Positions 1 to 64,000 of a stretch of 64,000 nucleotides of DNA are shown here, in pieces (positions within the stretch are counted from its first letter, which is position 1; each line of letters starts with the position of its first letter). The translations under genes were made by a program, and so were the position numbers. The notes beneath the pieces were generated by a model that did not search any database, was not told the origin of the DNA, and saw nothing but the letters and a program-made list of their open reading frames with translations. The stretch spans positions 1,364,001 to 1,428,000 of the forward strand of contig CAJXMJ010000001.1 of NCBI GenBank assembly GCA_913056455.1, read 5' to 3'. Origin of the DNA: an uncultured Fodinibius sp. GTDB lineage: Bacteria; Bacteroidota; Rhodothermia; Balneolales; Balneolaceae.

Positions 1-835
1 GTTTCCCATCGGCCGTCTTGCGTTTATTGTATGAATGGGCAATCATAGGATCACTACCCGGATCCCAGACATTGGTATCAATACCATTGATAATACCCCG
101 TGATTTCTGCTGCTCATTTTGAAACAGCCACTCCAAACCGTTGCTGTTGTACGACAGCTCTTTCATATAGGACTCAGAAACAGTAGTAATCTGCCAACAG
201 GTTTTAAGTCCTGCTGCAAGACAGTTTAGTTTGCCATCCCAGTCGAGCAGGCCAAAATTCCGATCATCAAAATCAGGTAAGAGATGGGCTTTTCCCCGAT
301 CATACGCTCCGTGATACTCCGCATTGTGCACTGTAAGTGCTGTGGGAATATGTTTTAGATCATCATATCTATAACACTCAGTGAGCATAAAGGGTACAAG
401 TCCGGTATGGTGGTCGTGGCAATGCAACAGATCAGGCTTTTCTTCCATCCCGTTAAACCAGTCTAATACCGCAATTTGAAAACTGGCAAAACGTTCAAAA
501 TCATCCCAATAGCTGTTGCCTGTATCGGCATCGGTATAAATGCCGGGACGATCGAACCGTCCGGGAATGTCTACTACGTACAACGGAAATCCAAGCGTAT
601 TTTCTGTCTCTCGCTCGATGGAAAATTCAAACTCCCAATCTCCCAGCGGTGCACTGCCCTGCAACACTGTCTCAAAAGTGTGATTCTCTATCCATTCATT
701 AGCATATTTGGGCATCACGACGGATGCTTTTGTCAACTCTTTGTTGAGATACTTTGGCAGTGCCCCAACTACATCGGCTAATCCCCCAACTTTTGCAACG
801 GGATAACATTCCGCACTTAAATGGAATACTTTCAT
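1..835 (-). CDS. glgA: Glycogen/starch synthase (GT5), 3' end beyond window
   Basis: This gene enters from the left edge on the minus strand; its ATG is at 833-835 and 278 codons are visible without a stop. I translated it by hand. The protein starts MKVFHLSAECYPVAKVGGL, the classic N-terminus of ADP-glucose-dependent glycogen synthase, where the K-x-G-G loop binds the ADP-glucose phosphates. Further on come HCHDHHTG (about residues 138-145) and TVHNAEYHG, both typical of the GT5 N-terminal Rossmann domain. The C-terminal domain with the catalytic KxxxxxE lies outside the window. The enzyme extends alpha-1,4-glucan chains in the cytoplasm. It is divergent from the ABC exporter genes, with 163 bp between the starts. 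Identity is secure; the real length cannot be seen. Confidence 0.93.
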   Translation of the reverse strand, partial: MKVFHLSAECYPVAKVGGLADVVGALPKYLNKELTKASVVMPKYANEWIENHTFETVLQGSAPLGDWEFEFSIERETENTLGFPLYVVDIPGRFDRPGIYTDADTGNSYWDDFERFASFQIAVLDWFNGMEEKPDLLHCHDHHTGLVPFMLTECYRYDDLKHIPTALTVHNAEYHGAYDRGKAHLLPDFDDRNFGLLDWDGKLNCLAAGLKTCWQITTVSESYMKELSYNSNGLEWLFQNEQQKSRGIINGIDTNVWDPGSDPMIAHSYNKRKTADGK

Positions 836-998
836 TTGTGAAATCCTCTTCGAACTAAGCTATAATACTCTTTATAGAGCAATATCTTACTGTAATTAAA
901 TTATGTTGAAATAATCAAAACTTTATGCTTCAATCAAAATCTTTCTTTATCGATAACTTTGTCCTACTTTCAGTGAAAAATAATCATCAATAACACAT

Positions 999-1919
999 AT
1001 GGCTGTAATTGAAGTAAACAATATTTCAAAATCGTTTGGCGATACGCGAGCCGTTGACAATGTGAGCTTTGAAATTCCCAAGGGGCGCATTTTTGGGTTA
1101 CTTGGTCCTAATGGCGCCGGCAAAACAACAGCAATCCGTATTATCAACCATATTCTTATTGCTGACAGTGGTACGGTAACGATTAACGGTTATCCCGTAA
1201 GTCCAAAGACGCAAAGCATGATCGGCTACATGCCCGAAGAGCGCGGACTGTACAAAAAAATGAAAGTCGGCGAACAACTTATTTACCTGGCCCAACTCAA
1301 GGGATTATCACACGAAGAAGCCAAAAAGAAAATACGATACTGGCTCGATCGCTTTGAGGCCTCTGCTTGGTTCGATAAAAAGATCGGTGAACTTTCAAAG
1401 GGGATGTCCCAAAAAATTCAGTTCATCGCTACGATTGCACATAATCCCGACATCTACATCTTTGATGAACCCTTCAGCGGTCTCGATCCTATCAACAGCG
1501 AAATGCTTAAAGAGATCGTCATCGAACTACGCGACAATGGCAGTACTATTCTGTTTTCAACCCACCGGATGGAACAGGTCGAACAGATGTGTGATGATAT
1601 CTGCCTGTTTAATAATGGCAAAGCTGTATTAAACGGGAATCTGCGTGAGATAAAACAGCGCTATGGCAAAAACACCATCAATATAGAGTTTGAAGGTGAC
1701 GATGCTTTTCTTGATGAGTTACAAGAAGTACGTATAAACAACCGATCGGCTAATTATGCTGAAATTCGCGTACTCAACGGACAATCCATGCAGGATATCC
1801 TCAAAAAAGCAATGAATCATGCTCAAATTTATAAGTTTGAGCGCGTTGAGCCCTCTCTTACTGAAATTTTTATCTCCACCGTTGGCGAAGACAATATTAA
1901 TCCAAAAGAATTGAGTTAA
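999..1919 (+). CDS. ABC transporter ATP-binding protein, NatA-like (DUF4162)
   Basis: This is a 306-residue ABC ATPase. Walker A is GPNGAGKT (about residues 36-43), the signature is LSKGMSQ (about 134), Walker B is IYIFDEP followed by the D-loop SGLDP, and the switch histidine lies in STHRMEQ. The region after about residue 220 matches the C-terminal extension (DUF4162) of NatA-type export ATPases. It lies 4 bp upstream of an ABC-2 permease and certainly forms an operon with it. Family knowledge: NatAB-type systems export Na+ or small toxic molecules; the substrate cannot be read from the sequence. The ATG at 999 gives the usual family N-terminus MAVIEVNNISKSFG. Confidence 0.9.
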   Translation: MAVIEVNNISKSFGDTRAVDNVSFEIPKGRIFGLLGPNGAGKTTAIRIINHILIADSGTVTINGYPVSPKTQSMIGYMPEERGLYKKMKVGEQLIYLAQLKGLSHEEAKKKIRYWLDRFEASAWFDKKIGELSKGMSQKIQFIATIAHNPDIYIFDEPFSGLDPINSEMLKEIVIELRDNGSTILFSTHRMEQVEQMCDDICLFNNGKAVLNGNLREIKQRYGKNTINIEFEGDDAFLDELQEVRINNRSANYAEIRVLNGQSMQDILKKAMNHAQIYKFERVEPSLTEIFISTVGEDNINPKELS

Positions 1920-1923
1920 ATAC

Positions 1924-3228
1924 ATGAGTTTGCGTCAAATTTTACTCGTACTCAAGCGGGAATATATGACCCGCATACGCTCCAAAGCTTTTATCCTTGC
2001 AACTATCTTAATTCCACTGGGGATGGTTGCATTTGTTGGTATCGTCATAGGAATATCGGTCTGGGACTCCGATACGCAACAAACAATCGGCATTGCTGAT
2101 CAAACCGAAGTATTATATCCTCGGCTGGAAGAGATGGCGCCCGATCGTTATCAGAATTTATCTGACCTCACTCAAGACTCCTTGAGAACGCTCGTGCAGC
2201 AAGAAGAAATCGATGGATTTATTGTTTTGGATGAATCCCATATTGGTGGAGAAAGAGATCCGGAATTTATATCCAGCGGCAGCGGAGGACTTAAGCTGCA
2301 AAATACGCTGCGTACTGATTTACGGGAAGTGATCCGCAACGAACGGCTTGCACGAGCCAATGTATCAGAAGATGTACAAAAAATTTATGAAAGTGACATT
2401 TCTCTGACGACGACAAAACTCACTGAAACGGGTAAAGAAACCGAAGACGACACAGGCTTTTTGACTATCGTGGGTATTATTATGGGAGCCATTATTTTTG
2501 GTGCTATTTCGGGATACGGCGGCCTCATTACCCGAAGCGTCATCGAAGAAAAAACCAATCGCATTATTGAAGTCATTGCTTCTTCCGTAAAACCTATCGA
2601 GCTACTATTTGGGAAATTGGCAGGTATAGGAGCATTGGCTCTTACCCAGATGACCTTCTGGGTTGCTTCTCTGTTGGGACTTGCCGCGGCCGCGGGCCCT
2701 TTGGCCGGATTATTTCTCAGCGAGCAGATGTCAAATATGCCTCAAGCATCCCAAACGGCCCAAGCTTCTCAAGGCATCGACCCTGAAATATTCTCGATCC
2801 CCGCTATTGAGACTTCGTTGATTATCTACTTCGCTATCTTTTTTATCCTCGGATACCTGATCTATGCTTCCATTTTTGCAGCTATTGGCTCGGCCGTAGA
2901 CTCTGAAGCCGACACCCAGCAATATATGTTTCCTGTTATGGTTCCGATTTTTGTAGCCTATTTTATCATGTTCCAAACAATGAATAATCCCGACGGCACG
3001 CTCTCAGTCATCGGCTCCTTAATCCCCTTCTGTACGCCCATCGTTATGATTACCCGTATTGCCATTACCGATGTTCCATTTTGGCAGATCTCTCTCTCAA
3101 TTTTACTGATGATAGGTACCTTTATCGGGACAATGTGGCTAAGTGCCAAGGTCTACAGCGTAGGGATACTCAGCTATGGCAAGAATACCAACTGGAAAGA
3201 ACTTATGAAATGGATTCGCCAGGGATAA
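1924..3228 (+). CDS. ABC-2 type transporter permease, NatB-like
   Basis: This 434-residue membrane protein begins MSLRQILLVLKREYMTRIRSK, the cytoplasmic N-terminus seen in NatB/YhaP permeases. One membrane helix follows (about residues 22-48). A roughly 130-residue extracytoplasmic domain comes next, then a cluster of about five hydrophobic segments (about 175-200, 235-260, 300-330, 340-360 and 375-400). The stretch VIEEKTNRIIEVIASS between helices is highly characteristic of the ABC2_membrane_3 family. It follows the ATPase stop by 4 bp and forms the permease half of the exporter. The substrate is unknown. Confidence 0.88.
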   Translation: MSLRQILLVLKREYMTRIRSKAFILATILIPLGMVAFVGIVIGISVWDSDTQQTIGIADQTEVLYPRLEEMAPDRYQNLSDLTQDSLRTLVQQEEIDGFIVLDESHIGGERDPEFISSGSGGLKLQNTLRTDLREVIRNERLARANVSEDVQKIYESDISLTTTKLTETGKETEDDTGFLTIVGIIMGAIIFGAISGYGGLITRSVIEEKTNRIIEVIASSVKPIELLFGKLAGIGALALTQMTFWVASLLGLAAAAGPLAGLFLSEQMSNMPQASQTAQASQGIDPEIFSIPAIETSLIIYFAIFFILGYLIYASIFAAIGSAVDSEADTQQYMFPVMVPIFVAYFIMFQTMNNPDGTLSVIGSLIPFCTPIVMITRIAITDVPFWQISLSILLMIGTFIGTMWLSAKVYSVGILSYGKNTNWKELMKWIRQG

Positions 3229-3333
3229 GATTTTTTCTTTCATCTTCAGGGTTTCTTCAACAAATATAATTCTGCATTTAAAATGCTTAACTATCTATTC
3301 TATTGGTAAAACCCTGAGGGTTCTCCCATTTAA

Positions 3334-5670
3334 TCAAAGCATTTCATTTATTTTCTGGTGCACCCGCGCATCGTATTCATCCGGTCTGTAGTCTATTAAA
3401 TACTCCCGGATCTCATCATTCATGTTCTGTTTCATCCCTTTCACGACCAAAAATCGAATACGCGGATCTGCATCTTCAAATAACTCTTCGGCCCGCGCCA
3501 ACCAGTTAGAAGCTGCATGATCATGCTGAATTAAAATCTGTAATGCAGCTTCCCGAATATCATACGAAAATGGGCGTTCCGTAAAAAGATTAGCCTGTTC
3601 AATAGCATTTTCAACTTGTCCCACATTAGCGAGTTGTCTGATAGCAAAGATAGATCGTTTTCCCACCGTATCTGTCTGGGCAACTTTCTCTACAAATCCG
3701 CCAAATGACTCCTCGGCCATCACCACTGTTAACACTTCCATAGCCTTTTTAAACATGGGGAGCTCCTCAGCTCGTTGGGCTACCGCCTTTACTGTATTAA
3801 CCACAGTATCATTCTGGGAATAGTTCTGCAGAGCCATTAGACCCGCCTCACGAATAACTTGATGGTCACTTTTCAAGGCATCTAAAAATACCTGTTCCGT
3901 ACCGGAGGCCCCATTCGTAATATCCGCCATGGAAAGCAATAGTCCCGCCTCAACTTCGGGCTCTAGTTCCTGGTTCATAAAATCCTGAATAGCCAATTGC
4001 AGATCGGGATTATCGCTGTGATATCCAAGTTTACGGGCAGCGTTCGCACGCTCCTCTACCGATTCTCCCTTTCGAAGCTCATTAATCAAAAATGAAGACG
4101 GCTTGAAACTGTCGAGTGTTAGAGTCGGATAGCCTTTAGAAGATAATTGCAGCGTGTTAATCGTCGGTTGTACCTGTAGTACAATAGAGTCCTCCTTGCC
4201 GGTAAACGTTACCTCTAAGGTATCCACCTTTCCCGGATACACTTCATAGGCTTCTATCGTTGTAAGTTCTCCAAAGTGACCATGGGTAGCCGTAAATCGC
4301 AGCTTAAGAGTCCCCTCAGCTTCATTTAAATCGTAATGAACTTCATAAGCTACAGAATCCTTTTGAGTTGATGATCCCTCCTTATTGAAAGAAAATTGCG
4401 GGCTATCAAACAACGGCTGACCAATATTGTCGTACCAAAAGTCTGCATACTCATTCCAGCTGATCACGTCATCAAGATCCAACATCTTACTTATTGAATC
4501 CCGCATGAATCCTCTTACAGATTCATTTTGCCATTTTTCAATACCTTTTTGCCATCTATTCCAGCGCTCCGGTCCGAACACAGAGTATAAGGACTGAGTA
4601 AACCCCTTCGGCTGATCTTTCCTACTCAACGTGCCGTTTTCTGACATCAATTCCTTAATCAACAGTGTTTGACTCAGCGTTATGGCATCGGCCAGGCTCC
4701 ACTGTCGCTCCCGTTGCTGTACTCCAAACCACTGGCCAATTATACCGCGCATCAATTGTGTATCTATGTCTCCACGATTCTTATATATAAATATAGTAGA
4801 TGCACCCCACGATTTTGTTTCTCCATTGTGATCTTCTAACACCACAACCTGTAGCTGCTCAAAAGGATATTGACGCCCCAGTTTTTTCTCTACGGTTCCT
4901 AAATAATTTTGGACGGCCTCAAGTATTGCTTGCTGATCAACTTCACTGCCCAATGAATTCTCAACAGCTACATTTATTTTCTTTTCGCCGTAGCCTATTG
5001 ATTCATTTTTAAAACCTCCGATTGCAAATGCCAAACTGGAAGCAGGTACCTCTTTCTGTGATGCAAACCTATAGCGCATCGCATCAACCGAAAGCACCTC
5101 CTCCCCTATTTTTGCTCCAGTAGCCCAAACCTGTACTCCTGATGGTACAGATATATTAAATGTTGTTTTCATTGTTACCTGTGGATGATCCACAATGGGA
5201 ACCCAATGGCGTTGCGCCCGCGGCAACTGAGAACTCCATATCGTCTCATTACGGTTTTGAAGTACCCCAAACTGAGGACGTCCCGAATACCGAATAGTTA
5301 CTTCGTACTGCGAACCCGCTTCTGTAGAATCATCCACAAGAACAAACAGGGAATCATTTTGGAGCGAATAGTCTGCCGTTTCCCCATCTACCGAAACATT
5401 ACTCACATCCAAGTGAGAAGCATAAAGGGTTAGCGTATCGGCTCCGCTAATATTAGCCTCAACCTGATATCTTGCTTCTCCGTCGATACGCAAGTTTTGA
5501 GGCTGGATGCCCAAGCTCAGCTCTAAGTTGATGAAGTTAAAGTCCAGCTTTGGATAAGGCTCATGATCAAACGACTGGGCCTTTAAATTATCAGACACCA
5601 AGGCCATCAAAGTCACCAGAACAGCAAAAAAAAGAGCACGGGGAAGGGAATTAATACGACTTTTAAGCAT
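3334..5670 (-). CDS. M1-aminopeptidase-like secreted protein lacking the zinc-binding motif, with HEAT-like C-terminus
   Basis: The protein has 778 residues from the ATG at 5670; an in-frame TTG at 5682 is a less likely start. A signal peptide ends near LVSDNLKAQS. Residues about 35-230 resemble the beta-sandwich N-terminal domain of M1 peptidases (for example PRAQRHWVPIVDHPQ), and the middle resembles the gluzincin catalytic domain. Where active enzymes have HExxHQWFG this protein has RGIIGQWFG (R308 to G316), so all three motif residues are gone. The GAMEN exopeptidase loop is replaced by WGAST. The last 220 residues look like alpha-helical HEAT/ARM repeats, as in the C-terminal domain of M1 enzymes. 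I infer a catalytically dead, exported M1 homologue that may bind peptides or partner proteins. It is monocistronic and convergent with the ABC exporter. Confidence 0.75.
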   Translation of the reverse strand: MLKSRINSLPRALFFAVLVTLMALVSDNLKAQSFDHEPYPKLDFNFINLELSLGIQPQNLRIDGEARYQVEANISGADTLTLYASHLDVSNVSVDGETADYSLQNDSLFVLVDDSTEAGSQYEVTIRYSGRPQFGVLQNRNETIWSSQLPRAQRHWVPIVDHPQVTMKTTFNISVPSGVQVWATGAKIGEEVLSVDAMRYRFASQKEVPASSLAFAIGGFKNESIGYGEKKINVAVENSLGSEVDQQAILEAVQNYLGTVEKKLGRQYPFEQLQVVVLEDHNGETKSWGASTIFIYKNRGDIDTQLMRGIIGQWFGVQQRERQWSLADAITLSQTLLIKELMSENGTLSRKDQPKGFTQSLYSVFGPERWNRWQKGIEKWQNESVRGFMRDSISKMLDLDDVISWNEYADFWYDNIGQPLFDSPQFSFNKEGSSTQKDSVAYEVHYDLNEAEGTLKLRFTATHGHFGELTTIEAYEVYPGKVDTLEVTFTGKEDSIVLQVQPTINTLQLSSKGYPTLTLDSFKPSSFLINELRKGESVEERANAARKLGYHSDNPDLQLAIQDFMNQELEPEVEAGLLLSMADITNGASGTEQVFLDALKSDHQVIREAGLMALQNYSQNDTVVNTVKAVAQRAEELPMFKKAMEVLTVVMAEESFGGFVEKVAQTDTVGKRSIFAIRQLANVGQVENAIEQANLFTERPFSYDIREAALQILIQHDHAASNWLARAEELFEDADPRIRFLVVKGMKQNMNDEIREYLIDYRPDEYDARVHQKINEML

Positions 5671-5869
5671 GAGCAATATCAAATTAAGTATTTAAGAGTC
5701 ACTTCTAATTTTCTGTCACACAATAATGTAACGCAATAATATAAGGAGTCTTACACTTTCCGATAAATCTAAGTAAAGCTTTTTTAATTTGTTCCCTCAG
5801 CTGCAAATGATTAGTCATTCATTTCTGTTTAACAGATGTGCAAAAAGTTTAACACTAAAATATTTTATT

Positions 5870-6883
5870 ATGAGCTCAATGAAAGCAATGCAAGTTTCAG
5901 AACCGGGTTCCGATTTTGAACTCGTCGAAAAAGATATTCCCACTCCTTCTGCTGATGAAGTATTAATTAACGTTCAAGCCTGTGGAATTTGCCACAGTGA
6001 TGCCTTTGTAAAAGATGGAACAATGCCGGGTATTGAATATCCACGTGTTCCGGGACACGAGGTAATTGGCACTATAGAATCGGTTGGTAGCAACGTTTCC
6101 GAATGGGATGAAGGGCAACGCGTTGGTGTGGGCTGGCACGGTGGACATTGTCATGAGTGCGAAGCATGCCGCAAAGGTGATTTCATAAACTGTGAAAATG
6201 CACAAGTTACGGGTCTAAGTTTTGACGGCGGCTACGCCGAGTATATGACGGCCCCGCAAAATGCCCTTGCCGATGTACCCGAATCACTCAATTCTGCTGA
6301 AGCGGCCCCCCTACTGTGCGCCGGTATTACTACTTTTAATGCTCTTCGCAATAGTGATCTGAATCCGGGCGATCTGGTAGCCGTTCAAGGCATTGGCGGA
6401 CTTGGTCACCTTGCCGTACAGTATGCCCATAAATTCGGTTGTGAAGTTGTAGCCCTGTCTCGTGGTACTGAAAAACGTGAATTAGCTTACGGATTAGGTG
6501 CCGATCATTTTGTTGATACCAATGCCACTGATGCGGCCGAAGAACTACAGAAGCTCGGTGGAGCCAAAGTTATTTTGGCAACAGCCCCTAACAGTGACGC
6601 TATTACATCTGTCATTGACGGACTCGGTACCGACGGCACCCTCATGATTGTAGCCGCTACCGGTGAACCCGTCGAAGTAAGTCCGTTTCAATTAATCATG
6701 GGACGCAAATCTGTTCGCGGATGGCCCAGTGGTACAGCTAAGGATTCAGAAGATACCCTTGATTTTAGTGCCTTAACCGATATCACGCCTACTATTGAAA
6801 CCTATCCACTTGAGGAGGCAAACGAAGCCTACGACAGGATGATCAATAATGAGGCTCGGTTCCGCGTAGTTCTTGAGATGTAA
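5870..6883 (+). CDS. Zinc-dependent alcohol dehydrogenase (MDR family)
   Basis: This is a 337-residue enzyme if the ATG at 5870 is used. An in-frame ATG at 5789 would add 27 non-homologous residues, and the family N-terminus MKAMQV starts just after 5870. Catalytic zinc ligands are in CGICHSD and GHE. The structural zinc lobe is present as CHECEACRKGDFINC with its four cysteines. The nucleotide-binding motif is GIGGLGHLAVQ. Motifs and length fit the cytosolic NAD(P)H-dependent medium-chain dehydrogenases of the AdhA/YahK group, which interconvert alcohols and aldehydes. A strong terminator follows, so it is probably transcribed alone. Confidence 0.9.
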   Translation: MSSMKAMQVSEPGSDFELVEKDIPTPSADEVLINVQACGICHSDAFVKDGTMPGIEYPRVPGHEVIGTIESVGSNVSEWDEGQRVGVGWHGGHCHECEACRKGDFINCENAQVTGLSFDGGYAEYMTAPQNALADVPESLNSAEAAPLLCAGITTFNALRNSDLNPGDLVAVQGIGGLGHLAVQYAHKFGCEVVALSRGTEKRELAYGLGADHFVDTNATDAAEELQKLGGAKVILATAPNSDAITSVIDGLGTDGTLMIVAATGEPVEVSPFQLIMGRKSVRGWPSGTAKDSEDTLDFSALTDITPTIETYPLEEANEAYDRMINNEARFRVVLEM

Positions 6884-6908
6884 TTCTTAATCACTAACTA
6901 TTTACTTG

Positions 6909-6940
6909 GGTCGCGATGTTTTATATCGCGACCTTTTTTT
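6909..6940 (+). terminator. Rho-independent terminator of the alcohol dehydrogenase gene
   Basis: A perfect 9-bp stem, GGTCGCGAT (6909-6917) with ATCGCGACC (6925-6933), closes a 7-nt loop and is followed by seven T residues (6934-6940). The T-run touches the stop region of the convergent phosphatase gene. Confidence 0.92.
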
Positions 6941-7715
6941 ATTGATTACTTTCAAAAACTTCTAAGACTTTTGGCAATAACTCTCGACTGCAGGAAAACC
7001 CATTTCCTGACTCAATAGTCTCATTACCATCGGTATCACAGAATATACCACCCGATTCTTGAAGTACGGTTAATAATGGTGCCGCATCCCAAATGTTTAA
7101 TACCGGATCAAACATCAGATCTGCACGTCCCGTAGCTACGAGCATGTGACCATATGCATCGCCCCAAGTACGGTGGATGCGCGTTTTTTTGATGAGGGCT
7201 TCAAAAGCATCTCTATAACCAAACCCAGACGACGTATATACATCTGTACTCACGAAACTGGCATCAGACAGATTATTGCATGAACGCACGCTGCACGGTT
7301 CTCCATTAAGGCGTGCCCCCTTTCCTCTGGCTGCATCACAAAATTCATCCAATACCGGGGCATAAATAATACCGATTACCGGCTCTTTATCGACGACTAC
7401 TCCAATGAGCGTGGTATACAACGGCACACCGTGAATAAACGATTTCGTGCCATCGATGGGATCCAAAATCCACTGTACACTGCTCTCAGGATTATGATCG
7501 TTGTACTCCTCTCCAACAATGCCATGCTCAGGAAAACGACTTATAATCTCTTCCCGCATAACCGTTTCCGCCTCCCGATCAGCCACTGTTACCGGAGAGT
7601 CATCCGCCTTTCGCTCCACATCGAATGATTTATTAAAATAGTTGAGCGTGCGATCACCGCCTTTTTTTGCAATTTCGATAGCCGCCTTATGAGCAGTATT
7701 CAGATCAAAATTCAT
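6939..7715 (-). CDS. hisN: Inositol-monophosphatase-family phosphatase, histidinol-phosphatase (HisN) type
   Basis: This 258-residue cytosolic enzyme has the full set of IMPase metal-site motifs: VTVADREAE, GEE (about residue 68), DPIDGTKSF (about 84-92) and the late WD pair in LNIWDAAPL. The segment WGDAYGHMLVATGRADLM is the hallmark that separates HisN-type histidinol-phosphate phosphatases from inositol monophosphatases and CysQ, so I favour the last dephosphorylation step of histidine biosynthesis (Mg2+-dependent). No other his genes are nearby. Related activities such as inositol-1-phosphatase cannot be excluded from sequence alone. It is divergent from tex, with 114 bp between the starts. 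Confidence 0.85.
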   Translation of the reverse strand: MNFDLNTAHKAAIEIAKKGGDRTLNYFNKSFDVERKADDSPVTVADREAETVMREEIISRFPEHGIVGEEYNDHNPESSVQWILDPIDGTKSFIHGVPLYTTLIGVVVDKEPVIGIIYAPVLDEFCDAARGKGARLNGEPCSVRSCNNLSDASFVSTDVYTSSGFGYRDAFEALIKKTRIHRTWGDAYGHMLVATGRADLMFDPVLNIWDAAPLLTVLQESGGIFCDTDGNETIESGNGFSCSRELLPKVLEVFESNQ

Positions 7716-7829
7716 GTGTATTTAAAGTCTTAGTGTGGTTATTTTCAGCAGGTCAAATATAGGACTCTAAATTCAGGATTCAGAATCCGAAAGATTCATA
7801 ATTACCACTAAGATTTTTTATTTCATTAC

Positions 7830-10004
7830 ATGACTGATTCACAGATTGTTAGCAGTATAGCACAGGAATTAAACCTCAAATCGAAACAGGTTAAAAGTGT
7901 TGCTGATTTTTTAGATGACGGAGCTACCGTTCCCTTTCTGGCCCGTTACCGCCAGGAAGCTACCGGGGGACTCGATGAAGAAGATATCCGAAGTGTTCGA
8001 GACAAGCTGGAGTTTCACCGCACACTGGAGGATCGTAAGAAGACGATCCTGAAAACCATCGATGAGCAGGATAAACTAACCGATGAGCTCGAAGAAAAGA
8101 TCAACTCGTGTACCGACCTAAATACGCTTGAGGATCTCTACCTGCCCTATAAGCCGAAACGTCGCACCAAAGGCGATATGGCCAAAGAAAAAGGACTCGA
8201 GCCACTGGCCGAGCTTATCTGGGCCCAAGAGATTGAACAGGGTGATCCCATGGAGCATGCTTCGAAATTTGTCGATGAAGAGCAGGAAGTAGAAACCGCT
8301 GAAGATGCCATGGAGGGTGCCCTCGATATTGTCGCCGAATGGATTAATGAGTCAGCAGAGGTACGAGAAAAATTACGGGATATCTTCCAAGAGCATGCCG
8401 TAATAAAGACTGAAAAAAATCCGGCAGTAGAAGAACGCACCAACTTTGAGGACTATTACGAATTTTCTCAAAAGGCCAAGAATCTGAAACCCTATCAGAT
8501 TTTAGCCATTAATCGTGGAGAGCGAGAAAATATACTCTTTGTGAATGTAGAGCTGTGGGATGAGATAACCCTCGAAAACATCGATGATGTGGTTATTGAA
8601 AACGATATGAGCATTTTCGTCCCTCATATACAAGATGCGGTAGAGGATGCCTATAAAAGACTTTTGTTTCCGTCGCTTGAACGAGAGCTGCGCAATCAGC
8701 TAACAGAAAAAGCTGATCAGCATGCGATAGAGACTTTTGCTACCAACCTTTCCAATTTGCTGATGCAGCCGCCGCTCGATCATAAGGTGGTCATGGGCAT
8801 TGACCCGGCCTACCGAAGCGGTTGCAAGGTAGCTGTCGTAGACGAAACAGGGAAATACCTCGAAGGTACTACCACCTATCCCACGCCTCCGCAAAAGAAG
8901 GTGGCTGAAGCTGAAGAAGTTTTTGACAAGCTTATTGATAAATACGGAGTGAACCTTATTGCGATCGGCAACGGAACTGCCAGCAGAGAAACCGAACAGA
9001 TTGTTGCCAACTTCATTCAGAAACGGAAAGAGAATCATCCCGATGAAGAGCTCAATTATATGATTGTCAATGAAGCCGGTGCTTCGGTTTACTCCGCATC
9101 GAAGGTAGCAGCCGAGGAATTTCCAAATTTAGATGCTCCTCAGCGCGGCAACATTTCTATTGCACGACGTGTTCAGGATCCACTGGCCGAACTCGTAAAA
9201 ATCGATCCGAAATCGATAGGGGTGGGATTATATCAGCACGATGTAAATCAAAACCAGCTGGCACAATCGCTCGATGATGTTGTAGAAAGCTGTGTAAATC
9301 AGGTGGGTGTGAACCTAAATACCGCCAGTGCCCCACTATTATCCCATATTTCCGGTTTAAGCAGCCGAGTCGCTAAACGCATAGTAGAACATCGCGAAAC
9401 AGAAGGAACGTTCTCAAATCGCGAGCAAATCAAGGATATTAAGGGAGTCGGGGAGTTTCGCTTCCAACAAGCGGCCGGATTCATGCGTATTCCCGAATCT
9501 GAGAATCCGCTTGACAATACTGCTATCCACCCAGAAAGTTATGAGGCAACAGAAAAACTCTGCAACCTTTTCAACATTAAATTGGAAAAGTTACATGAGC
9601 AAACGGAAACAATTGCAGAAAAACTTAAAAATATTGACAAGGAGCACGTTGCCGAACAGATAGGTGTGGGAATTCCAACACTCGAATTAATCATAGAAAA
9701 TCTACAGAAACCGGGACGCGATCCGCGTGAATCTCTACCCAAGCCGGTGCTCCGAAATGATATTATGAAGATGGAAGATTTGAATGAAGGACAGGTGCTC
9801 GAAGGAACTGTTCGTAACGTCGTAGACTTCGGTGCTTTTGTAGATATCGGAGTGAAGCAGGATGGGCTTCTTCACATCTCTGAAATGGCCGATCGAAAGG
9901 TCAAGGATCCACACAATATTGTGTCGGTCGGAGACATTCTAAAACTCAAAATTGTATCTCTCGATTTGGAGCGTGGCCGCATTGGATTATCGCTCGTAAA
10001 ATAG
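7830..10004 (+). CDS. tex: Tex-family S1 RNA-binding transcription accessory protein
   Basis: The protein has 724 residues. The N-terminal helical region contains VPFLARYRQEATGGLDEEDIR, the strongest Tex signature. A YqgF/RuvC-like domain follows (VMGIDPAYRSGCKVAVVD, about residue 320). Next come helix-hairpin-helix segments (NTASAPLLSHISGL, FSNREQIKDIKGVG, about 495-560) and a C-terminal S1 domain (VLEGTVRNVVDFGAFVDIGV, about 645-720). The protein ends right after S1, without the extra tail of longer homologues such as the roughly 770-residue enterobacterial form. Tex binds nucleic acid and affects transcription and stress or toxin expression; its exact biochemical role is unsettled. It is followed by a strong terminator. 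Confidence 0.95.
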   Translation: MTDSQIVSSIAQELNLKSKQVKSVADFLDDGATVPFLARYRQEATGGLDEEDIRSVRDKLEFHRTLEDRKKTILKTIDEQDKLTDELEEKINSCTDLNTLEDLYLPYKPKRRTKGDMAKEKGLEPLAELIWAQEIEQGDPMEHASKFVDEEQEVETAEDAMEGALDIVAEWINESAEVREKLRDIFQEHAVIKTEKNPAVEERTNFEDYYEFSQKAKNLKPYQILAINRGERENILFVNVELWDEITLENIDDVVIENDMSIFVPHIQDAVEDAYKRLLFPSLERELRNQLTEKADQHAIETFATNLSNLLMQPPLDHKVVMGIDPAYRSGCKVAVVDETGKYLEGTTTYPTPPQKKVAEAEEVFDKLIDKYGVNLIAIGNGTASRETEQIVANFIQKRKENHPDEELNYMIVNEAGASVYSASKVAAEEFPNLDAPQRGNISIARRVQDPLAELVKIDPKSIGVGLYQHDVNQNQLAQSLDDVVESCVNQVGVNLNTASAPLLSHISGLSSRVAKRIVEHRETEGTFSNREQIKDIKGVGEFRFQQAAGFMRIPESENPLDNTAIHPESYEATEKLCNLFNIKLEKLHEQTETIAEKLKNIDKEHVAEQIGVGIPTLELIIENLQKPGRDPRESLPKPVLRNDIMKMEDLNEGQVLEGTVRNVVDFGAFVDIGVKQDGLLHISEMADRKVKDPHNIVSVGDILKLKIVSLDLERGRIGLSLVK

Positions 10005-10038
10005 TCTGATTTTCCTCTCCAATATTACCGTTAAATTT

Positions 10039-10085
10039 AGGGTTAAACAGTCATAAAACCTTAGACTGCTTAACCCTTATTTTTT
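10039..10085 (+). terminator. Rho-independent terminator of tex
   Basis: A long hairpin has AGGGTTAA plus CAGTC on the left arm (10039-10052) pairing with GACTG plus TTAACCCT (10064-10077). One base on each side is mismatched, and a T-rich tail runs to 10085. It lies 35 bp after the tex stop. Confidence 0.85.
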
Positions 10086-11310
10086 ATTTACCTCCCAATC
10101 AATCTGCAGGACTTTATAAATATCACCAACGTTATTTATCTACTCGTAAAATAACTTTGCTCCTCAACATCTATCTGAAATCCAATACAAAAATCTTCAA
10201 GCAACAAATGAAATTTGAGTAGAAAACCCATCTTTAGTTAATAACTGTACTATAAAAGCAATAAAAAACAGATATTTATTGAAAATTTATATTATATAAT
10301 AGTTTTAAATATATGCGCACCATGTATTTATATATAATTTATAACCGTATGATAAATTGTCTTATTGCTATTTTTAACCCTCTACCTAAATAATTAAGGC
10401 GAGTATTCATTAGATAGAATCCCTTATTTAGGCAAACATTTATTTTCTATAACCTATTGATAATTAATAATTTATGTAACAATCCATTGATTCAGTTAAT
10501 TCTTACCATTGGATCACTTAAAAGTGATACCTAAATAATTTAAGTGGCGCACCAAACTTGCATAAACATCACTTAAAGTATTTTGTAGATAAATTTTATA
10601 ATTCAGTACCTGGTAAGGTAATTACCTCATATTAAATATGGCATATTACTATCCTTGACAATTTCATTGCATAAGTTCACACCGTGTAATGCCTGAAAGA
10701 ATAAATATAATTATAGCAACTACTCTAAGTTCTTGGCAGCCAACAGAATAATATCAGAGAGCAACTACTTAAGCCACTTGTACCCTCTTTCTATGTCAAA
10801 TTGCCATATCTTGGTGTGTTCAGCTTTTTGACACAGTCTTTTGCTCTTATAACCCAAAAATGACGGTGCTCCCCTTCTCCCAGCCACCGAAATTTTCCTA
10901 ACATACTTTTGTATCTAAACTTACTTTCTTCAAATAATTATCAAGAAAATTATTACCCCCCCTATTTGAATCCTATCAATGGACCAGAAAAATTCTGTGT
11001 TTTATCATAAAAAAACACCCTATAGAATATGACTTTCAACGTTACCTTTTCTCTTCTGAACAACATCTATAATCCTCTAATTTTAATGCATTCTTCGGAG
11101 CAACATTCAACCTAAATCAGAGAACTATTTCCCGAATAATTTTTCCATAATCCGAGGGGCTTTAAAGATTAAACCATCCTCCCTTCCTGCCCGATTTTGT
11201 TTCAAACTTCCATTAATTTTTTGTTACTATAGTTCAACAAATTTATAGTATTTATTACATGTAATTACTTTTTCAAAAGGTTAAATCCTCGAAGTGTAAC
11301 TTTCTATTTT
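10086..11310. other. 1.2 kb AT-rich gene-free region between tex and the ArgD-like gene
   Basis: I find no open frame with a plausible start and coding character on either strand. The composition is clearly more AT-rich than the flanking genes, with many A/T runs around 10240-10500 and 10900-11000. I recognise no tRNA, IS end or decayed gene. It contains a perfect inverted repeat at 10513-10528 and two near copies of CCTAAATAATT(T)AAG at about 10384 and 10529. The promoter of the downstream aminotransferase gene must be in the last part. It could be an old deletion or insertion scar or could carry an unrecognised RNA. Confidence 0.6.
10513..10528. repeat. Perfect 7+7 inverted repeat in the AT-rich region
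   Basis: ATCACTT (10513-10519) and AAGTGAT (10522-10528) are separated by AA. The arrangement is compact enough for an operator-like palindrome, but no regulator or nearby start can be tied to it. No T-run follows, so it is not a terminator. Confidence 0.35.
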
Positions 11311-12489
11311 ATGAATTTTCAGCAACTAACTGAACAGTATCACCTGCCTGTTTACAATCGCTATCCCATTACCCTAACTAAAGGCAAGGGTGCCTATGTT
11401 TGGGACGAAAAAGGCAATAAATACCTCGATGCTCTGGCCGGTATTGCGGTCAATAGTTTGGGGCATTGCCATCCCAACGTTGTAGAAGCAGTACGCAACC
11501 AAGTTGGAGAACTTATGCATATCTCCAACTTCTACTACAGCAAGCCACAGGCTAAACTACTCCAGTTCTTGTCCAAAATTTCGGGATTGGATAAAGGTTT
11601 TATTTGTAACAGCGGTGGTGAAGCCATGGAAGCCTGCCTCAAAACAGCCCGTAAATACGGGGAAGATTACCAGAAAAAAGGTCCGATACTAACCGTTAGC
11701 AATGCGTTTCACGGGCGTACGATGGGAACCATATCAATGGGCATGGATAAGTACTCGAAGGGCTACGATCCGCTTTTAAGCGGATTTCAACAGGTCCCCA
11801 TGAATGATATTGAGGCCCTTCAAACTCATTTTGATGAAGATACCCTTGGTATTGTCATTGAAACCATACAGGGATCGGGCGGACTGCACATGGCTTCCCA
11901 AGAATTTATGGATACCATCCAAAAGCTTTGTAATAATTATAATGCCCTTTTAATTGTAGATGAGGTCCAAACGGGTATTGCTCGTACCGGCAAAATGTTC
12001 GGCTTTGAGCATTACGGAGTACAACCTGATATCATTGGGATGGCTAAAGCAATGGGCGGAGGTTTTCCCATTGGCGCAATGGTCTGCTCTAATACCGTTG
12101 CAGAGACTATGGGTTATGGCGATCACGGCAGCACCTATGGCGGTAATCCTTTGGCTTGTGCCGCTTCATTGGCCGCATTAAACACCATCATTGATGACAA
12201 TTTCTCGCAGCAAGCAGCTGACAAGGGTAACTTCCTCAAACAAAAAATTAAAGCCTTGAGCACTGATATTTCAGCAGTTGTTGATATTCGGGGGCGAGGC
12301 TTAATGCTTGGGGTAGAGCTTTCCTTTGAAGGACGTCCGGTTGTGGAAGAGATGATGCATCAGGGCGTATTGTCAAACTGTACGCAGGGTAACGTCATGC
12401 GATTGGTACCACCACTGGTGATCGATAAAGACGGATTAACAACCTTGGCTGAGGTATTGATATCGGCAATCAAAAAAACATCCCCATAA
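11311..12489 (+). CDS. argD: Class III PLP aminotransferase, acetylornithine aminotransferase-like
   Basis: This 392-residue enzyme has the class III fold landmarks: YVWDEKGNKYLDALAGIAV, the PLP-phosphate loop SGGEAMEACLK (about residue 100), the NAFHGRTMG motif, the cofactor aspartate in LIVDEVQTG (about 217-225), and the Schiff-base lysine in GMAKAMGGGFPIGA (about 247). Length and motifs fit ArgD, which transfers an amino group between glutamate and N-acetylglutamate semialdehyde in arginine synthesis. One departure is IQGSGG where most ArgD proteins have IQGEGG, so relaxed or different substrate use is possible. No other arginine genes are adjacent. Confidence 0.82.
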   Translation: MNFQQLTEQYHLPVYNRYPITLTKGKGAYVWDEKGNKYLDALAGIAVNSLGHCHPNVVEAVRNQVGELMHISNFYYSKPQAKLLQFLSKISGLDKGFICNSGGEAMEACLKTARKYGEDYQKKGPILTVSNAFHGRTMGTISMGMDKYSKGYDPLLSGFQQVPMNDIEALQTHFDEDTLGIVIETIQGSGGLHMASQEFMDTIQKLCNNYNALLIVDEVQTGIARTGKMFGFEHYGVQPDIIGMAKAMGGGFPIGAMVCSNTVAETMGYGDHGSTYGGNPLACAASLAALNTIIDDNFSQQAADKGNFLKQKIKALSTDISAVVDIRGRGLMLGVELSFEGRPVVEEMMHQGVLSNCTQGNVMRLVPPLVIDKDGLTTLAEVLISAIKKTSP

Positions 12490-12550
12490 GGAAAATAAAA
12501 TGATGGGTTTTTTGTTATAGTTACTTCAGTAAAATAACTTGACCAAAGAA

Positions 12551-12985
12551 ATGGATTGTTATCAGTTTCTAATTGTGGGTTTTATAGCTGCATTATTATT
12601 GGGATCTCCATTGAACGGCATAGCCCAGGAAACGGATACCACCCGTATTTCTATTGAACAGGATGAGGAGGGCCAAGCCCCTATACGTCTTGACCAGCAG
12701 TATAACCGGTCGGTCTCGGGCGGTGCGCTTACCGATATGGGAACCTACAATGTTCCCAATCCCACACAGTATTATCACGCTCCTTTTGAAGCACAGGATG
12801 AACTGGATCGAGCAGTTGAAGCCTATCGAAAAGAGATGGAAGAGAACTGGTATTGGCACTTTTTGAGAGCCGTTAGCCCCTATATACGACTACATCTGGG
12901 GGTACGTGATTTCAATACCCTCCAGATTGTGGGTCGTGATAATCCGCTATTCCAATCCTATCAAAGTGACGAAAAGCGTCAGTAA
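12551..12985 (+). CDS. Hypothetical exported protein
   Basis: I do not recognise this 144-residue protein. I chose the ATG at 12551 because it gives a clean signal peptide (CYQFLIVGFIAALLLGSPLNGIAQ); a TTG at 12539 is also in frame. The mature part is polar, with an acidic stretch (ISIEQDEEGQ), then NVPNPTQYYHAPF and a helical, charged segment (AVEAYRKEMEENWYWHFLRAV) suggestive of a short amphipathic helix. It follows the ArgD-like gene by 61 bp in the same direction and is convergent with the threonine aldolase gene (2 bp apart). It is probably periplasmic. Confidence 0.6.
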   Translation: MDCYQFLIVGFIAALLLGSPLNGIAQETDTTRISIEQDEEGQAPIRLDQQYNRSVSGGALTDMGTYNVPNPTQYYHAPFEAQDELDRAVEAYRKEMEENWYWHFLRAVSPYIRLHLGVRDFNTLQIVGRDNPLFQSYQSDEKRQ

Positions 12986-12987
12986 TC

Positions 12988-14010
12988 CTATCCGTCAAAC
13001 AGCTTTTTAAACGTCTTTTTTACAGTTGTTAAGCTATCGTCATCAATCTGGAAATGAAATGTAGCACGAAGCGTATTTGGGCCAAATGGAACCACCTTTA
13101 CCCCCTCTTCTGCTAGCTGTTGTACGGCTTTTCCGGCAGTCATATCTTTAACATCGAAGATTAAAATATTGGTTTCAACTGAATCCAGATCGATCGAAAG
13201 CTTTGAACATCCTTTAATAACTTTTGCCAGTTCTCGAGCCCTGCGATGATCCTCTTTTAGCTTTGGCAGATGATATTCTACAGCATGATCTGCGGCGGCT
13301 GCCAAAATCCCAATCTGTCGCATTCCTCCGCCCCACATTTTACGCATTCGTCTTGCCTTGATGATATGTTGCTGGGAAGATAGAATCATTGACCCCACAG
13401 GCGCCCCGAGACCTTTGCTGAAACAGACAGACATTGTATCAGCAATTCGGCTAAAAAAGGTGGGCTCTGTTTGTGTTGCCGTCATCGCGTTCCAGATACG
13501 TGCTCCATCAAGATGTACATTTAAATCATTTTCGTTGGCAAAAAAGTTTATTGCCGCAAGTTCCTGCTCGGCATAACAGCATCCCCCACCTTTGTTAGTT
13601 GAGTTTTCTAACGCAATAACCTTAGTCTTCGGCTCCCATTCCTGTTGCCCGCGAATAGTATCTTTTAGCAAGTCTGCTGAAAGCTTACCTTTTGATCCCT
13701 GCAACGGTCGTAACAATACCGATGAAAGATGGGAGGCCGCCGTAGATTCATAGTTAAAAATATGACCGGTTTCTTCGATAAGTACTTCATCGCCTTGCTC
13801 TGTTAATACATTAACAGCCAATTGATTGGCCATGGTACCGCTGGGAGTGAATAGTGCCGCCTCAAAGCCAAACATGTCAGCAACCTTCTCCTCAAAAGCA
13901 TTCACGGTAGGATCTTCTCCAAATACATCATCCCCTACCTCGGCCTCGATCATTGCTTTCCGAATTTGGGGAGTAGGCTTGGTTACAGTATCGCTTCGCA
14001 GATCAATCAT
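12988..14010 (-). CDS. ltaE: Low-specificity L-threonine aldolase
   Basis: This is a 340-residue fold-type I PLP enzyme. It begins [20 protein letters not shown], the near-invariant start of threonine aldolases, continues with [14 protein letters not shown] and the [12 protein letters not shown] cofactor loop, and carries [10 protein letters not shown] and the Schiff-base lysine in [13 protein letters not shown] (about residue 200). It cleaves L-threonine or L-allo-threonine to glycine and acetaldehyde. The next gene on the same strand, 54 bp upstream, is a threonine/serine dehydratase, so the two probably form a threonine-catabolism operon. Confidence 0.92.
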
Positions 14011-14064
14011 AATTCTAATAGAAATTATTCCGTATTTTGTAGCTTTCTTTCAGTACCAATCCCG

Positions 14065-15051
14065 CTATTTCGTTTTCTCCAATATGCTATAAAAGCTCTC
14101 AGTATCAATGTTGGTTCCACAGACGATAATACCCACATTTTTATCCATTATCTCACCCGAAAGCGGTCCTGTTGCTGCAGCCAGTGCTGAGGCACCGGCC
14201 GGTTCTACAGCCAGCTTTAGTTCCTCAAACATCATGCGCATGGTTTGGGCCATCTTCAAATCGGTAATAGTCACAACTTCATCAACAAAACGCTTACACA
14301 ATCCAAAGCTGTAGGGAGCAGCATGCGGAGCCCCCAGGCTATCGGCAATAGTATCCACCTCATCAATTTCAACCGGCTCTCCAGCCGCAAGGCTTTTACT
14401 CATACTATCTGCTCCTACTGGTTCCACTCCATACACCTTACAATCAGAAATCATCTGTTTTACTGCTGCTGAAATGCCAGCACATAGTCCGCCTCCCCCA
14501 ATAGGGACAATCACGGCATCTAATTCCGGGATATCTTGGGCAAATTCGAGTCCCACTGTTGCCGTACCCAGTGCGGTTTGCTCCCCTTCAAAAGGATGGA
14601 TAAACGCTCGATTTTCTTCTTTTTCGATCTCCTTTACACGACGAAAAGCCTCATGCACATCATCGACTAGCTCAACGGTTGCGCCGTGTGATTTACATTT
14701 CTCAACCCGAAAAGAATTGGCCGTTTTAGGCATCACCACCTTGGCTGTGGTACCAAGCGACTTCGCTGCATAAGCAACAGCGATAGCATGATTTCCAGCA
14801 CTCACGGCGGTGACTCCATCTTTAAGTTGCTCTTCCGTTAAATCCAGCATATTCATCAGCGCGCCGCGCGGTTTAAAACTACCGGCATGCTGTAAGAGCT
14901 CCAGCTTCATAAAAAGATTAGTTTCTTTACTCAACAACTGATCCTTCACATCGCTTTTCCACTGCCAGACGGGCGTTCGGCGGACCTTATCACCTAATTT
15001 TTCTCGCGCCTGTTCAACCTGTCTTGGAGTTGGAATTTTAATCGTTTCCAT
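14065..15051 (-). CDS. Threonine/serine dehydratase (PLP, fold type II)
   Basis: The protein has 328 residues from the ATG at 15051 (METIKIPTP); a GTG seven codons upstream at 15072 is possible. The PLP lysine lies in GSFKPRGA, the [10 protein letters not shown] loop binds the substrate carboxylate, and the glycine-rich phosphate loop is [11 protein letters not shown]. There is no C-terminal ACT regulatory domain, so this is the short catabolic or racemase-like type rather than full-length IlvA. It deaminates threonine (or serine) to the 2-oxo acid. Being upstream of ltaE, it would give two routes of threonine breakdown from one operon. Confidence 0.9.
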
Positions 15052-15099
15052 AGCTGAATAACTTTCGTTCACCGTATTAAACTGTTCTATTTACCAAAT

Positions 15100-18000
15100 C
15101 TATTCTTTTATGCCCGGTAATCCTGCTGCGGGCTTGTCATTGCCCCACCATCGCTCGGGAGCTTTACGTTTACGCGGATAGATCTCATCAAGAGTTTCAC
15201 CATTATACAAGCGTCCGTTTTTCATTACCCAGCGGACCGAATTGGTGTTGCGGACTTCGTCCAGAGGATTTTTATCCAAAATAACCAGATCGGCAAGCTT
15301 TCCTTTTTCTATGGATCCCAAATCCTGATCAAGTCCGAGCGATTTTGCCCCAAGTATGGTCGCCACCTGCAGGGCTGTATGATTACTCATACCTCCGGAA
15401 TGTACCGCCCAAAGCTCCCAGTGATAGCCAAGTCCTTCCAACTGACCATGACTCCCAATACCACCCCAACCGCCGGCATTTACAAGGTCTTTCATAAACT
15501 CGGCATGCTTGTAAAAGGCATGCTCATCCTTAGTAGCCCAGAATCCTCGACGCCGGGCCTTCGATGCCAGCTCAGCATAAGGAGTAAAGAATGATAGTTT
15601 GGAATCTTTATAGGGCTCCTCATTAGCGTAAAACCACTCTTCGGCCCAAGGACCGCCGTATGTAACTAACAGCGTGGGAGTCACCGCCATCTTAGACTCA
15701 GCGACAACCTCAACCACTTCATCATAAATCGGATAAACAGGGAAATTGTGTTCATGCCCCGGATAACCGTCAATAAGTTGATTCAAATTAATTTTCCAAT
15801 CCAGAGCACCTTCAGTAGTTGGCAGAATTTTCTGATCTTTTGCAGCCATCAAAATCCACTGGCGTTGCTGACGATTCCCCGCAATGTACATCTTGATATA
15901 CTTAGTGTGGTAGTACTCACTATATTGACGCATCACATCTTTTGCATGATCCAGATCGCGGATGTTATACGCCCAGTATCCAAGCCCGGGGCCCGTAGAA
16001 TATACACGCGGTCCAAGCATTTTGCCGGCTTTTACCATATCGCTATACGAAAGCACATCCGTGGTGGATGTCTGCGGATCCCGGGTCGTCGTAACACCAT
16101 AAGCTAAATTCGCCCAATAATTCCATATCTCATTTTTATGGATCCCCCAGGTTGGCCACATATGCGCATGTGTGTCAACAAACCCAGGAATAATGGTCTT
16201 ACCCGTTATATCAATCCTTTCTGCTCCGGATGGTACATCAAGTGTTCCGGTCATCCCAACATCTTTGATGCGATTATCTTCAATCAGGATATCTCCTTTT
16301 TCAATAACCTCATCACCGTCCATTGTAATGATGCGAGCTCCCCGCAGAAGCACAACGCCTTTGGGAATATCTTGCTCATAGGTAACTTCAATTACATATT
16401 CTTCTGGACTGTATTCTTCGGGCTCATCCTCTTTTTCATCCTCATCTTTTTGTTCTTTTTCTTCGGATTTTTCCTCATCCTCTTCAGCCTCTTTTTCTTG
16501 TTCTTCCTCTGCTTTTTGAACTGCTTTTACGCTGTCCTCAAAAGCTCTGGCCTCATCCAGATCATACACAAAGTGACCATTTCCGATGGACCAGTGAATC
16601 TTACGTCCACCGGTATCCCAATGGGGAAACTGTCCTCCAATTTCTGTCAATTTACGGGCAGGAAACTGCGCATTATCAGGGTCAGCAACCGATATATCAA
16701 CTTTACCCCCAACCTTCGGCACCGTCGCTACATAAATTTCATTATTTATTTGCGCCAGCGCCTGATCCCCTTCGGGAGCCATCGTAATCAGTGATGCTTC
16801 ACTTGGAGGATTATTCTCCCTGGCAGAAACAGGGTGTAAAATTCGTTCTTGGTGCGGAATGCCATTTTGATTTCCAAATCCGGCCGTAGTAATACCGGTC
16901 ATCTCTGCATGTTCTTTCTCATCGGTGCCATCCCATCGTATGGAAACCAGCGTATTGTCATCATTCAAATAAATACGATCGTTACCTTTAACAAAATGCG
17001 GGTTGGTACGGCCGTCTGCTTTTGCAACCAACGTCGCCTCTCCTCCATCGGCCGGAATCCAAGAGATTTCATCCAGCGATCCAAAATAAGCGCCGGGACC
17101 AATTCCGTCATGGTAATCTTCGGCGGCGCCTTTCAGGAAAACAATGCGATCGCTATTGTAAGACCAGGCAGGACTGCCGTAAACAGCCGCCTGCGCAGTA
17201 AGTCTTTGGAGGTTTTCTCCATTTGGTCTGACTTTATGAAGATGTCCGCCTTCATCTTTATCCCAGGTAGCAAAAGCAATCCATCTGCCATCGGGCGACC
17301 ATGTGGGATGTGCCTCCGTTACCTCCATCTCTGTAACCTGACGTGGCGTACCATCGGGAAAGTCCATCACATACAACTTATTCATCACTGTAAACGTCAG
17401 TTGATCTCCATCCGGCGACGGCTCGGCGTCTCTTATCTGCGTGGCAAGTGCTTCTTTATTATTGCTCACGGGGTAATCAAAATCAAGGCGCGGACCAAGC
17501 TCAATTTCGGTATCGACGCTAAAAGGAATTTGTTTCGCTTCTCCTCCATCAATCGGGATACGCCATATTTTTCCACCGTAATAGGCGACCAGCTCCTCGC
17601 TATCGGGAGTAAATGACATGCCGGGGTAAACACCCATCGTAGCGCGTGACTCCTGATCATCACGCTGAACAGGATAGGCCAACCATCGCTCATCACCATT
17701 TTCGCGATTTCGAATCACCAACCCTGTTTGATCCTCATAACGGGATCCGTAAACCAGCCACTGACCATCCGGAGAAATTACAGGGGTAAATGCTGAGCCA
17801 TACCGAGAGGTGATTGTACTCCTTTGCCCGTTTTCTCGATCATAAACGCCCACCTGATACTGTGGAAGCTGTGCATTGTAACTCCATGCTCCCATTCGCT
17901 TAGAATAATAGATAAAGCGTCCGCCCGGACTTACGGCCGGATCAATTGTCCGTAGATTTTCCGGTTCATCAATAAGCTGTACGCCACTCCCCCCATCTTT

Positions 18001-18549
18001 ATGATACATCCATAATTTATTGGTCAATCCTCCTTTGGCAGCGATAATATAATTCCCGTCTGGAGTCCATTCGGCAGAAGGATAACGGTTATCCTCACTC
18101 TTCGTAACCTGATGCAGTTCTTCGGTTTCTAAATTCATGTACCAAACCTCATCAGACCCATCTCGATCGGAGGTAAACAACAGGTTTTCACCATCGGGGC
18201 TATATCGCGGATGAGCATCAAATGCCATTCCATCGGTAAGCTGTTTGGCTTTACCGCCTTCAAATGGCATAGTATAAATATCACCGAGCAGATCAAACGC
18301 AATTTGTTGACCATCAGGGCTTACATCCACCGATATCCAGGTACCTTCTGACGTACTTATATCAATAAGTCGTTCGGCTTCAAGAGGTAAATCCGATTCT
18401 TTTGTGGTCGCAGTATCCACGGTATCAGACTGTAATGTCAAAAGTGAATTACCGGTTAAGCTCGTTGTTTTTAAGCTTTCTGCCTGTCCATTTAAAATTG
18501 TGATCAGCATGCAAAAAGCTGTAAGAAGAAGTGATTGGTAAATTTTCAT
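15100..18549 (-). CDS. Secreted TolB-like beta-propeller / amidohydrolase fusion protein
   Basis: This large protein (1149 residues) has an N-terminal signal peptide (IYQSLLLTAFCMLITILNGQA). From about residue 65 to 640 it carries repeated PD40/WD40-like blades, recognisable by recurring SPDGQQIAF, SPDGENLLF, TPDSEELVA and SPDGRWIAF. A highly acidic E/K/D linker lies at about residues 680-725. The C-terminal roughly 400 residues form an amidohydrolase: GKTIIPGFVDTHAHMWP gives the HxH metal motif, and GSHGQLEGLGYHWELW and GSIEKGKLADLVILDKNPL are typical of the family. Such fusions are common in Bacteroidota-type bacteria; the substrate is unknown and probably a peptide or cyclic amide. It is probably periplasmic or at the cell surface. 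Confidence 0.88.
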   Translation of the reverse strand: MKIYQSLLLTAFCMLITILNGQAESLKTTSLTGNSLLTLQSDTVDTATTKESDLPLEAERLIDISTSEGTWISVDVSPDGQQIAFDLLGDIYTMPFEGGKAKQLTDGMAFDAHPRYSPDGENLLFTSDRDGSDEVWYMNLETEELHQVTKSEDNRYPSAEWTPDGNYIIAAKGGLTNKLWMYHKDGGSGVQLIDEPENLRTIDPAVSPGGRFIYYSKRMGAWSYNAQLPQYQVGVYDRENGQRSTITSRYGSAFTPVISPDGQWLVYGSRYEDQTGLVIRNRENGDERWLAYPVQRDDQESRATMGVYPGMSFTPDSEELVAYYGGKIWRIPIDGGEAKQIPFSVDTEIELGPRLDFDYPVSNNKEALATQIRDAEPSPDGDQLTFTVMNKLYVMDFPDGTPRQVTEMEVTEAHPTWSPDGRWIAFATWDKDEGGHLHKVRPNGENLQRLTAQAAVYGSPAWSYNSDRIVFLKGAAEDYHDGIGPGAYFGSLDEISWIPADGGEATLVAKADGRTNPHFVKGNDRIYLNDDNTLVSIRWDGTDEKEHAEMTGITTAGFGNQNGIPHQERILHPVSARENNPPSEASLITMAPEGDQALAQINNEIYVATVPKVGGKVDISVADPDNAQFPARKLTEIGGQFPHWDTGGRKIHWSIGNGHFVYDLDEARAFEDSVKAVQKAEEEQEKEAEEDEEKSEEKEQKDEDEKEDEPEEYSPEEYVIEVTYEQDIPKGVVLLRGARIITMDGDEVIEKGDILIEDNRIKDVGMTGTLDVPSGAERIDITGKTIIPGFVDTHAHMWPTWGIHKNEIWNYWANLAYGVTTTRDPQTSTTDVLSYSDMVKAGKMLGPRVYSTGPGLGYWAYNIRDLDHAKDVMRQYSEYYHTKYIKMYIAGNRQQRQWILMAAKDQKILPTTEGALDWKINLNQLIDGYPGHEHNFPVYPIYDEVVEVVAESKMAVTPTLLVTYGGPWAEEWFYANEEPYKDSKLSFFTPYAELASKARRRGFWATKDEHAFYKHAEFMKDLVNAGGWGGIGSHGQLEGLGYHWELWAVHSGGMSNHTALQVATILGAKSLGLDQDLGSIEKGKLADLVILDKNPLDEVRNTNSVRWVMKNGRLYNGETLDEIYPRKRKAPERWWGNDKPAAGLPGIKE

Positions 18550-18662
18550 AAGGATTCCTTTTCAATAAAAGTTTAGACATCAAGAAATAACAAGAATATG
18601 ATAAAAATGGAAACGAGAAACATTTTTTTACACCTCTATTAAAGCCGAATAAGTAATTGTAG

Positions 18663-19049
18663 GTGTTTTTTTTATTTATCAATGACTTTTGGAAAATTAC
18701 TAATCGTTCAATAACAAAATGGCCTGCATTGAGTGAGAATGGATTACATATTGATGAGCGAAACCACGAACCGGTACCTACAGTAACGGAACGACTAACA
18801 CACGCCCTTTTCAGTACATTTCTTGGGTTTGCGCTGATTAATATTATAGCCTTCTGGATGTTTCCGGGGATGGGTCTTGGAGCCATTTATATGCTCTCCG
18901 GATACCATGCTGTAACATCAATAGCCAGTAGTTTAGTCACTGTTCTTGTTTATACTCTCCTGATCTTATGCTTTGTGTTCGGATGGTTCCAGGGCAAAAG
19001 TTTTTCCAGCCGACTTAAGCATTATATAAACTCATGGAAGTTTTGGTAG
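18663..19049 (+). CDS. Hypothetical membrane protein
   Basis: This is a 128-residue protein starting at a GTG directly after an in-frame stop; no better ATG exists upstream of the first membrane segment. Two hydrophobic helices are clear, about residues 47-75 (FSTFLGFALINIIAFWMFPG) and 85-110 (ASSLVTVLVYTLLILCFVFG), separated by a short loop, with a positively charged C-terminal tail (KSFSSRLKHYINSWKF) expected inside. I do not recognise the family. It sits between the divergent TolB/amidohydrolase gene and the convergent acyl-CoA dehydrogenase-pathway gene. Confidence 0.55.
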   Translation: MFFLFINDFWKITNRSITKWPALSENGLHIDERNHEPVPTVTERLTHALFSTFLGFALINIIAFWMFPGMGLGAIYMLSGYHAVTSIASSLVTVLVYTLLILCFVFGWFQGKSFSSRLKHYINSWKFW

Positions 19050-19058
19050 GAAAATAAA

Positions 19059-19086
19059 CCCCTCAAGAATACAGATTCCTGAGGGG
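19059..19086 (-). terminator. Terminator of the 3-hydroxyacyl-CoA dehydrogenase gene
   Basis: A 7-bp stem, CCCCTCA (19059-19065) with TGAGGGG (19080-19086), has a 14-nt loop. Read on the minus strand it is followed by TTTATTTT. It could also serve weakly on the plus strand for the short membrane protein gene, although no T-run follows there. Confidence 0.65.
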
Positions 19087-19111
19087 GGCATATCAAAGAT
19101 GTAGCATTATT

Positions 19112-19966
19112 TTAATCGTGGGTATAAAAACCTTCTCCGGATTTATCACCGAGCTTACCGGCATCCACCATTTTAACCAACAATGGACACGGTCGATACT
19201 TTGGATCTTTGAATCCTTCGTAAAGTACATTTAAAATATCCAGGCAAACATCCAGACCAATAAAGTCGGCCAGTCGAAGTGGACCCATCGGATGCGCCAT
19301 ACCCAACTTCATCACCTGATCCACGTCTTCGGTTTCAGCCACACCTTCGTACACACAATAAATGGCCTCGTTAATCATCGGCATTAACACGCGGTTCGAC
19401 ACAAAGCCCGGATAGTCGGCTACTTCAACAGGATTTTTATTCAACAACTTTGCTGTTTCTTCAATAATCTCAACAACGTCTTCATCCGTATCCAGGCCGC
19501 GGACAACCTCAACCAGCTTCATCACCGGTACAGGATTAAAAAAGTGCATTCCAATAAATCGCTCGGGACGAGAAGTAGTTGCCCCTAATTTCGTTATAGA
19601 TATGGACGAGGTGTTAGAAGCCAATATTGCATTTTCCGGCGCTGCACTGTCGATGTCAGCAAATACCTTTTTCTTAAGTTCAAAGTTTTCCGGTACCGCC
19701 TCAATAACCAGATCTACATCTTTCACCGCCTCAGCGGTATCGGTATGAGTCTCAATATTTTCCAGGGTCTGTACTTTCTGTTCGGCATCGATTTTCTCTT
19801 TTTTTACCATTCGTTCCAGGTTTTTATCAATAGTCGCCAATGCCTGGTCTGCCAATTCTTGATTCATTTCTACCAGGTTCACCGGAATCCCGTTCATCGC
19901 AAACACATGGCAAATACCGTTACCCATGGTTCCGCCGCCTATAACTGCTACTTTTTCAATATCCAT
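19112..19966 (-). CDS. 3-hydroxybutyryl-CoA / 3-hydroxyacyl-CoA dehydrogenase
   Basis: This 284-residue NAD-dependent enzyme starts with the Rossmann loop VAVIGGGTMGNGICHVFA. It has the catalytic histidine in FIGMHFFNPVPVMKLVEVV (about residue 140) and the FVSNRVLMPMINEA segment that opens the C-terminal helical dimer domain. The length matches single-function Hbd/PaaH-type enzymes rather than the FadB fusion. It oxidises 3-hydroxyacyl-CoA in the cytoplasm, either in fatty acid or aromatic degradation or in the reverse direction in butyryl-type synthesis. No pathway partner is adjacent, so the direction is open. Confidence 0.92.
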   Translation of the reverse strand: MDIEKVAVIGGGTMGNGICHVFAMNGIPVNLVEMNQELADQALATIDKNLERMVKKEKIDAEQKVQTLENIETHTDTAEAVKDVDLVIEAVPENFELKKKVFADIDSAAPENAILASNTSSISITKLGATTSRPERFIGMHFFNPVPVMKLVEVVRGLDTDEDVVEIIEETAKLLNKNPVEVADYPGFVSNRVLMPMINEAIYCVYEGVAETEDVDQVMKLGMAHPMGPLRLADFIGLDVCLDILNVLYEGFKDPKYRPCPLLVKMVDAGKLGDKSGEGFYTHD

Positions 19967-20192
19967 ATCACTTAAAATTTATTGGAATTAGTCGTTGATC
20001 ATTGATGAAAGAGAGTATCGATTTTCTTTGGCATTTTCAACGCTCATAGAACTAAAATACATTATTCAAGAATATCATTTTTAAGTAAACTTTATACTAT
20101 ACAAATGAATGACACCTAACCTTTTTCAGGTTACTCATTAATTACTATGTTTGCTACATTCCTGGATTGCCCAAAATCATTATAGCCTGCTT

Positions 20193-22634
20193 ATGAATAA
20201 AATTTTACGCATCACTCTTTTTCTTCTGATCTTAATTGTCGGAATTGGCAGTCTGGCTGTCTACTGGACATTCTATCGCCCACTGCCCGATTATCAGTCT
20301 ACTCAAACACATGATACTATTCAGCACCAAGTTGATATTCATTGGGACGCTCATGGCGTACCTCATATTTATGCTGATAATAAGCATGATCTCTATTACG
20401 CTCTTGGATATGTCCACGCTCAAGATCGTCTCTGGCAAATGACCTTAAGCCAGATGGCAGCCGAAGGACGATTTGCTGAATTTCTGGGAAAAGATCTACT
20501 CCCCTATGATAAACTTCAGCGTACGCTTGGCTTTTGGGATGTGGCTAAAAAAATAGCTCCTACGCTCTCCGATTCTACCAAAAAATTGCTCCAATCTTAC
20601 TCATCCGGGGTAAACTCCTATATCAAAACTAATCCCAAAAGTCTGCCCATACAATTTACGCTGGCCGATATGGACCCTATTCCCTGGACCCCAACACATT
20701 CCATCGCCCTGGCACGGATGATGGCCTGGGAACTAAACTTAGCCTGGAAATCAGAATTAAACTATGCCTATTTCGCCGAACAACTTTCTGAAGAAAAGTT
20801 CGCGCAACTGCTGCCTGAAAACCAATTCCTTTCATCAAATCTTAAAACTCATTCGAAATGGGCACAAACACTTATGCCGCTGGTCAAAAAAAATGAACGT
20901 CTAAATAAAATTATGGGACGGCAAGGCTCCCATGTAGGCAGTAATGCTTGGGCGGTAAGCAGCGAAAAATCATCCACAGAGACCCCTCTCTTAGCCGGAG
21001 ATCCTCATCTGGGACTAAATATGCCCGGCAAATGGTACGAAACACATTTAAACGTCAACGGAAGAAACCTCTCAGGAGCTACTTTAGCCGGTGCTCCCAT
21101 TGTCATTTTAGGTCAAAATGATCATCTGGCATGGTCACTTACAAATATCATGCTCGACGACACTGATTTTTTTGTAGAGGCGGTCAATCCCAAAAATCCA
21201 AGCGAATACGTTATCGATTCGCTGGCAAACGAAGCAGTTTATGATAAGTTCGAAATCCAAAAAGAAGTTATAAAGATCAAAGGATCAGATGACACGCTTT
21301 TTACCCGAAAGCTTACCAATCACGGCCCTGTTATTTCTGATGTGTATCCCGAACAACAGTACACTGAGAATCGCGTTATTTCTATGCAATGGACCGGCTA
21401 CGAAGTAACTAATGAGATTGAAGCATTGTTAACTATGAACTGGGCGCAATCTTTTGAAGAATTTCAAGAAGGGGCCTACAATTTTAAGGTCCCGGGACAA
21501 AATTTCATCTATGCCGACAAAGCCGGCAATATCGCCCAGCTTTCGATGGCCAATATCCCCATCAGAGATGAAAATCCGCTCTTACTAAGAGAAGGCTGGA
21601 ACACTGCTCACGATTGGCAGGGCTATGTACCTGACGATCAGCTTCCAACAATCATTAATCCCGATCGCGGGTGGGTCGCCAATGCCAACACCTCTCCTGC
21701 CGGCAACGACTACCCCTACTATATTTCGGTGTACTGGGAGCCCGGTTCCCGTATTAATCGGATTGAGCAATACCTCACGGAAAACAAGCAGCTTTCCCCA
21801 CAACAGTTCCAGCAAATGCAAAATGACACTTATTCCCAGTTCTCTCGCGACCTCTCGCAGCAAATCCTTCCAGTTTTAAAAAATAGTAACCACGAATCAT
21901 TCGAAACCCCCATTTCGTATCTGGAAAACTGGGACTTCAGCTATGATAAGTCAGAAACAGCTGCATCCATCATGGATGTATTTCTACTCCATCTTGCCCA
22001 AAACACTTTTGTTGATGAGATGGGCAAAACCGGGTATCAGAACTTTGTGCGTTTTTCTTCGATGCCCATCCGTACGTTAAGTCGATTTTTGCGTAACGGC
22101 AGTACCTTTTTTGATGATGTAAGTACTGAAGATACAACTGAAACCCGGAATGATATGATCAGAAAAAGTATGACGGAGGCAATTGATTTCCTGCAAAAAA
22201 ACTACGGCAATGAACCGTTTGAGTGGCGCTGGGAACAATTACATACCATCACATTCAAACCCCAGCTTTTTGGAGAAGCTGCTGAGGATCCCGATGCTCC
22301 ACAAACATTACAACTAATTGTCAATAACTTGCTCAACAATGGCCCACACCCCGTAAGCGGACATGATATGAGTATCAATAATGGGGAGTACAGCTGGAAT
22401 GATCCCTACCAAATGGTACTGGGTCCCTCAATCCGCCGTATTGTTGATTTTTCTGATCTAAGCAAAACCTGGTCCATCAACCCTACCGGACAATCCGGAA
22501 ATCCCCTTTCGCAATACTATGGAGACCAAACCGAAAGCTGGCTTAACGGACAGTATAAGTTTTTATACCAGGACAGTACTTTTTTTGATGAAAATCAGTT
22601 TAAAACTATGACCTTCATACCTGAAAACGAATAA
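20193..22634 (+). CDS. Penicillin acylase family protein (Ntn hydrolase)
   Basis: The protein has 813 residues from the ATG at 20193 (MNKILRITLFLLILIVG); an upstream in-frame ATG at 20151 would only add a polar stretch before the signal anchor. The alpha chain carries DIHWDAHGVPHIYA and ALGYVHAQDRLWQM, both family hallmarks. After a linker, GSNAWAVS starts the beta chain and supplies the N-terminal nucleophile, Ser250, which is freed by self-cleavage. Family members hydrolyse amides such as beta-lactam side chains or acyl-homoserine lactones, usually in the periplasm. The true substrate is not visible. It lies 98 bp upstream of the NagZ-like fusion gene on the same strand. Confidence 0.9.
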   Translation: MNKILRITLFLLILIVGIGSLAVYWTFYRPLPDYQSTQTHDTIQHQVDIHWDAHGVPHIYADNKHDLYYALGYVHAQDRLWQMTLSQMAAEGRFAEFLGKDLLPYDKLQRTLGFWDVAKKIAPTLSDSTKKLLQSYSSGVNSYIKTNPKSLPIQFTLADMDPIPWTPTHSIALARMMAWELNLAWKSELNYAYFAEQLSEEKFAQLLPENQFLSSNLKTHSKWAQTLMPLVKKNERLNKIMGRQGSHVGSNAWAVSSEKSSTETPLLAGDPHLGLNMPGKWYETHLNVNGRNLSGATLAGAPIVILGQNDHLAWSLTNIMLDDTDFFVEAVNPKNPSEYVIDSLANEAVYDKFEIQKEVIKIKGSDDTLFTRKLTNHGPVISDVYPEQQYTENRVISMQWTGYEVTNEIEALLTMNWAQSFEEFQEGAYNFKVPGQNFIYADKAGNIAQLSMANIPIRDENPLLLREGWNTAHDWQGYVPDDQLPTIINPDRGWVANANTSPAGNDYPYYISVYWEPGSRINRIEQYLTENKQLSPQQFQQMQNDTYSQFSRDLSQQILPVLKNSNHESFETPISYLENWDFSYDKSETAASIMDVFLLHLAQNTFVDEMGKTGYQNFVRFSSMPIRTLSRFLRNGSTFFDDVSTEDTTETRNDMIRKSMTEAIDFLQKNYGNEPFEWRWEQLHTITFKPQLFGEAAEDPDAPQTLQLIVNNLLNNGPHPVSGHDMSINNGEYSWNDPYQMVLGPSIRRIVDFSDLSKTWSINPTGQSGNPLSQYYGDQTESWLNGQYKFLYQDSTFFDENQFKTMTFIPENE

Positions 22635-22732
22635 GTTTAATGAATTGGGTGTTTCTTCGATGTTGATTCCGCATCGGCTTTCAGCTATGTTATCATCACT
22701 TTAGGATCGGCAATATTATCTTTTAACAATCC

Positions 22733-25705
22733 ATGGCTAAAAATCTGAAAACTTCTGCTACAAACATATTACTGCTGGTTATATCGGGTACGATCTTGCT
22801 CTTATCAGTACAATCGTGCTCCGCTTCCCAAAAGGCTACTTCAACATCATCACCACCTGTTGGTAGTATCCAGCAAGAAAGCGTACTAAATAATCTTGCT
22901 CAACAAAATAACAAGCCTAAAAAGGCTACACCTGTTAACCAGCCAAAAGCAATTACGGGTTCAGTAAATGTGGATTCATTGCTGGACGAGATGTCGCTAA
23001 AAGAAAAGATTGGGCAGCTATTCTTTGTTCGCGCATATGGTTATTACAAAAGTAATGATAGCGAATCGTACCAAAAGCTATTGCGACAGATACAGGATTA
23101 TCATATCGGGGGTATCATCTTCTTTAACGGGACGGTATACGGTCAGGCTGTTTTAACCAATAAGCTCCAGCAAGCCTCAACACTTCCGCTATGGATCACT
23201 CAAGATATGGAGTACGGTGCCGCAATGCGCGTAGAGGGTACAACACGGTTTGTTCCTGCCATGGGGGTTGCAGCAACCCAGAAACCTGAATATGCTTACT
23301 GGATGGGCAAAATTACTGCTCAAGAAGCTAAGGCGCTGGGGGTAAACCAGATTTTTGCCCCGGTATTGGATGTAAATAATAATCCCCTGAATCCCGTAAT
23401 CAATGTGCGATCGTTCTCGGGCGATCCCGCCACGGTATCAACATTCGGGAATAAATTTATTGACGGCGTTGAATCAGAACATATCTTGCCTACGGCTAAG
23501 CATTTTCCCGGCCACGGTGATACAGACATCGACTCCCACCTGTCACTGCCTGTTATTGAATATGATTTTGCCCGCCTCGACTCTGTTGAACTCGTTCCAT
23601 TCAGATCGGCCATCAACAGTGGGTTAAATAGCGTTATGAGTGCTCATATCTCATTCCCTGCCATCAGTCCCGATTCCTCTCTGCCTGCTACGATGGATCC
23701 CTCTGTTCTTAATCGCATTTTAGCTGACAGCCTAAATTTTGACGGACTTGTCGTCAGTGACGGACTCGAGATGAAAGGAATTTCCTCTCATTTTTCACCC
23801 GGCCAAGCAGTCATTCAAGCACTTAAGGCCGGCGTCGACCTCATGCTTCTAAGTCCGGATGAACTGACAGCTCTACACGAGATCGAACAGGCTGTCCACG
23901 CAGGCAAACTCTCCGAAAGCCGAATTGATAACTCCGTCCGTAAGCTACTCACATGGAAAAAGCGACAAGGACTTTTTGAAAACAGAGAAGTCGACATTGA
24001 ATCGCTAAGTGCCAACATCAATACTCGAAAAAATCGCTTGATTGCTGATGAAATTAGCAGAAAATCACTTACGCTGCTAAAAAATAACAATGATATTCTT
24101 CCTATCAGGGCAGCTGAATATCCCAAGGTAATGGTTGTATCGGTCTCGGATGGCAAAAGCGGATATACCGGCTCCTCTTTTGTCTCACAGCTTAAGGATT
24201 ATCATCCTGATGTCAGCTCTTACCTGTTAGATCAGCGAACCAGTAAAGAAGACAAACAGGAGATGATGGCAGAAGCCCAAACAGCAGATCTCATCATCAT
24301 TGGCTCATTTATCTACGTTAAGTCGGGCCAAAAAGTACAGCTGGACAATGACCAACTGCCATTTTTAAAAAAATTAATTCTCAACAAGCCCTCTGTTTTA
24401 GCTGCTTTTGGAAACCCATATGTAGTGCAGGACCTCCCGGATACCGATGTACAACTTTTGGCATGGTCAGCCAATGGAGGTCAAGTTAAAAGTACAGTAC
24501 CCGCACTGTTCGGCGGATCCGAAATAAGCGGACGACTTCCCATCAGTATTCCCGGCCTGTATTCTATCAATCATGGGTTATATTTACCACAAACCGCAGT
24601 GCGCTACGATGAACCCGAAGTCTCCGGATTATCACGTGATTCGCTTCGCAAAATTGACCATATCATGAACGAGGCAATATTTGATTCTACTTTTCCGGGC
24701 GGCGTTGTTACCGTAGTTAAAGATGGCAACATTGCCTATCAAGAGGGATTTGGATATGAGACATATAAAAAGCTCAATCCCATTAAAGAAGATGCCGTTT
24801 ATGACCTCGCTTCTCTCACTAAAGTAACAGCTACTACAGCTGCGGTGATGAAGCTGGTAGAAGAAGGGAAGCTCAGTCTTGATGATAAGATTGGAAAATT
24901 TATTCCTGCATTTTCGGAGGGTCAAAAAAAGAACATCACCATAGAAAACTTTCTATTGCACAATTCAGGACTTCCCCCTTTTCGGGTCTATGTCGACTCC
25001 CTTGAAACTGAAGCGGAAATTATTAAAGCTATTAAAAATGAACCGCTGACTTATGAGACGGGTACCGATTATCGGTACAGTGATCTTGGTTTTATCCTGC
25101 TCGGAGAAATTATTGAACATGTTACCGGTAAGCCTCTGGATCAATATATGCGGGAAAAATTCTACTATCCTCTTGGAATGTCGTCTACGTTTTTCAACCC
25201 CAAGCAGGTAGGTCATCATGTCACAAGCCGAATTCCTCCTACCGAAATTGATACCGTTCATAGAGATACTACAATCCGGGCTGAGGTACATGATGAACGG
25301 GCCTATTTCCTAAATGGTGTTGCTGGTCATGCAGGGTTATTTTCGAGCGGCAGCGATCTGGCTATCTTCTGCCAAATGCTATTAAACGACGGTTGGTATG
25401 CCGGTCGCCGCTATCTTGAACCTTCGACCATCGAGAAATTTATAAAACGACAAGGCAAACACAGCAACCGCGGTTACGGATTTGATCGAAAAAGCGGAAA
25501 AAACAGTACGGCCGGATCTCTGACCAGTAAAAAAACGTTTGGACACCTCGGTTTTACCGGTACAAGCTACTGGATTGATCCCGAGCGTGATCTGGCAATT
25601 ATCATTCTAACAAACCGAACGTATCCCTACCGGTCGTACGGTAAAAATATCAGCACCATACGTGCAAAAGTTGCGGATGCGGTTGTTTCATCAATTATAG
25701 AGTAA
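22733..25705 (+). CDS. Lipoprotein fusion: GH3 beta-N-acetylglucosaminidase (NagZ-like) + beta-lactamase-type serine hydrolase
   Basis: This is a 990-residue two-enzyme protein. A signal with a lipobox-like LLSVQSC suggests lipidation at Cys29. Residues about 80-410 are a GH3 barrel: KHFPGHGDTDIDSH carries the NagZ-type Asp-His acid/base dyad, and SDGLEMKGIS contains the nucleophile (D343). Residues about 430-620 look like the GH3 C-terminal alpha/beta domain. Residues about 640-985 are a class C beta-lactamase/DD-peptidase-like domain with SLTK (S694, K697), YSD in place of the usual YxN, and HLGFTGT. The combination fits outer-envelope peptidoglycan trimming or recycling. Its stop overlaps the cytidine deaminase start by 1 bp, so the two are translationally linked. 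Confidence 0.9.
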   Translation: MAKNLKTSATNILLLVISGTILLLSVQSCSASQKATSTSSPPVGSIQQESVLNNLAQQNNKPKKATPVNQPKAITGSVNVDSLLDEMSLKEKIGQLFFVRAYGYYKSNDSESYQKLLRQIQDYHIGGIIFFNGTVYGQAVLTNKLQQASTLPLWITQDMEYGAAMRVEGTTRFVPAMGVAATQKPEYAYWMGKITAQEAKALGVNQIFAPVLDVNNNPLNPVINVRSFSGDPATVSTFGNKFIDGVESEHILPTAKHFPGHGDTDIDSHLSLPVIEYDFARLDSVELVPFRSAINSGLNSVMSAHISFPAISPDSSLPATMDPSVLNRILADSLNFDGLVVSDGLEMKGISSHFSPGQAVIQALKAGVDLMLLSPDELTALHEIEQAVHAGKLSESRIDNSVRKLLTWKKRQGLFENREVDIESLSANINTRKNRLIADEISRKSLTLLKNNNDILPIRAAEYPKVMVVSVSDGKSGYTGSSFVSQLKDYHPDVSSYLLDQRTSKEDKQEMMAEAQTADLIIIGSFIYVKSGQKVQLDNDQLPFLKKLILNKPSVLAAFGNPYVVQDLPDTDVQLLAWSANGGQVKSTVPALFGGSEISGRLPISIPGLYSINHGLYLPQTAVRYDEPEVSGLSRDSLRKIDHIMNEAIFDSTFPGGVVTVVKDGNIAYQEGFGYETYKKLNPIKEDAVYDLASLTKVTATTAAVMKLVEEGKLSLDDKIGKFIPAFSEGQKKNITIENFLLHNSGLPPFRVYVDSLETEAEIIKAIKNEPLTYETGTDYRYSDLGFILLGEIIEHVTGKPLDQYMREKFYYPLGMSSTFFNPKQVGHHVTSRIPPTEIDTVHRDTTIRAEVHDERAYFLNGVAGHAGLFSSGSDLAIFCQMLLNDGWYAGRRYLEPSTIEKFIKRQGKHSNRGYGFDRKSGKNSTAGSLTSKKTFGHLGFTGTSYWIDPERDLAIIILTNRTYPYRSYGKNISTIRAKVADAVVSSIIE

Positions 25706-26412
25706 TGGATATCAGCGACCTTTACGATCACAATTATGTACCCTATTCCAAAAAGACTTCAGTGGCTCTTGTTCGAAGTGAAAATGGCACGTGGTTTCCG
25801 GGAGTACGCATCGAAAATATTTCCTATCCCCTGAGTATCAGCGCTACCCAAAATGCACTTTTTTATTGCCTAAGCGAGGGAGAGCAACCCGCTGAGCTCT
25901 TCACGGATGAAGTAAATGCATCTATGATACCAAGCTGGGAAAAAGAATTTGGATTTACTGCAAACGCTATTAACAATAATGACTTGCAAAATATTACGTT
26001 CAAAAATCCAGTTCTGGATTCTGATATCAACAAAATAGATCACCTTAAACAACTGTTGGATATGGCAGTAGTTGGGGAATCAAATTTCCCGGTTTCCGCG
26101 ATTGTAAAAACGGAGCAAGGATATTTTACAGGCGTAAATATCGAATGTACTTCCTGGAATATGGGCCTTTGTGCCGAACGCGTTGCCATTGGAAAGGCAC
26201 TGACTTTTGGTAGTACGAACTTGATGAGTCTTGAAATTCACACCCGGAAAGGTGAATTCAGCAGTCCCTGCGGTGCCTGCCGGCAAGTCATTATGGAGCA
26301 CCTGCCAAAAAAACAAATTCATCTGCACCATGCCGATGATTCTGAATCCATCCACTTTAGCGAAGACCTCCTTCCCCATAGCTTTAGTTCTTCCTCACTT
26401 TCAAACAGATAA
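25705..26412 (+). CDS. cdd: Cytidine deaminase, two-domain type
   Basis: This 235-residue enzyme has the zinc and catalytic motifs in its second half: CAERVAIGKAL (zinc cysteine and catalytic glutamate) and PCGACRQVI (two zinc cysteines). The first roughly 100 residues resemble another deaminase fold without metal ligands (VALVRSENGTWFPGVRIENISYPL). This inactive-plus-active layout recalls the dimeric, E. coli-type Cdd, although here the order is inactive then active and the chain is shorter. It converts cytidine and deoxycytidine to uridine forms in pyrimidine salvage. The start codon shares one base with the preceding stop (TAATG). Confidence 0.85.
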   Translation: MDISDLYDHNYVPYSKKTSVALVRSENGTWFPGVRIENISYPLSISATQNALFYCLSEGEQPAELFTDEVNASMIPSWEKEFGFTANAINNNDLQNITFKNPVLDSDINKIDHLKQLLDMAVVGESNFPVSAIVKTEQGYFTGVNIECTSWNMGLCAERVAIGKALTFGSTNLMSLEIHTRKGEFSSPCGACRQVIMEHLPKKQIHLHHADDSESIHFSEDLLPHSFSSSSLSNR

Positions 26413-26427
26413 CTCTCAGATTTTTAT

Positions 26428-27096
26428 ATGAAATACATTGCAGCAATCGATTACGATCACTTAGATAACGGGGTTTTTCTAACCAGTCTGGCTCGTTCGC
26501 TTTCCCAACAGCAAGGTAACCCCGATCTGCGCCCTATTATCATTCATTCCGACAGCGAATACACCGAGCGCATTATCCAAACCGGAGTAATGCGGGATGA
26601 GGCTATGATCCGTAGTATCAAAGATTTAAATAACCGGCTAATTGCCCTTTTTGCCGATGAGGGCGTATCCGCCATCGGTATTAATCCATATCAGCGGAAT
26701 CTGATAACCCAACAAAATGGGACGCTAACGCTCGATCATTCCTTTTTGGACACACTACCCAGCCAATCGGTATTACTGCTCTCCACACTGATACAAAACA
26801 CTGAGGAAAACAAAGTAGAACCCTTATCTCTACCACGTCTTGCCACCTTTTTAAACGAAGAGTTACAGGCGGATGAGCTATTCCTTTTTTCCAAGGCGGA
26901 CGAATCGGAAATATTTACGAATGATAAATCCGGTAGCGAGCTAAGCTGGGAAAAGATGAATCCCGAATTCAGAAATCAACAAATACCGGATGAATTCGAT
27001 AATTTCAATCAACCCATAAGACTTGCAACAGCCCGGGATTTCAATCAATTGCCAGATTTAGGACAAACTATAACTGTCAGCAGTGATAAAAATTGA
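26428..27096 (+). CDS. Divergent amino-acid-kinase-fold (ArgB-like) protein, probably not an active kinase
   Basis: The 222-residue protein is not a standard family member, but its middle strongly recalls acetylglutamate kinase order. RDEAMIRSIKDLNNRLIALF followed by EGVSAIGIN corresponds to the helix and 'vnkelv-x-lL-x-x-x-Gv-x-AvGls' region of ArgB. FLDTLPSQSVLLLSTLI matches the 'll-x-x-g-x-iPViap' strand, and LATFLNEELQADELFLFSKAD matches the 'aaa-lA-x-x-l-x-AdkLillTd' element. The N-terminal lysine/glycine nucleotide loop (KxGG) is absent. This is pattern recognition, not a database hit. The gene is 15 bp after cdd and ends in a terminator, so it closes the operon. A regulatory or substrate-binding role is one possibility. 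Confidence 0.5.
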   Translation: MKYIAAIDYDHLDNGVFLTSLARSLSQQQGNPDLRPIIIHSDSEYTERIIQTGVMRDEAMIRSIKDLNNRLIALFADEGVSAIGINPYQRNLITQQNGTLTLDHSFLDTLPSQSVLLLSTLIQNTEENKVEPLSLPRLATFLNEELQADELFLFSKADESEIFTNDKSGSELSWEKMNPEFRNQQIPDEFDNFNQPIRLATARDFNQLPDLGQTITVSSDKN

Positions 27097-27142
27097 CTTA
27101 TTTAGGTAAAATCGATTGCAAACCACCCCATTTTTGGAAAAA

Positions 27143-27174
27143 AGTCCATTTAATGAATTAAAATGGGCTTTTTT
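27143..27174 (+). terminator. Terminator after the cdd operon
   Basis: A 9-bp stem (AGTCCATTT at 27143-27151 with AAATGGGCT at 27161-27169, one G-T wobble) is followed by a run of six T residues (27169-27174). It overlaps the start of the next promoter by only a few bases. Confidence 0.8.
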
Positions 27175-27176
27175 AC

Positions 27177-27207
27177 TTGACACAACAGTTCCATATACAT
27201 AGATTCG
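27177..27207 (+). promoter_or_regulatory. Promoter of the histone H1-like gene
   Basis: TTGACA (27177-27182) is separated by 17 bp from TAGATTCG (27200-27207). The latter is one base from the Bacteroidota-type TAnnTTTG -7 element and also acceptable as a sigma-70 -10. The predicted transcript starts near 27212, giving a leader of about 70 nt. Confidence 0.55.
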
Positions 27208-27211
27208 ACCA

Positions 27212-27249
27212 TTCGATGTGTTAAAGAAAGGCATCGAAAGAATTTTTTT
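27212..27249 (+). promoter_or_regulatory. Leader hairpin with T-run in the histone-like gene 5' UTR
   Basis: TTCGATG (27212-27218) and CATCGAA (27232-27238) form a perfect 7-bp stem at the predicted transcript start. Seven T residues follow four bases later (27243-27249). It could stabilise the mRNA 5' end or act as a weak attenuator. This is inferred from sequence symmetry only. Confidence 0.4.
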
Positions 27250-27281
27250 AAATATTAATACTAATCAAACGGAGTCATATA

Positions 27282-27473
27282 ATGAGCCGATACGATGAAA
27301 TGAGTGAATTGTTAGATCAATTAGAACCTGACATTAATAAGTTTTACAATAAGGGAAATAAAGCTGCAGGTACTCGCGCTCGTAAAACTCTTCAAGCTAT
27401 GAAGAAGAAAGCGCAAGAAATTCGAATGGAAATTCAAGAGTGGAAAAACACTGGGAAAGTTGACGAGATCTAA
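27282..27473 (+). CDS. Histone H1-like DNA-binding protein (Hc1 family)
   Basis: This small basic protein (63 residues) is made of two predicted helices rich in Lys, Arg and Glu: MSRYDEMSELLDQLEPDINK, then the family hallmark KGNKAAGTRARKTLQAMKKK, then AQEIRMEIQEWKN. It closely resembles the short Hc1-like histone H1 proteins of Bacteroidota; the chlamydial Hc1 namesake condenses DNA. The name does not imply homology to core histones. A GGAG sequence lies 11 bases before the ATG. The gene stands alone with its own promoter and a strong terminator, as expected for an abundant nucleoid protein. Confidence 0.85.
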   Translation: MSRYDEMSELLDQLEPDINKFYNKGNKAAGTRARKTLQAMKKKAQEIRMEIQEWKNTGKVDEI

Positions 27474-27500
27474 TTTCGTTTCTCCACTTACTTAATTTCT

Positions 27501-27527
27501 AAAGGCCGCTTATAGCGGCCTTTTTTT
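27501..27527 (+). terminator. Terminator of the histone H1-like gene
   Basis: The GC-rich stem AGGCCGC/GCGGCC(T) with a TTATA loop (27502-27520) is directly followed by seven T residues (27521-27527). Confidence 0.93.
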
Positions 27528-27554
27528 AATTGACAAGTATAGGGATTATCAAAC

Positions 27555-27586
27555 AAAAAAATGCCGCAAGAAACTATCCTGCGGCA
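27555..27586 (-). terminator. Terminator of the STAS-domain gene
   Basis: TGCCGCA (27562-27568) and TGCGGCA (27580-27586) form a 7-bp stem. On the minus strand it is followed by seven T residues (the A-run at 27555-27561). It lies 26 bp downstream of the stop of the STAS gene. Confidence 0.9.
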
Positions 27587-27612
27587 CCTAAAAATGAAAT
27601 TTGGTAAAATTC

Positions 27613-27981
27613 TTATTCTTCTTCGCCCTCTTCTACCGGCTCTTCTTCGTATGAGTTAACAGCCTCTTCAACCGTTCGATAACTGTTGAATACAGTAATC
27701 AGCTTAGTAACCATTAATAAACTTTCAATACGTTGATCCGCTCCGGCAATTCGCAAATCACCCCCTGCGTTGCGCATAGTTGTAAGTCCGCCAATTAATA
27801 TTCCCAACCCAGAGGAGTTCATAAACTTGACGTTACTCAGATCTGCTACTACCTCTTTCTTACCCTGATCAATCAGATCATGCAGATCCTCGTTAAATCT
27901 ATTGGCATCCGGACCTCCCATCAAGTCACCACTAAACTCTATCACAATACAGTTATAACGCTCGTTTATCGAATAATTCAT
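27613..27981 (-). CDS. STAS-domain protein, anti-sigma factor antagonist-like
   Basis: This 122-residue single-domain protein has the SpoIIAA/RsbV fold pattern: IVIEFSGDLMGGPDANRF, then VVADLSNVKFMNSSGLGILI (about residues 44-63), with the phosphorylatable serine S56 or S57 before GLG. A highly acidic tail (EEEPVEEGEEE) is added at the C-terminus. Family members switch partner proteins by serine phosphorylation, classically anti-sigma kinases. No cognate kinase or phosphatase is adjacent, so the partner is unknown. It is transcribed alone, with its own terminator. Confidence 0.85.
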   Translation of the reverse strand: MNYSINERYNCIVIEFSGDLMGGPDANRFNEDLHDLIDQGKKEVVADLSNVKFMNSSGLGILIGGLTTMRNAGGDLRIAGADQRIESLLMVTKLITVFNSYRTVEEAVNSYEEEPVEEGEEE

Positions 27982-28122
27982 AAGCTGATATTTCTTTTTA
28001 AATTGTCCCTCAAATTAACCTTAGAAATCATAATATACAAGACTTTGATAAGTATGCGAATTTGATAGATAAATCTAAAATTGGTTTAATATCCTCTAAT
28101 AAGATATCTACAAATTGGTACT

Positions 28123-28704
28123 ATGTTCGACCATAAAAAAACAACTCTTGAAAAAGGTAAATCCAACAAGTATGAACTTTTACGTGATGAACGCCCGATA
28201 AGTTATGCGGATTTTCTTCGTTTGTTAGAAGAGTCAGGAACATTTCGCCAGTTTTTTATTCACCTATTAGCAGACCTCCCCCTTCGTGCCTATCACTGGG
28301 AAACACCTCCCGTCACCAAGCATGCGTTAAATCAACCCTTTGAGTTTGTCATCACCAGAGCTCCCCATATCAACTTGCCTCCTGATCCCGGGCCATTTCG
28401 GCAATATTTTCACTCCGACAAAGAAGTTGTAGTATTTGACAATCTGGGTGGTGATGCCAAACTCGTTGCACCCACACCCGGTGACCAACAACAAAATTAC
28501 TCTCATATAGGCGTTTTTACTGAAAATGCACCCAAGAAAAAGCAGATGGCTCTTTGGCAAACAGTGGGACGCATAATTAACAACCTCATTTCGGACGAAC
28601 CGGTCTGGCTCAATACCGCCGGTGGTGGCGTGGCATGGCTTCATGTTCGACTCGATTCAGCTCCAAAATACTACCGGCATCATCCCTATACCTCAACAAA
28701 CTGA
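28123..28704 (+). CDS. Conserved protein resembling the DUF6940 family
   Basis: The protein has 193 residues. Recognisable blocks from this uncharacterised family are YADFLRLLEESGTFRQFF, AYHWETPPVT (about residues 56-65), FEFVITRAPH, FDNLGGDAKLVAP (about 105-117) and the C-terminal WLNTAGGGVAWLHVRLDSAPKYY. There is no signal peptide or membrane segment, so it is cytosolic. No catalytic motif is obvious, and the function is unknown. Family assignment is from memory of the conserved blocks. It is convergent with the FG-GAP lipoprotein gene; the stops are 1 bp apart. Confidence 0.65.
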   Translation: MFDHKKTTLEKGKSNKYELLRDERPISYADFLRLLEESGTFRQFFIHLLADLPLRAYHWETPPVTKHALNQPFEFVITRAPHINLPPDPGPFRQYFHSDKEVVVFDNLGGDAKLVAPTPGDQQQNYSHIGVFTENAPKKKQMALWQTVGRIINNLISDEPVWLNTAGGGVAWLHVRLDSAPKYYRHHPYTSTN

Positions 28705-28705
28705 T

Positions 28706-30511
28706 CTATTGGCCTGTCCAGTGGTAATAGATCAGTCCGCCACCACGAGCACCCGAAATAAAGTCTGCGGCCCCGTCTCCATTAAAATCAACAAATTGAG
28801 GAGCGGCCAAACTCGGTGCTTTAATTGAAATTGGGAGTGATTCTTTATTAAACCTTCCCTTATTTTCTGTACCGCTATTCCGAAAAAATAAAAGTCCTTC
28901 AGTTTTACTTCCGATAAACAGGTCCATATCACCATCACCATCGATATCATGTAAAATGGGGACACTTCTATGGCCAACCTCAACATTGGTAAACGAATTT
29001 TTTTCGAGAACAAAATCAGGATTCTCTGTTGTTCCCTCATTCCGGTAAAAATGAAGTTGTCCCCCCGATTCTCCCACAAAAAGGTCCAGGTCACCATCAC
29101 TATCGATATCAGCAAGTGCAGGTGCACTATTACTGCCCCGTTCCAGCTCTACAAATGATTCATCCACCTTTGTAAAACCGTCACCGGTATTTCGGTAGTA
29201 AGCGATCCGTCCTTTCCAAGTTCCCAGCAGCAAATCATCAAGGCCGTCTCCGTCAAGATCTCCTAATGCGGGTGCATAATGATAAGCATTTGGCAGATTC
29301 AACGTCCCAGACTGATGGAGTGATGGCTCTTCTGTTGTACCGCGATTTTCAAACTGATAAACAATCGATGATTTACGTCCGCCGGGATCAATTTTATTTG
29401 CTAACAGCAAATCAATATCGCCATCGCCATCAATATCACCGGTGGCCGGAATACTTTCATTTCCAATATCAATGCCGTGTAAGAATTGCTTGGTCTGTTG
29501 GCTGAATCGTCCGTTTTCATTTTGCTTATAGAAATACAGATTCTCGGCCAGGGTCTGACTTGCATTATAGGCTCCTCCCAATACTCCAATCAGGAGATCC
29601 TTTTTACCATCCTGTCCCCAGTCGGCAAAGGTAGGTGCATTATATCCGCTGGACTCTACGGGATTGGAAGATGGAAATGGCTGTGGCTCTCCTTGTAAGC
29701 CAGGATTACTGCATGATCCCCTATTTTCGATAAGTAAAAGACTGGGTTCAAAAAAGTCCCCCCAGAAAAGATCCTGATCACCGTCATCATCAATATCCAC
29801 AAAGGTAAGCGTATTAGCCCCATGCATGGTACCGATTTGTTTGACGATTTCGATACCTTCAAAGTTCCTGTTTACTAATTCAAATTGGGGAATGCCCCGC
29901 TCGTCACGCCCTACCGATTCGTAGCGCGTGATCGTACCATCCAGTCGCCCGATAAACAAGTCCAACATGCCATCGCAATCGATGTCTGTAATATTCGGCA
30001 TGTTCTGACGATCTGAAAAAATAGCCTCACCCTCCGCATCTTTTAGAGTATCTGTTGCCAAAGTAAATTTGGGCTCCCCAGAACTCCCGTCATTGCGATA
30101 GTACCGAATATAGCTGTAGGGCTGTTCGGTCAGCAAATCCATGTCTCCGTCTTGATCCAGATCAGCAAAACGGTACCATTCACCGATATCGAGATCATGA
30201 TATTTGTCGCTTTGCCATATCAGCTCCGAGTCATCATTCTCAAAAAACATGAGCTCATTTGAATTCTCCTGCAGAAAAAGATCCGAATCCCCATCATTGT
30301 TTATGTCCACAAACTGTGGGCGCGGTGCATTAAATCCACCTAAAAAGGGATGTTTCATAGTGGTTCCCGTGCTGTCATAAACCGGGAATGGGGCGATCAT
30401 TTTTTGAAATTTCCCAGCCTTTCCCTCCTGACTTAAAACCGCCGATCCGCTACATCCCCCGATCAACAAGGCAATGGTTCCAAGCAAAAAAGTTAAAAAT
30501 CGAACAGACAT
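28706..30511 (-). CDS. FG-GAP/VCBS-repeat beta-propeller lipoprotein
   Basis: This is a 601-residue protein with a lipobox LLIGGC (Cys20) and therefore a probable lipid anchor. The rest is built from at least nine repeats of an integrin-like propeller blade. Each has a DxDxDG-type calcium loop such as DINNDGDSDLF, DLDQDGDMDLL, DIDDDGDQDLF, DIDGDGDIDLL, DLDGDGLDDLL, DIDSDGDLDLF and DIDGDGDMDLF. It ends without an extra sorting domain. It is the last of three co-directional genes for secreted propeller proteins (61 bp after the YncE-like gene). Likely a calcium-stabilised surface binding protein; the ligand is unknown. Confidence 0.85.
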   Translation of the reverse strand: MSVRFLTFLLGTIALLIGGCSGSAVLSQEGKAGKFQKMIAPFPVYDSTGTTMKHPFLGGFNAPRPQFVDINNDGDSDLFLQENSNELMFFENDDSELIWQSDKYHDLDIGEWYRFADLDQDGDMDLLTEQPYSYIRYYRNDGSSGEPKFTLATDTLKDAEGEAIFSDRQNMPNITDIDCDGMLDLFIGRLDGTITRYESVGRDERGIPQFELVNRNFEGIEIVKQIGTMHGANTLTFVDIDDDGDQDLFWGDFFEPSLLLIENRGSCSNPGLQGEPQPFPSSNPVESSGYNAPTFADWGQDGKKDLLIGVLGGAYNASQTLAENLYFYKQNENGRFSQQTKQFLHGIDIGNESIPATGDIDGDGDIDLLLANKIDPGGRKSSIVYQFENRGTTEEPSLHQSGTLNLPNAYHYAPALGDLDGDGLDDLLLGTWKGRIAYYRNTGDGFTKVDESFVELERGSNSAPALADIDSDGDLDLFVGESGGQLHFYRNEGTTENPDFVLEKNSFTNVEVGHRSVPILHDIDGDGDMDLFIGSKTEGLLFFRNSGTENKGRFNKESLPISIKAPSLAAPQFVDFNGDGAADFISGARGGGLIYYHWTGQ

Positions 30512-30572
30512 TATATTTCTGAATCAGTTTAAGTTGGACTTAGCCGCCAGCTTTTCGCATACATATTGCTAT

Positions 30573-31688
30573 TTACCAACGAGCATTGGTTCCAATTCCG
30601 GATGGGTAGGCGCCAACTTCGATTATTTTATCGATCTCATTCGTTTCCGTATTAATCACCGTGATGGTTCCGTTAGGATCGCCTGTATCTGATTTCCCTT
30701 CCGATTCAAAAGTCCCCTTTCGATTATTATTGGAGATATAGAGGTATTTCCCATCGGCCGACAAAGCACTTCCATGCGGCTGAGCTAATCCTTTTCCTTC
30801 AATAACGGCAGCTACTGAACGCGATTCCATATCAATCACGGTAACGGTGTGGGCCTGCTTATTACCGAAATAGACGTTCTTGCCGTCGGGAGAAAAAACC
30901 GGATGCCATGGCTGAGCATTTACATCAATGCTGCCGGTTACTTCTGGAGATTGCGGATCGCTGATATCAATAAATAGCAACTTCCCCGATACCTGTCCGG
31001 TAACCACCATTGTATTTCCGTCCGGAGATACCGCGAAATCAACAAAAACATGATTATTGCCCCCCAAAGTGGTCAGCTCCGTTTCTTCGGTCTCGTTGTT
31101 GAGTGAAAGAATTTGATTTGCAGCAAGACTGGCAATAAACGTCCAGTTTCCATTTGGTGTGATGGTTAAGGCATGGGGACGTGCAAAGAAGGTAGGTACC
31201 TCTTTCTGCAACCTCATATCAGATCGGTTTATAATCCCGATACTTTGCGGGGGATTTACAGCGCTCATCGATCGCCCTACCATTAATTGATCACCGTTGG
31301 GATGTAGCGATAGCAACCCGGGCACTTCCATTTCGACCTGTCCGACCAGTTCATTGTCTCGATTAAATTTTAGCACGCGATTTGCGCCAATCAGCGTCAC
31401 ATACCAGTATGAACCGTCCGGCTCAGCAACTGTATGATGCGGTTTCGCATTGGCCGAAAAGCCCAGCTCTTGCAGATCAATACGGTCTACAACCTCATTG
31501 CTTTCAGCATCAATGACTGATAATGTCGCTTCGCCCTGATTACAAACATATATTCGTTGATTTTTCTTCTCACCAACATCTTCTACGCTGCTCTGATCAC
31601 CTTGTCCAACCAGTGAGGTAACAGAAAGCCCAACAAAGAGCAGTGTAACAAACAGAACTCTCAGCAAAAAAGGTATCCAATTTCGCAT
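30573..31688 (-). CDS. YncE-family secreted seven-bladed beta-propeller protein
   Basis: The 371-residue protein starts with a signal peptide (WIPFLLRVLFVTLLFVGLSV). It then shows the YVTN/YncE pattern: IYVCNQGEATLSVIDAESNEVVDRIDL, repeated with SPDGNTMVVTG, SPDGKNVYFGNKQAHTVTVID and ADGKYLYISNNN. The last blade closes with TITVINTETNEIDKIIEVGA. No haem or copper motif is seen. It sits between two other propeller genes on the same strand (29 bp and 61 bp gaps), which argues for a common operon and joint function outside the cytoplasm. Confidence 0.82.
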   Translation of the reverse strand: MRNWIPFLLRVLFVTLLFVGLSVTSLVGQGDQSSVEDVGEKKNQRIYVCNQGEATLSVIDAESNEVVDRIDLQELGFSANAKPHHTVAEPDGSYWYVTLIGANRVLKFNRDNELVGQVEMEVPGLLSLHPNGDQLMVGRSMSAVNPPQSIGIINRSDMRLQKEVPTFFARPHALTITPNGNWTFIASLAANQILSLNNETEETELTTLGGNNHVFVDFAVSPDGNTMVVTGQVSGKLLFIDISDPQSPEVTGSIDVNAQPWHPVFSPDGKNVYFGNKQAHTVTVIDMESRSVAAVIEGKGLAQPHGSALSADGKYLYISNNNRKGTFESEGKSDTGDPNGTITVINTETNEIDKIIEVGAYPSGIGTNARW

Positions 31689-31717
31689 TGTTAAATAATG
31701 ATCGAATTAGATGACAA

Positions 31718-34126
31718 TTACTGTGCGCTTGCCGGATTTACAGGTTGATCTGCATTTTCCAAAATAAACAGCCCTTCCGTGGAGCTGGTCATGATAATAA
31801 TATCACTCTCGAAGTAAGGATAATTACTCCATGTTCCGGCAAATCCAGGCTCATCTTCACCAAAAGGCTCGGTATCAAAGTATCCGATTTTCTTGGGTTT
31901 TTCGGGATTGCTAATATCAACAACCTGTAATCCGCTCACATAGTTCGACTGATACATCGTATTACCTTTGATGTATAAGTTATGATCCGATGCAGAGTTG
32001 TCGAAAAAGTATTCATCAACAAATTGAGGATCATCCAGATCAGAAAGGTCCCATATAAGCGTACGTGTGCGATCTACATTACCGGTCAGCTCGTCCAGTT
32101 CATCATTCTGGAAAAAATAGCGCTGGTCTTCGGTGAACCATCCCTGGTGTACATAGGCATAATCGGGATATGAAGCTGTCGACAGTGCACGCGGATTTTC
32201 TTTATCCGAAACATTGGCAATACTAATCGCAGTTTCGTTGGCACCGATACAAATTTCTTCACCCTGGTACTCTTTGTCAGGGCCATGGTACTTCACACAT
32301 TGGGCATCGTGAGTATATCCCGTTCCGCTTCTTCCGGTTGAAGGATCCGCAAAACATCCCGCAAAAGTAGGATTTTTAGGATCTTGGATATTTACCATAT
32401 GCAATCCGCCGCCGCAGGTTTGTCCCCCACCGCTGCTTCCAACTGCATAAGCAAAACCGGTATCTTTATTAATTACAATATTGTGGACACTGTGTACCTT
32501 GTCATAGATTGTATCTTCTTCTAGCGTCATTGGGGCACCTTCATAATTTCTAAGTTTTGTAAGGTCAACCACTTGAATTCCATGTTCTCCCGCATTATCA
32601 GCCACCACGTAGGCATGGTTTTTATAAACCTTGATATCGCGCCAGGCATTAGCTCGTGAACCTTCCGTCATCGGCAAGTTAGCCACATAAACAGGATTCG
32701 TCGGATCACTGACATCCACAAAAGACGTACCGTTTATGCGTCCTACCAATGCGTACTCCTTGCCGGTTTTGGGATCTGTCCATCCCCAAATATCATTCAT
32801 ACGAACACCGCGATCGCCCCCAATTTCTTCAATGGGTAAAAACGAGAGAAGATTTACATTACTACAGCCGAAATGCGAGGCATTTCCATCACTGCAATCC
32901 ATTTTGTTCCCGGTAATGGGTTCCAAGACCGAACTGCTTTCACTAACCACCGTTGAAGCTACTGACCACTTTCCCGCATCATCCATCTCTAAAATAACAG
33001 CCGTTCCTGCTCCGTAATCGGCACCGGTAAGCCCAGCCACGGCAACACCTTCGTCGACAGCAACGGTACTCGCAAATTCATCACCTTCTTTGCGATCGGG
33101 GCCGCCTATCTTACTTACGCCAACCCATTCGCCGTTGTCTTTATTTTGTTTAAACTGATACAACGCTCCTTTTCTATCGTCAGCGCCGGGGGTACCGACC
33201 CAAAGCTTTCCATTAGCTACAGCCAGGGAAGATCCGAACCCGTAGCGCGGTTGGCCATCAAAAGCTACTAATTTACCGGATGGTTTCCAGGATTTATCAG
33301 TACCCGGCTCATATACAAACACAGCTCCGGATCCTGAAGCATCACGTGGTGCACCTACAAGTATCTTGCTATTGAAAACTCCCAAAGTTGAACCAAACCG
33401 AGCATTGTCAGCTACCTGCTCACTACTGAGGATAGCCTCTTTTTTCCATGATCCCTGATCATCGGATTGATAAACGTGTACGGCCCCGCCTTCTTCCGGA
33501 GCACCTACAAGCAGTCTCGATCCATCAACTTCAAGAGCTGAGCCAAAACGCAATCCCTTCGCCGTATCGGGATTAGCGAAACGATTCTGCTGGCTCCAGG
33601 TTCCTGAATCCGTTTTACGAAATACATATACGGCTCCACTGCCGTCCGTTTCTCCGGGTGCTCCCAGAAAAGCAAAGTCTCCGCTAAGCGCTACACTGGA
33701 ACCCAAGCTACCCTTTTTACTTGTATCCGACAGGGCAAACTGAGCCGTCTGATTCCAAGATCCGTCATCGGACTTTGTAAAAAGATAAGCCGCCCCTCGT
33801 TCGTCATCGCTTGCAGGGGCACCGATAAGCACTGCATTTCCATTGGTTGTTAATGAAGCCCCAAAACCGTTACCAATTTCTCCGTCGGCTGCTGACAGCT
33901 CAAATTGTTCAGACCATTTGTCATTAGCTTGTTGATAAACATATACAAGTCCGGGATGGTGGGGATTTGCCGCCTCACCGATAAAGACTGACCCATTGTT
34001 AACCGAAACGGCCCGGGCAAAACCGGCCATACTTTCCATTTCACCTGAACTTGTTGTCTGGGCTTCTGCCGAATTAAAAGCTGTTGAAAGAAAAAGAGCA
34101 AAAAAGAAGATCAGTAAACGTTTCAT
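31718..34126 (-). CDS. 'Choice-of-anchor B' type secreted protein with FG-GAP N-terminus and LVIVD-like propeller
   Basis: The protein has 802 residues and a signal peptide ending near FNSAEAQ. Residues about 25-390 are FG-GAP-type blades (NGFGASLTTNGNAVLIGAPAS, LGSSVALSGDFAFLGAPGE and RFGSALEVDGSRLLVGAPEE). The second half contains LVIVD-like repeats (YALVGRINGTSFVDVSDPTNP, AYVVADNAGEHGIQVVDL, LHMVNIQDPKNP and GLQVVDISNPEKP) and cysteine-containing loops, matching the family often named choice-of-anchor B. There is no C-terminal sorting or anchor domain here. It is the first gene of the three-propeller operon, and the start is a clear ATG with the signal following. Confidence 0.82.
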   Translation of the reverse strand: MKRLLIFFFALFLSTAFNSAEAQTTSSGEMESMAGFARAVSVNNGSVFIGEAANPHHPGLVYVYQQANDKWSEQFELSAADGEIGNGFGASLTTNGNAVLIGAPASDDERGAAYLFTKSDDGSWNQTAQFALSDTSKKGSLGSSVALSGDFAFLGAPGETDGSGAVYVFRKTDSGTWSQQNRFANPDTAKGLRFGSALEVDGSRLLVGAPEEGGAVHVYQSDDQGSWKKEAILSSEQVADNARFGSTLGVFNSKILVGAPRDASGSGAVFVYEPGTDKSWKPSGKLVAFDGQPRYGFGSSLAVANGKLWVGTPGADDRKGALYQFKQNKDNGEWVGVSKIGGPDRKEGDEFASTVAVDEGVAVAGLTGADYGAGTAVILEMDDAGKWSVASTVVSESSSVLEPITGNKMDCSDGNASHFGCSNVNLLSFLPIEEIGGDRGVRMNDIWGWTDPKTGKEYALVGRINGTSFVDVSDPTNPVYVANLPMTEGSRANAWRDIKVYKNHAYVVADNAGEHGIQVVDLTKLRNYEGAPMTLEEDTIYDKVHSVHNIVINKDTGFAYAVGSSGGGQTCGGGLHMVNIQDPKNPTFAGCFADPSTGRSGTGYTHDAQCVKYHGPDKEYQGEEICIGANETAISIANVSDKENPRALSTASYPDYAYVHQGWFTEDQRYFFQNDELDELTGNVDRTRTLIWDLSDLDDPQFVDEYFFDNSASDHNLYIKGNTMYQSNYVSGLQVVDISNPEKPKKIGYFDTEPFGEDEPGFAGTWSNYPYFESDIIIMTSSTEGLFILENADQPVNPASAQ

Positions 34127-34243
34127 AGAAATTGTGTTTTAAGGCTTTCTTTGATTGGCTTCCATATTTATCAAAATACTTGCTGACAATCAAAATTGAA
34201 AAGTAAAAAAGCGTTAAGACAGAGAACTTGGACGGTACTCCAT

Positions 34244-36880
34244 TCATTTTCTATTCATGGAACTGCCAGCCCCCCGCACATCTTCCTGCTCAAACGAAAA
34301 GAGGAAAGTTGTACCGTCATTACACTCAATATTGAGTGTAGCTCCAAGCTGATCGACAAGGGAGTTGACCAGCGTAAAACCAAGTGAACTTTGCTCATCA
34401 ATCGAAAAGTCTTTTCCTATCCCTTTACCATTATCTTTAATAATAAAAGTGACGGTTGAATCTTTCCTCTGCCCATTAATTACTATTCTCCCATCCTGAC
34501 GACCGGGAAAGGCGTGCTTATAAGCATTTGTAACCAACTCATTAATGATGAGTCCACAAGGAACGGCCTGATTGATATTCAAATCTATCGCATCGATATC
34601 AATATCAAAACTAATATTATTATCTTCTGCTCTATGATACACATCTTTTACCGATGAGATAATTTGTTCTACAAAACTATCAAAGGAAAGATCGTTAAAG
34701 TTATCGGCTTCATATAACATCTCGTGTATAGTAGCCATTGATTGAATCCGCATCTGGCTATTTTTCAACACATTTTCGGTATGATTATTTTTAGCCGAAA
34801 AGGCCTCTAACTGCAAGAGTCCCGAAATAATCGCGAGGTTATTTTTTACCCTGTGATGAATTTCAGCAAGCAAAACCTCCTTTTCTTTTAGGGATTGGTC
34901 CAGCTCATCCTGATACTCCTTTAGCTCCGAAATATCCTGTCCGGTTCCAATCATATAGGTCTTTTGCTCACCCTCAAATCGCGAAGCATTATACAAGTAC
35001 GGTACTAACTCCCCACTTTCTGTCAAGAATTCGGCCTGTATCGACGCTTTCCCCTCTTCAAAAACTTTTGTTACAGCTTGGGAAACACGTTCTTTATGCT
35101 TTTCAGGGAAGTATTCAAGCGGATCCATATACGATATTTCTAAATCGTTGAATCCCGTTGCCTTTCGAAAATAGTCGTTCCAGCGAATTGCATTCCCATG
35201 CTGGTCGAACATAAAAAACGAAACAGGAAGACTATTAATTATTTTATCACTGAGGGCTTTCTCTTTTTCCAACTTTTCTTTCGCCTTTACCTGGTCGGTA
35301 ATATCCTGCACTGCCCCAATAACATGTGATATAGATCCGTTATCATCATAAGCTATCTTTCCCGAGTGACGAACCCACCGGACCTCTCCTCCAGATATAA
35401 GCAACCGATGTTCAAAATCCTGAAATGGTTCACCTGATTTAATACGAGCGGTAATATCATCTATAATTGAAATATCCTCGGGATGTACCCTCTCTTTAAA
35501 AAGTTCTACTGTAGGCTTCTGAGCCACATCATCAATATCATAGATATCATATACTTTTGGAGACCACTGCAGAGAATTATTCTTGAGGTCCCACCGCCAG
35601 CTACCCAGGTCAGCAAGTTCCTGACCTACCCGCATATTGGTTAACGTTTGTCTCAACGTATCCTGTGTCTCGCGCAATTCCGAAATATCAACTCCAATAG
35701 AGGCAATATAGTTACGACCACTTGTCACAAATTGGAAGCTTGTTAGGGCAAAAGGTACTGGTCCATGCTTTTTTGTTTTTAAATTTCCTTCGGCTTCTCC
35801 CTTTCCTGTTTTTAATACCTGATTAAACGCTATCTCAAGTAGTTCCGCATCATCAGCAGTAAAATGACTAACCAATGGAGAACCGTCAATTTCTGAATCG
35901 GTTTTACCTACTAATTGTTTGAAATTTTTATTCCATCGCTCCAAAATTCCATCTTTATTCGTCAGACAAAACACTCCCGGCAAATTGTTGATAATCTTAT
36001 CTGAAAATAGCTTCTCAGACTCTAATTCCTTCAGTGCTTTTTCACGACGGGTAACGTCTCTTCCGGTCATATACCATCGGTTCTGATGGAATGTGAAGCT
36101 CAAATTTAATTTCGCTGCTTCTTCCTGCTCGGTTAAGAAACGTACAATAAATGACCTTTCGGTATTCTCTTGATTTTTTAAAAACGTTCTAACTTCATTT
36201 CTCAGCTCTTCATCGATGATACGCTCACCAAAGCTAATACCTTCCAGTTCAGACTTTGAGCAATTTAGCAATGATAAGGCTTCATTATTGACTTTAATAT
36301 ATTTTAGGCTGTCAGGATCAATAATTGCCTGAATATCGGAAGAATTCTGTAAAAGAATATCCGGCTTTTTTAGCTGGGCATTCTTTTTAATTAGCTCAAA
36401 CCGAGAGACCACCTCTTTGCTAATCATTTTAAGACTCTCTTTCTGCTGTGATGTGAGAGACCGCTCTTTACGATCAATAACACAGATTGCACCAATGTTA
36501 TGTCCGTCGGTGGTTTTTAGCGGTACCCCGGCATAAAATCGAATGTGTGGATCTTCCTGAACAAAAGGGCTTTCGGCAAATCGTTCGTCCTCGACCGCAT
36601 TTTCGACGATCATAATATCATTATCATGATCCTGAATCGTATGATGACAAAAACTTTCTTCTCTCGTGATATTGGTTATATCCCACCCTACGCTTGCTTT
36701 TGTAAACTGCGAATTCTCTCCCAATATGTTAATTAGTGAAATAGGCGTTTCACATATACTGGAGGCAAGAGCAACCAAATTACTTAATTCCTCTTCAATA
36801 TTTTTATAGGTCAGATTATATTCTGCTAATTTCTCAAGGCGTTCTTTTTCTCCCGCTCTGAGGGTATTGGATTGAGACAT
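34244..36880 (-). CDS. Cytoplasmic GAF/multi-PAS sensor histidine kinase (HisKA_2 type)
   Basis: This 878-residue kinase has no membrane segment. An N-terminal GAF domain (about residues 20-160; FYAGVPLKTTDGHNIGAICVID) is followed by several PAS domains (about 165-280, 290-405, 415-530 and 540-655; PGVFCLTNKDGILERWN, DLGSWRWDLKN and VSFFMFDQHGNAIRWN). The dimerisation/phosphorylation domain carries EIHHRVKNNLAIISGLLQLE, the HisKA_2 phospho-acceptor box, and a short HATPase domain ends the protein (IINELVTNAYKHAF, IKDNGKGIG and SLGFTLV). No response regulator is near it. It resembles the two other HisKA_2 kinases at 42891-44660 and 47033-48163 in its kinase core. Confidence 0.9.
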   Translation of the reverse strand: MSQSNTLRAGEKERLEKLAEYNLTYKNIEEELSNLVALASSICETPISLINILGENSQFTKASVGWDITNITREESFCHHTIQDHDNDIMIVENAVEDERFAESPFVQEDPHIRFYAGVPLKTTDGHNIGAICVIDRKERSLTSQQKESLKMISKEVVSRFELIKKNAQLKKPDILLQNSSDIQAIIDPDSLKYIKVNNEALSLLNCSKSELEGISFGERIIDEELRNEVRTFLKNQENTERSFIVRFLTEQEEAAKLNLSFTFHQNRWYMTGRDVTRREKALKELESEKLFSDKIINNLPGVFCLTNKDGILERWNKNFKQLVGKTDSEIDGSPLVSHFTADDAELLEIAFNQVLKTGKGEAEGNLKTKKHGPVPFALTSFQFVTSGRNYIASIGVDISELRETQDTLRQTLTNMRVGQELADLGSWRWDLKNNSLQWSPKVYDIYDIDDVAQKPTVELFKERVHPEDISIIDDITARIKSGEPFQDFEHRLLISGGEVRWVRHSGKIAYDDNGSISHVIGAVQDITDQVKAKEKLEKEKALSDKIINSLPVSFFMFDQHGNAIRWNDYFRKATGFNDLEISYMDPLEYFPEKHKERVSQAVTKVFEEGKASIQAEFLTESGELVPYLYNASRFEGEQKTYMIGTGQDISELKEYQDELDQSLKEKEVLLAEIHHRVKNNLAIISGLLQLEAFSAKNNHTENVLKNSQMRIQSMATIHEMLYEADNFNDLSFDSFVEQIISSVKDVYHRAEDNNISFDIDIDAIDLNINQAVPCGLIINELVTNAYKHAFPGRQDGRIVINGQRKDSTVTFIIKDNGKGIGKDFSIDEQSSLGFTLVNSLVDQLGATLNIECNDGTTFLFSFEQEDVRGAGSSMNRK

Positions 36881-37206
36881 AACTAATTATAGGACTGTAA
36901 GATGATAAAATGGTGGAAATGAACTATCCTCTGGATGAATGTATCGTCACTGCACCATGATCCTTAAATCTGACCATGGCTGTTTAACTATAGTGTATGG
37001 CTATGGACAAGAATTGAACAAATGGAAGCAAGATAGATAGCGTCTTTTCCAGATGAGAAGTTAATAAAATTTTCTATTATCTAGCACCTCATGGTTGTTA
37101 AAATCCATTAATTGGAGTTAGAAAGCATTAACTCCATTTTCAACGGAGATAATCGTAATAAGATCTTCTTTATGTACAGTAGCTGAATAAGCCATTAGTT
37201 AGCGCT
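36881..37206. other. 326-bp intergenic region, no gene seen
   Basis: The region lies between the start of the multi-PAS kinase and the stop of the AttH-like gene. No open frame with coding character is present. It holds a perfect 8-bp inverted repeat, TGGAGTTA (37113-37120) with TAACTCCA (37129-37136), followed by four T residues on the plus strand. This is too weak a tail for a confident terminator. The kinase promoter should lie in the left part. Confidence 0.5.
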
Positions 37207-38397
37207 TTATTTATTTTTCTCATAGCCCGTCATCTCAATAAAACCATTCCCACCAATGCTCTCCCCATCCATCTCCCCTGAAACAGATAATGTGCCTTCA
37301 TAATATCGGACAGATACATTCATTTCCTGATCGGGGAAAAGTGTTTGCAGATCCAATGATAGATCGACCTTTGGTATTTCCAATTTCCATGACGAAGGAT
37401 AAACGGAATTACTATAGGGACTCTCCCAACGCTCCAGCACCTCAATTTGTACATCATTTTGATTTATTATTGTTTTCTGTCCCTCCGGACTGATGAGTGA
37501 GCCGGTCGTAAATTTACTAACAGATCCGTTGTTATTCCGCAGCTGATAATACATCAGGTCATACCCATTCGACAATTGTAAAGAGAACCAATCCCAGCCT
37601 TCTTGTCCATCACCCAACGCCGAGGTACTCCACTCATGGTCCATCCAGCTCGAACCCGATATCTCAAACCGGTTTCCATTTATTGTAATCGAACCTTTGG
37701 TTTCCATTCTTGTAAAAGACAAATAGTACGATGCGTTGCCCTCACTTTCTCCCTTGCGATCATACCCCTGCTCTCCTTGCAAGACCAGTGGTTTTGCGGG
37801 AACAACACTCAAATCTATAGAAGGCCCACCTTCCATCGTTGCACTTATCTGTACCGGAAAACTTTTGTCGGAACTATTGTCAGTATCTGTTCGCTTAATT
37901 TCCCAATCTTCAACCCAAATGCGATACGGTTCGGTCTGCGCACCGGCCAACCCCGCTGCCCCGCGGCTGTAACGTTCTTCAAAAACATGATTTTTTGCCT
38001 GAACATCCGAAATTGCAAAATGTCCCAGATATAACTGGTTCGTATTCCAACCTTTACCGAAGGCCAAACTATCTGCATCTCCCTGTGGTGGATTCAACTG
38101 ATTTCTAAAAATGGTAAACTGATAACCGAACTGGCGTCCGTCTTCAGTAAAAAGATTCCCGGTATAGTACCACCATTCGGTTTTAAATCCCGGGTGAGGT
38201 CCGTGATCATCCGGAAAAACAAATTCACGGGGTCCATTGGCCCGTAGATACCCTTCCTGATCAGCACCTCCCATAGCATCAGCCACAGATACCGAGGCCT
38301 CAATTTTTTCAGTGTCATCATCGAAAGTATACCATAGACCAATGCCTAATAACACTATCACACACAAACCAAATATATATCGCATACCCCTTTTCAT
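37207..38397 (-). CDS. AttH/CrtC-like lipocalin-domain protein associated with an ABC transporter
   Basis: This is a 396-residue protein with one N-terminal membrane or signal segment (YIFGLCVIVLLGIGLWYTF). The body has the AttH / carotenoid 1,2-hydratase-like signature HPGFKTEWWYYTGNL (about residues 68-82), GYQFTIFRNQL and SSWMDHEWSTSALGDGQEGWDWFSLQL. Although CrtC homologues hydrate carotenoids, this variant is encoded directly behind a FtsX-like permease and LolD-like ATPase (12 bp gap). This is a recurrent three-gene arrangement better explained by export or trafficking of a lipid-like compound across the envelope. No carotenoid genes are in the window. Confidence 0.82.
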   Translation of the reverse strand: MKRGMRYIFGLCVIVLLGIGLWYTFDDDTEKIEASVSVADAMGGADQEGYLRANGPREFVFPDDHGPHPGFKTEWWYYTGNLFTEDGRQFGYQFTIFRNQLNPPQGDADSLAFGKGWNTNQLYLGHFAISDVQAKNHVFEERYSRGAAGLAGAQTEPYRIWVEDWEIKRTDTDNSSDKSFPVQISATMEGGPSIDLSVVPAKPLVLQGEQGYDRKGESEGNASYYLSFTRMETKGSITINGNRFEISGSSWMDHEWSTSALGDGQEGWDWFSLQLSNGYDLMYYQLRNNNGSVSKFTTGSLISPEGQKTIINQNDVQIEVLERWESPYSNSVYPSSWKLEIPKVDLSLDLQTLFPDQEMNVSVRYYEGTLSVSGEMDGESIGGNGFIEMTGYEKNK

Positions 38398-38409
38398 AAT
38401 TCGTAATCT

Positions 38410-40962
38410 TTAATCATTTCTCAAGGCATCGGCCGGATTAGCCTGTGCCATTTTACGTGATGGATACAAGCCAGCGAGCAGAGCTGCCACAATTGCCAAC
38501 CCTACCGCCTGTAGCAAAACCTGTGGGTCAATCATAAACTGTAGCGTCCACCCGAATGACCGTAGATTTATCACATATACCAAAATGTACGCCATAAGTA
38601 TGCCCAGCGGTACAGACAAAATACCCGCCATTATCCCCATTATTCCGGTTTGACTTATCACATAATTCCAGAGCTGTCCGGGTGTCATCCCGTTCGCTCG
38701 CAGTACTGCCAACTCGCGTGAACGCTCCAATTGCAGAGCCATAAGTGCACTCAAAATACCAATAAATGCTACAATAATAGCCAGCATGCGCAGTACTATC
38801 GTCACCGTAAAGGTACGGTCGAAAATGGCTATAGAAGCTTCGCGTAGTCCTTTATTGGACCGGATAAACACTTCCTGCTGTCCCTGGGCTCTATTCCGAA
38901 GTCTTTCGACAAGCCGATCAACGCTCATACCATCCATTGCGTAAAGGGCAAGCCCCGAAATAGCCCGGTCATCAAAATATTGCTTATAGATATCCCGATG
39001 CATTGTGATCGTTCCAATATCTGAAGCATAGTCAAAATTTATTGCTTCTATGGTAAAAGCCTGCCGACCACGATCTGTGGTTATAAACAGTGAATCGCCC
39101 AATGAAACATTGTGGCGGTAGGCATAGGCTTCGGAAACCATTACAATATCTTCGACCATATACCGCTGCCAAAAGTTTTCTAAACTTTCTTTAAGCTGAT
39201 ATGTTTCTTGCGCTTCCACTCCCTGTTCAATAGCTACCAGCTGATCTGTTCCATAATTAGTTTGTACATCAACACTTCGGACGGTATGCCATCGTGAAAC
39301 GCCTTCGGTTTCTTTCAGCAGTTCAACAAGCTTGGGCTCCAATTTGGCATCCGCTTTCCTGGATACAGCACTCGGCGGTTGTACATACACATCAGCCTGC
39401 AACTGCGCTTCAAGCCATGAAACGACCGTGCCCCTAAAGCTGTCAACCATCACCCCTACCCCCACTGTCGCAGCCACAGCAACGACTAATGCCGCTATGG
39501 CTACCGATGTTCGACTCAACTCCGTTACAACACCGCGTACCGACATCTTTCCGATAATGCCGTTTAGTTTACCCATCAAGGGACGAAAAACTGTGGCCAT
39601 CCCTACGATAAGTAGTGGGATCATCATAGAAAATCCAACAATCATAAACAGTAGGGAGATATATCCCGCAGCAATGCCGCCATTTGGAATCAAAAGCAAA
39701 GTCCCTCCAACCAACCCAATGATGAGTCCATAACCAGCCAATGGAAGCAGGCGTCTTGTGATTTTAGATTCATTAGAAGAGCGTCGGAGTACCGTCGAAA
39801 CCTCTGCCTTAGAAGCTTCACGGGCAGGCCAAAAGGCAGCAATAATTGTAGCTCCTATACCCAGCACAGCTGCTTTTGCCAGAGGAAATAATCCGATTGA
39901 CAATTCCTGAACCGAAAGCACAAAATACAGATCGTTTATCGACTGGGTGACTAACTTCACCAATCCCTGGGCCATAAATATACCGGCAATAATTCCCAAC
40001 AACGTTCCCAAAAAACCGATCAGCAGCGCTTCCTTCAGAATAATTGTCAAAATCTCGTTCTTCGTCGTACCCAACGCTCGTAACCTTCCAATAAGCTGGC
40101 GGCGCTGTACCACTGAAAAAGTCATGGTGTTATAGATTAGAAACATCCCTACCAAGAGGGCAAGCATACTCAGTGCTTGTAAGTTAAACTCAAAAGCACG
40201 ACTCATTTGAGCAACGGTTTCCGACCTGGAGTCAGAACGCGTTATCAAAGTCCCTTGCGGCAAGAGACCTTTAATCCGAGAAAGTAACGCCTCTTCACGT
40301 CGATCAGGAAGGATAAGATCAATGCGTGAGAGCTGTCCTTGCATATTGAACATGCGCTGGGCGGTACTGATATCGACCAGCAGTATATTTTCGAGGGCGC
40401 GTCGACTCCGGTCATTACCCGCCTTAATAACTCCACTCAACAGTATATTCTGGGCTCGTCCACCTACCGATACTATCATCGTATCGCCCAAAGATAACTG
40501 AAGCTGTTCAGCCACCGGTTGAGCAATCAAACCGGTATTTTTTCCGGTGATAAAATCACCCAGTTCAATACCCGACTGTTGGCTGGCAAAATCACGAAAC
40601 GGGGCTTCTGCAAGTGGGTCTACGCCCAAAATCTGAAACGTTTTGTTCATGCCAGAGATGCGCCCATACCCTTTCACGACCGGGGCAGATTTCCGAATCT
40701 TGCCTTCTATCCGGAGTTTTATATATACATCTTCATCCAAATTTTCCGCAGCACCCTTGATCTGGTGGGTAGCCTTCCCTGTTACTGCTTCAGTAGAGAG
40801 AGCAAAAGCCTTTTTGGCTGAATTGTTAGACAAATCGATAGAAACCACCACCGAAACACCCAACGCCACACCTAAGATTGATAATGCAAAATGCCAGGGA
40901 TGCCGCAGTAAAAAACGAATACTTGAAAGCCAGAGTAAATTTTTTGATTTCTTGTCTCTCAT
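38410..40962 (-). CDS. ABC transporter permease, FtsX-like, duplicated (MacB/LolC-type)
   Basis: This 850-residue permease contains two FtsX modules. Helix 1 is [21 protein letters not shown], followed by a periplasmic domain (about residues 45-260). A three-helix block follows at about 265-400 ([31 protein letters not shown]), then two more helices near 410-460. The pattern then repeats with a second periplasmic domain (about 520-720) and a final three-helix block ([24 protein letters not shown]). Its ATG overlaps the ATPase stop (ATGA), so the two are translationally coupled. The family moves lipids, lipoproteins or peptides out of the inner membrane. Confidence 0.9.
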
Positions 40963-41666
40963 TCTACAGCAGCGGCACTATGTTCAACGTTATGCAGTTT
41001 CCCTCCTTTTAGTTCCACTACGCGATCAGCTATTTGACATATATCCTGATCATGGGTAGCAATGATCATCGTCCGGCCATTTTGACGTACCAAACTATTT
41101 AACATATCCAGGATGGTACGACCTGTTTCATAATCTAAATTCCCTGTTGGCTCATCGGCTAAAATCAGCATGGGCTCATGCGCCAGCGCTCTTGCAATAG
41201 CTACACGCTGCTGTTCTCCACCCGAAAGACGATCCGGGTAACTATCTCCCCGATCTCCCAGCTCTACTTCATCTAAATACCGCTGAGCTTTTTCGATAAT
41301 ATCCCCATCGGTCTCCCCTTTCAGCTTTAGCGGCAAAAGAACGTTTTCAAGGGCCGTTAATGTGGGTATAAGATTGAAGGACTGGAACACAAATCCGATA
41401 TGTTTTCGCCTGAAAAGCGTACGATCTTTCTCATTCATATCGGACAAATCAGTCCCACCGATACTCACTTCTCCAGAATCCGGCTTATCAATTCCACTGA
41501 CTAAATTCAACAGCGTACTCTTTCCCGAACCGGACCGGCCCAGCAAAACAATCATCTCTCCTTCCTCAACGGAAAGGTTTAGTTCATCCAGCACCGAGCG
41601 GCTTTTATCACCCTCTTTGTAACTTTTGGTCAAATCTTTTAGCTGTATATGTGCGTCTTGAGCCAT
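40959..41666 (-). CDS. ABC transporter ATP-binding protein, LolD/MacB-like
   Basis: The protein has 235 residues from the ATG at 41666 ([16 protein letters not shown]); an in-frame ATG at 41705 would add 13 polar residues. Walker A is GRSGSGKST, the Q-loop is [18 protein letters not shown], the signature is [15 protein letters not shown], and Walker B is [12 protein letters not shown]. This is the standard ATPase of FtsX-type mechanotransmission systems. It is the first gene of the operon with the permease and AttH-like protein, so its substrate class should follow theirs (a lipid-like molecule, by inference). Confidence 0.92.
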
Positions 41667-41887
41667 AAATTCATTTTCGTTTTTAGTAGTATGCCGACCA
41701 AACACAGCTTGAGTGTTATTGGTTCCGACAAAAAATGTTTTAGATCTTATAAAATTATAACTCGAGTGCGTACCTGCGGAAATGGCCTCTATTTAAATGC
41801 AGGCATTATTATTTATTTTTTAACATTATATTTACTATTGTTCATTATCTACTCTTTACTATTTTTTTACTGATCTGATTTTATTTT

Positions 41888-42874
41888 ATGAGGCGAATTC
41901 TTTTCTGGGTACTCCTGCTTAGTTTATTATCTGCCTGCCAACAGCCATTGAAGCAAATTCACGTTGGGACCACTCCATTTTTTGGCGAAGCCGCATTTTA
42001 TGTTGCCCAGACTGAAGGGTTTTTTGAAGAGCATGGGCTTGAGGTCACCTCTCATCCTCATTCAGCCGGCAAAGAATCATTAAAAAAACTCTATAGCGGA
42101 GAAATAGATATTGCCCACACGGCCGAACTTCCCCTTGTTTATGCCGTAAATGGATCGCCGGAATATAAAGGAGAGATGAGACCTAAGATATCTGCCAACA
42201 TGATTTATAATAGCGATATGCAGAAGATTATCGCTCGCAGAGACAAGGGTATCGAAATCCCCTCTGACCTGAAAAACAAAAAGATCGGTTATTTTAAAGG
42301 GACTACTTCTGAGTTTTTCTTAGATACCTTTCTCCTCGAACATAGTATCCCCGATACTGGTGTTGAAAAGCAAAATATTAATGTAGCAAAGCAGCTGGAT
42401 GCACTTAAATCGGGAAAAGTTGATGCCGTAGTTAGCTGGGAGCCTCATGCTTCCAAAATACTTTCAGAAATGGATGAGCACACTCATGAACTCGATACTA
42501 AAATTGATCACTCAACACTTTGGCTGGTCGTAACCTCTGACACTTATATATCAGACCATCCTGAGAACATAAGGGCTTACCTGCAGGCTTTGAGAAAAGC
42601 ACAGATCTGGATAAAAGAGCATCCGGGGCAAACACAAACCCTGTTGGCCAATAAAACGAATGCCTCTAAAAAAATCATGGCTCACCTTTGGAATACTATT
42701 GATTATGAACTTTCGATAAGTGAACGGATGCTACTATTATTGGAGGACCAGCAACGTTGGCTTAAAGAGAAAGGATATGCTAAATCCAGTAACACGACAA
42801 CTAATTTTGAAAACTTAATATACTTTAGAGCTATAGAAGAAGTATATCCCGAAGGAATAACCATTATAAGGTAA
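41888..42874 (+). CDS. NMT1/SsuA-like solute-binding lipoprotein, paralogue 1
   Basis: This is a 328-residue lipoprotein with lipobox LLSAC (Cys17). The fold is a periplasmic binding protein of the NMT1/THI5/SsuA group: VGTTPFFGEAAFYVAQTEGF, KKLYSGEIDIAHTAELPLVYA, KKIGYFKGTTSEFFLDTFLLE, AVVSWEPHASKIL and STLWLVVTSDTYI. It ends EEVYPEGITIIR, as its two paralogues nearly do. No ABC permease or ATPase for import is nearby. Instead it converges, 16 bp apart, with a histidine kinase gene. I infer that it presents a ligand to a sensor rather than to a transporter. The ligand may be an aromatic, sulfonate or pyrimidine-like compound, judging only from the family. Confidence 0.85.
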   Translation: MRRILFWVLLLSLLSACQQPLKQIHVGTTPFFGEAAFYVAQTEGFFEEHGLEVTSHPHSAGKESLKKLYSGEIDIAHTAELPLVYAVNGSPEYKGEMRPKISANMIYNSDMQKIIARRDKGIEIPSDLKNKKIGYFKGTTSEFFLDTFLLEHSIPDTGVEKQNINVAKQLDALKSGKVDAVVSWEPHASKILSEMDEHTHELDTKIDHSTLWLVVTSDTYISDHPENIRAYLQALRKAQIWIKEHPGQTQTLLANKTNASKKIMAHLWNTIDYELSISERMLLLLEDQQRWLKEKGYAKSSNTTTNFENLIYFRAIEEVYPEGITIIR

Positions 42875-42890
42875 ACTGAATTACCGGGGA

Positions 42891-44660
42891 TCAATTAAGA
42901 TGGGCGCTTCCTATCCCTTTAATGTTGGCCATTTCAAACCGTATATCAAACCTGCTGCCATTTTTCCATTCATACTGTATAGTAGCATCAAGTTGTTGGC
43001 AAAGCGTTTGAATAATGCGCATTCCCAGTGTTGACGCATTATGAATATCAAAATCTTTTGGGAATCCAACGCCATTATCAAAGATGGTGAGGGTCAGGTT
43101 CTGTTCATTCGCTTTCATGATAATATTGATCATTCCCTTTTTCTGCTCTTTAAATGCATGCTTAAAAGCATTGGTAACCAGTTCATTAACTATTAATGCA
43201 GCCGGGATAGCCTGATTTACATTGAGTGTTACATCCTCAAGCTGATAATTAATTTCGACCTCTGTACCCGTATTTAACGTTTCCCTTATGGTAGTTACCA
43301 ACTTTTTAATCTGATCCGAAAAGTTAAGATCCGTAAAGCTTTCTGTGTCGTATAACAATTCATGGATTGAAGCCATTGACTGTATGCGAAGTTGGCTGTC
43401 ATAAAGTTTGTCGGTTAAGCCTTCATTCTCACTTTCCATAGCCTGTAGCTGCATCATCCCTGAAATGACTGCCAAGTTGTTTTTTACCCGATGATGGATT
43501 TCCTGCAAGAGTATTGACTTTTCTTCCAATGACTCCTGTAGATCCTCTTCATAGCTGATATATTCCGTAACATCGACACCTATCGTTTGTGAAGCAGGTT
43601 TGCCCTGATAGGTAATCGGAACCCCTTGCAGCTGCAGGTACCGATGTTCTCCATCCAGTCGTTGAACTCTGTAGACCGTGGGATCTATCCCTTCTCGATT
43701 TTCTTCCAACCTCTTAATTTGCTCAATAGCCCGACTTTTCTGGGTTTCTCCTAAGTAATCAAATACTTGTGTGCCAATGACATGTTCTGCTGACTTGGCA
43801 CCCAAAATATAGACGCCGGCTTCATTAATAAATTTTATTTTCCCCTCAACGTGGATTACAATCATATTTGGCGCCTGATCAACAAGCGCTTCCCACCGAC
43901 TGAGATTTTCTTCAGCCTGTTTCCTCAGGCTTTGCTCCTCCTTAATGTGTCTACGTAATTCACTGGTCATCTCATTATAGGCGTTCGCCAACGTATCAAA
44001 CTCCTCAAAACTGTTAAGATCGATATGTGTATCAAGGTTACCTTCTGCAATAGACTTGGTACCTTCCAAAAGCTCGTTAAGCGAGTCAAGCGTATGCTTA
44101 CGCATCCTATATATTATATAAACAAGAAACCCAATACCCGGTATTAAGATAAGTAAGACCTGAATACGCTGATAAACCTGTAGATCACGGACTTCTTGTA
44201 GTCGACTTTGCTCAAGACGGTGGGCCACCGACAATAACAATTGAATATCTGATCGTATACGCGCCGTAGCTCGCTCTAATAGCCGTTTACGCTTTTGAGA
44301 ATCCGTGTACGTCTCTGGTTTATTGTAAATTTCATTAATCAGTGTAAAAGATTGCTTAATCGACGGCAGAGCATTTGTAACGACTCTGCGAGTGGGAAAC
44401 TTCCTTATATTTTCCTTGGTTGTTTCAAGATCTCGGTAAAGCGTGTTCCATTTCTCGAAATATCGCGATTCTTCATAGGCCAGATATTGCTCGGTTATGA
44501 TATTAAGCTCTGTAGCTGTTTTGGCAAACCGATTAACACGATCTACTTGATTCAGTTCATCATTTATCTGCCACGTGGTATAGAACAAGAAGCCGAAGAG
44601 TACTACTACGGTAGCAACGGAAAGAAGCGCAACTGCATTTATGCGGGATTTAAACGTCAT
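42891..44660 (-). CDS. Membrane sensor histidine kinase (HAMP-PAS-HisKA_2)
   Basis: The 589-residue kinase has two membrane helices (about residues 9-30 and 170-188; LLILIPGIGFLVYIIY) around an all-helical periplasmic domain of about 135 residues. A HAMP linker follows (LNELLEGTKSIAEGNLDTHI), then a PAS domain (about 255-375; VIHVEGKIKFINEAGVYILG), the HisKA_2 box EIHHRVKNNLAVISGMMQLQ and an HATPase domain (LIVNELVTNAFKHAF and IFDNGVGFP). The ATG overlaps the stop of the upstream binding-protein gene (ATGA), so kinase and lipoprotein are made together. The helical sensor domain could contact the lipoprotein in the periplasm. No response regulator is adjacent. Confidence 0.9.
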   Translation of the reverse strand: MTFKSRINAVALLSVATVVVLFGFLFYTTWQINDELNQVDRVNRFAKTATELNIITEQYLAYEESRYFEKWNTLYRDLETTKENIRKFPTRRVVTNALPSIKQSFTLINEIYNKPETYTDSQKRKRLLERATARIRSDIQLLLSVAHRLEQSRLQEVRDLQVYQRIQVLLILIPGIGFLVYIIYRMRKHTLDSLNELLEGTKSIAEGNLDTHIDLNSFEEFDTLANAYNEMTSELRRHIKEEQSLRKQAEENLSRWEALVDQAPNMIVIHVEGKIKFINEAGVYILGAKSAEHVIGTQVFDYLGETQKSRAIEQIKRLEENREGIDPTVYRVQRLDGEHRYLQLQGVPITYQGKPASQTIGVDVTEYISYEEDLQESLEEKSILLQEIHHRVKNNLAVISGMMQLQAMESENEGLTDKLYDSQLRIQSMASIHELLYDTESFTDLNFSDQIKKLVTTIRETLNTGTEVEINYQLEDVTLNVNQAIPAALIVNELVTNAFKHAFKEQKKGMINIIMKANEQNLTLTIFDNGVGFPKDFDIHNASTLGMRIIQTLCQQLDATIQYEWKNGSRFDIRFEMANIKGIGSAHLN

Positions 44661-45733
44661 CGTATTACGGTTATACCTTCAGGATATACTTCTTCAAGTG
44701 CTTCTAAATAAATAGCATCACTAATCTCAGAGAGTTTTGTACTGTCATCAACATGTTCTTCTTGCACAAGCCAGCGCTGTTGTTGATTAAGTAAGTAGAG
44801 CATCCGCTCCCCTATTGAAATTTCGTAGTCAATTGAGTCCCAAATGTTCCTAATAATTTCCAATGAAGTGTTCGTATTCTTTGCTATCAGTTTTTGGGTC
44901 TCCTCTCGATTACGTTGGATATAATCCTGCGACTTCTTAAGAGCTCTAAGATACTTGACGATAGTATCGGGGTGTTTTCGGATAAACGTCTCAGACGAAG
45001 TGGCCATCCACAACGTAGAATGACCAAGTACAGAATTAAGCTTTAAGGTATTTTCGTTCAGCTTCCTTAGGATTTCGGAGGCATAGGGTTCCCAACTGAC
45101 TACCGCATCAACTTGGCCGTTTTTTAACGCCTTGTAATGTTCTGTTATGTCGATATTTACCCTCTCAATATTCTCTTCCCGTAAGCCATGTTCTAACAAG
45201 AACGTATCAAAAAAGTACTCCGACGTTGTTTCAGAGTATAACCCAACTTTTTTTCCATTCAGGTCTTGAGGTTCATTAATGCCATGGTCACGACGAGCAA
45301 TAATCTTTTGACTATTACTGGTATAGATTAATCCCGTAAATATTTTGAGGCTGACATCGTTGTTGCTATGCGGCTCTAACCCAGACAGAGCGAACACCAC
45401 TGGAATTTCAGCCACATGTGCAATATCGACCTTTCCTTCGTATAAATCTTTCAGGGATTCCTTTCCCGCTGAATTGCTAAAGACAGTAACTTCTAATCCC
45501 TCCTCCTCGAAAAATCCTTCAGCCTGAGCCACATAAAAAGCAGCTTCTCCCCAGAAATCTGTAATACCAACTTTAATTGTTGTAAGATCTATAGACTTAT
45601 TCTCCTCATTACCACAACCGATAAACAAAGCTAACACTAATACGAGTGTTAACTTTATTGGAAAAACAGCATAGTTATACTTTGAGAAGAATACATCCAT
45701 AATATTTGGCTGTATATCCAAGATTGTTTTCAT
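44657..45733 (-). CDS. NMT1/SsuA-like solute-binding lipoprotein, paralogue 2 (coupled to kinase)
   Basis: The protein has 358 residues if started at 45733; an ATG at 45700 would give a more usual lipoprotein signal. The lipobox is LFIGC (Cys40 in the long form). Binding-protein motifs match paralogue 1: VGITDFWGEAAFYVAQAEGF, DLYEGKVDIAHVAEIPVVFA, KKVGLYSETTSEYFFDTFLLE and AVVSWEPYASEIL. The C-terminus is EEVYPEGITVIR. The stop codon overlaps the start of the HAMP-PAS kinase. Together with the absence of any permease, this makes a receptor/kinase pair the most natural reading. It lies 132 bp downstream of paralogue 3 on the same strand. Confidence 0.87.
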   Translation of the reverse strand: MKTILDIQPNIMDVFFSKYNYAVFPIKLTLVLVLALFIGCGNEENKSIDLTTIKVGITDFWGEAAFYVAQAEGFFEEEGLEVTVFSNSAGKESLKDLYEGKVDIAHVAEIPVVFALSGLEPHSNNDVSLKIFTGLIYTSNSQKIIARRDHGINEPQDLNGKKVGLYSETTSEYFFDTFLLEHGLREENIERVNIDITEHYKALKNGQVDAVVSWEPYASEILRKLNENTLKLNSVLGHSTLWMATSSETFIRKHPDTIVKYLRALKKSQDYIQRNREETQKLIAKNTNTSLEIIRNIWDSIDYEISIGERMLYLLNQQQRWLVQEEHVDDSTKLSEISDAIYLEALEEVYPEGITVIR

Positions 45734-45865
45734 ACATTATAGTCAAATTTGAGCAATAATCTTCGCATATGGATTAATTAGAATAAGCCACCATTTCCAT
45801 TTCCTGAAGAAATAACACCGTGCTGAGCAAACAAAACGTTACAGTAAATAGTCTTATAAGGCTTG

Positions 45866-46873
45866 TCATTGTATTACTGTTATGCCTTCGGGATATACAG
45901 TACGCATAGGCTCAAAATTAATAAGCGATCTGAAATCAAAGCCGGAGGTATCTGCTAAATTATTTCTGCCCATCCATCGCGACTGATCGTCGAGCAGTGT
46001 AATCATTCGTTCACTCAGCGAAAGCTCAAAGTCTAAATGTTTCCAGGTAGCTTGCACGGCCTCTATCGGTACCCCCGTTCTTTTAGCTAATAATTCTCGC
46101 GCTGATCGTGGATTTTCTTCTATATAGGTTTGTGCCTTACGGATCGCTTTTAAATAATTTATCAAAACTTCCGAATTCTGGTTCCCGTAGCTATCAAGTG
46201 TTACAGCCAACCATAATGTTGAGTAGGTAAGCTTGGTATCTAAAAAAACAGCCTTTGCCTCGAGCTTCTCTTTGATATAAGTAGCATATGGTTCCCAGGT
46301 CACCGCTACATCTATCTCTCCACTTGTTATTGCTGCAAGCTGCTCCACAGGCGTCATATCCAAAAGCGCAAGTGAACGCTTGGGCACTTGATATTCAAGG
46401 AGAAAGGAATCTAAAAAATAATCCAGCTGGGTATCTTGATAAACCCCCACTTTTTTACCAGCTATATCCTCCGGGCTTTCAATATCCGCCTCCTTTCGAC
46501 CTACGATATGCTGTATTTCGTCAGCATAGATCATATCCGCGAATATTTGAAACGGTGGAACCTGTTTTCCTTTATAATAGGAACTGTCAACAAGCGAATA
46601 GACCACCGGCGTCTCCGCTACATGGGCAATATCCACAGTTCCCTGGAATAATTCGCGGATCGATTTGCTTCCGGATGTATTCTCTTCAAACTGGACATTG
46701 AGTCCATAATCTTTAAAGTAACCCTGCTCTTGAGCTACAAAAGTGGCCCCCTCTCCTAAAAATGATTTGGTAATGCCAACCCGTACTTCGGTATGGGCGC
46801 GGGAAGTATCATCCTGGTTCTGGCATCCCCCGCCAATCAATAATAGTATTAATATGATAAGCAGATGGCGCAT
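45866..46873 (-). CDS. NMT1/SsuA-like solute-binding lipoprotein, paralogue 3
   Basis: This 335-residue lipoprotein has lipobox IGGGC (Cys17). It shares the paralogue pattern but is the most divergent: VGITKSFLGEGATFVAQEQGYF, ELFQGTVDIAHVAETPVVYS, KKVGVYQDTQLDYFLDSFLLE, VAVTWEPYATYI, STLWLAVTLDSYG and the C-terminal RTVYPEGITVIQ. The stretch before the tail (ELSLSERMITLLDDQSRWM) is conserved in all three. It lies between the PAS kinase gene upstream (159 bp) and paralogue 2 downstream, all on the minus strand. I consider it a further receptor of the same sensory cassette. Confidence 0.85.
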   Translation of the reverse strand: MRHLLIILILLLIGGGCQNQDDTSRAHTEVRVGITKSFLGEGATFVAQEQGYFKDYGLNVQFEENTSGSKSIRELFQGTVDIAHVAETPVVYSLVDSSYYKGKQVPPFQIFADMIYADEIQHIVGRKEADIESPEDIAGKKVGVYQDTQLDYFLDSFLLEYQVPKRSLALLDMTPVEQLAAITSGEIDVAVTWEPYATYIKEKLEAKAVFLDTKLTYSTLWLAVTLDSYGNQNSEVLINYLKAIRKAQTYIEENPRSARELLAKRTGVPIEAVQATWKHLDFELSLSERMITLLDDQSRWMGRNNLADTSGFDFRSLINFEPMRTVYPEGITVIQ

Positions 46874-47032
46874 ATCGATTACATTTAGATGCTTATTCTA
46901 CTTATATACTGCTACTATCACTACAACGGCAGCATTTTGTATTAAATACAACTACATATCTAAGATTAACCAATTTTCATCAATGTGTTTACACCATGTG
47001 TTTTACAAACAATTACATTCCCCGAAGAAATG

Positions 47033-48163
47033 CTAATCCTTTTGGAATCCTAACGTAAACGTTGTCCCTTGGTTCGTGGAGCTAAAGTCATATTTACCTC
47101 CCAATTGATTGCTGAGGGTCTCGATGAGGTTCATGCCAAGAGATCCTTTGCGATCTTCAAAGTCGTCTGGCAGCCCAACTCCATCATCGCTGATGCTTAA
47201 CCGGACCTTGCCGTTATCCTCTTTTACCCGAAGAGTTATATGCCCCTTTTCTCGTCCCTCAAAAGCGTGTTTAATAGCATTGGTAACAACCTCATTCGCA
47301 ATTAAAGAGCAAGGTAATGTTTGGGTAATATCCAAATAGACTGTATCGGATTCACTTTCTAGCCTAATTTGGGTATCAGTCTCCATTGTACTAATCAGGT
47401 CAGATGCTAAGGTGGCAATATTATCACCCAATGCTACATTTTCTAAGTTATCCGACTGATACAGCTGTTGATGGATACCGGCTACGGCTTTAATTCGATT
47501 GGTGCTTTCCCGCAACGACTTTATAACTTCGGGATCATCTTCCTGAAGCCATTGAAGCTGTAACATGCCTGCCACTACAGCTAAGTTGTTTTTAACGCGG
47601 TGGTGTGTCTCCTGCAAAAGGGTATTTTTATTATCCAATGACTCCGTGAGTTGTTTCTTCTCCAATTCCCTTTCGGTTACGTTTTGGTTGGTACCAATCG
47701 TAAGCTCAGGGGTTCCATCTTCATCATAAAAGTGAACAGCATGTGCTTCTACATATTTTGTGGTATCCTCATTTATTTGCAACCGGTATACTTGATGATA
47801 CAGCTCGTTACTTTTAAGTGATTTTTCATAGGCTTTTTCTATTTGGTCTCGATCTTCGGGGTGAACCAATTCCATAAAGAGCTCAAAGGAAGGAGTCACC
47901 GAATACGGCTCAAAACCAAATATGCGATACGTCTCCTCCGACCAAAAAAGTTCACCCTTTTGATGGTAATGCTCCCAGGAACCGAAATCAGATATTTTTT
48001 GGGCGGCCTCAATCCATCTGTGAAGCGTTTGGAAATACCCCATCGTCTTCCTTAGCTGCTTTAGTATTTCCTGTTGTTCCTTTACAGAGAGCCGCTTCTC
48101 TGTTTCCAGCTGTTGGATCAACTGGCTAAGATTTTGCTGAATTTGTGATTGGAGTGATTTCAT
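47033..48163 (-). CDS. Cytoplasmic PAS sensor histidine kinase (HisKA_2)
   Basis: This is a 376-residue kinase without membrane helices. An N-terminal coiled-coil-like segment (residues 1-45; QSQIQQNLSQLIQQLETEKR) leads to a PAS/PAC domain (about 55-165; FGSWEHYHQKGELFWSEETYRIFGF). The HisKA_2 box THHRVKNNLAVVAGMLQLQW follows (glutamate of the usual EIHH replaced by ET), then an HATPase domain (LIANEVVTNAIKHAF, ISDDGVGLPDDF and GSLGMNLIETL). It is the first gene of the minus-strand set that continues with two binding lipoproteins and the HAMP-PAS kinase. Without a membrane part it may act downstream of, or as a heterodimer with, the membrane kinase. This last point is inference. Confidence 0.88.
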   Translation of the reverse strand: MKSLQSQIQQNLSQLIQQLETEKRLSVKEQQEILKQLRKTMGYFQTLHRWIEAAQKISDFGSWEHYHQKGELFWSEETYRIFGFEPYSVTPSFELFMELVHPEDRDQIEKAYEKSLKSNELYHQVYRLQINEDTTKYVEAHAVHFYDEDGTPELTIGTNQNVTERELEKKQLTESLDNKNTLLQETHHRVKNNLAVVAGMLQLQWLQEDDPEVIKSLRESTNRIKAVAGIHQQLYQSDNLENVALGDNIATLASDLISTMETDTQIRLESESDTVYLDITQTLPCSLIANEVVTNAIKHAFEGREKGHITLRVKEDNGKVRLSISDDGVGLPDDFEDRKGSLGMNLIETLSNQLGGKYDFSSTNQGTTFTLGFQKD

Positions 48164-48435
48164 ATCAGTTGATATAGATTACGGTTGCACATAAAAGCAA
48201 ACAAAACCGTTCTGTTGTAATCCTTTTTAACTTCCTCTACAGCTTTTTAAGCGACATTAAGGTCTCAAACCACACGATTTCAATCCTGATCTAAAGGTCA
48301 AGAACAAAAGAGCTATTCACTTGTTAAATAAGAGTATAATGAATCGTTTCCAAGACAAAAGTAGTAAACAAGCAGTTTGATTTTTTAAACTACTATTTCA
48401 AATTAAGGTGGGATCCTACTCAGCATTGCTGTCTG
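48164..48435. other. Upstream region of the sensory cassette
   Basis: This 272-bp stretch precedes the PAS kinase gene on the minus strand. No coding frame is evident. The promoter of the sensory cassette should be here, but I cannot point to a convincing -35/-10 pair. It is separated from the next element by the minus-strand terminator at 48436-48472, so transcription entering from the right is likely stopped before the cassette. Confidence 0.45.
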
Positions 48436-48472
48436 TAAAAAAAGCCCTCACAAGTATCAGTTGTGAGGGCTT
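48436..48472 (-). terminator. Strong minus-strand terminator ending a non-coding stretch
   Basis: AAGCCCTCACAA (48442-48453) and TTGTGAGGGCTT (48461-48472) form a perfect 12-bp stem with a 7-nt loop. On the minus strand it is followed by seven to eight T residues (A-run 48437-48443). No protein gene ends just upstream of it, since the nearest one has its own terminator at 48714-48741. It therefore appears to belong to an RNA transcript. Confidence 0.88.
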
Positions 48473-48713
48473 AACTATTCATCAAGAGAGACGCCCTGGG
48501 TAAGGGCGCAGACAATGATAAATAAAGCGGCTAATATATCCAAGCATTTCAAGCTTGAAAAGGGCAAATTAGGCTTATAAGCCTACTCTTACTTGTGAAA
48601 TAAATTTACTGCCATAGGCATATTCACCTACGGTGAAAGGGTGATTCTAAAGATTTTTTTTAATTGTCTTACCTCAAAACCACATCTTGATTAGCATCAT
48701 CCAAGATGAAAAT
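48436..48713 (-). ncRNA. Candidate structured non-coding RNA (tandem hairpins)
   Basis: Between two minus-strand terminators lie about 240 bases without a gene but with six further perfect inverted repeats. They are CGCCCT/AGGGCG (48492-48508), TTTCAA/TTGAAA (48547-48560), TAGGCT/AGCCTA (48570-48585), TGCC/GGCA (48610-48620), TTCACC/GGTGAA (48623-48637) and CATCTTG/CAAGATG (48683-48708). The run ends in the 12-bp terminator hairpin with a T-tail on the minus strand, which suggests a minus-strand RNA of about 200-270 nt. I do not recognise it as 6S, SRP, tmRNA or a riboswitch. The 5' end is not defined. An alternative is a hairpin-rich DNA region without a transcript. Confidence 0.5.
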
Positions 48714-48741
48714 AAAAAAGGCCGTGAAATTCACGGCCTTT
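48714..48741 (-). terminator. Terminator of the TPR/NTF2-like protein gene (near-palindrome)
   Basis: AAAGGCCGTGAA (48717-48728) and TTCACGGCCTTT (48730-48741) form a 12-bp stem around a single central base. On the minus strand six T residues complete the signal. It lies 21 bp past the stop of the gene at 48763-49902. Confidence 0.92.
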
Positions 48742-48762
48742 GATAGGTTGCTTAAATCTGTC

Positions 48763-49902
48763 TTATCTCGTTTGGGGAACACCGGAACCAATAGCCAACG
48801 GTGCAAAATTGGAATGCATCAGCTTCCATCCGTTGTCATAGAACCAAACTTCACTGGCCCTGGTTTTATACGCGATGGGTTCATCGCTTCCCTTCATGGT
48901 ATATTCTCCATCATTATCAAAGGTTGTAACAGCCGTCTTCATATCGAGGCTAAAATATACCTTCAGATCCTTTACATCCCAGCGATTCCAGGTATGATTG
49001 ACATCCTCCTCTTCAAAACTGGAATAAAACTCACACGGCTCCATATTTGAGTTACAACCTATCATCCCAAGTTTGTCCGAGTAAAACTGCTTCAACTTTT
49101 CGGAGTCATTTTTCATTTGGTATTTAATTCGTTGCTTGGTCTTGGACGCTATCGAATCAGTTAATGCTGTTTTATTTGTGTGTCCATAATAGATTTGAGC
49201 ATTATATGAATAGGCCGATCCTGTACCGGCATAATCAAGAGCTTTCACCTGGTGTTCAAATGCCTTCGTATAATCTCCATTTGTAGCATAATGTTCAGCT
49301 ATTGAATCATGCCCGTTAGGTCCATCGTGCGATAAGAATATCTTTTGCGCCGTTTCAATAGCTTTCTGCATATTCGGCTTTTTACCATACGTTCCATCCG
49401 CATAACGATACGACATGATGTTATAGGCAGGTGAAGCGTATTCAGGAAACGCTAACACGTATTCCGCCAACTTATCTTTACCATCTTCGAGGGGTACACT
49501 TGCCCAGAAAGCAAAAAGAGGCACATCCGGATAGGTTGCTGCAACTTGCTTCGCTTTGCTTTCAAATTCTTCGTTAGATGCCGACATCACACTTATCCAC
49601 GCTATTTCCTGGTCGGTAAACTTTTTGGTATCCAACTTTTCCAACTGTGCAGTTCTGGATCCATACTCTCCACCCATAGCGGAGTTTATAAGTACCAATT
49701 TAGCACTACCGCATTTTTCATCAATCATGAGAGCTGCCTGCGCCATACCGACTGCTACCGGCCTCTCCAGGTTTACAAAATGAGTTATTGCTTTATCCGC
49801 AATTTTTTCAGCTTCACTGTTACATGACATCTCAGTCACCCATTGCGCACTGGCCAGCGTCGCTAACAGACATAGTACAATTGTTAAATAGATTGTTTTC
49901 AT
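48763..49902 (-). CDS. Secreted protein with helical-repeat region and C-terminal NTF2/SnoaL-like domain
   Basis: The protein has 379 residues from the ATG at 49902 (MKTIYLTIVLCLLATLASAQ, a clean signal peptide); a GTG three codons upstream is less likely. Residues about 25-240 look like TPR-type helical repeats (AEKIADKAITHFVNLERPVAVGMAQ and GDYTKAFEHQVKALDYAG). The last 120 residues read as a SnoaL/NTF2-like domain (WNRWDVKDLKVYFSLDMKTAVTTF followed by SEVWFYDNGWKLMHSNFAPL), a fold used for small-molecule binding or as an inert dimeriser. I know no exact family. The gene is isolated, with its own terminator and 443 bp before the divergent copper-island promoter. Confidence 0.65.
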   Translation of the reverse strand: MKTIYLTIVLCLLATLASAQWVTEMSCNSEAEKIADKAITHFVNLERPVAVGMAQAALMIDEKCGSAKLVLINSAMGGEYGSRTAQLEKLDTKKFTDQEIAWISVMSASNEEFESKAKQVAATYPDVPLFAFWASVPLEDGKDKLAEYVLAFPEYASPAYNIMSYRYADGTYGKKPNMQKAIETAQKIFLSHDGPNGHDSIAEHYATNGDYTKAFEHQVKALDYAGTGSAYSYNAQIYYGHTNKTALTDSIASKTKQRIKYQMKNDSEKLKQFYSDKLGMIGCNSNMEPCEFYSSFEEEDVNHTWNRWDVKDLKVYFSLDMKTAVTTFDNDGEYTMKGSDEPIAYKTRASEVWFYDNGWKLMHSNFAPLAIGSGVPQTR

Positions 49903-50345
49903 AATAGTCACTTAAGATTATTGAATTGATGGTGAAAACATCACCACCTACATATAACGAAACTGTCACCCAACAAACCGTTATATTTTTCTATAAAATA
50001 TTGTTTTTTAAATACTTATAGATAGAATCAGTCACTAAAAAAGCCCAACAATTGGGGTTGAATAAGCGGTAGCATTTTCTATGTCATATTGGAACTGGAA
50101 AAATTAAAAAACGGGCTGATCTACAAAAGTTTATGATGAACTATTGGAGTTTCGATAGGAAAACAAGTTAAGACTGGCAGAAAATATTGAGCAAGCAATC
50201 CGTATACGGAGATGACGAATAAAGATCAAATATTCTCAATTATTAACAGGAATTTAAGGTTACTTTAAGTAAATCATCTTTACATTACGCAATAGATACA
50301 TTCAAACTGTTTATTCAAATCATAATAAAATTCAAGGTGTCTACT
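49903..50345. other. 443-bp divergent intergenic region at the edge of the copper island
   Basis: The region contains the promoter and direct-repeat operator of the Met-rich protein gene on the right (50253-50289). On the left, the promoter of the divergent secreted-protein gene is presumed. A short inverted repeat CCCAA/TTGGG (50044-50056) bordered by six A residues would look like a weak terminator on the minus strand, but no transcript is known to reach it. No coding frame was found. Confidence 0.5.
50253..50289 (+). promoter_or_regulatory. Copper-regulon operator/promoter, copy 1: TTTAAG-N5-TTTAAG
   Basis: Half-sites TTTAAG lie at 50253-50258 and 50264-50269, exactly 11 bp apart. A TAnnTTTG-like -10 element starts at 50281 (TACATTAC), 28 bp after the first half-site begins, so the repeat covers the -35 position. 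The arrangement fits activation by an OmpR-family response regulator dimer. The same layout recurs at 56190 and 59391. Confidence 0.6.
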
Positions 50346-50831
50346 ATGAAACGTTTCATTCTTACATTCTCAATTGCTCTTTTAGTAGCCGGAACTTCTT
50401 TTGCCCAACAAAAGCAGGGCGATATGAATCAAAAGAAAAAACAGATGCGAGAGATGATGCAGGATTCCACCATGCGATCCATGATGATGGAACATATGGC
50501 CCAGAATCCCGAAATGCGCAAGCAGATGATGCAACACATGATGAAATCCAAAAATATGGATCACTCGGGGATGAAGAAAAACATGCAAAAAATGATGAAT
50601 GATCCGCAAATGAAGGAGCGCATGCAAAAGCATATGGAAATGATGCAATCCATGATGGAGAACGGGGAAATGAATCATTCCAAAATGATGGAAATGGCTG
50701 GCGACTCATCAATGATGAAAATGCATATGATGTGTATGCAGATGATGCAGGGTGACATGATGAAGGGAAATAGCAAGATGAATAAAAAAGACGGTATGAA
50801 AGGAAGTAAACATCAACAGCATCATAACTAA
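50346..50831 (+). CDS. Secreted Met/His-rich protein, probable copper binder
   Basis: This is a 161-residue protein from the ATG at 50346; the GTG at 50337 is also in frame but a signal peptide starts MKRFILTFSIALLVAG right at the ATG. After cleavage near SFAQQ the mature chain is about one quarter methionine, arranged in MxxM, MM and MxMM clusters (MREMMQD, MMMEHMAQNPEM, MMQHMM and MHMMCMQMM) with scattered histidines and one cysteine. Such Met-rich low-complexity proteins bind Cu(I) and Ag(I) in the periplasm. Long methionine runs may also make the sequence intrinsically disordered or helical. It has its own promoter with the copper operator and a terminator, so it is a monocistronic first line of defence. 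Confidence 0.8.
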   Translation: MKRFILTFSIALLVAGTSFAQQKQGDMNQKKKQMREMMQDSTMRSMMMEHMAQNPEMRKQMMQHMMKSKNMDHSGMKKNMQKMMNDPQMKERMQKHMEMMQSMMENGEMNHSKMMEMAGDSSMMKMHMMCMQMMQGDMMKGNSKMNKKDGMKGSKHQQHHN

Positions 50832-50866
50832 CGATGGACGGGATTCTACCATTATACCCACAATTG

Positions 50867-50903
50867 TCCCGGCACTTTAGTTTTGTAGGCCGGGATCTTT
50901 TTT
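50867..50903 (+). terminator. Terminator of the Met-rich protein gene
   Basis: TCCCGGC (50867-50873) pairs with GCCGGGA (50889-50895) over a 15-nt loop and is followed by a T-rich run (50896-50903, one C). Confidence 0.87.
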
Positions 50904-51098
50904 CTGTTTTGATATCCTACCGTTCGTAACAAACATCGGCTTATGTCGATATGTGTCGAGCTATGAAGCACGGGGATTTTCTATTTTTATACATTTTAAT
51001 GATCAAGAGCGGTTTTATACATCATTTGTTTGATGCGGAAGTAAGGTGAATTCGAAATATTGAGGCGGAAATCAACCATCACCTTATGTAGCGCAGCT

Positions 51099-51845
51099 AT
51101 GAAAGAGAATACCAAGACCACCGTTTATGATTGGCCGACACGAATTTTTCACTGGCTTTTCGCTTTCCTCTTTTTGGGAGCTTATCTCATTGTTGAAATA
51201 GTAGACGACGAAAATCCGCTCTTTACGCTTCACATGATGGCGGGACTAACCATTGGCTTTCTATTGATTCTGAGAATTACTTGGGGATTTGTCGGGACCA
51301 CCTACGCTCGTTTTTCATCATTTAAGATGAATCCGGGCGAACTCATGGGATATCTAAAAGAGGCCGTCGTTACAAAAACCAAACGATACCTGGGACACAA
51401 TCCCGCCTCCAGCTATGCAGCGGTTATCATGTTTATTTGCGCTGCGGGATTAGCCATCACCGGAGTGATGATGACAGGTGGCAGCGGAACAGATTTTTAT
51501 GAAGAAACACATGAGCTGTTGGCCAATATATTTCTGATTACCGTAGTGGCCCATGTCGGTGGCATTATATTCCATCATATTAAGCACAGGGATTCGCTCT
51601 GGTCAAGCATGTTCGACGGTAAAAAGAAACCGCTTTCAGAAAAACCCGGTATTACGAATAGCAAACGACTGGCCGGAATGCTATTTTTAATCCTTACATT
51701 AGTGTGGACGGGCTACTTGTATTCCAACTACGATAGTACGAATCAAAGTTTAAATTTCTTTGGACAAGAGCTGGTCCTGGGTGAAGAGGAGCATGAGCCT
51801 GCTTACGAAGGAGAAACCCATGAAGAAGAAAATGATGACGATTAA
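51099..51845 (+). CDS. Cytochrome b561/b6-domain membrane protein
   Basis: The protein has 248 residues from the ATG at 51099; a TTG at 51060 is also in frame but the family N-terminus is VYDWPTRIFHWLFAFLF. Four core helices carry likely haem-ligand histidines: H18 in RIFHW, the histidine in FTLHMMAG (about 47), and those in VVAHVGGIIFHHIKH (about 155-165). A fifth helix lies near residue 200, and the C-terminal tail is acidic with two histidines. The family (Ni,Fe-hydrogenase b-subunit / YodB-like cytochrome) passes electrons from quinone to a periplasmic partner. In this island the partner could be a cuproprotein or a copper-reduction step. It starts a likely three-gene operon. Confidence 0.85.
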   Translation: MKENTKTTVYDWPTRIFHWLFAFLFLGAYLIVEIVDDENPLFTLHMMAGLTIGFLLILRITWGFVGTTYARFSSFKMNPGELMGYLKEAVVTKTKRYLGHNPASSYAAVIMFICAAGLAITGVMMTGGSGTDFYEETHELLANIFLITVVAHVGGIIFHHIKHRDSLWSSMFDGKKKPLSEKPGITNSKRLAGMLFLILTLVWTGYLYSNYDSTNQSLNFFGQELVLGEEEHEPAYEGETHEEENDDD

Positions 51846-51856
51846 GCGATAATAAA

Positions 51857-52378
51857 ATGAATAGCAATGAACGATGGATCATTGCCGTGATCCTGTTTGT
51901 AATAGCAGTGTTGGCATCCATAGATATCTATAATGACTATTTTGAAGGAGTAGCCCTGTGGCATATTTCGATTGAAGCGGCCGTGGGATTTGTGGCGTTG
52001 GGAGGCGTTTTTTATTTGGTTCGTGGTCGCTTCAAGTTGCAGCACTCATTGGCTAGAGAACAACAGTTTTCGAAGGATCTGCAAGCTGAGGCCCAGAAAT
52101 GGAAGCAGGTGTCTGAAAAATATGTCAAGGGACTGAGCATCGAGATCGAAAACCAGCTGGATCGCTGGAACTTGACGGAGGCCGAGAAAGAAGTTTCCTT
52201 TCTGCTGTTAAAAGGATTAAGCAACAAGGAAATTGCTGAAGTCAGGGGCACCAGCACCCAAACCGTTCGAAGCCAGACAAATGCGATCTATTCCAAGTCG
52301 GGACTTTCGGGACGTTCGGAACTGTCGGCCTTTTTCCTTGAGGATTTACTGCTTCCTCAAAAGCAGGAAACAAATTAG
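51857..52378 (+). CDS. Membrane-anchored LuxR-type HTH regulator
   Basis: The 173-residue protein has two N-terminal membrane helices (about residues 7-25 and 37-55), an acidic coiled-coil-like linker (residues 62-105) and a C-terminal GerE/LuxR helix-turn-helix: LTEAEKEVSFLLLKGLSNKE followed by IAEVRGTSTQTVRSQTNAIY. There is no receiver domain. A DNA-binding protein held at the membrane suggests it senses envelope, redox or ion conditions directly or through the cytochrome encoded 11 bp upstream. Downstream, 24 bp away, is a Crp/Fnr regulator gene. Confidence 0.85.
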   Translation: MNSNERWIIAVILFVIAVLASIDIYNDYFEGVALWHISIEAAVGFVALGGVFYLVRGRFKLQHSLAREQQFSKDLQAEAQKWKQVSEKYVKGLSIEIENQLDRWNLTEAEKEVSFLLLKGLSNKEIAEVRGTSTQTVRSQTNAIYSKSGLSGRSELSAFFLEDLLLPQKQETN

Positions 52379-52402
52379 TATTCTATATTTACAACACTCT
52401 AT

Positions 52403-53152
52403 ATGTCAAACAAAAGAAAAACTCCTCTTGAAAATCCTTCTTTAGAAGGGCATCAATGCACCATTGACCTGCGCCTAGAGAAGCTTGGATTGGTCCCATT
52501 TTTTCAAGAGTTATCCGAAGAGCAGCTCCGCGAGGTAAATAAAAAATTTACGGCCAGCCACTATGCCAGAGGAGAAACGATTTACCGTCAAGGTGATTCC
52601 GCAACCATCCTTCGGGTGGTCGTAGCCGGTAATGTTAAATTGGTAGCCCATACAATGGAAGGAGAAGGTGTACTGCTGGCGATGCTACAGCCGGGCGATT
52701 TTTTCGGGAATCCCATGGCAGGCAGCAAGGATGTCTATAATGAAACCGCAGAAACGCAGACCGATGCATGTATTCTTTCAATAAGACTCTCGGATTTCCG
52801 GGAGATCATGAACGGGTACTCATCTGTTGCAATGACGGTGTTAGATATCACGAACGATCGACTCAATGAATCCCGCCAACGCATCCAGCATCTTTCTACC
52901 CTTCCGGTAACAAAGCGTATAGCTCATATCCTTGTTACGTTAGGCAACAAGTTCGGCGAAAAACATCACCACGGACTGCTGGTTCAACTTCCCCTATCCC
53001 GCAAAGATCTCGCTGATATGGCCGGCACTTCCCGTGCCACAGCCAGCAGGGTTATGAGCCGGTTCCAAGACGATGATCTTATAACATCAGGCCGCCAATG
53101 GGTAGCAATCAAAAATAAACCGGAGCTCTTGCGGATTTCGGCCGAAGATTAA
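52403..53152 (+). CDS. Crp/Fnr-family transcriptional regulator
   Basis: This is a 249-residue regulator with an N-terminal cyclic-nucleotide-binding-like beta-roll (about residues 30-145; YARGETIYRQGDSATILRVV and LQPGDFFGNPMAG), a long dimerisation helix, and a C-terminal winged helix (SRKDLADMAGTSRATASRVM). The extreme N-terminus has a single cysteine (HQC) and lacks the four-cysteine iron-sulfur cluster set of Fnr, so oxygen sensing by a cluster is unlikely. The signal is unknown. It is the third gene of the cytochrome-LuxR-Crp set; a 165-bp gap follows. Confidence 0.9.
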   Translation: MSNKRKTPLENPSLEGHQCTIDLRLEKLGLVPFFQELSEEQLREVNKKFTASHYARGETIYRQGDSATILRVVVAGNVKLVAHTMEGEGVLLAMLQPGDFFGNPMAGSKDVYNETAETQTDACILSIRLSDFREIMNGYSSVAMTVLDITNDRLNESRQRIQHLSTLPVTKRIAHILVTLGNKFGEKHHHGLLVQLPLSRKDLADMAGTSRATASRVMSRFQDDDLITSGRQWVAIKNKPELLRISAED

Positions 53153-53317
53153 TTCTTCATTGTACTTGCAGCGTCGCTAATCCATTCTTCTGCCCAATAG
53201 TTTTTTCCTCTGCAATAAATTATTTGCACTAACTTGATCCAGCTCATTTTAGTGCTGTTGCCCGCCTATTACCTTTTGAGTGAATTAAAAAGACAAACCA
53301 CACAAAAGGTACTCATT

Positions 53318-53923
53318 ATGACATACTTACAATCACATATAAAAACCACATTAGCTTCAATTTTTACGGTAGCATTATTGCTTGGTTTTGCTTCTACCAG
53401 TCAGGCCCACTGCGATCGGGTTAACGGTCCGGTAGCGACGGATGCCCAAAAGGCCCTTGAAACCGGCGATATCTCTCATGCGCTTATTTGGGTAACAGAC
53501 CGGCAGGCCGAAGAGCTCAAATCCACATTCGAGCAAAGCCTGAACGTTTATACCAAGGGGGATGAATCCCAAGAGCTTGCCGAACGCTATTTTATGAGTG
53601 AGACAGTACGGCTGCACCGCGAGGCCGAAGGCATGCCCTTTACCGGCCTAAAACCCGCTCAACCAGGATCGCAAGATATTCAGGTCGCGGAACAAACGCT
53701 TACCTCAGGCGAGCTGGCCCCTGTTACCGAGATGCTAGCGAACGAAATCCAACAAAAAACCACAGAACTTTACAGCAATGCTATGGAAGCCAAAAGTAAG
53801 AAGGATAATAGCGTAGAAGCCGGCCGCAAGTGGGTAGACGCCTACGTGAAATACATCGTGTATGTCCACAAGCTATATCAAAAGATTCAGGCTGGACCAG
53901 CCCACGGCGTTGGCAATAATTAA
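53318..53923 (+). CDS. DUF6448-family secreted protein
   Basis: The 201-residue protein uses the ATG at 53318, preceded by AAAGG at a good distance; an in-frame upstream start at 53234 would place a spurious hydrophobic stretch before the real signal peptide. After the signal (IFTVALLLGFASTSQA) the mature protein opens with HCDRVNGPVATDAQKALETGD, the hallmark of this uncharacterised family. It continues with AERYFMSETVRLHREAEGMPFTGLKP and a helical C-terminus (WVDAYVKYIVYVHKLYQKIQ). The His-Cys-Asp at the mature N-terminus could bind a metal. The position 42 bp before a copper chaperone and a P-type ATPase supports a role in metal handling. Confidence 0.8.
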   Translation: MTYLQSHIKTTLASIFTVALLLGFASTSQAHCDRVNGPVATDAQKALETGDISHALIWVTDRQAEELKSTFEQSLNVYTKGDESQELAERYFMSETVRLHREAEGMPFTGLKPAQPGSQDIQVAEQTLTSGELAPVTEMLANEIQQKTTELYSNAMEAKSKKDNSVEAGRKWVDAYVKYIVYVHKLYQKIQAGPAHGVGNN

Positions 53924-53965
53924 TGAATAAACACCAATAAAAACCGAATGACAGAGGAACCTATT

Positions 53966-54181
53966 ATGAAGACTACTCTACGAAGCGATGAACTGAGCTG
54001 TCCCACATGCGTAGATAATATTGAATCCAGTTTGAATCAAACAGAAGGGGTATCCAAGGCCACGGTTCATTTCAATACCGGACGCATTGAAGTTGAGCAT
54101 GATCCCGAGACTGTTTCCGAAGATAAACTGGTAAAAATAGTTGGTCAATCGGGATACGAAGCGAGAATCTCTCAATTTTAA
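53966..54181 (+). CDS. copZ: HMA-domain copper chaperone, CopZ-like
   Basis: This is a 71-residue single HMA domain. I chose the ATG at 53966 because AGAGGA lies just before it; an in-frame ATG at 53948 would add six residues. The metal site is SCPTCV (CxxC, about residues 12-17), in the ferredoxin-like beta-alpha-beta fold with GVSKATVHFNTGRIEVEHDP. The usual MxCxxC methionine is replaced (ELSCPTC). It is 8 bp upstream of the P-type ATPase gene, whose product lacks its own N-terminal HMA domain, so this free domain probably supplies metal to it in the cytosol. Confidence 0.88.
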   Translation: MKTTLRSDELSCPTCVDNIESSLNQTEGVSKATVHFNTGRIEVEHDPETVSEDKLVKIVGQSGYEARISQF

Positions 54182-54189
54182 TTCTTGAA

Positions 54190-56151
54190 ATGATGGAATC
54201 ACTACGAAAGCTATTCCGCAGTTTAGCCAATCCCTCAAAACGCAAAAAAGTACTGGTCATCGTCAGCGGCTTGCTCATCACCGCCGGGTGGACCGCTGAC
54301 TTCTTTTGGGGTTCAGCCCTACTATTTAATACGCTGATGATTGGGGCTGCGCTGGTTGCCGGATCTGAAATCGCACGGCGGGCATGGCAGGGATTGCAGA
54401 ACCGGCATACCAACATTGAGCTACTCGTTACCATTGCCGCAACGGGCGGGCTTGCCATTGGCGTGTATTGGGAGGCCGCGGCGGTAACATTCCTGTTTCT
54501 GCTTGGCGGCTGGCTGGAAGCCCGGACCATGAGCAAAACCCGGGATACACTGCGGGAGCTCATCAATATGGCACCGGAAACTGCGATTGTCGTAGATGAT
54601 GGAGATCGAACAGAAATTCCCGCCCGACAGGTTCAAAAAGGAATGCTGGTGCTGGTCAAGCCCGGGGCAAAAATTCCGGTGGACGGCATTGTTGAATCTG
54701 GCGGGACAACAGTCGATGAAAGTGCCATTACCGGAGAGCCAATCCCGACCGAAAAGCATCCCCAGTCGGAAGTATATGCGGGCACTATTAATCAAAATGG
54801 GAGCATTCAGGTGCGGGCAACCAAAGCTGGAGGCGATACCACCCTGGCCAAAATCATTCGACGGGTAGAGGAAGCCCAAGAAGAAAAAGCTCCTACGCAG
54901 CGTTTTATTGAGCGATTTGCAAGCTGGTATACGCCCGGCATTGTGGGGCTTAGTATCGCATCCTACCTATTTACCTGGAATCTGGAGCTGGCACTGACAT
55001 TGTTAGTGATCGGATGCCCGGGAGCACTTGTGATATCGACCCCGATTTCCGTCATAACGGGTATAGGTAATGCCGCGAAAAAAGGAATTCTTATTAAAGG
55101 AGGCGAATACCTGGAAAATGCGGGTAAAGTTACGGCCATTGCACTGGATAAAACCGGGACCCTGACAACAGGTAAACCGACTGTTAGCGAGATCATTCAC
55201 TTTTCAAAAGAGGCCGCTTTAGCCGGTGTTGATCCAGAGGAGGAGTTTCAGAAAGTACATACGGTTTCTTTGTCTGATCAAAATAATCAGTCACTCCCAT
55301 CAGAAGGGGAAGAACTTCTCTATTGGGCTTCGATAGCCGAATCAGTCTCTGAACATCCGTTGGCGGAAGCTATTCTGGCCGAAGAACAAGCGGGCCATAT
55401 TACAGAACCCGACCAATTTGAATCGCATACCGGACAAGGAATTGAGGCGGCATTGGGGGACGATCATATCTTTGTGGGGAAAACCGAGTTTATGAAGCAA
55501 AAGGGAGTATCCATTGGTGAAGGTATTAATAATGAAATTCAGAATCTGACCAAGAAAGGACGCACCGTTGTGTTGGTAGCAAGTAACAACGAACTACTTG
55601 GGGCTATCGGGATAGCCGATCAAATGCGCCCAAATGCTCCAAAAATGATATCAAGACTCCGGGAAAATGGCATTGAACGCATCGCGATGCTTACCGGTGA
55701 TGCCCAACCCACGGCTGAAGCCATTGCCGAAGAAGCAGGGATCACCGAAGTGCATGCAGGCATCCTCCCGGAAGCCAAAAATGATATCATCCTTGAAATG
55801 CAAAAGCAGGGGTATCAGGTGGCAATGATCGGAGACGGCATCAATGATGCCCCGGCCCTTGCCTCGGCCAATATCGGTATTGCTATGGGCGCAGTCGGTA
55901 CTGATGTAGCCATTGAAACAGCTGATATTGCCCTAATGTCGGACGAACTGATGAATATTCCAGAGGCACTCCGCCTGTCATCAAAAACACTGAGTAATAT
56001 TCGCCAGAATGTAGTGATTGCATTGGTGACGGTCGCTGCACTTTTGGCTGGGGTATTTACCGGTTCCGTTCATATGGCAAGCGGCATGCTCGTTCATGAA
56101 CTTTCAGTTATGGCAGTAATATTAAACGGCATGCGATTACGCTGGATGTAA
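54190..56151 (+). CDS. Heavy-metal P1B-type ATPase with CPG motif
   Basis: The 653-residue pump has paired membrane helices at the N-terminus (about residues 20-65 and 75-105), the actuator motif TGEP, and the transport helix with C276-P277-G278 (IGCPGALVIS). The phosphorylation site is D320 in DKTGTLT, the hinge is MIGDGINDAPALA, and two terminal helices complete it. The N-terminal metal-binding domain found in CopA is absent. The third ligand position of the usual CPC/CPH/SPC motif is glycine, so the metal (Cu, Zn, Cd or Fe) cannot be assigned from the motif. Genomic context favours copper or a thiophilic metal. It is coupled to copZ. Confidence 0.88.
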   Translation: MMESLRKLFRSLANPSKRKKVLVIVSGLLITAGWTADFFWGSALLFNTLMIGAALVAGSEIARRAWQGLQNRHTNIELLVTIAATGGLAIGVYWEAAAVTFLFLLGGWLEARTMSKTRDTLRELINMAPETAIVVDDGDRTEIPARQVQKGMLVLVKPGAKIPVDGIVESGGTTVDESAITGEPIPTEKHPQSEVYAGTINQNGSIQVRATKAGGDTTLAKIIRRVEEAQEEKAPTQRFIERFASWYTPGIVGLSIASYLFTWNLELALTLLVIGCPGALVISTPISVITGIGNAAKKGILIKGGEYLENAGKVTAIALDKTGTLTTGKPTVSEIIHFSKEAALAGVDPEEEFQKVHTVSLSDQNNQSLPSEGEELLYWASIAESVSEHPLAEAILAEEQAGHITEPDQFESHTGQGIEAALGDDHIFVGKTEFMKQKGVSIGEGINNEIQNLTKKGRTVVLVASNNELLGAIGIADQMRPNAPKMISRLRENGIERIAMLTGDAQPTAEAIAEEAGITEVHAGILPEAKNDIILEMQKQGYQVAMIGDGINDAPALASANIGIAMGAVGTDVAIETADIALMSDELMNIPEALRLSSKTLSNIRQNVVIALVTVAALLAGVFTGSVHMASGMLVHELSVMAVILNGMRLRWM

Positions 56152-56189
56152 TTTGTATGCACTAATCACCACAAAAAATCCTCTTCCAT

Positions 56190-56226
56190 TTTAAGCTTGT
56201 TTTAAGGCAACTCCTATTATCTTGTG
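56190..56226 (+). promoter_or_regulatory. Copper-regulon operator/promoter, copy 2: TTTAAG-N5-TTTAAG
   Basis: Half-sites lie at 56190-56195 and 56201-56206, with an 11-bp period. A TATCTTGTG -10-like element starts at 56218, again 28 bp after the first half-site begins. It stands upstream of the first SHOCT gene and the methyltransferase gene. Confidence 0.6.
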
Positions 56227-56291
56227 ATTAGTATGTTGTTCTATCCGACATACATGTTACTTAGGAATAATAAAATTTATGTGGAGACAAT

Positions 56292-56513
56292 ATGTTCTTC
56301 GACCATCATTTTATAGGCATGCATTGGATTTGGTGGCTCATTGTAGTTGGTATTATCCTTCTAGTTGTTTTCAATGTCATCCCCTATCGTCCTAAAACAG
56401 AACTGGAAGAGAATGCCATGGAGATTTTGAAGAAAAGATTCGCCCGCGGCGAAATTGAACGGGAAGAATTTGAAGAACGGAAGCGCATTATTGAAGACAA
56501 TCACAATCCATAG
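56292..56513 (+). CDS. SHOCT-domain mini membrane protein 1
   Basis: This 73-residue protein has one membrane helix (about residues 11-30; HWIWWLIVVGIILLVVFNVI) and a C-terminal SHOCT motif (AMEILKKRFARGEIEREEFE), a short helical module found at the ends of many small bacterial proteins. A second protein of equal length and layout is encoded at 62177-62398 in the same island, so the pair are paralogues. The N-terminal DHHFIGMHW has three histidines and a methionine that could bind copper on the outer side (inference). It is 25 bp upstream of the methyltransferase gene and downstream of a copper operator. Confidence 0.85.
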   Translation: MFFDHHFIGMHWIWWLIVVGIILLVVFNVIPYRPKTELEENAMEILKKRFARGEIEREEFEERKRIIEDNHNP

Positions 56514-56538
56514 TAGTTAATTATAAGTTACTCTACTT

Positions 56539-57171
56539 ATGACTCAGAGAGGTAAACAGCACACGCGCAGCCGGTACGATTTAATTGCGCCACTCTACAA
56601 TGTTCTGGAATGGCCTATTGAACAGCTTCTTTTCAAGTCTTGGCGTAAACAGCTCTGGGATCAAATAACGGGACCCAACGTGCTTGAAATTGGAGTCGGG
56701 ACCGGCAAAAACATCTCCTATTACCCTGAAGATATTGAAGTAACAGGCATTGACCTTTCTCCGGGCATGCTCAAACAAGCCAAGCAACGACTGACTGAAA
56801 AACAAGAAGTCCATCTTACCCTTAAAGAGATGGATGCCCAGCAGATGGATTTCTCTGATGATACCTTTGATGATGTTGTTGCCACTTTTGTGTTTTGTTC
56901 TGTTCCTGATCCCATATTGGGATTAAAAGAAGCGCTGCGCGTGACCAAGCCCGGCGGCAAACTGCATCTGTTGGAACACATGCGTGCTGATGGTACTGCA
57001 TTAGCATCTGCAATGGATAAGCTGGATAACCCCATTCATTATCTGAGTGGGGTCCATATTGCTCGGAGAACAGTTTCAAACGTTAAATCGGCGGGATGGG
57101 ATATAGAAAATGTACACGACTTAACATCCGGAGGAATTGTAAAAAAGATTAAGGCCATAAAACCCCATTAA
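56539..57171 (+). CDS. Class I SAM-dependent methyltransferase
   Basis: The 210-residue enzyme has the SAM-binding motif VLEIGVGTGKN (about residues 49-59), the acidic motif II in VTGIDLSPGML, and motif III FDDVVATFVFCSVPDP. It opens with RSRYDLIAPLYNVLEWPIE, the start seen in UbiE/PmtA-like lipid or quinone methyltransferases. The acceptor is unknown; a membrane lipid or quinone is plausible. It is part of the transcription unit with the SHOCT protein, driven by a copper operator. Its stop codon overlaps the stop of the convergent sensor kinase. Confidence 0.82.
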   Translation: MTQRGKQHTRSRYDLIAPLYNVLEWPIEQLLFKSWRKQLWDQITGPNVLEIGVGTGKNISYYPEDIEVTGIDLSPGMLKQAKQRLTEKQEVHLTLKEMDAQQMDFSDDTFDDVVATFVFCSVPDPILGLKEALRVTKPGGKLHLLEHMRADGTALASAMDKLDNPIHYLSGVHIARRTVSNVKSAGWDIENVHDLTSGGIVKKIKAIKPH

Positions 57172-58601
57172 CTTTTGGATTCTTCCATCAAAGGCAATTC
57201 AACGACAAACGTACTCCCCTGCCCTTCACCGTCGCTGTATGCCCGAATCTTACCATCATATAGCTCGATAATCGCCTTTACCAACGGTAATCCTAATCCA
57301 CTGCCGGGACTTTCCTGAACGTCCTGCTGACTAGCGCGGTAAAAACGCTCGAATAGATGTTTTTTCGTTTCTTGATCAAATCCAATACCTGTATCATTAA
57401 GATGGAGTACCGCCTTGCCACTAGATCGCTGAAGGCGCAGGTCTATAGCTCCACCTTTTGGGGTATATTTTAATGCATTTTCCAGGAGATTATTAAGAAC
57501 TTCTTCGAAATAAGCTCCATGCGCCTGAACTTGCAGGTCCGGATCAATCTGAATATTCATATTGATATCCTTTTCCCGAGCCTTCTGTTTATATTTTTCT
57601 GAAACCACTTCAGTAACGCGGCTTACATTAACGATCTCCGGCTCAGAACGATGTACTGATTCTACCCTTGACAACTGAAGCAACAGATGCACCATCTCAC
57701 TCATGCGACGCGTTTCCGTCAGCATTCGCTGGATGGTTTCGCGATACTCTTCTTTTGAGCGTGGCTTGCGAAGCATAATTTCTGCATCGCTTTGCAAGGA
57801 TGACAAAGGAGTCATGAGTTCATGTGCTGCATCAGAGGTGAAACGTTTTTCCCGCTCAAACCCTTTTTGCAGTCGATTTAACATCATATTAAAGGTTTCT
57901 GCCAAATCAGTAAGCTCGTCTCGCACCTGATAGTTTACCGGAATGCGTTTATCCAAATCAGTAGCAGTGATTGATTTTGCTGCTTCATTGATAGAAGCTA
58001 CCGGCGTTAATGCTCTTCGGGATAGCCAATATCCTCCAAGGATAGAAAAAGCGACACTGATAGCAATCAAAACCAACAGATATTGCCTAAACCGACTTAG
58101 CTCCTCATGCAGGGTCCATTCAAAGCCGGTCACCTCCAACCAGCCACAAAGCTGGCCACTATTATCTCTAATCGGATAAAACAACGTCCGGGCCGGAAGA
58201 TCCTGCCACTGACTGCTGAAGGAATATTCCTCGTGTGTTTCGGGAATTTCCGTATCCAGCGGCTGTATCGTATCCGAGAAGTTAGGGCTTCTGTAGATCA
58301 AGCTGTCTTTCTGATTATACATCCGAACATAAGTCCCGTACTCTACCCCACTTTCAAGTGCAGCGTTCCTACTATACCCTGTAAGATCAATGGAGAGTGA
58401 ATCTTCGGTGTTTATATGGGGAAGCAACTGCTCAGCTTCAAAACAAAGGTGCCGATCATAATTATGATGAATGGACTGATGAAAGGTCTCGTATAGGAAA
58501 TAGCCAAACAGGCTGAGCATCACGAACAGACTTAGCCCATACCAGAACGCCAATTTTTTAGAAATAGATAACCGGTCAAAAAATGAGGTGATATGTGCCA
58601 C
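57168..58601 (-). CDS. cusS: Heavy-metal sensor histidine kinase, CusS-like
   Basis: This 477-residue kinase starts at a GTG 4 bp after the regulator stop. It has two membrane helices (about residues 16-36 and 168-190) around a periplasmic domain of about 130 residues. A HAMP linker follows, then the phospho-acceptor box DAAHELMTPLSSLQS and an HATPase domain (NLLENALKYTP, DTGIGFD and GSGLGLPLVKAI). The layout is that of CusS/PcoS metal sensors. The periplasmic part contains several histidines (HQSIHHNYDRHLCFEAEQ) that could bind the metal. It is in an operon with the response regulator and is placed between copper genes, so Cu(I) or Ag(I) is the likely signal. Confidence 0.9.
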   Translation of the reverse strand: MAHITSFFDRLSISKKLAFWYGLSLFVMLSLFGYFLYETFHQSIHHNYDRHLCFEAEQLLPHINTEDSLSIDLTGYSRNAALESGVEYGTYVRMYNQKDSLIYRSPNFSDTIQPLDTEIPETHEEYSFSSQWQDLPARTLFYPIRDNSGQLCGWLEVTGFEWTLHEELSRFRQYLLVLIAISVAFSILGGYWLSRRALTPVASINEAAKSITATDLDKRIPVNYQVRDELTDLAETFNMMLNRLQKGFEREKRFTSDAAHELMTPLSSLQSDAEIMLRKPRSKEEYRETIQRMLTETRRMSEMVHLLLQLSRVESVHRSEPEIVNVSRVTEVVSEKYKQKAREKDINMNIQIDPDLQVQAHGAYFEEVLNNLLENALKYTPKGGAIDLRLQRSSGKAVLHLNDTGIGFDQETKKHLFERFYRASQQDVQESPGSGLGLPLVKAIIELYDGKIRAYSDGEGQGSTFVVELPLMEESKS

Positions 58602-58605
58602 TATG

Positions 58606-59328
58606 TTACTCTTCCGTCTGTGTTAAATTGTTATTGAGTCGATAACCCGCTCCACGTATGGTTTCAATGACCTTTGAATTATCTTCCATAAACTCTTCTT
58701 CACATTCTTCAAATGATTCCGCCAACTTCTGGCGCAGCGTTGAAATCGTAGCCTCAATGGTGTTATCACTTACGTGATAGGCCGATCCCCATACCCGTTC
58801 TGCCAATTGGGTCTTAGAAAAAACCGTCTCCGGCTCATTTAGTAACAGTTCCAGCAGTATAAATTCCTTGGGCCTGAGTGATCGTTCAATATCACATACT
58901 TTAACCCAGTGTTTACGTGAGTCCAGTTCTATAGGTCCCACCGAAACCGCTTCTTTATCTTGCATCTCCGGTGATCGCCGCCCCAATGCCCTGACACGGG
59001 CAAGCAGCTCTTCAAACGAAAATGGTTTACCCATATAATCATCGGCTCCCGCATCAAGCCCCGACACTTTGTGATCCAAATCACCGAGTGCGGTAAGCAT
59101 AAGAACGGGAAATGTCCGGTCTTCTGCACGCCAGTGCTCCAAAATTTGCTTGCCATCACGGTTAGGCAACCGCCAGTCCAATACTACCATATCGTAATCA
59201 TTCACCAGTCCCTGCAGCTCAGCCTCCTCTCCGTCGTGCATCATTTCCACTACATGTCCCTCTTCTTCCAGTCCACGTTTTAGTGAGCTGGCCAGCTGTT
59301 TTTCATCTTCAACTAATAATATCCACAT
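58606..59328 (-). CDS. cusR: OmpR-family response regulator, CusR/CopR-like
   Basis: This is a 240-residue regulator with a receiver domain (acidic pocket ED at residues 7-8, phospho-acceptor D51 in VVLDWRLP, and K in GKPFSF) and a C-terminal winged-helix DNA-binding domain (about residues 130-230; LRPKEFILLELLLNEP and VSDNTIEATISTLRQKL). It is transcribed first, followed after 4 bp by the sensor kinase. OmpR-type dimers bind head-to-tail direct repeats spaced about one helical turn. That fits the TTTAAG-N5-TTTAAG repeats found before three copper transcription units, one of them directly upstream of this gene in the shared divergent region. Confidence 0.92.
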   Translation of the reverse strand: MWILLVEDEKQLASSLKRGLEEEGHVVEMMHDGEEAELQGLVNDYDMVVLDWRLPNRDGKQILEHWRAEDRTFPVLMLTALGDLDHKVSGLDAGADDYMGKPFSFEELLARVRALGRRSPEMQDKEAVSVGPIELDSRKHWVKVCDIERSLRPKEFILLELLLNEPETVFSKTQLAERVWGSAYHVSDNTIEATISTLRQKLAESFEECEEEFMEDNSKVIETIRGAGYRLNNNLTQTEE

Positions 59329-59390
59329 AAAACCATAATTCTATTTCATGAAATAACACCTTAAAGATAAAAGACACTGACCAATAATGT

Positions 59391-59426
59391 TTTAAGCTTA
59401 ATTTAAGGTTCGTTTTGTATGTTTCG
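59391..59426 (+). promoter_or_regulatory. Copper-regulon operator/promoter, copy 3: TTTAAG-N5-TTTAAG
   Basis: Half-sites lie at 59391-59396 and 59402-59407, with an 11-bp period. The -10-like TATGTTTC starts at 59418, 27 bp after the first half-site begins. It lies in the divergent region between the response regulator gene and the PcoA-type oxidase gene, in the orientation of the oxidase. A lone TTTAAG on the opposite strand (59360-59365) may be a relic of an autoregulatory site. Confidence 0.62.
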
Positions 59427-59484
59427 GTTCGATATTTGAAAAACGACGCTTTAGCTAATTAAAAACAATAGGATACGCTGATTT

Positions 59485-61308
59485 ATGAGTGACGACAACA
59501 ATAGTGGTATGAATCGCCGCACCTTTCTCCGATATGCTGGCTCCCTGGCAGCTTTTGCCGGTGCAAGTGCGGTATTACCGGGCTACGCGTTAGCGGGCTT
59601 CGGCAGCGAGAAGCGAGAAGTGTTAACCCCCAAAGGCCCCGATAATGTCATTGATCTGACCATCGGTAAAATGCCGCACAAGATTGATGGCAAGCGAGGC
59701 GAAGCCATTGGTATCAATGGCACGGTGCCCGGTCCGCTGATCCGACTCCAGGAAGGAGAAGACGTGATGCTTCGGGTAACAAACGAACTCGAAGATACCA
59801 CCTCGATCCACTGGCATGGGATTTTGTTGCCGTTCCAGATGGATGGTGTGCCCGGCGTTAGTTTTGATGGCATTGCCCCCGGTGAAACCTTTGAATATCG
59901 CTATCCGGTTCGGCAGAATGGCACCTATTGGTATCACAGTCACTCCGGACTTCAAGAACAGCTTGGTCATTATGGTCCAATGATCATAGACCCAGCCGAT
60001 GAGGATCCGGTCGAATATGATCGCGAATATCCCATCGTGCTCTCCGACTGGACGTTCGAAGATCCCCACGACGTGCTGGACAATGTCATATCATTGGATG
60101 CCTATTATAATTATCAGCAGCGTACAATCGGAGAGTTTTTTAAGGATATTAAAGAGAAAGGATTTGGAGATGCGTTTAAGGACTACCACTCATTCGGTAA
60201 GATGCGCATGAAGGCGACTGATCTCCTGGACATAACCGGTGCCACGTACACCTATCTGATGAACGGTCGCGGGCCTGACTCCAACTGGAACGCCTTGTTC
60301 AAAAAAGATGAAAAAGTGCGCCTGCGATTTATTAATGCCTCGGCCGGTACCACTGCTTTCGACGTTCGCATTCCCGGCCTGGAGATGACCGTAGTAGCAG
60401 CCGATGGTCAGAATGTCGAGCCGGTGCCCATCGAAGAATTCCGTATCGGTATTGCTGAAACCTATGATGTCATCGTAGAGCCCAAAGAAGAAAAACCCTA
60501 CACCATTTTTGCTGAATCCCTCGACCGTAGCGGTTATGCCCGTGGCACACTTACACCGCGTGAAGGCATGTCAGCACAAGTACCCGATCTTCGCCCCCGA
60601 CCCAAGCGCGATATGAAAGACATGGGCATGATGATGTCGATGGGAGACATGGATATGGAAGATGGTAACATGAAAAACATGGATCATGGGGATATGAATC
60701 ACGGAGACAAGGAGCATGGAAACATGAAAATGCCGGCCATGAAGGAGACACCCGTAAAACATGGTCCCGATACACACGGTATTGGTGCCGCTGCGATTGC
60801 ACAGAACCAGTTTGACCGGCTCGATGAGCCTGGCATTGGGCTTGGCAACGACGGGCGCAAAGTACTAGTATATAACGATCTGAAAAGCCTGCGTCCCAAC
60901 AGGGATAAACGTGATGCCCAACGCGAAGTAGAGCTGCACCTAACCGGTAACATGGAGCGCTACATGTGGTCCTTCGATGGAAAGCAGTTTCACGAAGTGG
61001 ACGGCCCAATCGAATTCGAGCACAACGAGCGGTTACGACTCACGCTGGTTAATGATACTATGATGGAACATCCGATCCACCTGCACGGCATGTGGATGGA
61101 GCTGGAAAACGGTAACGGGCAATACAATCCCCGGCAACACACCCTGCTCGTGCAACCTGCGCAACGGATTTCTGCGCTTATCACCCCGCGCGATAAAGGA
61201 CGCTGGGCGTTCCACTGCCACATCCTCTACCACATGGAGCGTGGCATGTTCCGCGTCGTCCAGGTAGCCGATGAAGACGGCAGCATTTATGGGCAGGACT
61301 ATTCGTAA
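59485..61308 (+). CDS. pcoA: Copper-resistance multicopper oxidase, PcoA/CopA type
   Basis: The 607-residue enzyme begins with a Tat signal (MNRRTFLRYAGSLAAFAGAS). Copper ligands are complete: HWHG (about residues 111-114), YHSHSG, HPIHLHGMW and HCHILYHMERGM at the C-terminus, which carries the T1 cysteine and methionine. A Met/His-rich insert (about residues 376-420; MGMMMSMGDMDMEDGNM and MDHGDMNHGDKEHGNM) is typical of CopA/PcoA and should bind Cu(I). It oxidises Cu(I) to Cu(II) in the periplasm. It is followed by pcoB, a SHOCT protein and a second oxidase on the same strand, under the third copper operator. Confidence 0.95.
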   Translation: MSDDNNSGMNRRTFLRYAGSLAAFAGASAVLPGYALAGFGSEKREVLTPKGPDNVIDLTIGKMPHKIDGKRGEAIGINGTVPGPLIRLQEGEDVMLRVTNELEDTTSIHWHGILLPFQMDGVPGVSFDGIAPGETFEYRYPVRQNGTYWYHSHSGLQEQLGHYGPMIIDPADEDPVEYDREYPIVLSDWTFEDPHDVLDNVISLDAYYNYQQRTIGEFFKDIKEKGFGDAFKDYHSFGKMRMKATDLLDITGATYTYLMNGRGPDSNWNALFKKDEKVRLRFINASAGTTAFDVRIPGLEMTVVAADGQNVEPVPIEEFRIGIAETYDVIVEPKEEKPYTIFAESLDRSGYARGTLTPREGMSAQVPDLRPRPKRDMKDMGMMMSMGDMDMEDGNMKNMDHGDMNHGDKEHGNMKMPAMKETPVKHGPDTHGIGAAAIAQNQFDRLDEPGIGLGNDGRKVLVYNDLKSLRPNRDKRDAQREVELHLTGNMERYMWSFDGKQFHEVDGPIEFEHNERLRLTLVNDTMMEHPIHLHGMWMELENGNGQYNPRQHTLLVQPAQRISALITPRDKGRWAFHCHILYHMERGMFRVVQVADEDGSIYGQDYS

Positions 61309-61365
61309 ATAGGCTATGCGAGCTTTTGCAAACGAATTCTATTTGATATACAAAATTGCAACATA

Positions 61366-62127
61366 ATGAACATGATTAAACACGCATCAACATTCATTGT
61401 CACGACCTTCGCTATCATCGTCATTGCTGGAAGCTCCGTTTTTGCTCAAAGGGCACCGGAGTTCAGCAATGATCTGATGATGGACGATAAAACCTACGGC
61501 TATCTGGTTGCCGATAAACTGGAATACCGTAGCATGGACGGCACAAATCCAGTAATGTGGGATATAAAAGCCTACATCGGCAAAGATCTGGGTAAGTTCT
61601 GGTTTAAGTCGCACGGAGAAGCGGTACCGACTCAAAGTGAGGCGCATATAGAATTTCAGGGATTGTACAGTCGAGCCATCAGTCCATATCTTGACATCAC
61701 AGGTGGCGTCCGTTATGATTTGGCCTATGAAGAACACAACAAATCCCGGGGCTTTGCCACGGTCGGCCTTCAGGGCAAAGCGCCCTATTTCATACATTTT
61801 GAAAGTGGAATCTATGTAAGCGAGGCCGGTAATCTCTCCGCAGATCTGGAAGCCGAATATGATCTGCTGTTTACTCAGCGACTAATTGGTCAGCCCATTG
61901 TTGAAACCAGTCTTGCCGTGCAAGAGGTCCCCGAATGGGGTGTGGGATCCGGACTCAACAACATTGGACTTGGCTTCCGTCTACGCTACGAATTCGTACG
62001 GGAATTTGCACCATATATCGGAATTAACTGGGAGCGTAAGCTAGGCAAAACTGCCGACATGGCACGCTCCGAAGGAGGACATGTCAGTAACTTTAGCATG
62101 CTTGGCGGTGTTCGCATGTGGTTTTAG
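61366..62127 (+). CDS. pcoB: Copper resistance outer-membrane protein B (PcoB/CopB)
   Basis: This is a 253-residue protein with a signal peptide ending at SVFAQ. It has the typical family pattern: YLVADKLEYRSMDGTNPVMWDIKAYIGKDL, then EFQGLYSRAISPYLDITGGVRYDL, and it ends APYIGINWERKLGKTADMAR and GGVRMWF, which fits a small outer-membrane beta-barrel closing with an aromatic residue. The Met-rich N-terminal stretch found in many CopB proteins is missing, so the metal-binding part is reduced. It lies 57 bp after pcoA and probably belongs to the same mRNA. It could release or sequester copper at the outer membrane. Confidence 0.9.
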   Translation: MNMIKHASTFIVTTFAIIVIAGSSVFAQRAPEFSNDLMMDDKTYGYLVADKLEYRSMDGTNPVMWDIKAYIGKDLGKFWFKSHGEAVPTQSEAHIEFQGLYSRAISPYLDITGGVRYDLAYEEHNKSRGFATVGLQGKAPYFIHFESGIYVSEAGNLSADLEAEYDLLFTQRLIGQPIVETSLAVQEVPEWGVGSGLNNIGLGFRLRYEFVREFAPYIGINWERKLGKTADMARSEGGHVSNFSMLGGVRMWF

Positions 62128-62176
62128 CGGATTATTCTATTACTTTAACATCAATATCAATTAACGGGGGTAACAT

Positions 62177-62398
62177 ATGCATGATTTTAATTTCTTTGGA
62201 GGGGGATGGATGATGTTTGTCTGGTGGTTTTTAATTATCGCACTGGTCGTATTTGCCATTCGCGCAGTCATGAACTCTGGTCAATCCAGTCACAGTCAGC
62301 GTAAAGAAACACCGATGGAAATCCTTAAACGCCGGTATGCAGAGGGCGAAATTGATGAAGAGGAATTCAAAAGGCGGAAACAAGAATTACAAAAGTAA
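62177..62398 (+). CDS. SHOCT-domain mini membrane protein 2
   Basis: This 73-residue protein has one membrane helix (about residues 10-31; WWFLIIALVVFAIRAVM) and a C-terminal SHOCT module (PMEILKRRYAEGEIDEEEFK). It is a paralogue of the protein at 56292-56513, with the same length and the same order of parts. A strong GGGGG-type ribosome binding site precedes the ATG. It sits between pcoB and the second multicopper oxidase, 5 bp from the latter, so it is translated with it. The function of such proteins is unknown; they may help assembly or turnover of membrane partners. Confidence 0.85.
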   Translation: MHDFNFFGGGWMMFVWWFLIIALVVFAIRAVMNSGQSSHSQRKETPMEILKRRYAEGEIDEEEFKRRKQELQK

Positions 62399-62403
62399 CT
62401 GAA

Positions 62404-63873
62404 ATGGATAGAAAAGCATTCTTAAAGTATACCGGTGCCGGTGCTGGTTTCTTATTGACCCCTTCTGTTATTACCTCCTGTATAAATGCCAGCAGTAATG
62501 AATCAGATATCTATCGCTATCCCCTACGATTTCCCGATACCCTAGACAGTGATCAGCTTCGGGCTTCTCGCGACGACCTAACAATTGCTGAACAATATAC
62601 ATTGGACTCCCTACAGTTTAATGGGAGCCTGCCGGGTCCGACTGTTCGCATAAAAAGAGGAGAACAATTCCAGGTTCAATTTCAAAATGACATTGGGCAG
62701 GAAAGCATTATCCATTGGCATGGTATGATTGTACCTCCTGATATGGACGGTCATCCCAAAGACGTCATTTCGGAAGGCAGCTATTCCTATAATTTTACCA
62801 TCAATCAGCGAGCCGGGACATATTGGTATCATCCGCATCCCCACAAAATTACAGGCCCACAGGTATATCGAGGATTAGCGGGATTTTTTATCGTAACGGA
62901 CGAAGAAGAGCAGGCGTTGAACCTACCATCCGGGGATTATGAACTACCGCTGGTCATCCAGGACCGAAAAATAGATGACACTGGTAATATTTACTATAAT
63001 CCTACTATGCCGGAGCGCATGATGACCGGCTATTTGGGGGATCATATCTTGGTGAACGGTGTACCCAATCCATATCACGAAGTGCAGCCACGCCCCTACC
63101 GGCTGCGGTTGCTGAATGGTTCAAATGCCCGAATCTATAATATCGCTTTTCGCAACGAGCAATCGTTTACAGTAATTGGCTCCGATGGCGGACTATTACC
63201 GCAACCCGTTGAAACCACCGAACTCTTGCTGGCTCCTGGAGAGCGGGCGGATATACTGGTGGATTTTTCCAACGGATTTTCTGGCAGCTCTGCGGAATTA
63301 ATCAGCAAGGAATTCTCGGTCCCTTCAAACGGTGGCATGATGGGCAATATGTCGCAAATGATGGGAGGCGGCGGACCTGAGCAAGGCAGTGAATTTCCAC
63401 TAATGGAGTTTCGGATAGATAGTACCTCTGGCACGTCAAGTTCTATAAATCTGCCCCAACAACTTTCTGAGGTTAATTTCCCAACTGAAGATGACGCCGT
63501 ACGCACCCGAAGAATAGAATTAAACATGGAAATGATGACCGGCCATACTATAAATGGACGCCTTTTTGAAATGCTTCGGGTAGACGAAGAAGTAACCCAG
63601 GGAGATTCTGAAATATGGGAATTCGTAAACAACTCTGCTGTCCCTCATCCCATGCATATTCACGCGGTGCAATTTAAGGTACTAAGCCGAAGCGGTAGCC
63701 GGGGCCTGCTCCCTACCGAGACCGGGTGGAAAGATACCACCCTGGTTATGCCGGGTGAACGAGTTAGTGTCATTATGCGGTTTGATGCTCCCAAGGGATT
63801 GTATGTATTTCATTGTCACAATCTCGAACACGAAGATGCAGGAATGATGGCGAACCTGGAGATTGTACAGTAA
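62404..63873 (+). CDS. Second multicopper oxidase, short CueO-like type
   Basis: This is a 489-residue three-cupredoxin enzyme. Copper ligands are present: HWHGMIVP (about residues 103-110), YWYHPHPH, HPMHIHAVQF and HCHNLEHEDAGMM at the C-terminus. A Met-rich loop (about residues 311-322; GGMMGNMSQMMGGGG) may be the substrate-gating region, as in CueO. The N-terminus reads DRKAFLKYTGAGAGF, a Tat-like motif with RK instead of RR, and continues to ITSC, a possible lipobox. The protein may thus be a Tat-exported lipoprotein. It differs clearly from the PcoA-type enzyme upstream and probably has a different electron donor. It is the last gene seen in this unit. Confidence 0.92.
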   Translation: MDRKAFLKYTGAGAGFLLTPSVITSCINASSNESDIYRYPLRFPDTLDSDQLRASRDDLTIAEQYTLDSLQFNGSLPGPTVRIKRGEQFQVQFQNDIGQESIIHWHGMIVPPDMDGHPKDVISEGSYSYNFTINQRAGTYWYHPHPHKITGPQVYRGLAGFFIVTDEEEQALNLPSGDYELPLVIQDRKIDDTGNIYYNPTMPERMMTGYLGDHILVNGVPNPYHEVQPRPYRLRLLNGSNARIYNIAFRNEQSFTVIGSDGGLLPQPVETTELLLAPGERADILVDFSNGFSGSSAELISKEFSVPSNGGMMGNMSQMMGGGGPEQGSEFPLMEFRIDSTSGTSSSINLPQQLSEVNFPTEDDAVRTRRIELNMEMMTGHTINGRLFEMLRVDEEVTQGDSEIWEFVNNSAVPHPMHIHAVQFKVLSRSGSRGLLPTETGWKDTTLVMPGERVSVIMRFDAPKGLYVFHCHNLEHEDAGMMANLEIVQ

Positions 63874-64000
63874 TAAGCTACTACTTTACATATTGCTTGA
63901 TAGCTATTCATTCTATATCCCTGTTGCTATTTTTAAAGCTTCTTATGGGTACACACTAATTATAATGTTTAGTTGACGTGGAGCAGAAAATTAATTGAAA

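Follow-up and report, generated by a model that had tools for sequence, protein, structure and literature searches.

Three NMT1/SsuA-Type Lipoproteins and One Membrane Kinase: a Probable Binding-Protein-Dependent Sensor Locus in the Balneolales

Introduction

For most bacterial sensor kinases the signal has yet to be found, one reason being that some of them answer a loaded solute-binding protein (SBP) and not the free ligand. In 10 of the 11 characterised SBP-kinase couples the two genes are neighbours or lie very near each other, and there are two cases in P. aeruginosa in which an adjacent SBP and kinase do not interact (PMC11113362). CuaD binds the extracytosolic part of CuaS, and the arrangement has been named a three-component system (PMC10384115). 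Stand-alone SBPs are also encoded with a kinase in the arsenite system AioX-AioS-AioR and with ArxX and ArrX (PMC5908839), and the norspermidine system NspS-MbaA of Vibrio cholerae joins an SBP to a membrane receptor (PMC5646818).

SBP-dependent sensor kinases as such are already known; what is new here are the SBP clade, the lineage and the many-to-one arrangement, and in the open-access literature we found no description of this SBP-kinase family. The locus lies in a window of 64,000 nucleotides (the whole stretch of DNA that was analysed) from a salt-loving organism of the Balneolota group. The genome that holds it comprises 3.28 Mb in 7 contigs and is 95.9% complete; the genome-wide checks reported below are family searches.

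Results

The SBP-kinase locus and its surroundings

An earlier note on this DNA had described three paralogous NMT1/SsuA-type lipoproteins interleaved with two HisKA_2 kinases, and all five genes were found as described:

41888..42874, plus strand: SBP1, NMT1/SsuA-like lipoprotein of subtype A (Pfam NMT1, 89 bits; lipobox ..LLSAC)
42891..44660, minus strand: membrane sensor kinase with TM1, periplasmic helical domain, TM2, HAMP, PAS, HisKA_2 and HATPase_c (Pfam; AF2)
44657..45733, minus strand: SBP2, NMT1/SsuA-like lipoprotein of subtype A (Pfam NMT1, 103 bits; its stop overlaps the kinase start, ATGA)
45774..45869, minus strand: open frame of 31 codons, MTSLIRLFTVTFCLLSTVLFLQ.., its ATG overlapping the stop of SBP3 as ATGA
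45866..46873, minus strand: SBP3, NMT1/SsuA-like lipoprotein of subtype B, without a kinase of its own (Pfam NMT1, 73 bits)
47033..48163, minus strand: soluble PAS_3-HisKA_2 kinase (Pfam)

On the minus strand the order of transcription is soluble kinase (48163-47033), SBP3 (46873-45866), SBP2 (45733-44657) and membrane kinase (44660-42891), and SBP1 (41888-42874, plus strand) converges on the membrane kinase. The lipoproteins are indeed paralogous, SBP2 and SBP3 being 52% and 41% identical to SBP1, and the ATGA overlap between lipoprotein (44657-45733) and membrane kinase (42891-44660) is real and 4 bp long. The true start of SBP2 may be an internal ATG (MDVFF..). Promoter and terminator consensus scans gave no more matches than in shuffled sequence and were not used.

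The neighbouring ABC genes at 38410-41705 are, as had been claimed, of the export type (FtsX/MacB_PCD plus an ABC ATPase) and not an importer. The export-type cluster at 37207-41705, with its ABC ATPase, FtsX/MacB-like permease and CrtC/lipocalin-domain protein (PF07143, 203 bits), resembles LolCDE/AttEFGH-type sets. Both of the HisKA_2 kinases that had been counted are present, but a third lies at 34244-36880; it is of GAF-multi-PAS type, and a similar kinase stands upstream of the SBP locus in the relative G014 (L042 4775-7405). The frame at 50337-50831 encodes a small secreted-looking protein that is very rich in Met, Lys and His (MMQ/HMM repeats), has no Pfam match and is possibly metal-binding.

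The binding proteins fall into two subtypes

Against a Pfam NMT1 cut-off of 20.5 bits, SBP1, SBP2 and SBP3 score 89, 103 and 73 bits, and all three match the SsuA family TIGR01728 with scores below its cut-off. Each has a lipobox cysteine, which is invariant in 17 aligned homologues. The best PDB matches of the AF2 model of SBP2 (mean pLDDT 84) are TauA and SsuA, with TM-scores of 0.67 and 0.63 by query length; both features that mark the NMT1/SsuA group, the curated family score and the type II periplasmic-binding-protein fold, are present, the fold being read from the SBP2 model. The only other NMT1-type match in the window genome, the fourth, is HisG.

Fixed residues, including T170/Q, T177/S and H238/Y (subtype A/B, SBP2 numbering), split the SBPs into two subtypes, with SBP1 and SBP2 in A and SBP3 in B. 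SBP1 groups with the SBP of G014, where the layout is likewise convergent, and SBP3 groups with G018_b and G013_b (support 98 and 97). Solved structural relatives of these proteins bind taurine, sulfonates, thiamin and pyrimidines, and the fixed differences between A and B suggest that the two subtypes may take different ligands.

The membrane kinase and its sensor

The membrane kinase has two transmembrane helices (judged from its sequence), a periplasmic helical domain at about residues 30-165, a HAMP domain and a kinase core; the HisKA_2 match scores 80 bits both here (42891-44660) and in the soluble kinase (47033-48163). In the AF2 model residues 3-205 form four long helices, with pLDDT mostly 75-92. 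A sequence search of the sensor domain against solved structures returned no match, and in structure searches with the membrane kinase the matches were filled by PAS and kinase core. By profile search, it is the only kinase in the window genome with a sensor of matching type.

Co-occurrence and conservation across the Balneolales

A profile of the three window SBPs and another of the first 245 residues of the membrane kinase were searched against the same 129 Balneolales genomes. An intact SBP of the clade occurs in 12 of them, and exactly those 12 hold the full-length sensor (13 copies, 327-399 bits); the best sensor score outside this set, 57 bits, covers the TM2-HAMP end only. The thirteenth genome with an SBP hit (G044) has no kinase, and its SBP is a decayed fragment interrupted by a stop. 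Were the genomes independent, so exact a co-occurrence would be expected with a probability near 4e-17; they are not, and the 12 span only four genera and two families. SBP and sensor distances correlate with r = 0.62 over 13 pairs (0 of 5000 permutations as high), and among the 11 HisKA_2 pairs r is 0.75 for SBP and sensor (partial 0.57, given the kinase core) vs. 0.63 for SBP and core (partial 0.28); this mirror-tree signal, like the co-occurrence, is inflated by shared ancestry.

Of the 13 loci, 12 keep the ATGA overlap of SBP stop and kinase start (the window's own and 11 in relatives); the exception is G014, in which the two genes are convergent neighbours. There are three SBPs to one kinase in the window, two to one in G013 and G018, two complete pairs in G015, and one to one in the other eight genomes. 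Comparison of neighbourhoods revealed no further conserved operon partner beside the SBP-kinase pair, and what lies downstream varies from genus to genus. Two genomes, G058 and G078, retain the SBP, periplasmic helices and HAMP but combine them with a HisKA-HATPase core where the others have PAS-HisKA_2-HATPase (by alignment, and by Pfam for G058), so that the constant unit is the SBP plus the sensor. The earlier note had proposed looking in related genomes for this SBP clade together with HisKA_2 kinases and without permeases, and that is what the relatives hold, save for the HisKA core of these two.

The soluble kinase at 47033 is a different matter: of the 12 relative loci that have an intact pair, only that of G018 includes it (72% identity), and no orthologue was found near SBPs in other genomes. 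As the window genome has 22 HisKA_2 matches, adjacency to such a kinase says little by itself, and these two observations together make this kinase probably a loose, facultative neighbour. The idea that the lipoproteins report to shared kinases, in the plural, could therefore not be upheld, strict co-occurrence being confined to the membrane kinase at 42891-44660.

No response regulator was recognised beside the window locus. In G078 the SBP-kinase pair is followed (L049 1277-6193) by two single-domain response regulators as well as two hybrids of receiver-PAS-HisKA_2 type, which hint at a phosphorelay, and G058 has a single-domain response regulator near its pair. Close to the latter regulator is a protein with two B12-binding domains (L048 3724-4785).

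Absence of an importer

Family searches found no SsuC/TauC/ThiX-type permease near the SBPs or elsewhere in the window genome, whose four BPD_transp_1 domains belong to PstA, PstC and, two of them, a single FbpB/PhnU2-like protein; the claim that the cluster contains no importer thus stands, and extends to the whole genome. Two findings had been named that would speak against a sensory system: homologues lying mainly beside ABC permease genes, and a dedicated permease elsewhere that co-varies with them. Neither was seen: in the 13 genomes with the clade (the G044 fragment included) no SBP has a permease beside it, and no co-varying permease that the window genome holds was found. Going by score and frame length, the Pst and FbpB/PhnU-like permease types are shared by the six members of the genus that have no SBPs. 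Within the genus, a permease pair of 296 and 271 aa is confined to SBP-bearing members (4 of 6); since the window genome and G014 bear SBPs but not this pair, it is not a required partner.

History of the SBP array

The stop of SBP3, too, overlaps an ATG, and the frame behind it ends after 31 codons. At the matching spot G018 reads MTIVWRSKS and then a stop, G013 reads MIITWR and then a stop, and the kinase itself starts MTIKSRL. Since these short frames are so close to the kinase start, the frame at 45774..45869 is probably a remnant of a kinase 5' end and the scar of a tandem duplication, one that looks to have ended just inside the kinase gene; alternatively, a second kinase that was later lost could have left much the same trace after SBP3. 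We infer an ancestral state of one SBP and one kinase, translated together, as most relatives still have it.

Other NMT1 proteins with and without transporters

Other NMT1 proteins of the Balneolales (L101-L104) have genes for a BPD_transp_1 permease and an ABC ATPase as neighbours; for the closest relatives in the Bacteroidota (L067, L068), sequence likewise indicates permease/ATPase operons. G005 and G035 encode single-chain NMT1-TM-kinases: NMT1-TM-PAS-HisKA_2 of 974 aa (L099 3806-6730) and NMT1-TM-HisKA of 617 aa (L100 3795-5648); G002 has an NMT1 frame of 978 aa that looks similar. In Vibrio and Pseudoalteromonas an NMT1 relative lies directly upstream of a membrane GGDEF diguanylate cyclase, overlapping it in two of the three loci (L064 4507-6818, L065 4480-6849, L066 4501-6821), and these pairs are likely an SBP-dependent c-di-GMP receptor family. 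With hhalign, the whole N-terminus of the kinase gave 95-97% against the NMT1-linked cyclases; without TM2 and HAMP, E was 0.14, about that of a reversed control (0.11), so homology of the periplasmic helices was not supported and, on present evidence, kinase and cyclases have only their arrangement in common.

Discussion

We take the locus to be an SBP-dependent ("three-component") sensor kinase, with a probability of about 0.85. The earlier proposal of a sensory system rather than an importer is supported by the strict co-occurrence of SBP and sensor, the conserved overlap of their genes and the absent importer. The tethered NMT1/SsuA-type lipoproteins would bind a small ligand from outside the cell or from the periplasm and close around it; by analogy with described systems, a loaded SBP would then dock onto the helical domain that the membrane kinase (42891-44660) has in the periplasm. 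The resulting change in helix packing, passed on by TM2 and HAMP, would set autophosphorylation of the HisKA_2 core, and the phosphate would pass to a response regulator encoded elsewhere. Two SBPs of subtype A and one of subtype B are arrayed around a single kinase, so that two ligand classes may be read by it. That all three SBPs signal through the one membrane kinase is suggested by the copy numbers only. Going further, a kinase fed by three SBPs of two ligand classes might integrate or compare ligands through competition for its docking site, with the array having arisen by tandem duplication in which the added SBPs ended up lacking kinases; we hold this extension tentatively, at somewhat less than even odds.

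That these are ordinary importer SBPs, with a permease and ATPase elsewhere and a kinase that merely regulates the transport operon, would fit the usual role of NMT1/SsuA proteins in feeding ABC importers as well as a fold and sequence closest to TauA and SsuA; it is nonetheless very improbable in a genome without an SsuC/TauC/ThiX-type permease, whose Pst and FbpB/PhnU-like types are shared with species that have no SBPs, and from which, as from G014, the one permease pair linked to SBPs in 4 of 6 genus members is missing. Only a little less improbable is a kinase that senses directly through its helical domain, the SBPs being scavengers or buffers that share its operon. Helical-bundle sensors can bind ligands directly, and some adjacent SBP-kinase pairs do not interact (PMC11113362), but the exact co-occurrence, the conserved translational overlap, the differing kinase cores behind a constant SBP-sensor unit and the recurrence of SBP-receptor pairs in other lineages speak against it.

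Within the sensory reading, a much closer question is whether SBP2 alone works with the kinase, which would make SBP1 and SBP3 redundant or decaying duplicates and leave no multi-receptor sensing. The single SBP per kinase of most relatives and the truncated kinase start behind SBP3 speak for this, and we consider it a serious possibility, if short of an even chance; the frames of SBP1 and SBP3 are, however, intact, with lipobox and conserved residues kept, and subtype B, with its own fixed residues, is found without a kinase of its own in three genomes (window, G013, G018).

As an SBP-dependent sensor kinase, the locus would belong to a branch of the NMT1/SsuA superfamily that is compact, seems to be exclusively sensory and comes from a phylum that has received little study. 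One-to-one pairs, many-to-one arrays, a single sensor type joined to different kinase cores, and fused forms from the same taxonomic order serve as natural controls, making it a clean test of signalling from SBP to kinase and of several SBPs competing for one kinase.

Among known systems, AioX-AioS-AioR, together with ArxX and ArrX, resembles the window locus in that a stand-alone SBP is encoded with a kinase and serves signalling, not transport (PMC5908839); AioX is PhnD-like, whereas the SBPs here are of the NMT1/SsuA type, and its operon includes a response regulator, whereas none was recognised at the window locus. In CuaD-CuaS-CuaR and XylFII-LytS, as here, a lipoprotein SBP gene adjoins that of a membrane kinase (PMC10384115), but their SBPs are of Family 1 (sugar) and they have an operon regulator and an adjacent target importer, none of which is seen at the window locus. 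The NMT1 family of the SBPs described here also differs from that of NspS, and the output of NspS-MbaA is c-di-GMP metabolism where the window has a HisKA_2 kinase. Like the gammaproteobacterial NMT1-GGDEF pairs, NspS-MbaA combines an SBP with a membrane receptor (PMC5646818). In the fused NMT1-TM-kinases, as in the window, NMT1 is the input of a HisKA_2 or HisKA kinase, and they come from the same taxonomic order; they differ in being one chain without a separate helical sensor, and their NMT1 domains are only distantly related to the window clade (27-45 bits to the clade profile).
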